A stretch of DNA of 64,000 nucleotides from assembly GCF_037975245.1 (NCBI RefSeq), contig NC_092575.1, forward strand, positions 5,994,501 to 6,058,500, read 5' to 3'. The notes under the pieces are model-generated. The model ran no database searches. It was given only the letters and a program-made list of their open reading frames with translations, and was not told the origin of the DNA. This document shows, piece after piece, positions 1 to 64,000 of this stretch; position 1 is the stretch's first letter; the number at the start of each line of letters is the position of its first letter. This DNA is from Apostichopus japonicus. Its lineage: Eukaryota; Echinodermata; Holothuroidea; Aspidochirotida; Stichopodidae. The position numbers and the translations under genes were made by a program.

Positions 1-478
1 TAGTAAAAAAATAAGCGTGGAAAAAGTTAAAGCAATAATTCAGCCTTGATGAAATTCAGTTTGGTTTCAGCCTTGATGAAATTAAATTTATGCACCACAG
101 CATTTCAAGCTCGACCTTTCAGCCTGCTTGATGAATGAATAAGAGATATTTGTGTCTTCTCAGAAAATATAGGTAACAATAACACAGCTACCTCAGATAA
201 AGCTCTCTTGGATATTATTTCAGAAATAGTACTCTTATAATCAAACCAATTTCACGAAAAGGCCTGCAGAAATTTCACAAACCTTCAGCCCCCAAAATGT
301 ATCAGACTCTTGCGATGTTCACAAGGACATCACGGTTGCATAAAGTTTGCTGGAATCCCTCTCCTTCTTGTGTATAAAGTTTTGACTCCTTTCATTTTGT
401 GATTTTCATTCAATCATACAGCTTTATCACTGAATACTTGTGAACGTATCTGCTCTTTAAGCTCCTCGCAGGGTAAAA
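1..478 (-). other. PLBD1: 3' flank / 3' UTR of the PLBD1-like gene
   Basis: Sequence downstream of the stop codon on the minus strand. No AATAAA-type signal was noticed, so the transcript end probably lies outside the window. Two short direct repeats (CAGCCTTGATGAAATT) occur near 40-80. Confidence 0.4.
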
Positions 479-3400
479 TCAGTCGTTCCAATTCACATTT
501 ACTGGGTCAAAGGCAAATCTGTCTGGCATACCCTCGTGGGAGAACTCCAGATCAAAGTCGGATTTGCTCCACTGGAATGGAACCTGCTGGTCCCACGTTG
601 GTCCACTCACAGCCAGGAATGACAGGTCGTCCACCATCGAGCTTGAAATGACCTGAAAGAGTAAAAAAAAACACGGCAAGTTTACGGTTTTAGTTAACTT
701 CTGGAAAGAAGGTGAAGAATAGACAAAACCAATCATGCCAGCGAGTTATGCATTCTAACAAAACAAAAAGTGAAACAAGATCAAAAATGATCTAAGGCGA
801 TGCTTTATAGATTTTCAAAATTGACAAGACGATAGCAACTTTGTAAAGATTTCCCCTTGAAGCAATTATAGTGACTCCAGTCAGAAAAAGTTACTTAGTT
901 ATGTAAAAAAAGATGTAAGTTTGTAAATGGGGAGACTTACAACTTTTGATTAGTCTTGAAGAATGAAACTTTTTCAAACCGTATTGACAATAAAAGTTTC
1001 TTAATTTTTTTTATCTTTACCAAATGCACATTAAGTGCTGAGTAAGAAGCGATTCTATTAGATTCTTAACATTGCTCCCCAACCCCCCCCCCCCCACCCT
1101 CCTCAATGCTTTTCATGGTAGTGTTCTTGTCATACAAAACTCAGATCAAGAAACATTTCAGAAAGGAAATTTTTGTGATTATTTTGAAAAGAAATCTGAA
1201 GGCTCAGAATGTACCAGGCGGTTTATTTACTTTTCTAATCAGCTATCATTGTCATATCTGTATGATCATGTAAGTCAAACTTTGGAAAGTTAAACCGATA
1301 TTTGCCCTCCCAGTTTGCATATTGACTTTTCATATGTGCTGCCATGCGTGATGAACACTTCTTGAATTCGTGACTAGGAAAAATTATTACCAATTTTAAA
1401 TATATGACCTGAAGAATTTTTCCACTCCGGAGCAGAAAGGAATGTCTCTTTCATTTCCAGTAATATTTACATCGTAAACAAATCCATGTCTAGACTTGTT
1501 TATTTACGATAAACTGCAAACTAGTGCAAACAGTACACCTGATGTTCATCTCATGTCTTTAACAAAACAATTCTTTGTTTGCAACAGTCTTTGTCTTGTT
1601 GTTTAACTTATCTACTGATAAACATTGACATTTCAATGACTGTAAAAATTAGAAATACATTTCTTTGTTGTTTGGGGGTTTTAGTTTTAGACGGGTCATG
1701 CAGGCTCCATATTGTTTGTACTTAAATACACGCTCCTCTTCGATCTTGAAGATATTCAACGGGAATGACTCTTCCATGATTGGGTTCAGTGGTGTAGGAA
1801 GGTACTTTTGAGTGGGGGGCTGAAGACTGATGGCCAGCCTGGGGAGGGGTCTAAGGGGAGGGGTCCCCCTCCCCTTTGGATTTTTTTTAAATTTCCAGGT
1901 GGCCTCAGATGCAATTTGGTGCAATATAGCACACTTCAACACCCACTCCATTTTGTAAATAATTTTGCATTTTCACCTGGCCTTAGATGCAATTTGGTGC
2001 TCCAAATGAGATTTTTTTTCTCATTTGGAAATGAAAAAGGGGTTTTCTGACTTGAGAAGCGGGGGGCGGAATGATACTTCCTCCCCCCCATATTTTTCAC
2101 TGGGGGGCAGTCCCCCGGTTCCTACGCCCTTGATTGGGTTGATATGTAAGATGATGAACAGGTGTGAAGAGACTCACCTTTGCATCGGTGCCGCCATGGC
2201 AACGGTGTCCGAGCATTGGGAGGTAGTAGGCACCGTCGGCCGGATTCAGATCTGACCTGGCTGATATTCCAAGCTCACCAGAGTAAGGAGGAGTGCAATT
2301 ACAAGCTCCCAAAGAATCATTCTGAAAGTCATTATACCTTTTTAGGAAAAATTTGAAAAAGAGAGGTTCATGGTTCGAAATAACCCATCACTACTTGCAA
2401 ATGACTCTAGTACCCTCAATAAGTTAACTGCCCGTATCTAGCTGTCCTGCATCCGGTCCGCCTTCTCACTTTCTCGGATATAGATATGTAAATACTCCAA
2501 AGGTAGGTTCAGATTGACATTAAGAATTAGTGCAAACATGATGACAAAAAAACCTACCCGCATCTTTCAAAATGATTTCCTAAAAGCGTCATTGAGTTAT
2601 TATTGATTAATACAGAGATCCGTTCATGGAATTTTAATTGATGCAATCTACCCGCAGTGAATCCGATAACCAAAAATAGAAACCAGAAAAGCCAACAGGT
2701 TAAGTGATACCTTGTAGACAGTTCTGACATGTAATAAAGGTGGATCCCTTTATCATGTATGAAGTCATTGGGAGGTTTACTTTTGGAGTCCTGCTTACAT
2801 GGTTTCAAGATTTTAACCCACACTGACCTCTACAGAAAAAAATGGGGTTCCTGTACTCAATAGGGAGGGTGTATCCACAAACCAAATATGAATTTCACCC
2901 ACCCTATAGTTGTTGAGTTATGGTGATTACAAAAGCCAAGGCTTCACACACACGCATGTATGTATTACATTCAGACCAAGAACCCTGTTGTATTTTCCAT
3001 TGTTCAAATCCATGTACCCTAACCTTAATAATACCCCATACAATAGAATTCTTCCGAGGACGTGGTGATTCTTTAGAAATCCCATCCGAGAACCTGGAAT
3101 TCTTTTGTTCAAGTCCTCGGTCAGAATACAAAACAAACGCACACACGCAGACACAAAATGGTGATTCTTCTCAAATGACATCTGAGGACTTGAAATTCCT
3201 TTGTAAGAGTCCCCAATCTGAATGCAGAACAAGTGCACACACAGAAACATACACGCACACACACCATCGCAAGTATTTCATTTGCCTCCAGTGAGGAATA
3301 AAAAGAAGAATGGATTGGACATATATGAATGACAAGATCAGCTGAATATGGGAGTAACCAGATATACCAGCAGGTTCCATCCTTGAGAAAACATGTTTAC

Positions 3401-6400
3401 AAACATTTCCACATTTTTGACATGTGTTGACTGACCTCAAATGACCTTTGAACTTCACTCTATTTAAGTAAGGTTTTCTTATTTCATTGTGAAGTTTCCA
3501 CCTACTCCGAAAGAGAACCAACCAAATTCCCTTCTTGAGAGATCATGTGTACAGCATTTACATATTTTGACCTGTGATGACCTTTCACCTCTGCTAAAAA
3601 AACAATACACTTCTGGAGTTCAATATGGGCATTCACCTAGCAACTTCAACATTCATCAACTGTTACCTACTTGAGATATTGTTGGGAATATTTGAGAAAT
3701 TTTTTTTTTCTCTGTATACCTTTGACCTCCAAGAAAAAACAAGTTCATATAAATCAATTTGGGAACTTTTATGTTAAGTTACATATTCGTTAAAGAAATT
3801 ATCGTCTCACCTCATTAATTTCATGACCGAATCTGTATCAATCGCATCAGTGTGGTTTCTTCTGAACATTTTGGCTCTTGGGCAATTTTCGTATGAAAAA
3901 ATATCGCCGTACTGCTCGAAACTGGCTTGTGCACCACTCATGTTGTATATGTCTTTAAAGTACCTGGATGGGTTGTACAAGGAGCGTAAACGGTTTGAGT
4001 AAGTCTCGCCAAATGCACAAAATATGTGTTGAGATGATACGGAAGGTGGATAGGTCTACAACTATCATGTACTGCTGCAACACCGTCGAAGCGGTCATCC
4101 CCTAATCGTGTTCTTCTTTGACTAACCCTTAGTTAACAATTTCTTCACTTAAAGATCCGCTTTATTGGCTCCAATTATAGCACGCTATAGCTAGGAAAGT
4201 TTCGGGATTACGTAATCGACCTGCCACGGTCGTAAATCAACCTCAGGCTCCACAATTAGCCTGCATAGCTTCTTAACACCATTAGGCTGTTTGTGTAAAC
4301 ACTGTGTGGAAATATGTTCATATCTACAGTGTAGTTAATCATACAGCATTCACACAAAGACCCTCATACAAGAAAAAATATGTGAAAGGGCGTTGCAGAC
4401 TAATGCTATAGAGAGGTCATTTTAATGACCAAGGCAGGTCGATTGCGTAATTTCAAGAAACTTTTCCATGATAGCGTGCTATAGTTGGGGTCTATACAGC
4501 AGACCATTTAAACTATCCGATAAATTGTGGACTCACTAGTCAAATAGTCACTGGTATAATTTGTACCTTTTTGGGGGATCTTAATCATGCTAAGATACTA
4601 AAGTACATTTTCCCTCGTGGGCAATTTTTCTCTATGACATTTGTAAGACTTTTTGATCCCAAAGATTTCACAGAAACTTCTAGTTTATCTTCAATCGTGA
4701 CTCTGTAGGACTCTCATGGGGCTGTTTATTAGTTGCACTTACAAACAGTGGTGTACACAGGGCTTCAAGGGTGTGAATTCCCCTGACTGATTTTAGAGAA
4801 GGGGTATATGAACCTCTCTTAGAGTGCAAGAGGCGAATCAGGATCTTACAAAAGGAGGGCATACGGCCCCTGGTTTCACTGGTTACAATGGTAGTACACT
4901 TGAGTTTAAAAACTTACGGTATGTTGTAACTGGCCCAGTAGGAATTTTTCTCCAAGAAATCTTCAGATGTCATGTCATTGGCTCTAATAAAACCACTGTA
5001 GTAAGAGAGATGAAACGACATGTCATAAATCACTGAAGAAATTATATACTACCGTATAATAGAAAGAAATAATACTTTCACAGGCAAACATGTCATGTGA
5101 AATCCACCTTCGTATGGTTGAAACTACTCTGCAACACAGCAGTTATTAAGTGTATGAAATTTAAGGGCCCATTTATTCATGATTGTGGTGTGCAATGGGT
5201 AGACAACCATCAATAGCTAAACTGCAATAAAATTTAAAAAAAAATGTTATGTAGGAAACTGCCAAAATTTAAAAAAAAAACTCAAAATGCCCTCTGTAAG
5301 ATAAAGGTGCATCTTAAGTCAACAGAAAATTGCTGTTTCTAAACATGTTATATTATATACATACAACCATGTGTAAAAGATGGACATGTTTTCCTATTGT
5401 TTACAAATGACATTTTCCAATAAGTTCAATATAGTGTCAGCCTGTCAGGTACGTAGACAGTAATTCAAAAGGTTTCCTAGTTTCAGTGGCACTTTCATGG
5501 GTCAAAGCTTGTTATTCCTCTTGCAGGGTTGATGTGTTCTGATAGTACACTAATTGAACCAATACTGTGATTCTGCCATCATTGCCGATTAGAACAGTTG
5601 TATGGTTACCATATTCCTTTGGATGATAATTAGTGCCCAGCTTAGAGCCTGAGTGGGCACAAACATGTACTTGGGGAGCCACACCACAATTTGGTTCACA
5701 AAAAAAATCTTGCACAAAATCTCGGATTGCATCAATTTCAATGAAAAAGTAATAAACAGAAATATTACTCTATGAGGGAATATATATATCAGTTGTCTCT
5801 TATGTCGATGGATCCTATCACAGTGTAACTTAGCCTAGTTTATATATAGGGGATACCCTAGGGTATCCTCATACAAACTAGGCTAAGTTAATATGTTTCT
5901 TTCCTTTCGGTCATTCAGTGAGTTCATTGTTATCGGTTGATTTATGGTTAGATGATGTCACAGGTGGTAAAATGTGGCCTGCTGGTTTCTGCACTTGTGG
6001 CTCAGAGGGTCACACATACTAATGGCGTACAAACAAGTGCTTAAATGCGGCCCATATCGAATATAGACGACATATTATGAAAATTTATCTGACATGCAGA
6101 TATCCTCGTCAACATGCACACAGAGATTGTTAGGGATAAAGAGTTCCACACCCATTCTACTTTTAATGTTCTAAACTACATTGCAAACCAAACCTCCTTT
6201 ATCTTTTATAATATATCACATATAGCAAGCATGAAGATTATCATTATCAACTTGTGAAAACATATCGTTCGGAAACGAACAATAAAAACACGGCAGTATG
6301 ATTCAACAATAAGAAATCAGTTATAATTCATTGTTAATCCTAATTCGTTGTTTGAATATTAAGCTGTCCCGCACAAAACACCTCCTACTAGAAACTCAAG

Positions 6401-9400
6401 CATCATCCTTGTTGGACAGACCTAACAAGAAGGGAGAAAAAAAAAAAGAGCGAATACTCACGGCAACTGTTCTGCTAAAACGAAGAGTCCATCCCTTGGA
6501 CTTTCACCTGGAGTAAACTTGTTGTAGTCTATGACCATCCACTGGTTATTGTAACTATAGGTAGCAGAAGAAACCATGGTAACCAAACAACCATTGTATC
6601 ACATATCAACTGTATGATTAACCTTTGACACTATGACTATGCATTATTCAGATTACCATTTGACCTTAATTTGCATTTGTTGATTCCAAAGAAGATTAAA
6701 TGTTGCATCAAACTGATTGGTCCTTATATATCATGTGACTAAATCTAGTTTTATAATTGGCTGGGAGTAGGTTCCTTTTTCACCTTGTGCTGAGGAGTTT
6801 GATAAATTTGCTGCACATCTCAAAGGCGTGTAAATGTAAATGTCAATCATAAAGTTTCTTCAATTGTAATCAAATCATTGATCAAATAAACACGACACTG
6901 AGGGTGGGGGGGTGTTGTTTTGTTGTGATTTTGTCAAGCTAATTACCAGATGATTGTGCCAGTTTGGTGTGAGAAGAAATACTATATAATAACATTCAAA
7001 GGGAACAACTGTGTACAAATTGAAAAATGCAGGTCCTGCTTGAATTATCACTATTAAAGCAGTTGTCATAGATTTAAGCCACTCACGTGCCCATGTTATT
7101 CTCACGAAAAATCTGTACCCAGTCAAATCCATTCTCTGCTAGCCTAAGAGCAACCAAGGTTCGAATCCATGTCTGTAACGCCATCGGTGAGGAGAATTTC
7201 CATAGGTCTGTGTTTTCGTTACCAATAGTAGTTTCCATAACAACCTGTGGTATAAAGGAAATTTGAGTCAAACTTACAGGTGTAATTAGACGATACACAA
7301 CAAATTGAATACTGCACTGCTTTACACAAATGGATACTGATATGATATGGTTAAATAGAATTTATAGTCTATGCCACTTGTGAATAATTTCACTGGTTAT
7401 ACTTCTCCTAACAAAACAAACTATAAATAAATGAGATAAATCGTTTTGTTTAATTATCATCAAAAGATTCAGCTTCCTGGGTACTTATACATTTTGTGAA
7501 TATTATATCATATTTGAGGGTCAATACACCTAGTCAAACAACATTCATCTCAAATTTGTGCCTCCATAATATACTTCTTTAATTACTCATCTATAAAATT
7601 GAACACGTTGGTTGGTGATATCTGTATGAGAATGTATGCATATATATTTGCAGTGTTGTAGTACTCAAAAAAAGCATTTGTACTAAATCTGTTGTACTGG
7701 AGTACTTTTTGCAATGTATAGTACTCGCAGTCATGTTAAGTATACTTAATGTTATTTAGCACTTGCATTGGATATGCTAAAATACTTTATACTTGTACTT
7801 GAGAACTCACTCAGCATCAGAGCCTTACGAGTAATTATAAGGAAAAAAGACAGTAATTTGTATAAAAGAAAGTTGCATAAATTTTATAGATATTCCTATA
7901 GTATTACTCTACTATAGTACTATACTGATACATCTCTACCCCAGCAGTATATCATATAGCCTAGTGTATTACCACGTACATGTAGGCTGTAAGATGAGCG
8001 ATGTATGTTGCTCAAGTATACAACACTTCAATAGAACTACAGTATACTGGTACATCTCTACCCCAGCAGTATATCATACATAGCCTAGTGTATCACCACT
8101 CACATGTAGGCTGTATGAGGGGTGATGTATGTTGCTCAAGTATACAACACTTCAATAGAACTACAGTATACTGGTACATCTGTACCCCAGTAGTATATCA
8201 TACATAGCCTAGTGTATCACCACTCACATGTAGGCTGTATGAGGGGTGATGTATGTTACTAAAGTATACAACACTACAATAGAACTATACTGGTACATCT
8301 GTGCCCCAGCAGTATATCATACATAGCCTAGTGTATCACCACTCACATGTAGGCTGTATGAGGGGTGATGTATGTTGCTAAAGTACACAACACTACAATA
8401 GAACTATACTGGTACATCTGTACCCCAGCAGTATATCATACATAGCCTAGTGTATCACCACTCACATGTAGGCTGTATGAGGGGTGATGTATGTTGCTAA
8501 AGTACACAACACTACAATAGAACTATACTGGTACATCTGTACCCCAGCAGTATATCATACATAGCCTAGTGTATCACCACTCACATGTAGGCTGTATGAG
8601 GGGTGATGTATGTTGCTAAAGTACACAACACTACAATAGAACTATACTGGTACATCTGTGCCCCAGCAGTATATCATACATAGCCTAGTGTATCACCACT
8701 CACATGTAGGCTGTATGAGGGGTGATGTATGTTGCTAAAGTATATAACACTGCAATAGAACTATACTGGTACATCTGTACCCCAGCAGTATATCATACAT
8801 GGCCTAGTGTATCACCACTGACATGTAGGCTGTATGAGGGGTGATGTATGTTGCTAACATTTTGAAGCAAGATTGCAGTATTTCTGTCACTTTAAAAACC
8901 TTTGCACACGACAGGAAGTTGCTTGTTTACAACCAATTTTTCTTTCCAATATCTGAATTTTCAGATTACATGATGGCAGCATTCTGAATTAAGACAATTA
9001 AGAACAACATCCTGGCAATGGTGAATACTCGGAAAGGTTCCGATGAAGTAAGTATATTCATGCACAGTTCTCTAATTCAGATTCTAAACTGATGTTCTTG
9101 ATTGGATCAAAGGCAATTTAGACCACTATAGCATGCTACCATGGTGTGTATACGATGACAGGAATAGTATTGTAAAATGTTTCGAAAATGCCCAAGGACT
9201 CAATACATTTTGCAATAATAGCAGAAACAAAATTTCTCACCAGCTTGCCTCTTGTGACATAAAAGTCATCTCCAGAGAAGAGAACTCCTGGATACGATGT
9301 AAATGCAATTTCATTTCCAGATATCTGGTATTTACCTATAATATTGAAAAATAGACAAAGGTACAAACAATATCATATGTCAAGATGTTGATAAATCAAG

Positions 9401-12400
9401 AAACCAAAAAAAAAAGGGATTAAAAGTCAGATCGGATTTGTAAATTACAGAAATGACATATTTCACAACAAATAAATTCGGGTTTAAAATTTTGAATAGC
9501 ACTTTTCAAGTTTGTGAATTCAAACTGAAAATACTAATGTCCTTTGTGCACAATCACATATCTGTGCATTTGCATAGCAACCAGTTACAGCTATGCATAT
9601 TGCCATGCAAATCAGGTTTTAAGTGCCTCTATGATTGCCATAAGCCCACACATGCTACATCTTGACAACAAAATCCCACAGAAAAATGGCTGCTTCAGGA
9701 TAACCCCCTCCCATTCACCCCACCTGCCTCATTTACAAAATCACTGATCGCCTCTCGCCCTTCTAGAAAGGTTGGTCCCCTACTAAAACTCAGTTTGCAA
9801 ATTTGCGCCCATCTTGAAGTCCTGTGCACGCCACTGCGTTTGGGAGTGCATGCCTCATCCCTTCCGGTGCCAACTACATATATGCCTGTGATGTGTATTT
9901 TACAAAGGTGAATTTTTTTACATTCACAAATATTTGCCCAATAAACTGTTTGCCTGCCTTCCACTGTTTATAGTATCCAATAAAGTAGTTCACACTAACC
10001 TTGCATATTCACAAGACACTTTGCATACTGTGTTCATCATATTAATACCCATGTTAGTCTCTGACCTATCCATATTGTCTTAACCACATACATCGTAAAC
10101 ATTTATCCTAATACTTGACTGTAACTTAAAGGAAAATTCTGCTTCCTATTTTTAGTATTTCACACAACCCATAATTTAGAACATTTCCTACAATTATTAC
10201 ACCTTATCTTGACAGATTTTAGCAAACTCCCGATCACACCTTTCACTGGACAGACGGACAATTGACAGAAAACAAAAGAAACACACAGACACGCACGACT
10301 ACGTTTTAAGCCAGCGATGAAGTCTACATTGGTTTTTGCAAAAATTCTACTCCAAATAGTCGACACGTTTTGAGGAAAATGATAAAGAAATGACATAGGA
10401 TTCCTCAGACGATGACTGGGAAAAGACAGTGGTAGTTCTTGTTTCGACAGCTCACAGAGTTGTCCCATATTTGTGCAGGTAGGCATTCTCAGTCCCAGGA
10501 AATTTTGACATAGGGGGAGGAGGTACAACCCCTTCCCCTTAGCTCCCTTTCGTGGGTCGTGAATTCAATACCCAGTCTCTCCCTCCACCGTCCTACTTCT
10601 GCGTAAATCTTGGCAGACGGACACTTTCGCCAGAAAATATTTTTAAAAAAATCCACTCACTCGTGGGACTCTGGCTGTAGGCCAGGCTGTACTTCTTTAT
10701 CACCCGTAGCATCTCGCTGTAATGGGTCCAGGTATCGTGGGCTACAAACAAATCTGTATTATTCGGAAGCAGTTTGATCAGTGCCGAGCAAGATCCAGAC
10801 CCCAGAGGATGCTTTTCTTCGTCCGGAGGGAAGCCAAGGATGGCCTCGATGTCCTCCAGCTCAAATTTGGCTTGAAGAAGGCTGTAAAAAATGGAAAAAT
10901 GGAAGACAAAGTAATTATTAAACATCAATGAATTTAGCTTGAAGCAGGCTGTTAAAAATTGGGAGCATGGAAAGGCAAGGTAATAAAAGGCGGTGGCATT
11001 TGAGGCAATGAGGCTCAGCAATCGGGAGGTTCCAGGTTCGATACCCGGCCCGGTCATGGTAAGGTGGGTTTTCATCCCAAGAGGATGGTTTTTCCCATCT
11101 GAAATGACTTTCTAAATTGAAAAGATTCCCAAATTTGAGTTAAAAATGTTGAATTGGAAGCCAGCCGACGTGTACGTTGTAATCCATAAGTCCTTGTGGG
11201 TTTCTCCAGGTTTTTGGTTGCTTTAACCGTCGTTAAAATAACTGCTGATTATTATTATTAAAATAACATTACTGAATGCAGTTGGCTAGTACTGCATGTA
11301 GTGTAATGCTCTGCTTCCCAAACTTCAAAAATCCATTCCCCTTAGCTAACCATAAAATTTGAAGGCTTGTTATCATGTCATATGTATAGTTCCTGATTAT
11401 TGATAATTAAATATCATCAGTATCAACCCCAAATTTTAGCAGGCTAGAAAAATCGAAATAAATTTTCAATGTACCACTGCTCTGATAGTAATTTCAGTAT
11501 TTCCCAATTTACTCATTATTTTCCCCTTCCAAGGAAACTTGGATCGGCCACTGGAAAGTGTACCAGTGACAAGACACTGTTCCATTTCAGCAGCAGAAGA
11601 TCATATGAAATTTCACGGCAAAACGTGATGTTTGTATTTTTGCAGACCACTTATATAATGCATATAACAACGGTTCCTTGCATATGCTAACGTAAATACA
11701 GTAGATCTCTCTCTGGGTTTGTTCTCTTGTGACAGAGACAATCAGGCAGGCATATATATTACTTTTCACATTTACAATCCTTCTCAGTTAGTTCAACTAT
11801 ACTCAGCTAGTAGGTACTCACAGCAGACCAAAGCTGTTAACTTTCATGTTATTACTGGGTACACCAGTATTATTATAGTAAGCTGCTTCCATTCCAATTA
11901 ACTGCTGGATAATCAGCTGGACCTAATGAGAAACAAGATGAAGAGGATATCAACATTACATCATGGATAGATGAGGGATATCAGTATTGACAAGATGTGG
12001 GATATCAATGTCGAAAAAATGAGGAGCGCAGTATCGAATAAAATGAGGATAGCAGTATCCAAAAGCAGAGGATAAAAACCAGGGTGTCCCTAACTTTATC
12101 CCCCCAAGAATCCCCTGTGGATGTCAGAGTTGTCCACCAACCCCCAACTTTTCGAGACACAATCTGAGTCATTATTATACTATAATACGTATAATAGCTG
12201 CTTCGTAAAAGATCAAGTATCACATGCACAGTACGGTCCTACTATGGCAACATATGATGGAACGCGAAAAGAGTTTGTCGATAGGTACGACTTTTGTACA
12301 TTACTAAATTATATGAAACATCAGATTTTAGTTCAATAAAAAGTACTCTAGTTTTGACTTTCAGAAACGTCTCACGAACCCCCTGGGATGGACTCACGCA

Positions 12401-15400
12401 CCCCCTGTGGGTTCATGCACCCCAGTTAGGGAATTCCTGATATAAACAGTAGATCACCACGGAAAGATACGGATATCAACAGTATCATCATGGAAACTGA
12501 TGAGAGACATCAGCAGTATCATCATGGAAACTGATGAGAGACATCAGCAGTATCACCATGGAAACTGATGAGAGACATATTGGCAGTATCACCATGGAAA
12601 CTGATGAGAGACATTGGCAGTATCACCATGGAAACTGATGAGAGACATAGGCAGTATCACCATGGAAACTGATGAGAGACATTGGCAGTATTACCATGGA
12701 AACTGATGAGAGACATTGGCAGTATCATCATGGAAAGATGTGGTATATCAGTATCAAAAAGATGAGGATATCAACAGTATCACCATGGAAACTGATGAGA
12801 GACATCAGCAGTATCACCATGGAAACTGATGAGAGACATTGGCAGTATCACCATGGAAACTGGTGAGAGACATTGGCAGTATCACCATGGAAACTGGTGA
12901 GAGACATATTGGCAGTATCACCATGGAAAGATGTGGAATATCAGTATCAAAAAGATGAGGATATCAACAGAATCACCATGGAAAGATCAATTTTTCAAAA
13001 TTTGGTGGTATTTTATGAAAGCATCTGACAATAGCAGAGTGAATGATGTCGTCACAGCAATTCAACTGAAAATGTTGTCGTATTCTTTTTATAATAGGTT
13101 TGAACTCACTTGAATTCACAGAAGTAAATAACATTTCTACACAGAAATTTGAATTTTTAGCCTGGCAGCAAACATTCCAACTGTATATCAATTTTCAGGG
13201 ATGAATCAACGAGGAGTTTGTATAGATCTAGGAAAGTGAAGGTTTTTGAAGAACATTTGTCGATATATGACCGTACCATAATCCCACTCCATTGAGGGTT
13301 AAACCGTATCTTGAGATAGGGAAATGATATTATTAAGATGGGGTTTTCAACAAACAGTGTGGAATTTTTCTATTTAGATCTTCTTTGCTATATTAGAATC
13401 TCATTGTCTCCCATTGGAATCATATCCCTTGAAAAATATCTAATTGTGAATTGGTTTGATTGTGTAATATATAGCTTAGAACTCTGGCCTTCATTTTTAT
13501 ACCTGATGCCAATATATACTGCTTTTAAAGCTCTGCATCTTATTCACCATCCAAAGTGAATTCTTGGCTAGGAAGTTATTGACGGCTATACATTTCTTGG
13601 TTCTGGTCTTGCAGTAGTCTGCTAAGACGTTGTTCCACATCATGGTGATGTACTTGGCGGTCAAGTTCCCTTCCACGAACCCTGCCGCGTAGGCCTGCTG
13701 TAGGTCATTGTAGTCACCGCTGGTATCTACCGTTAGATACGACCATCTGACCAGGGACATGAAACACAAACAGGAGAACCATTCCGTATATCAATCTAAC
13801 AACAATTTCAAGTCATGTTAATACATAATCTTTTAAATATTCATCAAAGCTGAAAATCACAATTATCACAAGAGTCGTTTTACAAACAACGACGACAACA
13901 AATGGGGAAACCACATCCAGGTATTCAATATCTTGCAGCAATTGTTATTTGATAGCAAGCGTGACTGTTGTGTATATTTTAGAAACCCTACACTTGAGCT
14001 ATATACGAAGGAAGTGAACCACAAGACTATATTTCTCACAAATGAAAATTGGAGCTATTCACTATGGTATACATGTACTCTCTTAGTAACTTCTTGAAAA
14101 GAGTAAAAATTTGAAAATGATAAGAACTTGTCCTTAATCTTTCTTTTTCAACTAATTCCCATAACATTCCAATTTAATTAAAAACAATCAGTCATAATTG
14201 CTTGTTGCACTTCTCTTACAGTCTACAAGAACTGTAAACACCAGCAAAACTACTGATTTAATATATATTTTGGACTGCAGAAATTTGTAGAGTTATGAAA
14301 TTTGGTGAAATTACAATACAATATTAGTAGTGCCAGCAAGGTGTCTAAAGAGAAATGTACTGTACTGTGCTGTTATGAGTGTACAGGCAAAATGTTGCTT
14401 CATTTATCACATACCAAAATGCTATATTTAATGGAAATGTCAGATTGCCAAATGTGTAGCAGTTTCTCTGTCCCGAATCATAGTATCTGACAATCTGCAG
14501 TATTATATTAAATGATTCATATTCATCTCAAAACTGTAGTGCAAAATGAAACTGAAACATTTTTGCCTGGTTGAATGTATTCAGAAATTGTTGTTTCTGT
14601 TTCTGTAGAATACTCGTTGAAAACCCTTCTCGGGTATCACAACGAGGATGTTGGTGTGCAGCGCAGCAGAGCTAATATCTGACAATCTGCAGTATTATAT
14701 TAAATGATTCATATTCATCTCAAAACTGTTAGTGCAAAATGAAACTGAAACATTTTTGCCTGGTTGAATGTATTCAGAAATTGTTGTTTCTGTTTCTGTA
14801 GAATACTCGTTGAAAACCCTTCTCGGGTATCACAACGAGGATGTTGGTGTGCAGCGCAGCAGAGCTAATATCTGACAATCTGCAGTATTATATTAAATGA
14901 TTCATATTCATCTCAAAACTGTTAGTGCAAAATGAAACTGAAACATTTTTGCCTGGTTGAATGTATTCAGAAATTGTTGTTTCTGTTTCTGTAGAATACT
15001 CGTTGAAAACCCTTCTCGGGTATCACAACGAGGATGTTGGTGCGCAGCGCAGCAGAGCTAATAATAATGTGTGGGCAACCTTGTCTTAAACACCTCAAGA
15101 CTAGGGCTCTCTTTAACGGCCAAGGATAATGTATTCCAGTCTTTTATGGTCCTAGGATAGAAGCTATACTGAAAAGCACGATGATTGTGTGGAATTTGAG
15201 TACAGCGACCACGCCTCCCTGGTTTCAAGAAGGGATTAGTCTCGTTTGGGACTGCAATTAGGCCATTAATAATTTGGTAAAAGAGGTGTTAGTCTGGCCC
15301 TTTTCCTTCTTTCTGTGACGGGTTCCCACTTCAAAGTCTTCAAAATCTCAATTGCCTACGGAAATCTCGAGTTACAAAGCGTGCTGCCTTCCTTTGAATT

Positions 15401-16877
15401 TTTTCTATTTTATCTTGGTCTGAGACCTTATAGGGGTCCCAAATCTGAGCTGAATATTCAAGAGTAGAATGACACATAGACATATAGGCCAATTCACGTC
15501 ATTCTGGTGGGCAGGAGCGCAAATTCCTATTAAGGAAGCCAAGGGTTCTGCTGGTCCTAGAGCAAATCTTATGTAGAGAAAGATAAATTGTCACTAAACA
15601 GGATACCAAGATAAGGTTGCACAGTGACGCGCACTCCAATATTTGATTGTATATATGGAGTAAAAGAACACAGATTTTGCCCCGCTACGCTTTGTAGACA
15701 TCATGAAGCATTAAGAGGGATTGAATTTCATGTCCCAGAGCGTAGTCCAGGATTCAAGGGCCTTCAAATCTTTCTGGAGGATGAGATGGTCGTCAAAAGA
15801 GTGAATAGGCCTATACAGCAAAGCATCACCCGCAAATAAACAAAGTTGCGATTTAATGTGATAAGTTATGTCGTTTATATAGCATAAGAACAGAACTGGG
15901 CCAAGACAGGTGCCTTGTGGAACACCTGAGAGAACAGGAGCAGATGTTGATGATATACCATCGATAATCACACTTTGGGTCCTATGTGACAAGAAACTAT
16001 TGATCCAACAGGAGAGATCTGGATGGCCGATCTTGGCCAGCAATTAACCCAGAGAACCTTTCTTTACATTATTATAATTTATTACAATCACATCTGTGCA
16101 CATCGAAAAATGTCAAACTTTTGGACTATTTTCGTCATTATTAGTTCATTCAGAAATGCAGAACTAGTCAAGCTTATTAAATACATCACTGTTTGATTTC
16201 GATAAAGGAAAAGAAGATGAGAGTCGCATCCAGTCCTTTCACTTTAAGATCAGGTTGTCAGTCATTTCCTGGCTAAAGTGAAAGTCAACAAACTGAATGC
16301 TGGATCACTGTGTTATTTTTATGGGTGGGGTATTAAAACAAGTGTGAACTTGTGTGAATCATTTCACTATTAAAATTTAGTTCCTTAAAGGTAGTCAGTA
16401 TAGGCCCAGTATAATTGCTAGAAGTTTTCAAACATTACTTTCCTGGAGGTCTTCACTCTCCAAATTGTTCTCAGACATTCTAAATGAACACACAAGATGT
16501 TTGCATGTCCTAGTGAGCTAAATTACCTTCAGGGTGATAACAAAAATAGTTTTCAGAATTTTGACCAAAGGTGACCATACTTGAAAATCTGGCCAATACA
16601 GCATGCCTTTAATTTTTAAAGATTGCACAAAAATCATCGCAAGAAGCTGCTTCAATGTCAGAGCCTTTCCTTACCCGTGTTCCTGAATGTAGTCTGTAAA
16701 ATTGCCCTTGGCTATCCATCCTTTGACAACACCTTCCTTGATGACGTATTCATTCTCCTCAATTACAACCGAGGCAATTCTTGTTGAGCTTCCATACGAT
16801 GCTGGCAGCAGAGACAAAAGAACGATCAATGAGAGAAAGAGATTGATTGCCACGGCCATCGTGATTTCTCGTACCAT
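479..16877 (-). CDS. PLBD1: Phospholipase B-like 1 (PLBD1-type) gene, 11 coding exons, complete
   Basis: Coding exons in transcript order: 16675-16877, 13503-13746, 11822-11922, 10661-10881, 9241-9335, 7087-7244, 6462-6554, 4918-4995, 3811-3963, 2178-2337, 479-652. They sum to 1680 nt (559 residues plus TGA); every junction is GT-AG and phases match. Residues 7-29 form a hydrophobic signal peptide ending near ASYG, so the product enters the secretory/lysosomal route. The family is N-terminal-nucleophile amidohydrolases that remove fatty acyl groups from phospholipids. The SGSCSALIKL motif places the autocleavage Ser-Cys pair at about 213-214, with His231 and Trp234 (AHDTW) at the spacing known in PLBD2. 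Other family blocks: QQAYAAGFVEG, YWHQ, FTSYPG, METTIG, YNNQWM, SYWASYNIP, PRAKMFRRN, ISARSDLNPADG, SGPTWDQ. N-glycosylation sequons include NFT at 59. The length equals PLBD1 (about 550), and the sequence fits PLBD1 better than PLBD2. Exon 3 (101 nt) is short and divergent but phase-correct. The poly(A) signal was not seen and probably lies beyond base 1. Confidence 0.93.
1787..2132. mobile_element. Non-autonomous hAT-like element in PLBD1 intron 10
   Basis: The 346-bp element has termini CAGTGGTGTAGGAAGG and (reverse-complemented) CAAGGGCGTAGGAACC. It is flanked by a perfect 8-bp target duplication, ATTGGGTT, at 1779-1786 and 2133-2140. The interior has G-rich and C-rich ends but no coding capacity. 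An 8-bp duplication with CA-GG termini points to the hAT superfamily. It ends about 40 bp from the exon 10 splice donor at 2177. Confidence 0.8.
4168..4492. mobile_element. Inverted-repeat MITE in PLBD1 intron 8
   Basis: Two imperfect inverted repeats of about 55 bp bound a 325-bp unit. Left: TATAGCACGCTATAG...GGAAAGTTTC...TACGTAATCGACCTGCC. Right: the reverse complement with a few changes, ending GCGTGCTATAG at 4475-4485. The interior has no ORF. The target duplication is not clear, so the superfamily is unassigned. Confidence 0.7.
4745..4865. repeat. Possible fragment of a CAGTGG-type transposon beside PLBD1 exon 8
   Basis: The sequence starting CAGTGGTGTACACAGGG at 4746 resembles the termini of the hAT-like elements elsewhere in the window. 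No matching right end or target duplication was found, so this is at most a fragment. Confidence 0.3.
5827..5889. repeat. 63-bp interrupted palindrome
   Basis: The arms AACTTAGCCTAGTTT and AAACTAGGCTAAGTT are perfectly complementary, with the 18-bp perfect palindrome GGATACCCTAGGGTATCC at the centre. In RNA or extruded DNA it would form a compound hairpin. It lies in PLBD1 intron 7 between exons 8 and 7. Confidence 0.75.
7925..8860. repeat. Satellite-like tandem array, unit 119-124 bp, about 8 copies (PLBD1 intron 5)
   Basis: A block containing TGTAGGCTGTATGAGGGG recurs at 7981, 8105, 8229, 8348, 8467, 8586, 8705 and 8824. The spacing is 124 bp for the first two intervals and 119 bp afterwards; the difference is loss of a short CAGTATA-type stretch. 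Copies 4-7 are nearly identical, indicating recent amplification. It also makes a spurious 68-codon ORF. Confidence 0.9.
10985..11275 (+). mobile_element. tRNA-derived SINE in PLBD1 intron 3
   Basis: The head contains a perfect pol III B-box, GGTTCGATACC (about 11034-11044), preceded by an A-box-like GTGGCATTTGAGGC. A non-tRNA body of about 200 bp follows, then a (ATT)n tail at 11258-11270. This head-body-simple-repeat layout is that of a tRNA SINE. It lies about 100 bp upstream of exon 4 in transcript terms. Confidence 0.75.
12445..12990. repeat. Minisatellite, unit about 33-35 bp (PLBD1 intron 2)
   Basis: About a dozen copies of ATCACCATGGAAACTGATG followed by AGAGACATTGGCAGT, with interspersed variants containing GATGTGGTATATCAGTATC and AAAAAGATGAGGATATCAAC. 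Related, more degenerate units extend upstream to about 11930 (GAGGATATCA, GATGAGGGATATCAG), so the array is older than its homogenised core. Confidence 0.85.
14485..15060. repeat. Three-copy direct tandem repeat, unit about 192 bp (PLBD1 intron 1)
   Basis: Copies start at 14485, 14677 and 14870 with CTGACAATCTGCAGTATT and end with GCAGCGCAGCAGAGCTAAT. They differ at only a few positions (for example CTGTAGTG versus CTGTTAGTG, and GTGTGCAG versus GTGCGCAG), so the triplication is recent. The array abuts the 3' end of a retrotransposon remnant, and its end may overlap that element's 3' end. Confidence 0.9.
15065..16045 (-). pseudogene. 5'-truncated, decayed non-LTR retrotransposon (reverse transcriptase)
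   Basis: Minus-strand translation gives the RT core SGVPQGTCLGPVLFLCYIND, then FAGDALLY, where the family has the catalytic FADD pair. One of the two essential aspartates is therefore replaced by Gly. Further on come LEYSAQIWDPY, KIEKIQRKAARFV and, at the 3' end, YPRTIKDWNTL, all typical of the CR1/L2/jockey-type RT C-terminus, but in different frames with stops between them. The 5' half (endonuclease) is missing. It lies antisense-free, on the same strand as the PLBD1 transcript, in intron 1. Confidence 0.85.
16389..16608. mobile_element. Short inverted-repeat MITE flanked by TTAA (copy 1)
   Basis: The termini AGGTAGTCAGTATAGGCC and (reversed) AGGCATGCTGTATTGGCC are inverted repeats. TTAA stands at both edges (16385-16388 and 16609-16612), as expected for piggyBac- or Kolobok-type insertion. 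A diverged relative lies at 55345-55590. The element ends 62 bp from the exon 1 splice donor of PLBD1. Confidence 0.65.
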
Positions 16878-18116
16878 CTGTCGATGTGGTCTGGAGATCT
16901 ATATTAATTTAAAGAGATAGAAATATACTATTACATATTATAATATATTATTTCCGCTGTTTATTGATAGTTAATGCTGAGCTGCCAACTTTCAAAGTCA
17001 AGTGGCTGTTATGCCTGTTCAATAGTGTCAAAAGCCGCAGGAGGTTTGGCTCAGGTTCTCACTCGAAGCCTATCATTATCACTGTATAAGCCTTACTGTA
17101 TTTTGATTCTTTGAATGCAAATAGGATATTGAATAAGCTTAGCCACCCTTGGCTAGTATTATATTTATTACCTACCCTTTTCTTTGGCAAATTATTCAGA
17201 AAAGTGAAATCCATGAGACGAAGCACTGGCAGTTTACTGTATGTAGACGTATGTCGTTCTACCAATCAATACTGCACCAGTTCAAAGATTTCGCCAGAAT
17301 ATGCAACGTAAGGCCACTCACGTGAGCCTGCGGCTTTATCTGTCACTGTAAAGGACAATAACTTTTTTGGGGAAGTCCCTATTGTACGATACGTCATGGC
17401 TATACTTTAAAGAGCGCTAAATTCAACAGTGGAGCTTGCCCGGTTCCAAAACATGAAAAATGTTAATAGCCGCATGGATTTATTCGATCGTGCACCATAA
17501 GGTGTAATATTAACATAATGTGAGGTAAATAAATTATATAATTGGCTAAGACTTGACAGTTAGGCTGCACTGTGTTAGGCTACACTCGATCACCGTCATA
17601 TTTGTCATTAACGCTAATGTAGTAATAGGCCTAGGCCCTAGTCGTAATAGTATTATTAGTAATGAAAGGCCTCTAACTAACGTTAGGCCTAGCCTAGTAG
17701 TAGTAACAACTTAGAAGTTTAAATTATTTCTCCAATAGTCTAGGTTAACAACTCTTTCAGAATAGCCACTATAAAAAAGTTAGGTAGCATACGCTAAATT
17801 TCTCCTCGTTGTGATCATGGTCTGGATGGAGAGTGACTGAAATAAAATATTGTCTTGATTATATATGGAGGGTTCCTGCCTCCTGTACAGTATGTACGGG
17901 GAAACTGTTAGTTTCAGTTAGCCAATGCCTAAATTGTATACCGAACTGCAATGTAACAAAAATAAGTTTGCTTACTGCTATGTACTACTTTAGTAGACAG
18001 AAAAAATCAATTTCTACTGGGGTTAATGTCTCAACAATGAACAACACCTATAGTATTGTTATTGGAATGATACACATTTATTTTTTTCCTGTTGTAGATT
18101 TCAAACGCAGTGCAAC
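16878..18116. promoter_or_regulatory. Head-to-head intergenic region between PLBD1-like and delta-tubulin genes
   Basis: These 1.24 kb separate the two divergent start codons and must hold both 5' leaders and promoters. I see no convincing TATA box for either gene. A stretch near 17600-17700 is rich in AGGCCTAG-type short palindromes. The arrangement suggests shared or bidirectional regulation, but that is inference from spacing only. Confidence 0.45.
18098..18116 (+). other. TUBD1: Probable 5' UTR exon end of delta-tubulin, downstream of a splice acceptor
   Basis: A strong polypyrimidine tract followed by GTTGTAG ends at 18097, 19 nt before the ATG. It looks like a functional acceptor, so the first exon of the transcript is probably non-coding and lies further upstream within the intergenic region. 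The upstream donor was not identified. Confidence 0.45.
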
Positions 18117-19913
18117 ATGTCAGTTATATCACTGCAGCTGGGACAGTGTGGAAATCAAATAGGGCAGTTATTTTTTGACACATTGATGAGTGACTTGCAA
18201 CAAAGAGAAAAGGAAAGAAATTCCAAAGAATATCAAAGTCGCTGTCTGGATCGCTTCTTTGTCTCTGGTGAAGATCATAAACTTGAAGCCAGGGCCATCT
18301 CCGTGGATACAGAGGGCAAAGTAGTGAGCAATGTGTTCGACCAGGCGAAAAAGACAGGAAGATGGTGCTATCCTTCAGATCAGCAGCTCAGCGGAAGACG
18401 TGGTGCCGGCAACAATTGGGCAGACGGTTTCTACAACCACGGTGCAAAATGCGAACAAGAAGTTTTAGATTTGGTCCAAAGAGAACTGGAGAAATGTGAT
18501 CACTTTGGTGGCTTTTGCAGTTTGATGAGTATAGGTGGAGGCACTGGGTCGGGATTAGGGACCAGAGTCACTCGAGCACTGAAAGAAGCTTATCCCAAAT
18601 CGTTTCTGATCAATGTCTTGGTTTGGCCTCATAGTGCAGGCGAGGTTATTGTACAAAACTATAACGCGGTGCTGTCCATGGCACATCTCTCCGAGAGCTC
18701 TGATGCTCTCCTGATTTTCCAGAATGATGACATCCGTAAGATCGCCCAGACTCTCGGCTCGTCTCCCAAAGTGACTTTTGACGACATGAACCGAGTTGTG
18801 TCGGAGCAGTTGGTGGCATCGTTACAGCCCGCAGTGTCCCACGATGGATCCGATAATCTGCTCGGCCGTTATTTGGAACATTTAGTTCCCCATCCGGATT
18901 ACAAACTATTGACGTCAAGGTTCCTGCCCCAGGTTTCGGAGGCCGCGGTCTCTTTCTCTACGTTTAATTGGCCAGCTTTGACTAAACGAACTTTCCAGAT
19001 GCTCTTGACACAAAGTGTCATAGATGAAGGTACATATATGCTGTATGAAACTTTAAAAGTGTTTTATTTAATATTTTTCCCTGGTTAATTCTTCAGTTTC
19101 TGGTTAAATCTCAAACTTGCATGCATATTTCTGCAGTTCTTAAATCAAATCTGCACTTTTCACTTAAACTCTCTCAAGTAATATTCCTAACACAAACTGG
19201 TTGACAAGGCATCACACACACACACACATGCATCACACATGCCATCAGCATCACAAAGATTCCTTTTACCTTTGGTAAGGAATCAAAAAATGGTTGACTG
19301 CCTAATGTACAGTAGAAGCCCAGTACGAAGTTTTAATACTGTATTTTTATTTTTATTTATAGAAGTCAAAGTTCAGCAGAGTCAATGGATTCACGTTTCC
19401 TTGGTGATTAAAACTTGTAATGGCTAAGCAAAACAAACCAGAATTTTTGTTTATTTGCTATTTAAAGGTCAAATGATCATTCTGCATGCTTGCATTCAGG
19501 TTTTTTTTTTTTTTGTGTGCCTATCAACAGGTTTAAACTGGCACATCAAACCGTCAAACTCACGAAACAAAACTCTTTCCAACTTGATGGTGATTCGAGG
19601 CAAAGGATGTCAGTCAGTCGACACGGGTATCTTCTCCAGCCCGGAGATTTATCCATCCTGGATTCCAAGAGGTGCTGGGTTTGCATCCTTCACCCAGTCT
19701 CTGCCTCTCTTGAGATACGAAAAGTCCACATCCCTCCTGAGCAACTGTCAGACGCCCATCCGTGCCCTAGATACGATGGTTTCGAAAGCCTGGGGTATGT
19801 TTGCTATGCGGGCATACACCCATTGGTACACCCGCTATGGCATGCAAGAAGAGGAATTTATCGACTGCTTTGCAAAACTTGAACAGACCATTGGTAATTA
19901 CAATTCCGTCTAG
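18117..19913 (+). CDS. TUBD1: Delta-tubulin, two coding exons, complete
   Basis: Exons 18117-19029 and 19531-19913 join in phase 1 (GAA-G / GT-TTA), giving 431 residues plus TAG. The N-terminus is the tubulin LGQCGNQIG nucleotide-binding block (residues 8-16). The glycine-rich GTP loop GGGTGSG is at 140-146, preceded by the RGAGNNWADG block at 95-104. GEVIVQNYN and LEHLVPHP match delta-tubulin rather than alpha, beta or gamma, and exon 2 carries the delta-type VIRGK, YEKS, KAWGMFA and LEQ blocks. Delta-tubulin acts at centrioles and basal bodies, where it is needed for triplet microtubules. It is about 20 residues shorter than the human protein; the deficit falls just after the exon junction, so an additional small exon cannot be fully excluded, although the frame is continuous without it. 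The intron has a CA repeat near 19215 and a T-run before the acceptor. Confidence 0.94.
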
Positions 19914-20061
19914 AATTTTAGCGAACTCTGAAGTGCAAATCTCAAAACATTCCAACACAAAATGAGTTGCAGCAACGTGTCAGAGAGCCATTTCCACAGT
20001 GTCGTATCTCTGCTAATATGATTTTCTTTTTCTTTAATTTTTCATTTTCTTCCTACGATGA

Positions 20062-20067
20062 AATAAA
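20062..20067 (+). terminator. TUBD1: Candidate poly(A) signal AATAAA for delta-tubulin
   Basis: AATAAA lies 149 nt after the stop codon. A second copy lies at 20260-20265 in an AT-rich context. Either could direct 3' end formation. Confidence 0.45.
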
Positions 20068-20259
20068 AAAATTGTGAGGAAAAAAACAACAGACAAAGTT
20101 TACAGACTTGGACGAACAAAGTGAAAAGTTAGAAGCAACTGTTTATTTTTCTATCAAATTCATATTCTTTTTTATTCCTTTTCTTTGCAAGTTAAACGAG
20201 GGTGACAAAATTACATAAAGAATTGCTTTCTCTCAATATTTAAATGTACAAAGTATTGC

Positions 20260-20265
20260 AATAAA
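20260..20265 (+). terminator. TUBD1: Second candidate poly(A) signal AATAAA for delta-tubulin
   Basis: AATAAA is 347 nt after the stop and is followed by TG-rich sequence (GTCACTCTGGTGTAA). Choice between this and the upstream copy needs transcript data. Confidence 0.4.
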
Positions 20266-20952
20266 TGTCACTCTGGTGTAATACATTATGATAATTACAG
20301 TTTAATCTTTTGTTTTAATCTTTAAATGGAAAATATTTCTTTGTTAAGTTAGCTTGGGTTTGTTGTGATACAAACACACACAGATACATATACAAATGAG
20401 TAATAGCTATTATGTGGATTTCGATTTGATTTCAGAACCTTATACTGAAAAGCAAGCAGAGATGTGTTGGTTCATACAGATATTTTCATATTCATATGAT
20501 CTAGTTGTTATCTGATATTTAGCAGACTGCCATATCACAACTGGAAGCTGCAATGTGATTATGATTAATTGATAAAACTAGAAGAGTAAGTCTGAAACTG
20601 ATTTACAAGATGACCTGTTTAACATTAGTATGATTGAAACAATGATGTAAGGTATTTGTCAATTTCTTAAAAACAAGAAACAGATAGTTAAATCTGTCTA
20701 GAAAACTGTACTCCAGAAACTGTTGATACTTTTAAACACTTTGGGAGTACATACCTTTGGATATGACAAAATACTTTAGTGGTTGTCAAAGAAGTAATGT
20801 TTCTCTCATCCCAAGCTATATTGAATAGCAAATAAGTCTGTGAAGACATGGTTACAAGTTACATACTGAACACATACTTCCTTGAGCCACTATTTGCTTA
20901 TTCTTGATGAACAGAAGTCACCCAAGCACTGAAACATACATATACCTATCTC

Positions 20953-21112
20953 CCCCACTTCCTCCCCCTTCCTTCCCTCTTCCCCTTCCTTCCCTCTCCC
21001 CCTTCCTTCCCTCTCCCCCTTCCTTCCCTCTCCCCCTTCCTTCCCTCTCCCCCTTCCTTCCCTCTCCCCCTTCCTTCCCTCTCCCCCTTCCTTCCCTCTC
21101 CCCTTCCTCCCC
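20953..21112. repeat. Polypyrimidine minisatellite, unit about 17 bp
   Basis: About nine copies of CTCCCCCTTCCTTCCCT make a 160-bp stretch with essentially only pyrimidines on the plus strand. Mirror-symmetric homopurine/homopyrimidine tracts of this length can form intramolecular triplexes. It lies between the 3' ends of TUBD1 and AKAP10 and makes spurious Pro/Ser and Gly/Arg ORFs. Confidence 0.9.
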
Positions 21113-24100
21113 GACCCAATCTCAACAAAAACACATGCTTCTTATTGATTTGTTCATCGACACCCTACAAGAAATGCAATTTGTTCTATTTTGTGGTTAA
21201 ATATGAACTTTCTTTGGGGGAGGTGGAGGGGTTATCATAGGAGGAAGTAGGGAGGTAACATTATGCCCCTTCGTTGTGGCATTACCGCTTTATAGTCAGA
21301 TAGTCCATCTCATACTCACACCATGGTATTGCTACATACTTTCAATGTGTTTTATGTATACAAGCAATCTTCTCAAGATTTATGAAACCAGGGCTGATTT
21401 TTTAAATGTCTGCTACGACCAAAATGTCTCCTTGTACATATGACAACTATCCCTGACGTCATAGAGATCAGTCTTGGTTCCTTTCGAGAAAAATCGCTCA
21501 CAAATTTATACCGTTATATATGTGCCTCCTGAGTCGACCAATTTTGCTGTTTTCATTAACATGAACACAAAAAACAAAAATAGGTTTTATGGCATGGACG
21601 ATAAGCAAACCTTTAAAAAAGCATGCATGAAAATAAAATATATTCTACATCTGTGACATACTCAAATAAAACTTGCCTGCAGTCTAATTATACAAAAATT
21701 ATCAAAGATATTGGAAAATTAAACGATAAAACAAAAATTAAAATAAAATGGAACAAATGAATGACGTTTCAAAAACGAAAAAAATCTTGTCTAATTCAGG
21801 TGGGATCAACAGCTGATAATTCCATTGTGCCTCTAATATGATACCTTACATTTTGATGTGTGTAACAGATCATTTACCAACTACAGGACACTTTTAGATT
21901 TTCAAGTTTCGTTGCACCATCATTAAAAAGAGGCCATGAACATATATTTTATTTGTTCTTGAAGTAAAAAATATTGGCAGCAGAAAAAATTCAAATTGCA
22001 TTTTTATTTTCATAGTTTCTTTAATTTTTTTTTTTTTTTTTTTTTTGGGCTTTGGGATATCCTTTGTTGACATTACGACAAAAATTGTCAAATTTTGTTT
22101 ATAAACAGCAATAATGACAGTTCATAAACTATTCAGTATTCAGTCTTTTTTCTTCAGAGAAATAAAATTGTTTAGTAAGCAATGCTTGACTCTCTAACAA
22201 ATAGGCCACTTACACTTTGTCAAAACACACACAAGTACAAACCCATTTGACCTCTGCAACATTTTACACAGGTGTATACTTCAAGAGTTGTCTTTATTTT
22301 CTAACCTTTTTTCACATGGAAATTTAGCTGACATCCAATAACCAGGAGGGAGTGCAACAGAATAACACAGTTTCAAAAAGATCTCTCTGATGGTAGGGGT
22401 TCCCATATTCCAAGAACTATCATGTTTCCACACTGAGTTCTTATCATTAGAAATAGATACAAAAAAAAGAAGAAAAAATTAAAAAGGGAATGAAGTCAGG
22501 ACATATAGCACAGCTCAGCTAAATCATAAGAGAGCAAATATCTATGCTGACATCACATAACATAATAATCAATGAATTTAAAATAAAATATATAAATATG
22601 CAGCATCTTTTCCTCTCATAAATGACCTTTTTGCAATCCCACTTCTGACACCATATGAGTTAACAAAGTCCTGTTTGCTCATAAAGAAACTGATTTGAGT
22701 TATACGGGGAATCTCTGTCAAACATCCATTTCCAGTCAAAATCTCAGTACTATTCCATCCGTCCTTGATTGTCTTTAAAATGGATTTTGAGCAGAATAGC
22801 CATTTTACCATCGCAATTCTGTATTGAACACATTAAAGCTGAATTATGCAGAGCAAAAATTATGAAAGAATATTTATAGCATGAACAGTCTCAACAATCA
22901 ACGTACAGAAGTGAGTATTCATGTTAAAGTTCAAATGCAAAGGGAGAATATATAATATATTCATCATCCCTGATCATCATCTCATCAACCTAAAAAATAA
23001 AAGACTCAATGTAAACACTGAGAGGAAAATTATGGGATAATCTGACAGCCTGTTTGTGTCAGAAACAGAAGTTATATTTACACCAAAAACTCTGCACAAA
23101 AATCATGACCTGTGACCTCTTAAAGGGTGTGAAGACTCGCGCAAAAAGAAACGTCTATTGCCAGTAATCTGACCTAGTTTCGAATGAGGTGTAACAGAAG
23201 TGTTAGACACCCCCATCGATCCCAGAAAATATGCACACAGCTTGCTACCGTCGGCAATTAGACACTAGTGTACAGTCAGTACATACAGCTGCGGTCAACA
23301 CGCACAGCACAGTGTATAAACGATACAGCGGTGGACATCTCAGGTCCAGCTAAAGATAACAAGGTATCACGTTTCATTACTGTCTTAATTTTGTAGCGAC
23401 ACAAACAAAACATCACTTGCAAGCAACAGAAAGTTAACTTTTTCAGATGGCCGCACGCGGTTTGGGGCGAGTCTTCAATGCCTTTAGGTTAACTATACTC
23501 ACAAAACCCACCATTGCAAGTCACCTGTATAATTTATATTAACAGCTAATACATCAACTTATATAATACATTATTAATGTTTTTAAGTAATTATCACAAA
23601 ATCAAAATTCCATTAAGTACAAACTTTCTTGATCTATAAGTAAACTAAAATGATTTAAATTTACAATTTGCATCATTATTGCTAGATTGATTTGTTTTTT
23701 ACAATGGATCACCTAGGAAGACAACATCACATATCTCATTTCAATATTTAATTTTTTTTTTCTTCTCCTTTTTAAAACCGATTAAAAGTAAACTTGCAAT
23801 TCAAAAGCCCCAAAAGAATCCACCTGGTGGCTTTGACCTACTGGCACAAAATGAACAAACAGCGGGACAGAGGAATATCGAAGAATTAATGATGCCAAAG
23901 GTCACTTAGGGCTAAGGGTAAAAAGGTTTATTGTTATCGATGCAAGTAATGGTTAAATTCGATGTAATAAGCTTTACCGAAAAACAATGTTGACCTTTCA
24001 AATGCTGGTCCTGACATAAACAAAAACTTCCGTGGATGGAATCTACCCTGACAACAGCAATTTTCACAAATGCAAAAATTTTAATTACATCTCGTTGCCA

Positions 24101-25529
24101 ACTCAGTTTTTATAAACATTTTCTGTGATGGTCAAATTACTCGGTATACTTTCTGAATGGTTAGAAATTACGAGCAATTTGAAAACAGATCTTTCAAAAA
24201 CTCAAAACTTCACAGATAACTGTTCTGATGATTATTTTTTACTTTTTCAATTTAAAACCCTGAATTTCTCAGAGAAAAACGTTGTGTTCATCTGCAGTAT
24301 CTACACTTAGGACAAGACGCAGTGACACTTTGCAATTCTATGAAAAGTTAACAAAATGATTACCCAACCAATGGAAGTCTATTTTCTTAAGCATCCGGCC
24401 AGCTGAGTCCAAATTGGTATTTTTTGCAAAACAGACAATGAACATCACATAAAATGTGTGACTTGAAATTTCACTCTCTTTTTTGTTTTCGGGGTGAATC
24501 TTTCCAAAAATCATGAGGCTCTTGACCACTTTATATTTGTTTGAATGGTTGTCTAAACAGAAGGGGGAAAAAATTGCATTTGATCAGTTGCAACAGAGGC
24601 TCCAAAGGAAAAGAAGTGCATAGGTTACCAATGCTACAACCATGTTCTATGCCACACACACTGTTGAGGGGGATATGTACATGCCGTCACAATGTGGTCA
24701 TTTTTTGAACCACACGTACTACAGCAACAACAACAGTAAAAATGTACGCAGTAAAGATTGCACAATTTGGGATGTGTTGACCTGATGCCAAAATGTCCTG
24801 CCCGCTGAAAAACGATGACATTCCTACACCAAAAGAACTTAAATGGAATTAGGCACCAGACAAACCTTCCTGCAAAATATTTCAAACTCTGATTTCCAAC
24901 AAGAAGAGGTAGGATATTATACACAGGATTATGACAAAGAGGGTGATAGACTTAATTTGAATTTAACATTGAAGAAATGATATGAAAATGAAAACACAAA
25001 CAATATCACTCAAAATAAATTATTGCACAGAGTGAGGTAAGTGCACTGGGATACCCTTTTTTTTTCTTCTTCATTTTTTTTTTTGTGAGTTGGTTTTTTT
25101 TTTTTTTTAATATACATATCTCTACTGTGGAAATTCATCACCACTCCTCATTACTAACAAAAAGGGGCCAAATATCTGTAACAGACTTTTCACATAAAAA
25201 ATATCATCTTGATAACCCACATGGGATTGGTGATTCATACAGCGCACCCAGATATTCAAGTAACACAAATAATAATAATAATGATTATCTTTCTTACAGG
25301 AGATTATACAAGAAAATTTGCTTAACATTTCACAAAAACGTGGGACATATGCAAAATGTAACATCTCTGTTTGTACATTGTAAGGTTCCCTTTAATCAGA
25401 GGAAGATGGGTGGGGTTTGGCAATGTGAGAATGGTGTATTCACTTATCCTGTGCTACTGACCTGTTTGTCCACCGGTCACTTTATTTAAATAAAAAAATT
25501 ATATGAAAATTGGATTTTGCTGATATATG

Positions 25530-25855
25530 AGCTATAATAATAATAATAATATTTGATTTTATATTGCGCTTTATACCAGCGATAGGTTTCAAACCATGAT
25601 ACAGACAAAATATTACCCCTGGTCAACGATGACCTGTACCAGAGACAATCCCTCCAGTCGGCTGCAATTATATACTGCGCCCAATGACTAGTTACCTCGT
25701 AGGTATCAATTTAACCCCTGGGGTGGAGAGAGGCAATTGAAATAAAGCATCTTGCCCAAGGACACAACGTCATGAACTAGGCAGGAATCAAACCAGCAAT
25801 CCTTGGATCACGAGTCCGAAACGCCTTAGCCAATATTGTCCACCACGCTCGGTAC
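25530..25855 (-). mobile_element. tRNA-derived SINE
   Basis: Read on the minus strand, the head at about 25850-25780 has an A-box-like TGGCTAAGGCG and a B-box-like GGTTTGATTCC. A conserved-looking body with CCTTGGGCAAGATGC follows. The tail near 25560-25530 is AAGCGCAATATAAAATCAAA then (ATT)n. It differs from the SINE at 10985, so two families are present. Confidence 0.75.
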
Positions 25856-26254
25856 ATTGTATCTCCGTCCCTTCAGGAGGGGTAAAACCCAACCATCACA
25901 TTTATATGATGTCTGATTGTGACGAACATCTGCCAAAAAGAATATCTCGTTTGACTTTGGAGACGTAACCATTGCAGTTGTCATGTAGGGGCTCTGCAGT
26001 GATTTCAATGTGTGCCATCAAAGTGACACTTGAGGTATTATCTTTTATCTTCTTACAAAAGATGTTTAATGCAATGTATAAGTCTGCTTTCTTTCTTGTG
26101 TTGTTGTCATGTCATTATATCTGGTAGAAGTTAGCAGTCACTAACAGCACACCCAAACAAACATCCTGTTTCTTAGGAATAGAGGGCAGCAATCCTAAAT
26201 AAGAACTACTTGTCATAATCAAAGGTAATACATGTCGTAATACAACAACACTAG

Positions 26255-26420
26255 CAGGGAATAATTTTGTGTAGCACTTTTCAAGGCTCTGGAATTTGTA
26301 TGTTGTAGTAAAATACTTAAGTTTTCTGCGTTCAAAAAGTGCTATATATCTTTCGACTTGTATAGCAATTTGACCATTTTGAATAGCATTTTGCGATGCT
26401 GTACTGGATAAATTATTAGC
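26255..26420 (+). repeat. Dispersed repeat family member (CAGGGAATAATTT type)
   Basis: The unit begins CAGGGAATAATTT, contains TATAGCAATTTGACCATTTTG and ends with GGATAAATTATT. An inverted relative is found at 60433-60530, and right-end relatives ending AATTATTCCCTG lie at 53770-53822 and 54310-54353. The inverted-end words suggest a non-autonomous DNA transposon. Confidence 0.5.
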
Positions 26421-26732
26421 GGCGAAATCTTCTAGTTCCTTTTCATGTTAAACATTTTTATGTGGAGAGTAAGACAAGTGTAACTGAGGCAATGCCAGTA
26501 TTAGGTTAAAGAGTTTTTTGTCATTTTGGCAAAACCATTTGTAACTACTGTGAAGAACAAAGTAATGACGACAACACCAAATTATTTCATCAGAAACATT
26601 TGAGCACTAGTGTATCTGTGACGTCATTTTTAAACTTGTTTAAGTCTTCAGTCTAGTAAGTGACAACAGATTAAAACATGTTATCTCCCATACAGAATCA
26701 AATGTGTTTTTTTTGTTAGCTGTTTTGGGTAA

Positions 26733-26738
26733 TTTATT
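26733..26738 (-). terminator. AKAP10: Candidate poly(A) signal for the AKAP10-like gene
   Basis: TTTATT on the plus strand reads AATAAA on the minus strand, about 800 nt beyond the AKAP10-like stop codon. Other AATAAA words exist farther on, so this is only the first plausible site. Confidence 0.25.
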
Positions 26739-27540
26739 CATCACAAGTATTATTAAAGATATCAGATAAATATTGTGGATGGGTTTGTTTCTTCTACATC
26801 TTAATTGACGGTGTAATAAATATACAGCACCATATCAATGAGGCCACTGTTGTGTAACATCAATCTCTTGCTGCACATTTACATTCGGTAACGGCTGATT
26901 CATGTCTGGTGGTAGACAGACATCCATCTCCTAAAAATGAAATCTGAGAATATTGAGATGAAAATTTGGAACAAGCATCGTGGAATATCTGCTAGCCCTC
27001 CCTGTCACAGTGTCACAGCTTCTGTGTCACTGGAATATCCAAACCATGAGGTAGATGTCGACATGGAAGAAATGCACGGATAATGTCGAGTCTATCAAAG
27101 GAAGTCGTTCTCTGGGAAAAACCTCTCTACTTTACCGATGTAGAAGTAATCTGTAAAATTATTGGGAGAGAGACTGTGACATGACGGAAGAAATCACGGC
27201 AACCGACACCGACAAATTCAATATCAAGTGTCATAGTGTGGCAGCTGTACAGCTGCACACAGACCTATGTAATGTTGGATCAAAAAAATGTTCTTTTCTG
27301 CAAATTTCATTCACTTCTAACGTGGTATCTATCTGAATCAAAAGGGATACTCCAAACTCTGCCTTCCTTTTCCACAGTATGCTAATTGTATAATCAATGG
27401 GCTATTGTCTTGACTAATGAGCACACACAGTTTTGATATAAAACCAAAGAAAGAATACATGATGTCAGCGAAAGAGAGAGAGAAAAGAAACAACTTAGGG
27501 TTGAAAGGTCAATACTGATGAGGTCCGTCCTCACTAGAGG

Positions 27541-30500
27541 TCAAGAAGGATGTTGATCAGGTGATCTGGCTTGGCTGCTGGATCCTTTTGTCTGGACTGT
27601 GACATCATTGATAATCATCTGAGCAATCTGTAGAGCCATTTGTTCTTTAGCCTTTACAAAGAAAATAGAGAGAGAAGGAAGAAAGAAAAAACACAATTGT
27701 CAACAAACGGTTTCCTAACCTCAAACAAACCCTGTGTAGGGTCAATATATGAAAGCCCTAGCCAAATCTTCTTCCCCAAACCTGCTCACTCACTGACACA
27801 TTCACACACTTCCTCACATCTCTGATGTGGAGTGAAGTACAATATCTCACTTCCCTATACATTACATGTAGGGTTATGAGATAATTATGATAGGGTAGAA
27901 ACTTAGAAAGAAAGGAGTACTACAGCCATGTGTCTCATTATCAGGTTCCAATTAAACTGTCAAATAGCTTTGCCTATGAGAAGGTCTCTCGCATCTCACA
28001 TGTTGCTCTTTCGTATTTTCCTTCTTATTTCTCTCATCAATACATTAAAACAAATTTAAATATCTTCAATATCTGTAATTCAAATATTATTCTTTCATTT
28101 CAAAAAGGGCTGAAATTTCTGTAATTTCAAAACGGGTTAAAGCTAGAAAAACAGATGGCAGCCAAAAAAATCTGGTCTTGCAAAAGATAACTTGCGTTCT
28201 CCTTTTTTTCTTTTTCGTATCCTACGTTAGCGTGATGCAGCAGAGTTTGAAATTTGAGAAATAAATGAAGAAGCAATGATTTTCCGATTAACTAAGGAAA
28301 CAATCTTCGTTCTCACCTTATCTTCTTCTTTAGTTACCAACTTTTTCAAAGAAAATTTTGAAGCTGTGGAAAGTAAGCAACAAAAAAAAAGATATAATAT
28401 TTGTCTTTTGACCATCACATAAAATTAAAGATGTACGATTTGTCTATTGACTATCATATAAACTTGATATGTACTATTTGTCTTTTGACTATCATATAAA
28501 TTAGGATGTACTATTTGTCTTTTGACTATCTATAAACTTGAGATGTACTATTTGTCTTTTGACTATCATATAAAATTAGGATGTACTATTTGTCTTTTGA
28601 CTATCATATAAACCTGAGGTGTACTATTTGTCTTTTGACTATCATATAAAATTAGGATGTACTATTTGTCTTTTGACTATCATATAAATTAGGATGTACT
28701 ATTTGTCTTTTGACTATCATATAAAATGGAGATGTACTATTTGTCTTTTGACTATCATATAAAATTAAGATGTACTATTTGTCTTTTGACTATCATATAC
28801 AATTAAGATGTAATACTTGTCTTTTTACTATCATATAAACTTGAGATGTACTATTTGTCTTTTGACTATCATATAAAATTAGGATGTACTATTTGTCTTT
28901 TGACTATCATATAAACTTGAGATGTACTATTTGTCTTTTGACTATCATATAAAATTAGGATGTACTATTTGTCTTTTGACTATCATATAAACTTGAGATG
29001 TACTATTTGTCTTTTGACTATCATATAAAATTAGGATGTACTATTTGTCTTTTGACTATCATATAAACTTGAGATGTACTATTTGTCTTTTGACTATCAT
29101 ATAAAATTAGGATGTACTATTTGTCTTTTGACTATCACATAGAATTAAGATGTACTATTTGTCTTTGACTATCATATAAACTTGAGATGTACTATTTGTC
29201 TTTTGACTATCATATAAAATTAGGATGTACTATTTGTCTTTTGACTATCACATAGAATTAAGATGTACTATTTGTCTTTTGACTATCATATAAAATGGAG
29301 ATGTACTATTTGTCTTTTGACTATCATATAAAATTAAGATGTACTATTTGTCTTTTGACTATCATATACAATTAAGATGTAATACTTGTCTTTTTACTAT
29401 CATATACAATTGAGATGTACTATTTGTCTTTTGACTATCATATAAAATTAGGATGTACTTTTTGTCTTTTGACTATCACATAAAATTAAGATGTACTATT
29501 TGTCTTTTGACTATCATATAAAATTAGGATGTACTATTTGTCTTTTGACTATCACATAAAATTAAGATGTACTATTTGTCTTTTGACTATCATATACAAT
29601 TAAGATGTACTATTTGTCTTTTGACTATCACATAAAATTAAAATGTACTGTTTGTCTTTTGACTATCACATACAATTAAGATGTACTTTTTGTCTTTTGA
29701 CTATCATATACAATTGAGATGTACTATTTGTCTTTTGACTATCATATAAAATGGAGATGTACTATTTGTCTTTTGACTATCATATAAAATTAAGATGTAC
29801 TATTTGTCTTTTGACTATCATATACAATTAAGATGTAATACTTGTCTTTTTACTATCATATAAACTTGAGATGTACTATTTGTCTTTTGACTATCATATA
29901 AAATTAGGATGTACTATTTGTCTTTTGACTATCATATAAACCTGAGGTGTACTATTTGTCTTTTGACTATCATATAAAATTAGGATGTACTATTTGTCTT
30001 TTGACTATCATATAAACTTGAGATGTACTATTTGTCTTTTGACTATCATATAAAATTAGGATGTACTATTTGTCTTTTGACTATCACATAGAATTAAGAT
30101 GTACTATTTGTCTTTGACTATCATATAAACTTGAGATGTACTATTTGTCTTTTGACTATCATATAAAATTAGGATGTACTATTTGTCTTTTGACTATCAC
30201 ATAGAATTAAGATGTACTATTTGTCTTTTGACTATCATATAAAATGGAGATGTACTATTTGTCTTTTGACTATCATATAAAATTAAGATGTACTATTTGT
30301 CTTTTGACTATCATATACAATTAAGATGTAATACTTGTCTTTTTACTATCATATACAATTGAGATGTACTATTTGTCTTTTGACTATCATATAAAATTAG
30401 GATGTACTTTTTGTCTTTTGACTATCACATAAAATTAAGATGTACTATTTGTCTTTTGACTATCATATAAAATTAGGATGTACTATTTGTCTTTTGACTA

Positions 30501-33500
30501 TCACATAAAATTAAGATGTACTATTTGTCTTTTGACTATCATATACAATTAAGATGTACTATTTGTCTTTTGACTATCACATAAAATTAAAATGTACTGT
30601 TTGTCTTTTGACTATCACATACAATTAAGATGTACTTTTTGTCTTTTGACTATCATATACAATTGAGATGTACTATTTGTCTTTTGACTATCACATAAAA
30701 TTAAAATGTACTGTTTGTCTTTTGACTATCATATAAAATTAAGATGTACTATTTGTCTTTTGACCATCATATTAAATTAAGATGTACCCTTTATCTTTTG
30801 ACTAACATAAAAATTTAATCACAGTATTGAAAAGCTGATGCACTTGCAGGGAAAAAAGCTTAAAATGTATAACAGTGACTTAGGACATTCTCAGAAATAG
30901 TTACCTAAACTGAAATTTTTATGGACAGTCTTTCTCACAAAGCTCTTAAGCATATTTTAACCATCAACAGGGTTATATTCAGCAGTGATGGGTGAAGGGA
31001 AGTGGTAAAAGAAGGAAAGAGATGGCAGCAAACTTGAAATGCAGGCTGTCAACTTGCTCTACTTTAAATATATCTTATGTCAGACGAGAGGGTTTCAGAT
31101 TTCATTACTGTAGAAAGACGCATGCCAAATGCTTGTCATGGAGAGTTCTCCATCCCCAGAGAAGAATAAAAAAGTATTGAGAAGATATTTGGAAAATTTC
31201 TTTGGGTTTAGGAAGATACATATTTTTACAGTGTTTTGATTCCCTCTGTGATAGGACTGTGAATTTCCCACAAACTTGCTTCAGAGGGCTTGCAAGGTTT
31301 TTATCAACCCTGGATAAATGTATGCTCTGTCACAGAACAGGACAGGGAGACGCTCAGTTTAACTTAATGGGACAACTCGATATTTACCTGTCCGTTTCTT
31401 AACTGATTCGGGATCGACCTCAAATCCTGGGACAAACTGGCCCATTGAGTCCACCATCCCAAATGATGTCATGTCTCTGTGAACGGAGAGAGAGGGAAAA
31501 ATGTCATTTTAAGAAAATATCACAGAGCTTTTCTTTGGTTGACATGATTTTGAAAATTCTCACATTTCTGATCACATCAGTAATTAATTGCAACATAACT
31601 ATACAAATATGGAACTTTTAATAAAAAACCAACCTGAAGTTTGTATTTCATTATTTCAGTCACAAGGTTCTAAACAAGATCTGCTTTGCTATCAACTACC
31701 TTACTTGTGTCTGTTGTGTGCTGTCACACATCCAGTACACAGTAAAATGTAAATACGAAACATCCGTTACAAGGGTTACTGTACATAGCATGTACAGTGC
31801 CTAGTAGTTGCATATATGTCTGGTGTACAGTGAGTGCAATAATTGTCATTGTTCAATAAAATGCTATATATTATCTGTAGCACAGTAGGTGTAATATAGG
31901 TGTAATATATAAAAGACATGTTTCTTTCATCTCACAACACAGTTACTATTCTGCTCCATTTATTTCAGTCTAGCGTAAAGAAAGGAACTTGACCGGATCT
32001 CGAGATTACAAATTTCGACACAGAGTCTCTACACGGAACGCCAAATTTTGAAATATCGGGGGGGGGGGGGGGGGTTGGGGGATTTTCCCGTTGAAATGTG
32101 GAAGAGGTTTGAATACCCTGGGTCGCTTCTCTTCCATAACGTGTCCGGATCGAGCTGGAGGGGGTCGATGGTCATGTCGCTTTCCATCAGCTTCTTGACT
32201 CCGTCCGCCAGGAGGGTGTTCTTCTGCGGCTTTGGCGTTTCTTTCATTTTGGACGCTTCTTCTGGTATTGGAGGGATCTTGCTCTCGGTCTTCATGGAGT
32301 TGATCAGCTCGGATAAAAATTTATAGTACAACTGACTGGAGAGAAAACCGGGAAAAAAAACCTGCGGAAAAAAAATAAAAAAGTTGAAAACTTCGTGACG
32401 ACAGGTGGGAAGTGTTTTCTTCGTAAACATTTAAATACAACACATGCAAAATTTCTCTACCAAATTCCCTGGCTGCTCACTATTGATGTTAACAATGTAA
32501 CTTTTCTGACAGTTTGAGGTCAGACTGCCAGCTATTTAACTACACAGACTGCATTGTTCAATCCCCAATGGGGTTTTCCCTATCTCTTCTTTTTAAAGTA
32601 TAGCATATTTCCATTGTGTCTTGCTACTGCTACAGGCATATCTGTGGTTGACCTTTCACAACCCTGGTTGGTTCTGAATTCAGACATCTGTGGTCTAGCT
32701 GGTGGGTGTCTATAAAAGGTGCAATTATTTTTTTCATATTTTGTTATGTACAAACAGTAGGACCTTTGAGGAATGATAAATGTGTGACTAGATGGCAGGT
32801 GAAGGAAAACATTTATGTGCTACTTATGTATCATTATGAATGCTTTCTTTTAACTCCTTCTCCTTCATTGATGCAATCAGGTGGTAATTGTCATAATTAC
32901 AGGGGGGTAGGGGTAAGTGGGACATGTGGTGTTGATTTGTGGTTGCTAATCACGAAGACACAACACAAATTTTCCAGTACTTTATTTTTTATTGTATTTC
33001 AACGAAAATGAGAATTTTTCAATTACATTTGATTTATTGGGTCCTTTTTTTTGCTATATTAGTTATTTTTCTGAAAAAAAGCAGTTTTTAATTACAAATA
33101 TGCCATTCTGAGACCATTTTCTCCATTCTTAGACCATTCTCTTCATTCTTAGACCATTCTGTGACCATTCTCTCCATTCTAAGACCATTCTCTCCATTCT
33201 GATACCATTCTCTCCATTCTGATACCATTCTCCCAATTCTGAGACCATTCTCTCCATTCTAAGACCATTCTGTGACCATTCTAAGACCATTCTCTCCATT
33301 CTAAGACCATTGGCTACATTTTCTAAGACCATTCTCTCCATTCTTAGACCATTCTCTCCATTCTAAGACCATTCTCTCCATTCTAAGACCATTGGCTCCA
33401 TTTTCTAAGACCATTCTCTCCATTCAAAGACCATTCTCTCCATTCTAAGTCCACTCTCTCCAGTCTAAGACCACTCTCAAGTCTAAGACCACTCTCTCCA

Positions 33501-36500
33501 GTCTAAGACCACTCTCTCCATTCTAAGACCACTCTCTCCATTCTACGACCACTCTCTCCATTCTAAGACCATTGGCTCCATTTTCTAAGACCATTCTCTC
33601 CATTCTAAGACCATTCTCTCCATTCTAAGACCATTCTCCCCATTCTAAGACCACTCTCCATTCTTAGGTCATTCTCTCTATTCTAAGACCATTCTCTCCA
33701 TTCTAAGACCATTCTCTCCATTCATAGAACATTCTCTTCATTCTTAGACCATTCTCTCCATTCTAAGAACATTCTCTCCATTCTCAGAACATCCTCTCCA
33801 TTCTAATACCATTCTCTCCATTCTAAAACCATTCTCTCCATTCTAAGACCATTCTCTCCATTCTAAGACCATTCTCTTCATTCTAAGACCACTCTCTCCA
33901 TTCATAGACCACTCTCTACATTCTTACACCATTCTCTACGTTCTTAGAACATTCTCTCCATTATAAGACCATTCTCTCCATTCTTAGAACATTCTCTCCA
34001 TTCTAAGACCATTCTCTCCATTCTTAGACCATTCTCTCCATTCTAAGACCATTCTCTCATTCTAAGACCACTCTCTCTATTCTAATACCATTCTCTCCAT
34101 TCTAAAACCATTCTCTCCATTCTAAGACCATTCTCTCCAGTCTAAGACCACTCTCTCCATTCTAAGACCACTCTCTCCAGTCTAAGACCAATCTCTCCAT
34201 TTTAAGACCATTCTGCATTCTAGGACCATTCTCTCCATTCTTAGACTATTATAAGACCATTCTCTCAATTCTAAGACCGTTCTCTCCATTCTAAGACCAT
34301 TCTCTCCATGGATATGATCATACTTACTGTTTCTAAAGTTGTGAACGTCCGCTTCATAGCTGCGGCAAAGCAGTTAGGGAGAGGACCTCCCTCCCTGCAT
34401 ATGTTACTCTCAATCTCACAGCGAATAGCAAAATCAAAGCCCAAGGGATGTTCAGCTTGCAAAGAAAAATATCTGTCAAGGACGGAAAACATTGACTCAA
34501 TGAACAATTGGAGAAGTAGAAACAAAATGATCCAAAATGATTGATGTCAAACATGAAAGAAGAAAAAAAACGTCATTGGAATAAAGGTTACTGAATTAAT
34601 TGCTGTATATAACAAAAAGAAAGATGTGTGGCACTAAGAATAGAATTGAAGTGTCAGGAAGTCAATTTATCATACAGGGGAGAGCTCAAACATCGCGCAA
34701 TATAGTTCCAACCACTTGCAGAGAGTACATAGCGACTAAGTGAAAGCAGATGTAGATCTTCATCTAACAAAGCTTAACAGTAAAATTTGTGACTCTTGAC
34801 TAAGTGGGTGTGACTGCTCGCGACTGACCAGGGCAAACTGTCAGGCTTGATACAAGACTACGACACTGTACATATATTTTATTGACTAACTTATCATAGA
34901 GCACCATGGCATCGTCCTGTGCCTGTCAGGGTTAACTGTTGGTCTTGATACAAGACTACAACATTGTTTTAATGTTCATTGACTAACTTATCATAGAGCA
35001 CCATGGCATCGCTCTGTGCCTGTTGGGGGTTAACTGTCGATCTTGATACAAGACTACGACACTGTTTTAATTTTATTGACTTACTTATCATAGAGCACCA
35101 TGGCATCGTCCTGTGCCTGCTGGGGGTTAACTGTTGGTCTTGATACAAGACTACGACACTGTATATATTTTATTGACTAACTTATCATAGAGCACCATGG
35201 CATCGCCCTGTACCTGCCAGGGTTAACTGTTGGTCTTGATACAAGACTATGACACTGTTTTAAATTTATTGACTTACTTATCATAGAGTACCATAGCATA
35301 TCCCTGTACCTGCCAGGGTTAACTGTTGGTCTTGATACAAGACTATGACACTGTTTTAAATTTATTGACTTACTTATCATAGAGCACCATGGCATCATCT
35401 TGTGCCTGCTGGGCATCGTACTGACCCTGCTGCATCAACAGCTGCTGCTGAAAGTTGCCCGCTGCCAGCCAAAAATGAAGCATGTGAACGGAACCTTCTT
35501 GATCCAAATACTGTCAACAACAACAAAAATTAAGAATAATATTCAACAAAAGTTATACCTACTTATGTACCACAACTTTGTCTTGTGTGTTGTGCTGTTT
35601 TGATTTTAATTTTTTCTCATCAAATTCCACCAATGCAGCAATAACAACAACATAAAAAAAGAAATTCCTGTTCTACAATCAAAATGTTATCAATTAAAGT
35701 GTAATACTTGAGCCATGTTACAATACGCAGCTTGTATGAACACAACATAACATAACAAGATTAAAAATTAGAAGATACAAAAAAAAGAAACATACTTTGT
35801 TCAAACATTTTCAAACTCTTTTGAAGAAAACAACATAAACCAAAGAGAACAAATCTTTTCAGGTAGATATGGTTTAGAGTTTGATAAGAGAGGTGATGTT
35901 TTGCTGAAACTTACTTCCATGAGATAAGAGGTTGCGCTCTCGTTGTAGAGAACATCGGCAAGATACACCTTTCCACTTGTTAAAATATCCACCTGGTATT
36001 TACAGTGGAATTCACTTCTTAAAAATTCTGGAAAATATCTGCACAGTTAAAAGAAAAATCCAACTGAAGTAAATAAAGTACTGCCAATTCAGAAATCAAA
36101 TTATAGTTGAAAAGTTTCAAATTCAAACTTCAACAAATAATCAATAAGAAATTAAAAGAGTACATTAAAATTGTTGGTATTCTCTCGACAGATATTGTGG
36201 TAGACCAAATATGAATCACTCATTAAAATAAACTTGAAATATTACCTCAGTCAAAGATCCATGGTTCTTCCCTTTAAGAGTCCTTACATATTTGTTATCT
36301 TTCTAACAATCAGTGAAGACTCTTCGGTCTAAACAATTCAACATCACTTAAATAAGTAAAGCAAATTAAATACAACTTGAAATACCACTGAGTTTGTTAG
36401 GAATACTCACTGTTTTTCTAAACAACTATAGACATATTCCTGAGCTTCTTTGAAACAATCTGGGTCAAGCTGCCCTCCATCCGGTGGACAAATTTTGGCT

Positions 36501-39500
36501 GATGTGACAAAAAAGACGGTTAAAACTTAATGAGAGTAGTGTTAACGATTTTGGAAATCAACACGTCTTTACCTTAAAGGTCTACAGACATATGTGAACA
36601 ACATTGTCCTAATCAGTCTAATCATCATAAGAAATTATGAAAATAGCTGCAACTCTCATCAAAATCCACCAAAGATTGACCATTCTACAAGTCTTTTCTT
36701 AATTCTAGTTTTATTTATGAATAAACATTAGCTACCTGTACAGTTATTCACATTGATCATGTAAAGGAAGTGACTGCCTAATTTTCTGTTACGTTATTCC
36801 TTTGTTTTTACAACCTTCGTTCAAGGACACTGAACACAGGTTAGTGGCTTTGACATATTATATTGTGTTCTATGAAAAGAGGAACGACGCATTATTCAAG
36901 TGATACATGTAGGTACTGTAGGAGTTAACTTATTAAGGCCTAACATAAGAAATTTTGATGAGCGCAACATTCCATGTCATAATTTGCATATATTTAATGA
37001 GTTTCACAGATTTATCAAAAATTGAAATGTGTATATTTTCGAAATCGTAAAGAGCTCTTCCAAAAATTTGAACACAACAAATGTACGGAATATGGGGAAA
37101 TGGCTAGGTGTCCGTAGTAGCTATAAACATAATGCAATGACAAGATAATGTATGCTAGACTATTATTAAATATGGAAACCTAAAATGAGATCCCATTGAA
37201 TGGTTTTTCAATGGCAATGTTCCCTGTTAATGACATATCTAAATTTAAGAGCATAGTCTTGCTAAAAGTCTGTTTACAATTACTTTGCTCATTGCATGGC
37301 CGAGAACCCAATTACGTCCCCATGTGCACCTCCATTTCTAGTTAATTTTCAGAGTAGGAAGAATTTGATTACTATTGAATAAGAAAGTATATAGCAATAT
37401 GTATGTATGTATTTAAGATCCTCCAGCAAGCAGAAACTTGTGAAGAAGCCTCATTGACTTATAAAAGCCACAAGCTGACCGAAGTCAGTCTCTTAGATTC
37501 ACAACTCTGTAACTGGACGACATACATTAATCTTGGAGTGACTCGAATGGGTGGATCAGGTATGGTTGTGAACTTATGGCATGTTTGAACTGCCTCTCAA
37601 TTGTCTTAAAAATCTACATTTCAAGTTTGATTGAACGGTCTTACTTACCAATGACTGAGATTCTCATGTCCTCTGGCAGACCTACTGGTGTGGCAGCATC
37701 TTTGCATAGAAATTTGGTGTATATATTGATTGCATCTCTCTCAACAGCTAAAGTATGAAGTAAAAATATCAAACCGGTGTGAATTTATCATCATCACCAG
37801 GTGATAGAATTGCACCTAACCTCATCAATGTCTTCTATCAATTGGCTGAAAATGCTTGCTAGCTTCTATTTTACATTAGCACCGCCATCAGGGATGTAAT
37901 GATGTTAGAATGATGTGACAATATTTTATAAATGTTCAGACTTTCCCAAAATAAATGGTTTTGAACATATGAAACACAAACACATGTCAACACATGCCCC
38001 TTGACAGGTACCTTCCAAAACCACACCGCATTGAGCATCAGCAACTTCTATCTGTCGGGCCCAAAAATGTCTTCTGCGATAGTTTTTCATAGACCAATGT
38101 AATCATTCCTACCATGCATATCACACAGGGTGATGTAGCATACCCTCACTCTACACCTCCATTGAACACAGTTCTACATTCAGATTGAGACTGTCCGAGA
38201 GGGTCAATTTATCGAAATAATAACAAAAGCCTGGTATCAAAAGCGCAGCAAAGTTTCGATGGCATGTTTGGGTCATGGTTGTTAATTAGGAGATCAAATT
38301 GTCATTTGTTGGCTATTCCTGGTCCAGATGGCGGCACATTGTAGACTTTTCGTTTTTATTGTGACAAAAGCGAGTGCAAAACAGAGAAGATTTAGCTCTT
38401 GTTCCTGTCAAATCTATGAAATGAAATACCCTGAACTGCATACCATCCAAACACTGAAACATCAAATGTAACTGTGCAATCTGATTTGAAAACTGGGTTC
38501 AAAGAAAAAGTTTTCTTTAGCCATCTACGATAAGCGACTAGATCGGACAATGGGTATGACACCTGTTAAGTCACTTTTTTCCTTATGTCACACAAGGATT
38601 ACATTCTTGTTCAAAAAAGTGCTTAAACCACATTTAGCACAAACTAAGAAATGGTTACTAATCTCAGCTCACCTGTCTTGGGGTCAACGTTCTTCCAGTC
38701 AGATATGTTCCTCCGGTGACCTTTCCCGCGACCGTTCATATTGCTATTCCTCTCCGCTAACTTTGCTATTTCTACGGCGGCCGAGTCCGACATGGCTCGA
38801 GAATGAGTTTTGCCTTTGTTCGGTTTATCGGGTGAATCCATGGGATTAATCCTCTGTCTACTTTGGTTGTTATTTAATACGCTCTCCTTGTCATTCAGCG
38901 AGGATCCGTTCAGTTGAATCTTTGGCACAGTCTTAGTCTCTGAGTTACCCTTCTGTGTCTGTGTAATGTCTCTACCCTCCTCCTGACCGACGACACCGTC
39001 GTTTGGAATGTTCGTTTTGCCTTCGATCTCCATGGTCGTCGTTAGACTGTGCGACCACGATGCTTTGTTAAAGCTCTCGGTGGCCAGCCAGCATTGTAAT
39101 ACCTGTACTGCATTGAATGAGTCCATAAACTGTATTAAGTATGGTAGTGCACTGTTGTCATGAAGAAAATCGGGCAAGGTCTTACAGAGCCTCGATCGGT
39201 TTGAAGTGGATGATTCTCCAAATAAAGAAGCTTGATCTGTGAAGTTTGAGAATGTCATTAAATTGGTGATTTGTCATAGGAGGATTTTGCTAAAGGACAC
39301 TACTAAAGGCACTATGGAGCTTCATGGAAGTGAATAGAAATTTACCCTAGAGCAGCCATGAGATGTGGAATCTGAAACTTGTACCTTGAATCAGCTATTT
39401 ATTCTCATTGGTAAAATTAATCAGTACTGACAAAACATACAGCATATATATCAGGTATATGATCGCAAGATGTATGCAATACAGATAGAACATGATTTGT

Positions 39501-41383
39501 TTAAGATGGTCTAGATATCCAATGATTTTGATCTAAAGGGGAACAGCAGAAGAACTGTGAAACCTGCTCGAACTACACAATATATTACTCCTTTGAGTAG
39601 ATTAAAGCTTTCATAAACACATTGAGCAGCAATTATTAGAAATCATATCGAAGAAATGAAAATAAAGGGCCTCACAAGTTGTTCTCCACATCAGGTTTAA
39701 CTGTGAAAATAAACATTTTTTTTAACACCCTTCCACATGCTACATTATAATAACAAACTTACACTTGCATTTGCCAAGAGGCAAACGCACACAAACCTGA
39801 GTGGTGCAACATGACATATGCAGTAGCATGTACTTCTGCTAAAGGGCTGCATATTTAGATGAGATAACTACCATAATTGTTCTCTACACTGGAAATCATT
39901 ATTTAGCTAACGAGAGTGCATCACATACATTTTCTTCTATTATTGTGTAATATATTTTGAATGTGGAAACAAATAAATGAATGAATGAAATGTGGGAACA
40001 TTTCACCGAACCTGGTATTTTTCGTTCCCCAAGTTTTCCAGTCCCAAGGTCTCCAAGCTTGCCCTCCTCATTACTCAAGGTCCTCTGAAGCTCGTTGGTA
40101 CTCCCCATAGATGGCTGAGGTCCCCCTGGTACATCCTCCACTCCAATCCTATCTTCACTTGGCTTTGTACCATCCTGTATAGTTCCTTTCTTTGTGTGTT
40201 GTCTAGAGTTGGAATGATGTTGATGTTGTTTTACCTGTACGACAGGTTGTTGGACCAGTTTTTCTGTTGGAAAGAAGCAAAATATAACATTGATATTTAA
40301 AATGTGACTGAAGTCCCATTCAGTAGTGGATAAGCATAACAGAAGAAACTTAAAATATGAACTACAGTCAAAAGTAAAACGATAATTACTTTAAATGTGT
40401 TTCTTTCTCTGAAGGTTGTATTAAGCTTTTTAAGTTTTAGTGAAACATGTGGTAAGACTTCATTGTTACTGGCCATTTTGCAATTTTGATTCTATGGTCA
40501 CCATGATAGCAATTTAACCTTTGCTAATGCTTAGACTGAAAAGTGTGATCACTATCAGTCAAAGTCTCACTAAATCACATGTGAAGAAAGCCCTGTGATT
40601 ATAACGGGAACAAAATAGTAATAACAAATTTCCTAAAGATCTGATAACTATGATATAAACACCACACGTTAAGACACGAAAGAACAAATAAATAAATAAA
40701 GACAGTGCACCATGGGCAAAGATTTGTTTTGACTGTATTTCTGCAATGTAAAAATGACAGTGATGACGTTATAACTGTAACCGAGTAATCGCGGAAGAGC
40801 TTTGCGATTAATTGACTACAAAAGAATGAGTCGACTATCAGCACTACTGGTTACCAACAGTCAGAAATTTGGTCCATGCAATTCTTTCCAGAATCAGAAA
40901 ACTTCACATAAACTTACAGCCAACCACGCAATAAATTTCAACTCATATTGAGTTGCATCACTGACGTTTTTATGGCTACAAGTAACAGTGGAACTAGTCT
41001 CCTGTTGGGATTACCTGTGAGCTACATCATGTCTATAGCCTGGTTGAGGCCTATACAGCCCAAAGAAGTAGGCTAGGCCTAGGCCTGTGGAGCATTTATT
41101 ACAGACTAGGCACTTGGAAGTTGTGGTACTACTACCCACTTCATAGGCCCAATTTAAAGTTATATTTGTGCCATAGGTCAGTTATACGCCTAATGTCACG
41201 CCTCGCCTTGTTTGTAAACCATTAACTTCAGTACTACTCCTCCTAGTCCTAGGGCTACTGTTGGACTAGGCTATAGATGTTATTGATTTAGGATAACCAC
41301 AACACAAACACATTGACAAGTTGGCCTTACAATGAATCTATACCGGCATGATCCTCACCTGATTTTCTCTTAAAAAGAGGCAT
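27541..41383 (-). CDS. AKAP10: A-kinase anchor protein 10 (two RGS domains plus PKA-binding helix), 12 coding exons, complete
   Basis: Exons in transcript order: 41359-41383, 40012-40263, 38673-39236, 37649-37747, 36411-36498, 35915-36038, 35374-35510, 34328-34472, 32117-32361, 31388-31476, 28317-28363, 27541-27651. Total 1926 nt (641 residues plus TGA); all phases agree. The start MPLFKRKS resembles the vertebrate MSFFRRK. The first RGS domain begins near 108 (LCKTLPDFLHDNSALPYLIQF), is interrupted by a long polar insert (about 155-280) and resumes in exons 4-5, as in AKAP10. The second RGS domain spans about 345-500, with KYQVDILTSGKVYLADVLY, HFWLAAGNFQ, YFSLQAEHPLGF, ESNICREGGPLPNCF and FFPGFLSSQLYYKFL. 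Exon 12 encodes the amphipathic helix EQMALQIAQMIINDV (608-622) that binds the PKA regulatory-subunit dimer. The vertebrate C-terminal PDZ-type tail is absent; the protein ends DQHPS. AKAP10 tethers PKA near mitochondria and endosomal Rab/transporter complexes. The exon 2 donor (GTTCGG) is non-consensus but is the only one in phase. Confidence 0.95.
28395..30815. repeat. 2.4-kb minisatellite with higher-order structure (AKAP10 intron 10)
   Basis: About 60-70 copies of a 35-38-bp unit containing TGTACTATTTGTCTTTTGAC followed by TATCATATA. Variant units recur in order: AAATGGAG, then AATTAAG, then ACAATTAAGATGTAATACTTG, at 28724, 29292, 29748 and 30242. What follows each signature alternates, so positions 1 and 3, and 2 and 4, match. 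This implies a duplicated block of roughly 1 kb. It fills most of the intron between exons 11 and 10. Confidence 0.95.
32060..32077. repeat. Poly-G run of 18 near AKAP10 exon 9 donor
   Basis: An uninterrupted G tract, followed by TTGGGGG, lies about 40 bp inside intron 9 (C-run on the transcript). It may be length-variable or error-prone in assembly. Confidence 0.8.
33105..34310. repeat. 1.2-kb minisatellite, unit 20 bp (AKAP10 intron 8)
   Basis: About 60 copies of CTCTCCATTCTAAGACCATT with point variants (CACTCTC, GGCTCC, AGAACATT). The array runs to within about 17 bp of the exon 8 splice donor at 34326-34327 and occupies more than half of the intron. It encodes a spurious Met-Glu-Arg-Met-Val-Leu-type peptide repeat on the minus strand. 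Confidence 0.95.
34800..35367. repeat. Tandem array derived from the 3' end of AKAP10 exon 7, unit 96-97 bp
   Basis: Five full units start at about 34883, 34980, 35077, 35174 and 35270, preceded by a partial one. Each carries, on the minus strand, the last 30-35 coding bases of exon 7 (Q-A-Q-D-D-A-M-V-L-Y-D-K), a splice donor (GTTAGT or GTAAGT) and about 60 bp of intron. The true exon end at 35374 is the sixth, parental copy. Upstream of each coding piece the junction reads ACCCCCAG or ACCCTGACAG, so acceptor-like AG words exist as well. Confidence 0.9.
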
Positions 41384-42041
41384 GGTATTTAATCAAAGAT
41401 GTTCACATCGTCGTTGAAAAGACTCTCACTGCATGAAGATTTGACACATTTAAATAATGACATGCCTTGTGAGATGTGAGAAAAACAATTATCTGATCGT
41501 AAAGTGGTTTACGTACTGTACGTTAGCTATTTCGACAACACCAGTTTTGCATAGTCTTCAAGAAACAGTCGCTTCGTCAAAATAGTCTACAGAAGTAAAC
41601 AAATACGCTTGCAAGTTGAGACAATTTCCTTATGCTAATAACCATGCTCCAGAGCACTCATTTTGACAGTACAAACATTTCCTGACCTTCATCTAGTTGA
41701 AACATAATATTCATACTGCTCGCTTTGGCATGATAGACTAGCTACCAGTCATAGGCGTAGGAGGCGGGGGGGGGGGGGGGCTGCTGCCTTCCCAACCAAA
41801 TATTTTTGTGAATGATTCTGGCAATAGGGCCTATAATGAAAAATTTTTAGGGCACCTACCGAAAGAAAAATTGCAATGTGTTTTTCAATGTTTAAACTTA
41901 TATTATTATTATCATTGTTATTGTAACGACTTCCCCAAAAGTTATAACCAATAAGGAAGGGGTAATAACACGGCATATGATTGTATGTAATTGGCATGCG
42001 ATGTAATTACCGATGCATGCCTATATGATATGCACTTTCAG

Positions 42042-43746
42042 CAGTGGCGTCGCCAAGGGGGGGGGGCCAGGGGGCCCCCCCGAGTGCCCCCCCATCTGAG
42101 ATTTGGGTTGGTAAAAAAATATATATATATTTTGTTATATTCAACTCCCATCATCTGAGTTGGTTTTTCATAAGGAAAAAGAAGCACAGTAATTCGTATT
42201 TTCTTCAAATGAGCTACGAAAAAATGAAAAAGTTTATCCTTGAACGTCGGGTATCGAAGTCGTGACTTGCGCCATCACAACAGGTGTCGATATTTACATT
42301 GAATGTGTCAGTGCTCACGCCATACCAGCGGATATACACGTCCGCTTCGCGAGCTACATGACTGTGAGAAGGGAGGGTACTGCAATATGTTGCCTTGGTC
42401 TGAGGTTGACAGGTTAGGAGCTGACGAAATGTGAGAATGTGAGGGTCCGCAGGCACCATACTTGCCTATATTTGTGGACCCATATATTAACCCTGTTGTG
42501 TAGGGGGTGCAGAGGTCATTTGAGGTTAGATGCTTGTAGGAACAAATGGCGAATGTTCACACCTGCATACTGAGCCATACTCGATGTGTGATCAAACTTT
42601 GGATTGCATGGTGAGATCCCTGATAGGAGCCAATAACGATGCTGGAACCTGTTACATCTTAACAGATAATGGGCGAAAACGAGAAAGACAAGAAAGGAGT
42701 CGGGGGTCATGCACACATTAATTCAACAAATGTAGGTTCTATTGATATAGGGTTAGGCATAATATCGACAGCATGTGGTTCATATCCTCTGCAAAATTCT
42801 GCCCCTTGTTAAATTCATTACCTCAAAAATAGCAATTTCTGGAGATATCTTCAGATCGAATTTAGCATCAAATGTGGCAGCATTTTGCATCTAGCCCATC
42901 CTCCGTATGCGAAAATTTTCCAAAGGGGAGGGGGGCAGTGGCGGCGGCACCGGGGGGCTTGGGGGGCTCAGCCCCCAATGAAAAAGTTGAGGGAGCAAAT
43001 GCATGATAAGCCCCCCCCCCCCAATATTTACCAAGGCTCCGAAACGTGCATCTGCCCATTTTTCAATGCATACTTGTCGATCTGTCCGATGCACACGTAT
43101 ACTATATAGGTGTAATAATTTTAGTAAATGCTGGGGGGACCCTCGGCCCGTCCCCTGGCTATAGACCACATTGTCACCCCAACCGCGTCTTCACGCCCCG
43201 TGAAAAGTGGAAGCAGTGAGTGTGAGTACCGGTAAGCGCAACACAAATTCGTCTTAGGCCAAGGACTTGCTTCATTTCAGCCAGTTCTCCAACATCCCCT
43301 TACTACACTCAAAAACGTCTTTGCGAGTACACTACGAGTAACAGCTACTCTCTTAAAACACCATCGAATATACAAATTACAATGTTTTTACAGACTTTTA
43401 CGTGCAATCTGAGAAATTGCAGGCTTGAGACCCATATTTTAGGGCTAGGTATTCGCAGCATAAAACACTCGGGAAGTGCCGTTTCCGGCCATCTGGGGGT
43501 TTGAAAAACCCCAAAATTTCTTGTACGCTCCGCGCCAACCGATGGTGGCGCTCCGCTTAGATAGTCTCTACACATTAGCCCCCCCCCCCAATAATTTTCC
43601 CGTTCTGCCGCGCCTGGAGGGGGCACCCCCTCCCCTTAGACCCCTCCCCCAGGACGGCGATCCGTATCCACCTAGGTCCCCCCCCATCAAATGCTGGTGC
43701 CCCCCTGTGCCCCCCCCCCAGACTGAAAAGTCTGGTGACGCCACTG
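42042..43746. mobile_element. hAT-like element A, inserted in D and interrupted by B1
   Basis: The termini CAGTGGCGTCGCC and GGTGACGCCACTG are inverted repeats, with a perfect 8-bp duplication ACTTTCAG at 42034-42041 and 43747-43754. About 1.0 kb remains without B1. No transposase domain is recognisable. A related, uninterrupted stretch at 47105-47225 confirms where B1 entered. Confidence 0.85.
42936..43616. mobile_element. hAT-like element B, copy B1, inserted in A
   Basis: This 681-bp element starts CAGTGGCGGCGGCACCGG and ends CCGTTCTGCCGCGCCTG. It is flanked by GAGGGGGG and GAGGGGGC (8 bp, one difference). It is the same element as B2 in the opposite orientation. At 43297-43304 it preserves the empty target (reads AGTAAGGG on the minus strand) that element C occupies in B2. 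No ORF of note. Confidence 0.82.
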
Positions 43747-45184
43747 ACTTTCAGATGTTGCACGCGCGCGAAGCGCCCGAAAAATGTTGGTTATATTTTT
43801 CGAGCAAGTCGTTACAGCCTCCCCCCCCCCACCCCACCCCCAATCAAATTGGGCTCCTACACCTATGCTACCAGTGCTCTGAAGCGGGACATGCCGCGGC
43901 CGGTATAGTATCCAACAAATATTATCCCAACTGGGTGTTTCTATCGTAAGTGTCGTGAAATTCAAACCACATAATTATGTAATTCTGTACGGTAAACTTG
44001 TATGCATGGGCATAAGCTATTGTGCTTTTATGTGAGGTCATAGAATCAAGGGTCAAAGCTTAGTAAAGTCAAAATTGTTTTGGTCATAACGCGTGTTGAC
44101 AAAATAACCGCCAATATCACTGTCATGTAGAAAATTAGACTATTATTGTATTAGTCAACGTAAAGATTCAAACTTCAAACCTTGACCAAATATATATCTT
44201 AAAAGGTATTTGAGTCCGACGCCGGACTCGAGCCCATTAAGCATATAAGGATTCGGACTCGGCTGTGCAGAACCAAGACTCGGACTCGGATGTGAAGGAG
44301 TCCGACAGTCACGAGGATCGGATCGAGACAAACGATTCCACTGAAATTTAGCCTGTTGTATAATTATAGGCATATACTTCCCCTGAATTAAATACAATAG
44401 ATCAAATCTTTTTTTTCGTTGTCGTTTTCAAATTAAAATCAAAGAAATAACATGATCTTAACTGTTTGTGTGTGTGGGGTGTGAGTTTACTCAAATATGT
44501 CTCAAAATGTTGATGAAGACCACAGGTATAGGTAAAGTGCGCCGCGTAAAAAGAAATTCTGATGTTTTGTATATTCTCTAAGATAGTTCAAGATTATCAG
44601 ATAGCCCTCAGTAAACTTGGAACTTAAATTGATCATTTATGATTATGGAGTTTGCATCAAATGTGAACCGACCCATGTTATCCTTGGTTATGAAGTTTTA
44701 AGAGGATATGTAATTTCCGCAAAAACACGGCAGTTGAATTGACAATGGTTTCAACGTCGGACATAATAGGCTTGCATGTTTGAATTAAGATCAGACTTAT
44801 ATAGGTCCTATGTCGAGTATTGCCATATTCAGAGCAAATTCATGTCAGGGTCTTTTTTTAATCCAACACTACCCATTCTCAATGAGAGCAAATTTAGGCA
44901 AGACTTTTTTTTTATACTATTTACCTTTTATTCGAAAAGTTTATTACTTGTGGGAAATCTCGTTGGGAAATAAATATGTAGGCCTAAGTTAAAAGTAATT
45001 GTAGCCTAACTATTTTAAACAAAGTTTCATTGAAATGTTGAAATAACATATTCTAAACAATGAATATGCCGAAGATTCATTTAAATGTTTACAAAGAACG
45101 TCAATGGACAAGAGGTTTCTAGCTTGTCCAATAATAATGGACCAGATAACACGTGGGTCGCCAAGGCATATTAGGTTGGGACGG

Positions 45185-45232
45185 GGCGGGGCGGGGCGGG
45201 GCGGGAGCGGGCGGGAGCGGGGCGGGGGGGGG
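45185..45232. repeat. GGGGC-type G-rich array
   Basis: Tandem GGGGC units (four or more perfect, then GGGAGC variants) end in a G10 run. Runs of four Gs separated by single C make a strong G-quadruplex candidate. Confidence 0.85.
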
Positions 45233-45801
45233 GATCTACATCAATGTTCCACTGTAGTATGATGGTGAAATTGACAGTGCCATATGTGCATCAATGACCG
45301 TGTTTATCAAGCGAATGTACCCATGTCAATCATATCCCATACCATGAGTCATTTCAAAACAACAATACAACCATGGTGTATATCTGGGCTGCAGTTATCA
45401 TCCATGGGGAGTAAACAAATGTGAATGGTTTGAAGTGTAATTATTAAACTGAGACCAAGTTTCACAATGATTAGTGAATTGAATTATCCTTGTCTTACAT
45501 AAGCAAGCCTGGTTTTCACTTTCTTCTAAAGTTAGTAGTCATTGTCCAAAAAACAAAAGAATCATCAGGATCGAAGAAGTTGAAAACATAATATGGCCTG
45601 CCTGATTGCATTGTCTAACTTGATACACTCAATGGCTTGAAATTGGATTACGGTCCCAGTCAGTGGTTTTCAAAAACTAATGTGCGCTACTTATTACATT
45701 GGCTACATTCCGTGTTCATTTTTGCGTGTTGGTAACATCATAATTACTAATATATCATGTTCCTCTCTTGAATTCACGTTTAAACACAACGTCGGCCCTT
45801 C

Positions 45802-46896
45802 CAGGCGCGGCGGAACGGAAATATTATAGGGGGGGGGGGCTAATGTGTGGAGACTATCTAAGCGGAGCGCCACCATCGGTGGGCGCGGAGCGTACAAGAA
45901 TTTTTTTTTTTTTTCAAACCCCCAGATGTCCGGAAACGGCACTTCCCGAGTGTTTTATGCTGCGAATACCTAGCCCTAAAATATGTGTCTCAAGCCTGCA
46001 ATTTCTCAGATTGCACGTAAAAGTCTGTAAAAACATTGTAATTTGTATATTCGATGGTGTTTTAAGAGAGTAGCTATTACTCGTAGTGTACTCGCAAAGA
46101 CGTTTTTGAGTGTAGTAAGGGCAATGGCGGAGCTAGGGGTATTGGTCAGGGGGGGGGGGCAAGAATGGTCTGTATGGGCGCTTTCGACACTATCTAAGCG
46201 GAGCGCCACCACAGGTTGGCGCGGAGCGTACAGGAAATTTTTGAGTAAAGATACTCCCTAGATTGCAGGAAATGACCCTTTCCGGGCCTTGCTAATTTGC
46301 AGATAAACGGAGAATAAATAGGTGTCGTCGCCATTTTGTCGGAAAATTGCACCAACAGAATATGACAAATGTCAATAGGTATATGAGAGCGCAATAAAAT
46401 AGTCAATAATCGCGAATAAGTGAAAAGTAGTGAAAAGCTGAAAAGGGCGCCAGCAGTCCATTTGAGTCCGTCAGGGGGGTGGGGCATCCGCCCCTGACTG
46501 TATATATGGACGCTCCGCCACTAAGTAAGGGGATGTTGGAGAACTGGCTGAAATGAGGCAAGTCATTGGCCTAAGACGAAGTTGTGTATACGCTTACCGG
46601 TACTCACACTCACTGCTTCCACTTTTCACGGGGCGTGAAGACGCGGTTGGGGTGACAATGTGGTCTATAGCCAGGGGACGGGCCGAGGGTCCCCCTGCAA
46701 TTACTAAAATTATTACACCTATATAGTATACGTGTGCATCGGACAGATCAACAAGTATGCATTGAAAAATGGGCAGATGCACGTTTCGGAGCCTTGGTAA
46801 ATATTGGGGGGGGCTTATCATGCATTTGCCCCCTCAACTTTTTCATTGAGGGGGCTGAGCCCCCCCCAAGCCCCCCCCCCGGTTCCTCCGCCACTG
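45802..46896. mobile_element. hAT-like element B, copy B2 (inverted), interrupted by element C
   Basis: The ends CAGGCGCGGCGGAACGG and CCGGTTCCTCCGCCACTG are bounded by a perfect 8-bp duplication GGCCCTTC at 45794-45801 and 46897-46904. Removing C and one duplication leaves 685 bp, against 681 bp in B1. The two copies align along their full length in opposite orientation, about 2.2 kb apart. Confidence 0.88.
46122..46523. mobile_element. hAT-like element C, inserted in B2
   Basis: A 402-bp element with ends CAATGGCGGAGC and GCTCCGCCACTA. It is flanked by a perfect 8-bp duplication AGTAAGGG (46114-46121 and 46524-46531). B1 keeps the single-copy target, proving the insertion boundaries. Its segment at about 46190-46245 (AGCGGAGCGCCACC...GGCGCGGAGCGTAC) closely matches the subterminal part of B, so B and C are related families. 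Confidence 0.88.
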
Positions 46897-47104
46897 GGCC
46901 CTTCCCGTCCAGGAATATTACCCTCGGGCAATACCCGTTTCGGAGACGCTGTCAGGCGAGGAGTTTGACTGGGTGGAACATATGTCAAATGGCGCAGGTG
47001 TACTCAGTGGATGTACCAGTCAGCCTGGGATACCATGCCTCAGTTCCCCAAAAACTTTTCCCTACTTTTGTAAATCATATTGTGTAATCAGTCCAAAGCT
47101 TTGG

Positions 47105-47225
47105 CGAAGATAGCACCATTTTGCATCTAAGCCACGTACCTTACATAAACAAATTTTCTCAAAGGGGCCGTCCCTCAGTTAGACCCCTCTGTCAGGATGG
47201 CATCCCCTGCACGCGTGGGCCGTGC
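47105..47225. repeat. Fragment related to element A without the B insertion
   Basis: The stretch shares GCATTTTGCATCTA, AAATTTTC.CAAAGGGG and TTAGACCCCT.....CAGGA with element A on both sides of B1, but runs straight through the B1 insertion point. It is a diverged relative, with no ends found. Confidence 0.6.
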
Positions 47226-48667
47226 AAGAAAGGATCCTCCCCATGTGCCAACTATTCTAGGTGAAATCTGAAGGGACATGATAAACGTCAGCTTTCCTTG
47301 ATTTTCAGTACGAATACGCCTAACCGGCGAAAGCGATCCTTCAAACTTGTCCGAGTTCAACGAATAACTGTGGGTATTTACGGAATAGTTGGACAGGCAC
47401 ATATCACTCGCATGGACAATGGTTGTCCCTGGACGCTTTATCAAGAATTTAATTGGTTCATTTGTTATTCATTATGCAGCATCGATTGTATAACAGCTTT
47501 TTATCGATTTTCCGTGGCTGCTTCCCTCCCTGGATTCCATTCAGTATAAGTCAAAGTTGGCCTTAACAATAGAGCCCTACACCCCCTATTCATCGTAAGC
47601 CAAGAGAGAATGAAGAGTGTTCGACCCACTTTATAAATATAGTAATATCTAAGGTTGTGATAGCTTTGTTCAGTGAACTTGAAAACCAAGGTCTTCCCAT
47701 TCGGAAAAAGAAAACACACTCAAAGGACAGTCATCACCCTTCATTCGAAAAGACTGCCACAACAATATGGAGTAATATAAGATCCAGAAATTTCCGAAAT
47801 TCACAGGGTACCTTCTCTTAAGCGTCACTATGACCTGATATAGTGGATGATACGTATTGTATACGGTACTTTTACTTCTTTTATTGACAAACTGGTCATA
47901 TGTGTATATTGTATAGCGGGTTGTCATCCATTTGCACAAGACGTCGAAGCTAAGTGTCCTCTCTCGATCTCTCATGTGGTCATTCGCGACTCTCGCACAC
48001 ACGTAGTAAGCCGGAACGATTACTGTAGGAATATCCTAGCTAGCTGGCGACCATAACTATTTCTTATGTTGTATGTGGGATCCGATCGTGAATGGTGGAC
48101 GATATACAGGTGTTGGCATAGTCAGGAAATTGGTCGGCTAAGGTGAAGCCAATGCTACACTTTGTAGGTGAGGTGTTTGCTATTATATTATGCTCGGCTT
48201 TCTTAGCAGTATAGGGACCGATTGTACCTTCACTATTCAGCTCTGTGAATATAGGCTCAAGGCCCTAACGTCAAATGGGTGTTACTGTTGTACTAGTACT
48301 ATACACTAACTTTAGCCTGGCTACAAATTATGTATACACATACATAGGCTATTAGTATTACAGTATTCCATGCTTTTCCATTGGCTTAGGTCGAACTTTA
48401 CACAGTTCAAACTAACTCATCCAACCCCAATTTCCAAATGCTGTCAGATTTTCGAAATCATACTAGGATCTGTGCCCCCTCCCCACCCAATCCCCCATCT
48501 AGTCACCTGAGTAATATATTGCAATATGAGCTCTCCTGCAGTGTAATGTGCCCAACTGAGCTAGCTTGCATTATGGAAGGTCATCATTATTTTGGTCTGA
48601 ACTTAAGCTTACTAAATTCCCAGAAGTTGTGTGGCTGTCAAATAGCCTGGCTAGGATGCTTACTAAA

Positions 48668-49274
48668 GGGTGTTACTAAAACGAATGACAATTGCGTTAC
48701 ACATAACGAATGACAATATGTTGTACACACTAAAAAATTGCGTTGACTAAAACGAATGACAGCACAGACATTTGCTTCAACCGGGTATCACAGTTCAGAC
48801 TTCTTGGGTATCTAGATGTAGTAAAGTACGGACAAGATAAAAACGCACCTTATAGTAAGCGAAATTGTAAGTTTGATTTTAAAAAGTAAATTTATCGGCA
48901 TTTTTCCGATATTAATTGTTAGAAACTAACAATACTATAATCTTGAAACGGCTTCAGTTATCTTTCTGTATAAATCTACAGAGGTAAAAAGCACAGCACT
49001 CAAGCGCATTCTCACACAAAAACTTTCCCTGGGATTTCTATCCGTAAATTACACCAAAACCCTGCAACCACGTAACATGCGATTTTCCTGAAATCATTTT
49101 TGCGCAGAAAACCAATAACAGCATTTACTCCACTCCGTTAACCATTCTATCTCCACTCAACACTGTCCTTCGTTGTCATTCGCTGTCATTCGCTGTCATT
49201 CGCAAATGGTATCTAACCCTGTACAAAGTCAATTGTCATTCGGTCATTCGCTGTCATTCGTTTTAGTTTGTCCC
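48668..49274. mobile_element. Inverted-repeat element with 9-bp target duplication and subterminal ACGAATGACA repeats
   Basis: The ends read GGGTGTTACTAAAACGAATG and, reversed, GGGGACAAACTAAAACGAAT. They are flanked by CTTACTAAA at 48659-48667 and 49275-49283. Several more copies of CGAATGACA lie inside both ends (as GTCATTCG on the right). A 9-bp duplication with GGG termini suggests a Mutator-like or similar superfamily. No transposase; 607 bp. Confidence 0.75.
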
Positions 49275-49824
49275 CTTACTAAAGGCTGCTTGATCATGCC
49301 TGGTCACTTATTACTGTGGATGATCCTCACTACATAAAGATAAAAAAGGCTTATTAATTGTTGTTCAAATACATGTTGTTCATCCCTCATCTTGCTATGT
49401 TATTATTTCATTGCTTACTTTGTTAGTTTTAAGCCCTCTCTCAAGTGACAAAAGGAAAGCAATGCCAAATTTTCATACACAACAAATATAGCAACTTATA
49501 GCTAAATATAATATCATATATACTGTACTCTGTACACATTTCTCAATTAAAAGCCAAGTTCTTACTCTTTATTTATTTACCATCCATTTCCATACATGGA
49601 ATTTATGGTGTTTAATGTCAACATTTGAAACCAACAATGGGTGAGTGAATAAACTAGGTTAAATTTGATACTGGTAAAGATGTTGTACAATCTTAAAGTA
49701 GTATGCAGTAATGGCAAACCATGTTCTTAGGTCTTGGTGCGACATTTGATATATATGTTAACTAGTTAGACTACTTTGGTTTGGTCATTCTATCATAGCA
49801 ACACAGAGGGAACAGTACAACTAG

Positions 49825-49999
49825 CAAGGGACGAAATAACTGGGTTCGCATAGCAATTTGCTACCCAAGAATTGCCAGTTGCTAATCAATATTACTTTTG
49901 ATTAGCAAAAGATGCAGTACCTGCTAATGCTAATTGCTATTTCCAAGAATTGTCGAGCAATTATTGCTAATCAATTCTCTAAAACTATTTCGTCCCTTG
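49825..49999. mobile_element. Short inverted-repeat MITE with GCTAAT-rich interior
   Basis: Ends CAAGGGACGAAATA and TATTTCGTCCCTTG are a perfect 14-bp inverted repeat. ACTAG stands outside both ends and may be a 5-bp target duplication. The interior repeats TTGCTAAT-type words in both orientations. Confidence 0.6.
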
Positions 50000-50254
50000 A
50001 CTAGGCAAATATATGTAAACATGTGCGGAATTTGGAATGCATACATACTGTACCTTGAACTGTGTACACCCTTGCCAATTAGTAACTAATTAGACTATTA
50101 GTATTTACAAACATGTTCTATACAAATAATGTTTACATGATTACAGAAGGATGTGCCAAGTTTAACCTTTCTCAAAAATTCATATCCAAGAGTAAAGTAA
50201 TTACTTGATGTATGGATTGACACACACTATCTGCATGTAACGTAATACCTGGCT

Positions 50255-50660
50255 CTGTCTCATCTCTGTTACGGGACCTAAACCTGGTGCCCTTGGCAGA
50301 GAGGCGCAGACAAAGTAGAATCATCTTATTTGCTAAGGGCATCTATGGTCAGGCTGAGATCCCTATTGACTGCCTAAGAAAGCCTCTGCGTAGGAGTCGG
50401 AACATGCATGATATGCATTTCTGCCAGCTGTATGCCAGTACAAATTGCTATAAGTATAGTTTTTTTCCAAATACAATTAGGGATTGGAATAGTCTGCCTT
50501 CAGACCTCATTAGTAGTTCCAGTGGTTCTGTGAATCCTGTCACTTATATCAGTACTCGGGTCAGATCTAATTAATTACTCTCTTGACGTGTGTGTGGTGA
50601 GATATTGTCCCTTTTTGCGGATGTGTCACCGTATCGAAGACGAAGACGAAGACGAATACC
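50255..50660 (+). pseudogene. 3' end fragment of a non-LTR retrotransposon
   Basis: An open stretch up to the TAA at 50572 encodes a peptide ending with the FFPNTIRDWNSLPSDLI block, the typical extreme C-terminus of CR1/L2/jockey-type RT proteins. It is preceded by LVPLAERRRQSR. A short 3' UTR and a simple tail (GACGAA repeats near 50638-50656) follow. The rest of the element is missing (5' truncation). It is distinct in sequence from the remnant at 15065. Confidence 0.75.
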
Positions 50661-53600
50661 GTATAATATTAAATAAACAATATTGCATGTTAGGTACATG
50701 GAGTGCAGTGTACACTGTAGCACTATGCATTTAAAGGATTTTTCTCTTTAGTGGTATCATCCTTTCCATTTTCAGTAGCATTTTTACATACCATCATTTT
50801 TTAATTTTATAGTCTTTCAAGACTCATTTCTTTACTTGTTCATTTTATTGTGATTAACTTGTTAAATTGTTAAGCTATTTTTGTCAGCTACTGCTTGTTT
50901 CTGATTTGGTGCTATATCCACTGTATTATTATCAAAAGAAAGCTTAAAAGATAGACATTTCTTCTTATTAAAATAAGTTCCTCAAATATTGTATACATAT
51001 ATTGTGTATAGTGTTTGGCTTGACCCACACTATCAGCATGAACGGCAATACTATTGTTATACTAGCATAAAATAACCGTTTGTAAACAAGATATTAACAG
51101 TATCACATTTTGATATGTATGATGTACACTGTAGTATTAGTATTAAAGTGTATATATGTATGCATGTATAGTAAATTACAAGTAAACGATTATTCTGTAG
51201 CAATTATCATAAAGTTGCTTTTCTTCTTCTTGAATATTTTTTTTTATAGTTTTTACAAAAGGAAGCTTACCCTAGACATTCCACTCTATTTAAACAAGAT
51301 TCGCTGACTGGTGTAGCATTAATAGATTAACATTCCCAGTGAACAATCGGAATAACCTTATCAAACAAACCTAGCCTACCTTTTGACAAAGTCCGTAACG
51401 GAAACTTTACAAATATTTGAGGTTCACTGATTTTGAAGTATTGGAATTGATACAGTGGTGAATGATACAAGTGTTATGTTATGGGTTTCTTCCTGTGTGT
51501 GTATAGGGGTAGGGGGTGAGGTAGAGGGGGCTTTGATATCCAATCAAAGAATTTTGCCAAATGGAAGGGAACTCCCTCTCTTAGGCCATGACCTTTGGCC
51601 TCCTTCACCGAGAATTATGGACTCCTAAATTATTTCTCATTCTTGGCTAAAAGCCCTGATTGCCATGGTTTGGAGGCATAATTCTTTTAGAATTTAACAA
51701 ATCGTGAAGTGTGCAACTTAAAAGTGAAGATCTGTCAAATGCCAGGCTTTTGAACATTTGTACTTGTATAGTACAGTATATAGTTACCTCGTGTAATAAA
51801 GCTACTAGTTACTGGTAGTACTTAGGTTGAGGATATTGTTTACAATCTGGTAATTTTTAACGTAGGAATTGGCAATTTTGTTATGTACAATTGTAGCGGT
51901 TGTCCTTAAAAGCAAGGTGCAGTGGTGCACCTATTGTAGTTGAATTATTCTCTGATAAAGGATCTAATCTGATTGGTTGAATATACCAGACATTTTCAGG
52001 AGTGGTTTCATTCATCCTGTGCAACGAACTGGTCTGTTATATTTTATTTACAAACTTACAGTAGCTATGCATGTAAAACTCTTTGATCTTTGTGTTTAAA
52101 TAATTTGTCACTCTGAGCACTGACTTAATGCATGGATAAATCCTGCCAAATACTTGAATGACATTCTTTCCCCTGCTTATGCACATACTGTACTAGTAGA
52201 AATATACTAAAGGAAGAGCTTGGATGTGCAGGTTGCTTATTTTAAATGTAAATTATAATAATGACTATGGCTGTGGTGTATTCAGTTCTTAGGATACAAT
52301 GTCCAATGTTCCAATAAGTTATGACAGTTACTTACAAACAATGGAACAAAATTAAAAGTAACAAGTACTTTACAGTTAACTATATAGTCCTGTCTACTAC
52401 AGAATGAAAGCAGTTTCATTTTCAAAATGAAACAGTAATTATATATGCCTAGTTTACTATTCTGTGTGTAGTACTACATGACTATACTAGCAGTGTGGCA
52501 TAAAGTTCAGTTTTAGTTTCAGCCTTGTATCAGTTGGTTATTGACATATAGTGTTAGTGTCCACACACTGTATTACCTCTGAAAGCCAGTGAGTGAGTAG
52601 TTATAGAATAAATAGACAAAAAAAGGGGTGTGTAATGTAGTAGGCCTCGATCGATTTCCTTGATCTTGATGGTTATATTGCATTTAAGGACTGCAGAATT
52701 TATCACTTTACATTTCTGGAGTATTATTTAAGTATAATGTACAACATTGGTTCCTCTTTGGTAAAAGACTAGGCTTCTGAAACATCTACTTGAAATACAG
52801 GTCTATGAATTTGATGAAATGAAAGTAATTTTTTTCGAAATTTAAAACTACACTTTGAGGATAAATGCTGCATCACATGTTTCCCTTAATTTATTCTTCT
52901 TAAGTTTGTTCTTCTTCCTGTTCCTTCTTTATTTCCATGGTAACCTTGCGTTCCTGACATTACCCCTCCATTCCAACCCTCTTCTGGTACCTTATATGAC
53001 TTTAAATCACTGGTTTATTGAAGAGTCTAACATATCTGTGGAATGATTTTTAACCACAAAGTGGGGGACTTACTGTAGATAAGCCCTAAAGTGTTTGAAA
53101 ATTTCACAACCAGAGATGTTAATAATCAATAACCCAACCTTGAACACTGACATGTATAGTGACTACAGGTTTTAAAACTTGTGGTTTATTCTTAATGTGG
53201 AAATGACTCATATATGGAGGTTGCGAGATTATTAGAGGATGTTTAATGTTGTTCTTCATAATTCGTATCCCTAATTGGATTTTAATGAATGAACTGACTG
53301 TGTGACCAAGAAATAATCAAGACATTTGAAACTCGGGAAGGGGGGGGGGGGGAAGGGTTGTACCTCATTGAATGGGGTGTTAGCAACTCTAGATTGGCAG
53401 TTCCAAATTTAAGGCAGTGCGTTCCCATTGGTTGTTATGGTTGTAAAGGAATGTATTATGATTAATATGTTTTCTGAGAACTTTCATACTATTGGTCATT
53501 GTATGCAATAGATAATTTGCACTTTAGACTTTTGTCAAGGGAACAAGTTAGAGCAGGACAAGCTTAACAGGAATGGTTTAGGAAAAAAATATGCATTAAA

Positions 53601-53750
53601 GTTATCAATGTGTATCTACTGTAGTGTTCAACATACCATTGGTTGCATAATCACGGAATAAATTTAGTGTTTCAAATTGTATGTAGCAGTTTTGAAGCCT
53701 CAGAATTTTAGCTCTTAAAATACTTTATTGTTCTTGTTTAAACAAAACTG

Positions 53751-54790
53751 TGATGTACATTTTTGCGTTTTTAGTATTTTGCAAAGCATTTGCGATGCGA
53801 TGCCAGATAAATTATTCCCTGTATAGTGTCAAGGGAAAGTTTATAAGTTGATTTTTTTGTAAATTTGAAGGGAAACAAAAAATGAAGGTGAGGGTAGGGG
53901 GTTGGTGGGAATAAGCATCTAGGCAATGTTGCATTTGGAAGTGTACATAAAACTGTCCCCTTTTCCCCAAAAATTTCCTTCAAACGTTTATTAATCAGTA
54001 ATATTATATTGGACATATATAAGAATTGTTGCAATGTTTGGTGGGGTGAGAGTTGGGGTGAGAGTTGGGGTGAGAGGTGGGGTGAGAGGTGGGATGAGAG
54101 GTGGGGTGAGCGGTAGGGGAAGGCATTCCTTTCCCGATGTTATGAAGGTACAGTACAAGTTATAGAATTTGCAATTGGTTCGAATATCATTTATTTTGAT
54201 GACAACATGTATAAGAATATATAGAACAAGAAACTTTTCCATTGTTCGGTGATCATGTACAGTTTCATTCACAAAATATGTGATGTACATCTTTGCGTTT
54301 TTAGTATTTTGCAGGCAAAGCGTTTTGCGATGCGATGCCAGATAAATGATTCCCTGTATAGTGTCAAGGTAAAGTTTAGGAGATGAGTTGTCTTTTAAAT
54401 TTGAAAGAAAAGAAGCTGAAGGCGAGGGGAAGGGGTTGGTGGGAGTAAGCATCTCGGCATTGTTGCATTTGGGAGTGTAGATAAAACTGTCCCTTTTCTT
54501 TGCCAAATTTTCTTCAAACATTCATTATTCAGTAATATTATACATGTATTGGACATATATGAAAATTGTTGCAATGTTTGGTGGGGTGAGAGGTAGAGTG
54601 AGAGGTGGGGTGATAGGTGGGATGAGAGGTGGGGTGAGAGGTTGGGGGGGAAGGCATTCCTTTCCCGATGTTATTAAGGTACAAGTTGTACAATGTGCAA
54701 TTGGTTCGAATATCATTTATTTTGATGACAAAGTCTGCTACTGTAAGAATAAATCGAGCAACAAACTTTTCCATTGTTCGGTACATCATG
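53751..54790. repeat. Tandem duplication of a block of about 530 bp
   Basis: TGTGATGTACAT.TTTGCGTTTT begins both copies (about 53751 and 54281). Both contain ATGCGATGCCAGATAAAT, CCCTGTATAGTGTCAAGG, GGACATATAT, a GGGGTGAGAG minisatellite and TTCCTTTCCCGATGTTAT. The copies differ by scattered substitutions and repeat number, so the duplication is not brand new. Confidence 0.88.
54040..54118. repeat. GGGGTGAGA(G) minisatellite, copy 1
   Basis: About seven 11-bp units GTGGGGTGAGA. A homologous array lies at 54582-54645 in the second copy of the surrounding duplication. It creates Pro/Thr-rich spurious ORFs on the minus strand. Confidence 0.85.
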
Positions 54791-55344
54791 TACAGTTTCA
54801 TTTGATGTACATAGACACCATACTGTTGAATCAGGTGTAGAACACTGCAATCTACAGGTACCAGAGGTGTAGTAGTAATACAGGGTAATTTCTGTTTGAA
54901 GTAATAAACCTGATAGGAACTCCTTCAGTCCATCAGTTTCTGAGAAGATTCAGAGTCACACAGGTTGGTGTATTATTATTATAGGAAGGAAGGAGGGTGT
55001 CAAGAGGAGGTCTAAGTTGACTCACATGTTTTCTTTTCTGAATTTTCTCACTTATGCCCAAAAATTGCAAACATTCAGGCCTAGAATTTCACAATTTTAA
55101 CCATATATACTGTATGCTAAAAAAATTGCCAGTGTTTTAAAAAATCTACCGGCTAAAATTGAGTACTCACTGACATTTTCCTGTATTACCAAAGCATATC
55201 AGTTACATGTGCAGGCTTTTGAGAACAGCCATGTGATATTTGCTGATGATAATAAGCTGCAGTTGTACAGGGATTCTGTATATCCCACCGATTCTTGGAC
55301 TAACTATTGGTAACTGACTAACCATGTGTTTTAATGTAGTTTGT

Positions 55345-55590
55345 ATAGGGCCCAAATTATAGCCCGCTTATAATTGCTAGTGAAGTTTTCAACAAGTACT
55401 TTTCCTGGGGGGTCTGTGTTCTCCAAATTGTTCCCAGACATTCTAAATGAACACACAAGATTACTGAATGTCCCAGTGGGGTACATTTCTTACATTGGTG
55501 GTAATAAAACCAGTTTTAAGAATTTTGACCAAATGTGACCATATTTGAATATCTGGCATATTTGGGGCCAATACAGCATACCTTTAAGTT
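55345..55590. repeat. TTAA-type MITE, diverged copy 2
   Basis: It shares TTCTCCAAATTGTT, CAGACATTCTAAATGAACAC, AGAATTTTGACCAAA and GGCCAATACAGCAT with the element at 16389-16608, in the same orientation. The left end has extra sequence (TATAGCCCGCTTATAATTGC). Confidence 0.7.
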
Positions 55591-58413
55591 CTTAATTGTG
55601 TACTGATAGGAAATTGCAATTGCCTTGTTTTCTACTGGCAAAAACAGCAGTGTCCTTCAAAGTTGGAGGCCTGACAAATGATGCCAGAGAGAATGTCTGG
55701 TAATTATTTACTGTAGGAGAGTATGCTGAAATTTGGGACTTGATGGTACTCCTTTAAAGGTGAATAAATAATCTGTTTTTTGGTAGAATCATCCACCTAT
55801 AAGTTGTAATCGTCAGACCTTTTGTGAAATATAGTTCTTCAGTTCCGCCTGTGTGTAACCTAGGACGTCTGTCTTTTCTTATCCGGTCCCTGGGCTCTTC
55901 AAGAGTCTTGCTAGACTGTGCTCTCTCCCTCCTGTTGATCTCGGCTCAGTAAAAGTGACTTAGCTCTTTACTGTAGGAGGAAGGGATGGTTTCTTTTCTT
56001 TTGTGTACTCTGCGAAAACAGGAAGTTAATGAATTCCAATCAATGAAGCCCTGATGATGGTCTGTATATAACCATGTACTGGTGGCAGACGGCTTTTAAG
56101 GGAACCTCTTGTTCATTGTCCAGGTATCCCTCAATTGTAGGCATAAGGTACTTGACATATTTCTAACTCAAACAAAAAAACACAGTGGAACTGAAGAAGT
56201 GTTTTGATCTATTAATATCCTGACATGAAAGAAGTTTGTCGCCACTTTACCACTGGGTGATGTTTGCACACCATAAACTTTGGATAGGGAGGGAGCTGGG
56301 AAATGTGGAAAGTTAAAAGTTTTTTTTAATTTTGGGCTAAACTGAAACCTGTAATGGAGGTCAACCTAGCACCACCTTAGAACTTAGCATCCCTCCCTCC
56401 CTCCCTCCCCCACCCCCCGCCCCCCTAAAAATAGTAAGAATTATATACTATCAATAAAAAGAAGAAAAAGTCAGGAACCAAATGAAGGTTAGCTTAGACA
56501 GGCAATTGATATGCTAGTATACAGCACTATTGTACTGTAATATTAAACAGATTAACAATATAATTGTTATCATAATGTATTTTATACCAAGTAGGCTTAG
56601 GAGTTTCAGATCATCATTGTCATTGTCTTGGTTTTCAAAATTAAAAATATTTATCCATATTCCTCCACCCTCAAAAAATTAGTTTAAAAAAATTAGATGC
56701 ATGTAAACATTTCTGTAAATATTAAAGAAACAACTGCTGTAGAAATGCTTGAATATGGGTCCAATCTGTGACAATACTACTAAATGGGGACCAGGGGGGG
56801 GGGGGGGGCAAGCCATACCTAGACTCATTCATCCCTCTTAGACCCTTACTTGCCCTACTTTCCATGTATTCACTTGATACCTTGTACAGTAATAACATGC
56901 TCTCCCCTTGTACAGTAATAACATGCTCTTCCCAATGTACTTCACTGTTGATATATATCTCAGAACTTTGACTATATATGTAGGCATATCGGAGAAAGAA
57001 TATTGTTGTTCGTCTTTGTACAAAAACAAAAACATGTTAAAAATGCCCTATTCCCATTTGGAATATTGGTAGATACATGATTGCCCTGAAAAGCCTGTTT
57101 GACATAGTGGATTAGACTATCTACACTTACACTTTTTTCTGTACATGGATCTGAATGATAAACAATATTCCATTTTTCTTAAAATGAAATTAATCTCTTG
57201 TTTATGAAGTTGTTTATTTTGTCAGTTCCCACGGTGATTTTCCTGTTTGTCAAGTGTTCTGCTATGATTAGAATGAATTTTTGCAAATATTAGTTCAGAG
57301 AGGTCAAGTACTGTACTTTACAAACCATTTATGTCTTATGAATTCATGTTGAGGTACTACTCTCAGGTAATGTTGGGTTATTGGGTCAATGTTATTTGGT
57401 AAACTGTGACGGAGCTTAAGTTTTTACTGTATATTGAACACATTTACTCTGTTTGCCCTAAACTGGTTAAGTGTCCACTCCAGACACAGAAACTTGAATA
57501 AATAAAATATTGAACAGACTTTTTTTCAGGTTAATAAAAAAATGTGCTAAAAAATGTGTTCACATTTGATAACAGTATTCCATAAAATAGAATGTGAGAA
57601 AATCCTATGGAGAAATTTGTTCGCTGCTCCCCACTCTCCCCCTCCTCTCCCCCTGCCTTCCCCCTCTATCTTCTTTCATAAATTCTTGTCGTAATGTATC
57701 ACTTGGTAAGAATTTAGCAAGTTTGTAAAACTAAGGGAATTGTTATGTAAAAAACTTGGTATAGACTACAGTATATTTGTAACCTCTAGTGTAAATACAT
57801 CTGTAGCAAGTACAGTTATATATATGTCAGTCTCCCATGGTAACAACTTGGTTGTGCAGTAAAGTAGCCTACCCCTTCCACATACATGCGCTCTTTGTGG
57901 CCATTGATAGCAATGCACCCAATCACACAAAGCTATCAATCTTACTTTAATTTCTTTACCAGAAATTAGCAGTCTTGTCTAAATCACACTTCAATGGACA
58001 GTTTCTGGAATTACTCTTTCCTATTATAAGGGTTTCCTTTGAGGGTGAGATATATTACCACTGTGGTGCCACTGAAGAAATCTTCTCAAGTATACAGTAT
58101 ATATGTAGCTGAATGAACTGAATGGAGTTATATATATCCAGGGTAAGAATTAGGAGGAACTTAAAGGGACATAGCGTGTTACCTCTAAAAGGAACTTCAG
58201 ACTTCATAAATGAGGTGTATTCATCTAGGTAACAACTATGATGAGAGGACACAGTGTACAGTATGCTGTTCAATGTAATTGTTAAGCCTATTACAAGGGT
58301 TATGTATTGAGAGGGTCGGTGCTATTGCAGTTTATGGAGATTACATGTGGAGTTTGTCATTTGTCGATATCCATTCTGGCCAAGTAAGTTTTAGAGTATC
58401 TATACTATTATTG

Positions 58414-59190
58414 GGAAGCTGGTCACTTCGCCCAACCTTACCATTTCGCCCAACCAGCCTGGTCATTTCGCCCAACCTTGATTAAATATGATACTTCAAT
58501 AAGGAAACGTTTGGGAATTGTTAACGTTACGGGATACAAACCGAATATTAAGGAAAGTTGAAGTCGTGGTTACATTGATTAAATATAATGCTTCAATATT
58601 ACGGACGGGTTTTATATTTTAAATTGTTTTCAATTTAATAAGGAAACATTCCGGAATTGTTAGTCGGTAGGATGGATCAGTGTTTTAGGGGTTAGGTTTA
58701 ATAAGTTTTTATGGAGACCGATTCCCCTATATAATAATATAACTTCCATTGTATGCGTAACCGCCTAAAGTAGTGTAATACTATAACCCAAAATAAATCA
58801 AATTGAACTAGTGAAATAGTAATGGTGATATTATTCCACAGTGATTCCCCTTTGTTTGTATAATATAATAACTTCCAAAGTAGTGTAATCCTCCCATTAT
58901 ACCTGAAATAACTGCTCAGACTCCGATCGATATGGAACGGACATCACTTTATTTACCAACCACGAAGTAATATAACCCAAAATAAATCAAATTGAACTAG
59001 TTGAAATATACTTGTTGAAATTGAAATAGAAAAAGTAATATCATTCTGACTGAATATGAGTAAAAAATGGTTGGGCGAAATGACCATGCTGGTTGGGCGA
59101 AATGACCATGCTGGTTGGGCGAAATGACCAGGCTGGTTGGGTGAAATGGCAGTTGGGCGAAATGGTTGTTGGGCGAAGTTACCAGAAAGC
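58414..59190. mobile_element. Inverted-repeat element with TTTCGCCCAACC subterminal repeats
   Basis: Ends GGAAGCTGGTCACTTCGCCC and, reversed, GCTTTCTGGTAACTTCGCCC are bounded by CTATTATTG at 58405-58413 and 59191-59199. The left side carries three and the right side six copies of a CATTTCGCCCAACC word, partly within 22-bp units with GCTGGT. The interior holds diverged internal duplications (for example CCCAAAATAAATCAAATTGA twice). No transposase. The superfamily is uncertain; the 9-bp duplication resembles Mutator-like elements. Confidence 0.78.
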
Positions 59191-60432
59191 CTATTATTGA
59201 AGTACAGTATGTAAGTACAGACCAGGAATGCAGTCATTTAACAAAATACTGAGACAATGCCACACATGCAGTAGCATGTGGAAACACTAACTGAAGTGAA
59301 GCTATACTCCACATCGGATGGCAATTAATCCAATTAGCAATTTCAGTCCATTTGAGATTTTTGTCACCATTTTTTGGAAAATAATTTGAGATGGTTGCTC
59401 CAGATCGAAAAGTAGGCCAGGATTTGTATCCGCTACTCGGCAACATTCTTATCAATCGACCAATCAACTGTCTTCTTTTGCTGTAGATAGCGGTATGTAT
59501 AAATACAGTACAATGGTATACATGTACTTTGATACAAAGTGCTATGATAGATACTAAAATGTATTGTACGCTGCTTTAACTCTACTTGAATAGATGAACT
59601 GTCTGATGCAATTGGTGTTTGAGACTTAAATGTCAGTTGTAAACAACTGACTTAAAATTTTGCGAGGATTTAGAAGTTTTCAAGTTGGATTAGTAGAGGT
59701 ATTGAAATTTATTTGCACTAGGTTTTAATAGGGATCAAACTGCCTTGCTATATAATGGGTTAAATCAGGTTAGAAACAAGTTCTAAACAATTTGACAAAA
59801 GTTAGAGGATCACTTCTTTTGTAAATATATTCTTCTCTGTCACCTCACTCTCTGTTACCATGGTAATCCTGCATCTCTGCAAGGTCATATTTCTCATCTG
59901 CTCTGGTAAGCCAATATAGTTCCTCAGTTTGTGACAAATACTAAGAACGCAACTGTACAACATTGTAAGCACTGTAAACATGGCGACCTGCCTGAATTGC
60001 CGTAGTTCCATCCTAAACACCATGTTAGCCTGCTTCTAGGTCAAGTCTATTTTTAATTTGTGATAGGCTCAAAAACAAATAGCACAATTTATATCACAGA
60101 GAGCTGGGGTTGGAATTAAGGCTTACTGTGTATCACAGTTCCCTGTGTTGTGTACAAAACATTTAATGCGCTCCTCGCTTACCTGTCTCCCCACAACCTT
60201 AGCACCTCGTTCTAAAATGAACTGGTGACCTTTCAACACTGTGTGTGCTCTATGACCGGCCCCTCCGGCCATTGCCCTTCCTTCAAGTACCTTCGTACAT
60301 CGTTTTTTTTTTTTTGTGGATTATTTTTCGACTTAGTATATGAACATTCTTTTACCTTCTTGCCAGTCTTGCTAAAACAACAACCTTTTCTGTAAAAGTT
60401 ACTGTCCAGAGTGATTTGTGGCAAACTAGTAC

Positions 60433-60530
60433 TGCAGGGAATTTAATTTACTCCAGTATCGCATAGCAAAATGCTATGTAAAATGGTCAAATTGCTATGC
60501 AAGTCTAAAGATGTATAGCTTTTCACACAG
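60433..60530 (-). repeat. Inverted relative of the CAGGGAATAATTT repeat family
   Basis: GCATAGCAAAATGCTATG and AAATGGTCAAATTGCTAT match the reverse complement of 26330-26420. It is the third location of this family in the window. Confidence 0.5.
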
Positions 60531-62284
60531 GAACGGTTGGAACCATAGTATTTTATAAGAAACAAACTTCAAAGCATTTCAAAATGCTCCACAAACTTTG
60601 AATTTCACTAAATTATACCCGGTACCGTACACCAATCATAGTGCTGCCCATATTGGAATAGTCCAGAGATGACAACATCTAATTTCTATTCTTGGTATCT
60701 GTTAAAAGTGCAGTGGTTAAGGATTAACTAGATCCTATCCCTTCCACACCACTGGTTTGAATCCCCTGTTGTGTGTATAATAGCCTACATGTGTTTAGCT
60801 TAAATTACCTTTTAGAGTACACTAATGCCCTAGGCCTGACATTGAATTATGCCCCATCTCCATTCTGTCTTCAGTACTAGAGCTTTCTGAAAGATACTAT
60901 ACTGTAAGTTGGTTGCACCATCATGAATATGCAGTACTTACCGATGTTTGACAATTATCGAAGATGAGGTTTTAATGACAGCATTCCGTTAACCATACTG
61001 GTACACTCTTTATGAAATCTCTATCTATTAAGAGTAAATATTGACAGTGCTTATGAATTCCTCATTCGTTACTTCTAGATGTGCATGTCAGCACATATCA
61101 TATCTTATGTCTGCAAACACATTGAAACATGTACATTGATTCATTGAAGATAAAGCTAATACTGCTTTTTGTGAAATAAGCATACATGTTGTACTGTTGT
61201 TCTAACTGGAGATGTTTAGTGATTAATTTCTTTTCTCGTCGTCTTGCAAATTTCAGAGGACTAAAGAACATTTATGTCTTTTAAGGTACTGTACCGTACT
61301 GTTTCTCGTTGATTGGTTGGGTATGTGGCTAAATTCATATGGCAAATAAAGCATAAAATGCAGCTTTAAATTATTGGCTACATCTCCATGTACGTAGGTA
61401 ATTGTCATGTTACTATTAATATGACAGAGGACTATTTCGTTATTGCCAGATCAAGTAACAGGAAGTTTGGGAAGGATAAAACAAACTTTTGAGCCGAAGA
61501 AACAATTTGACAAAAAATATTGAAAAAATGGCCTACAAGTGTGAGCCAGAATTGAAGATTGACAACCTCATTTAAGTCTGATATTAATTCTGTAAAATTA
61601 TTACAATGGACGTAAATTGCTCTGTAACATACAGGCCCTTAGTCTACAATTTGGAAGGGGTGGAGGAGGGGGGGGGGGGGGTTTGAGATCAGAAGAGGGT
61701 AGAGTGATTGGGCTGAGGAGAGACATCTAGTAGAGTACACCAGTTCCTCATTGCTTTGTATAATTTGCATGGATGCCTCATTGCTGTGTGTGTTAGTAAA
61801 GTTCTACAACATTTGTGGTCAGTCTTAACATGGAAGTACTTTGATGTTAATTGCCCTGTACCACAGCCACCACAGGAAGAATAACGGGTCGGTTGATAAG
61901 GATTTACTAAAAGCTAATATGTTTTGCTTTTGTTTAAGTTTTTCCTCAGGAGATGCGGTAATAGTTATTTAAGAAAACCCTCACTCATCCTGATATTCAA
62001 GTCGAGACCATTAAGTTCTTCCTCTATGTATGTAATCTTAACCACATATCACTGAAATGGATCCCGTTATTATGAAAAATCCTGGTATAGATATTGTCTT
62101 TTATAAATCTTGAAACTCACACTGTACTAAATGTTCCAGGAAGTCTGTCACTGATATGTAAAATATTTTCCAGACTCAATTATTTTCCATCATTTCATTC
62201 CATTATTCATTCCATTATTTTCCACTCCAATATTTTCCAAAAGTGAGTGTGCTCAAACTTGTGTTCTAGCATACTTACATGTAC

Positions 62285-62516
62285 TCAGGGCCATAGCCAA
62301 AGGTGGGGGGAGCAATAATTTTCAGTTTGCACTGACAAATGAAACTTGTACTACACAAAAATTATTAAAATGGTGGTGATGGTTACACCATGTTTGCATC
62401 TAACTCCCTTGACCCAAACAAAACTTTGTCATACCCTTTACGCAACTCCCCGGCACGGACATCAGCACCAACATTGTGCCTCCCCTCCCCCCCCCTTAAA
62501 CCTGAACTCTGGCTAT
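62285..62516. repeat. Probable G/C-ended inverted-repeat element
   Basis: CAGGGCCATAGCCAAAGGTG opens the unit, and ...CTCTGGCTATGG closes it, with a C-run (62485-62496) mirroring the G-run. The inner GGCCATAGCCA / TGGCTATGG words are inverted repeats. No clean target duplication was found. Confidence 0.5.
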
Positions 62517-64000
62517 GGATCTATAACTGTATAGTACTTCTTGCCTTCATGGATTTCTAGTTGGGATATGTTCATTTTGTTTATCTATACTGTCTGAAAG
62601 TTCAGTTTGACTAATATTGTCTGATCAATAGTACTAAAATCATGTAACATATATGTCATCAGGCTGACTAGAGCTAGGCTTGTTTCATTTGAAATGATGA
62701 CAAGGTCAAACTTTTCACAAATTCTCCAATTAGCTGTTAAACAACTTACTACTACTATGAAAAGTGTCCGGGTGACTTGATGTAGGATGAATCAGTCTTT
62801 CCATGTCGGACCCTAGATGAGGACTGAGTCCCGACCCACCAGACCCCCCCCTTGACCCGCCCACCCCTCAGATCGCATGAAAGTTAACTTTAGATAATTT
62901 TTTTGCAGCCCACTTTTTGGTAGCGCCCCATGGTCTGTGTAAAAATTGCTTTAATATAACTAAGTGTACCATGTTTTGCAACATTGGTCTTCTGTTAAAA
63001 CTTCCCAGTCAGTAAATCAGTGATTTAGGTAGAAATTATTTTGCACCAAAAAAAGGTGAAGGCTGCCTTATATTTGTTAATCATGCAGGGACAGAGAGAG
63101 AGAGAGAGACTGGGATATTTGTTACTTGAAATCCAAATGTTAGGTACAGTATAAAATGACATCCACAATCCTGACCTGATTCAGTGCCTGGATCACCATC
63201 TTTACTTAATCCTTACCACAATATTTTACCAGTTTGATCTGGCTTTTTGATAAGAATTTAACACCCTCCAGGGGAATAATCTCAAATATGATTTGAGCAA
63301 TTGGTTAAACTGATTGTAGACTAGGGTCTGTTCTCCTCAGGCATTCATTTTTGGATATGTATGTTTATATTCTGTCCCATCTTTAGCTTCCTTTTAACCT
63401 ACTTTCCTGATTTCCAATTTGCAAGTTGCTCTAAACACTGTCAGAAGACTTGAATGAGAAGGATAATATAGTCCAATAACCTGAGTGATCTTCAGAATGG
63501 CCTCAGGGAAACTTCCTCTCATCAGAGAGAGAGAGAGGTGGAGATAGAGAGGAAATATTATGACAACATAGACAAACCAAGGCCAGTTATTTATAACCCC
63601 ATTCAAAGATAGGTCAGAAAGGGTATCAGAAGAGGTCATTTAAGGTAACTCAAGCCATTGGGGAGTGGGGGGGGGGGAGGGATGGAAGTATCTCTTTCAA
63701 AGGAAAACATATTCTATGATAGTGCAAGGTTCTGTAGTTTCAATGAAGATACTTCTCACTTTCACAGACTACTGTACGTTCAGAAGGGAGGCGATGATTT
63801 TGATGATTTTGATGGTTGGTAAGGAGTTGAGAAATGGGGAAGTATGGGAGAATGAAAGATTCATGTTGTGATTCTCTCTATCATGAATTCCTTGACAATG
63901 TTATGAATGTGTATCAAACATATTATGAGGAAAAGACTGCTGATATTCAGTAGTTTCTGTATATAAATTATTAACGCAAATTTATGGGACTGTGATGAAG

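Follow-up and report, generated by a model that had tools for sequence, protein, structure and literature searches.

A three-layer nest of hAT-type elements whose inner pair probably arrived as a pre-formed composite

We analyzed a 64,000-nucleotide stretch of DNA (C15:5994501-6058500; here, the window) that carries a nest of three hAT-type elements, in which an element designated D contains an element A, and A contains B1, a member of family B. Our main reading, to which we give a probability of about 93%, is that an old D element of ~404 bp received by transposition one copy of an A+B composite that had already formed. An earlier note on this DNA had taken the duplications as evidence that D, A, and B were inserted in that order; this order does not hold for B, which was already within A on arrival and occupies an identical position in every one of the 40 other A+B copies that we fetched. 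Stacked target duplications in one window show stacking, not the order of events there. All searches were conducted in one assembly (671,581,487 bases in 35 contigs).

The layout of the nest, D containing A containing B1, agrees in letters and coordinates with the earlier note (Table 1). Each layer has short terminal inverted repeats. Those of D (41750-43867; CATAGGCGTAGGAG and CATAGGTGTAGGAG) and of A (42042-43746, 1,705 bp; CAGTGGCGTCGCCA and CAGTGGCGTCACCA) each match at 13 of 14 positions, while the ends of B1 are poorer (9/12) and its duplication is inexact, with GAGGGGGG and GAGGGGGC agreeing at 7 of 8 positions. The end motif CAGTGGCGKC, with at most one mismatch, occurs 6 times in the window against 1.59 expected, and 5 of 100 shuffles reach 6; by itself, this motif is weak evidence for the layers. 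The layers exceed chance because each is found again elsewhere as a repeat with defined borders and duplications: each is a separate family with its own 8-bp duplications across the genome, which confirms the three-layer nest as real. None of the three elements carries a transposase, as the earlier note stated. The nest contains 37 stop-to-stop frames of at least 40 amino acids, and a scan of five short ones gave no Pfam match; the longest frame (161 amino acids, 43464-43949) lies outside those five.

Table 1 Features of the nest, in window coordinates
Feature	Position	Strand	Detail
D target duplication, left	41742-41749	no strand	CTACCAGT
D, left part	41750-42041	+	39/40 scored places continuous across the A site; 12/18 exact duplications
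A target duplication, left, within D	42034-42041	no strand	ACTTTCAG
A, left part	42042-42935	+	Same ends as the larger element C13:19478631-19488727
B target duplication, left, within A	42928-42935	no strand	GAGGGGGG
B1, short B form without the X insert	42936-43616	+	Position same in 40/40 other A+B copies
Empty X site in B1	43297-43304	no strand	CCCTTACT, present once; X sits here in long-form B
B target duplication, right, within A	43617-43624	no strand	GAGGGGGC
A, right part	43625-43746	+	With 42920-42935, gives the G/C palindrome
A target duplication, right, within D	43747-43754	no strand	ACTTTCAG
D, right part	43755-43867	+	Right end as in L085
D target duplication, right	43868-43875	no strand	CTACCAGT

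D is an independent, old, non-autonomous hAT-type family. A query representing the empty site, with A and one duplication removed, returned 40 scored places, namely the window and 39 others, and each of the 39 gives a single unbroken alignment through the A site (82 to 86% identity). D is older than the insertion of A, as had been proposed. Of 18 fetched copies, 12 are flanked by exact 8-bp duplications, and the other 6 show 2 to 6 mismatches in theirs. Median divergence from the group majority is 0.060 across 19 copies, and the window copy stands at 0.086. The D right end was also found in the transposase-bearing locus L085 described below. As a separate observation, the exact flank ACGGTAGTTC adjoins 25 of the 100 listed D right ends, alongside several near variants, and D may itself be carried by a different amplified repeat.

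A is a young family in its own right and exists both with and without B; B-free copies are common. With B and one duplication removed from the query, all 40 scored places were contiguous (95 to 97%); 14 of 16 fetched copies have exact duplications, and these 14 span 557 to 1,108 bp, an empty A being ~1.0 kb long. The whole nest as a query returned 40 scored places, most of them full-length A+B copies (94 to 98%), and the outer duplications of the 20 full copies fetched are exact in 18, carry one mismatch in L033, and show no match in L035. B1 as a query also returned 40 scored places, 14 of which (window included) were already among the whole-nest places; we fetched 20 of the remaining 26. In all 20 of these and in all 20 full copies from the whole-nest search, A continues on both sides of B, so that B occupies one place in 41 of 41 A+B copies (40 fetched plus the window). 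The left B flank differs from GAGGGGGC+CAGTGG in 38 of these 41, the 38 being those that are readable. The exact left A+B junction occurs 125 times in the genome, and its pattern fits 26 of the 41 known copies, giving an estimate of ~197 copies; this figure of ~200 is rough, the calibration copies having been picked for similarity. Median divergence from the group majority is 0.013 for B in A and 0.011 for A in A+B.

B is likewise an independent family. Its left-end pattern, with non-G at three flank positions, occurs at 512 places, of which 100 were listed; all 12 solo copies in a first set fetched from these have exact duplications and lengths of 656 to 1,235. Among 7 more solo copies, picked for their recurring flanks, the duplication is exact in 1, has one mismatch in 2, and was not found in 4. 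The median divergence of solo B from the group majority is 0.021. Solo copies that the earlier note had suggested looking for (D without A, A without B, and B without A) are all present in the genome.

A further hAT-type element, X (~400 bp; TAGTGGCGGAGC...GCTCCGCCACTG), is inserted at CCCTTACT in most of the long solo B copies. X was seen in 11 of 19 solo B loci, 5 of which have both duplications exact, and is a fourth family riding within B. The window itself contains another full-length B, which encloses X (45802-46896, minus strand, 93% to L041); GAAGGGCC flanks this B on both sides and CCCTTACT flanks the inner X on both sides. B also lies inside a repeat, R, at two sites (L053-L055 and L044/L059), and R lies inside the A copy L076. 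There (L076 926-1773), an A copy with the duplication CGCATAGG holds R with a hAT C-terminal exon fragment. We rejected R as the transposase source of A: the hATC fragment belongs to R, which L077 has in common at 95%, and not to A proper, so R is a nested stranger. In addition, a module of ~100 bp at the B right end (e.g., L084 4701-4800) occurs twice in B+X and lies near one end of L079, L080, L085, L087, and L088 at 75 to 84%.

Each family has a transposase-bearing relative with the same termini, of the kind that the earlier note had proposed to look for; the transposase frame is open in the relatives of B and D and broken in that of A. Among the first 13 transposase loci searched were the relatives of B and D but not that of A, which was recovered from 5 further loci. 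The B relative (L091/L084; C17:7007863-7013383, 5,521 bp, AGGCTGTA on both sides) has the B left and right ends and one open frame of 796 amino acids with DUF4371 and hATC domains, and a second locus with a 796-amino-acid frame is present among the transposase matches listed. The D relative (L111/L085; C5:1724996-1731527, 6,532 bp, CTTCTCAT on both sides) has one open frame of 801 amino acids with the same two domains. PF14291 and PF05699 score above the cut-off in both proteins; for the 796-amino-acid protein, no solved structure was matched by sequence at an E value of 0.01. The A relative (L117/L115; C13:19478631-19488727, 10,097 bp, GTGGGAAG on both sides) aligns at 94% with positions 1-322 and 321-1016 of A, and A thus resembles this element with its interior removed. 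The DUF4371 and hATC domains of the larger element fall in two different overlapping frames, and this copy is broken or spliced; because its transposase is split in this way, it is at most a candidate source of the transposase behind the A burst. A near-identical repeat inside the A relative (L117 2467-2680 and L115 1020-1191), which also matches both flanks of the A copy L034, probably represents the two LTRs of an inserted retroelement.

On the main reading, A and D would each descend, by shortening and loss of the transposase, from a different Tip-group hAT transposon, and B1 would be a shortened derivative of a third. That D, A, and B would have moved in trans, as the earlier note put it, is well supported by same-termini elements with hAT transposase genes (B and D, with the A gene broken).

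We then considered how B came to lie in A. The findings that bear on a composite are the same insertion in many dispersed copies, differing outer duplications, and free copies of both A and B. In a tree of B sequences, from which a length filter had removed 3 of the 19 solo loci, the 41 B-in-A rows fall on one side of a branch with support of 98/87, opposite 16 solo rows, and the B-in-A clade appears in 97% of 200 bootstrap trees, although this bootstrap was unsettled. In the A tree, A+B copies do not form one clade: 3 changes are needed, 0% of bootstrap trees require 1, the branches around A+B are poorly supported, and the bootstrap was again unsettled; a single A+B origin is not rejected on this tree (p-AU 0.30). 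The pairs L021+L022, L028+L030, and L036+L038 recur in both trees, and the A and B distance matrices of 21 copies are correlated (Mantel r = 0.55, p = 0.0001).

The absence of an A+B clade in the A tree is what many independent insertions of B into one hotspot of A would leave, and other B insertions do touch the same palindrome, with right flanks GGACACCCCC at C1:14065071 and CCCCTCCCCT at C1:4986386; the left flanks of L056-L058 touch it as well. Against this, B-in-A is one clade, the position of B is identical in every copy, and A and B distances correlate, and we hold repeated insertion to be very improbable. An order of D, A, and finally B at the window locus is exceedingly unlikely: the duplications of the window alone permit it, but the fixed position of B in the other A+B copies refutes it, and the A and B parts of the window copy share relatives across both trees, grouping with L021-L023 in each. 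There is hardly any chance that A is a single 1.7-kb element and B merely its interior. The ends of B1 are indeed internal to a larger element in all 40 other A+B copies, a finding that the earlier note had named as telling against its layers, but B stands as separate through its solo copies, which have their own duplications, through its larger transposase-bearing relative, and through the 40 of 40 scored places where A runs on without it; the empty sites and solo copies rule this reading out. Spread of A+B by segmental duplication or gene conversion with no transposition has next to no probability: a few A ends share local flanks, such as TTTACATCAG four times in C8:17.04-17.11 Mb, but 19 of the 20 full A+B copies fetched are each bounded by a separate outer 8-bp duplication and 90 of 100 listed A right flanks are distinct.

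Under the pre-formed composite, B would have inserted once into an ancestral A copy, entering at the G/C palindrome in the right subterminal region of A. The ends of A would then be recognized in trans by the transposase of its parent, and B would travel along as dead cargo, reaching roughly 200 sites that include the one inside D. Cut-and-paste movement by these transposases is suggested by their family membership. Read in this way, the nest is a cleanly dated case of one hAT-type family hitch-hiking inside another: empty sites exist, every partner also occurs free, and each family has a relative that bears a transposase.

The G/C palindrome (CCAAAGGGGAGGGG..ACCCCCTCCCC) lies near one end and is common to several hAT families; its 2,567 exact uninterrupted occurrences in the genome are therefore no count of A. 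Besides B within A, the B right flanks GGACACCCCC and CCCCTCCCCT match it, CCCCTCCCCT fitting a reversed control too, and CTTAGACC, within the palindrome, is where A is inserted in L069 and at 3 of the 100 right ends listed. In L056-L058, three copies with flanks 99% alike, B adjoins the palindrome of an A-like flank; these loci looked like a second amplified fusion of B in an A-like element, but a matching right duplication was sought in L056 and L057 and not found. It is conceivable, though in our judgment rather unlikely, that other hAT elements use the palindrome as a landing pad and that fusions arise often and spread under the ends of the carrier; the share of insertion points in library repeats (9/68 versus 4.4% of control points, below) is a further pointer to this. 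Separately, at C1:2188359-2189213 the hAT end module forms a small tandem array in which seven palindrome copies are spaced by ~138 bp.

The idea that these families prefer landing in each other is suggestive and unproven. We compared the flanks of 68 loci (40 A+B, 16 A, and 12 B) with a library of nest elements and fetched transposase loci. Four have clear hAT hosts: R for L044, the D relative for L070, an L083-type end (site CTTAGACC) for L069, and an end module of ~100 bp for L030. The hosts of L005 and L074 are ambiguous (ends of the L082 element, a possible host of L005, were looked for and not found), L034 lies in an LTR-like repeat, and L014 and L028 lie in an unnamed repeat. Of 2,892 control points placed in the window beyond the nest, 72 (2.5%) fall in hAT copies and 126 (4.4%) in any library repeat. 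The strict count of 4/68 gives p = 0.09, whereas adding the two ambiguous hosts (6/68) gives p = 0.007, and counting right flanks in any library repeat (9/68) gives p = 0.003; these p values are optimistic because the control is a single 64-kb window, which has few repeats, and the library was built from such elements.

Target sites were taken from the first 100 listed right ends per family, out of 295 exact ends for A, 411 for D, and 769 for B. After near-identical flanks were collapsed and four A+B-type flanks were dropped from B, 62 D, 86 A, and 74 B sites remained. Among these listed ends, D and A favor a central purine-pyrimidine step (D, 46/62 versus 15.5 expected, p = 6e-16; A, 34/86 versus 21.5, p = 0.002), and B has 15/74 versus 18.5 expected. 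A TRYA center was found at 14 D sites versus 1.25 expected, 10 A sites versus 1.5, and 3 B sites versus 1.0, again among the ends listed; the TRYA core is absent from all three target sites of the window nest. Target sites of Ac-type elements follow nTnnnnAn and those of Buster-type elements nnnTAnnn. Neither pattern fits the D or A sites. Together, D, A, and B give more than 200 target sites for Tip-group hATs, a group whose target preference is described as uninvestigated in PMC3942097.

Our literature search returned no description of the D, A, or B families, which may be known already. According to PMC3942097, BuT2 of the Tip group encodes a transposase with DUF4371 and a hAT C-terminal dimerization domain, the combination found here in the B and D relatives; the Tip group and its MITEs also share with the present elements 8-bp duplications, short inverted ends, and MITE-like derivatives that arose by internal deletion and keep the ends. 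By contrast, the present case has three nested families with G-rich/C-rich subterminal tracts, one pair of which is amplified as a unit. MER6 is a precedent for the spread of cargo by a DNA transposon: PMC6887750 presents it as a mariner MITE carrying a V-SINE piece that spread in the burst of the transposon. In both cases, a foreign mobile element spread inside a non-autonomous DNA transposon, but MER6 pairs SINE cargo with a Tc1/mariner carrier, whereas here both partners are hAT type and both occur free in the same genome. Ds within Ds in maize, again hAT elements within hAT elements, is rare according to PMC3260210, probably since nested Ds elements break chromosomes; here, by contrast, the ends of carrier and cargo differ and the pair stands at roughly 200 copies.

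Elsewhere in the window, positions 1787-2132 hold a hAT-type element of 346 bp, of the same type as L112/L083, with ends CAGTGGTGTAGGAAGG...TTCCTACGCCCTTG and ATTGGGTT on both sides. Frames at 18054-19088 (plus strand) and 10593-11111 (minus strand) match tubulin GTPase and phospholipase B domains, respectively, and three tandem arrays are present, at 28389-30815 (38 bp x 64), 33103-34309 (20 bp x 61), and 7909-8857 (119 bp x 8).
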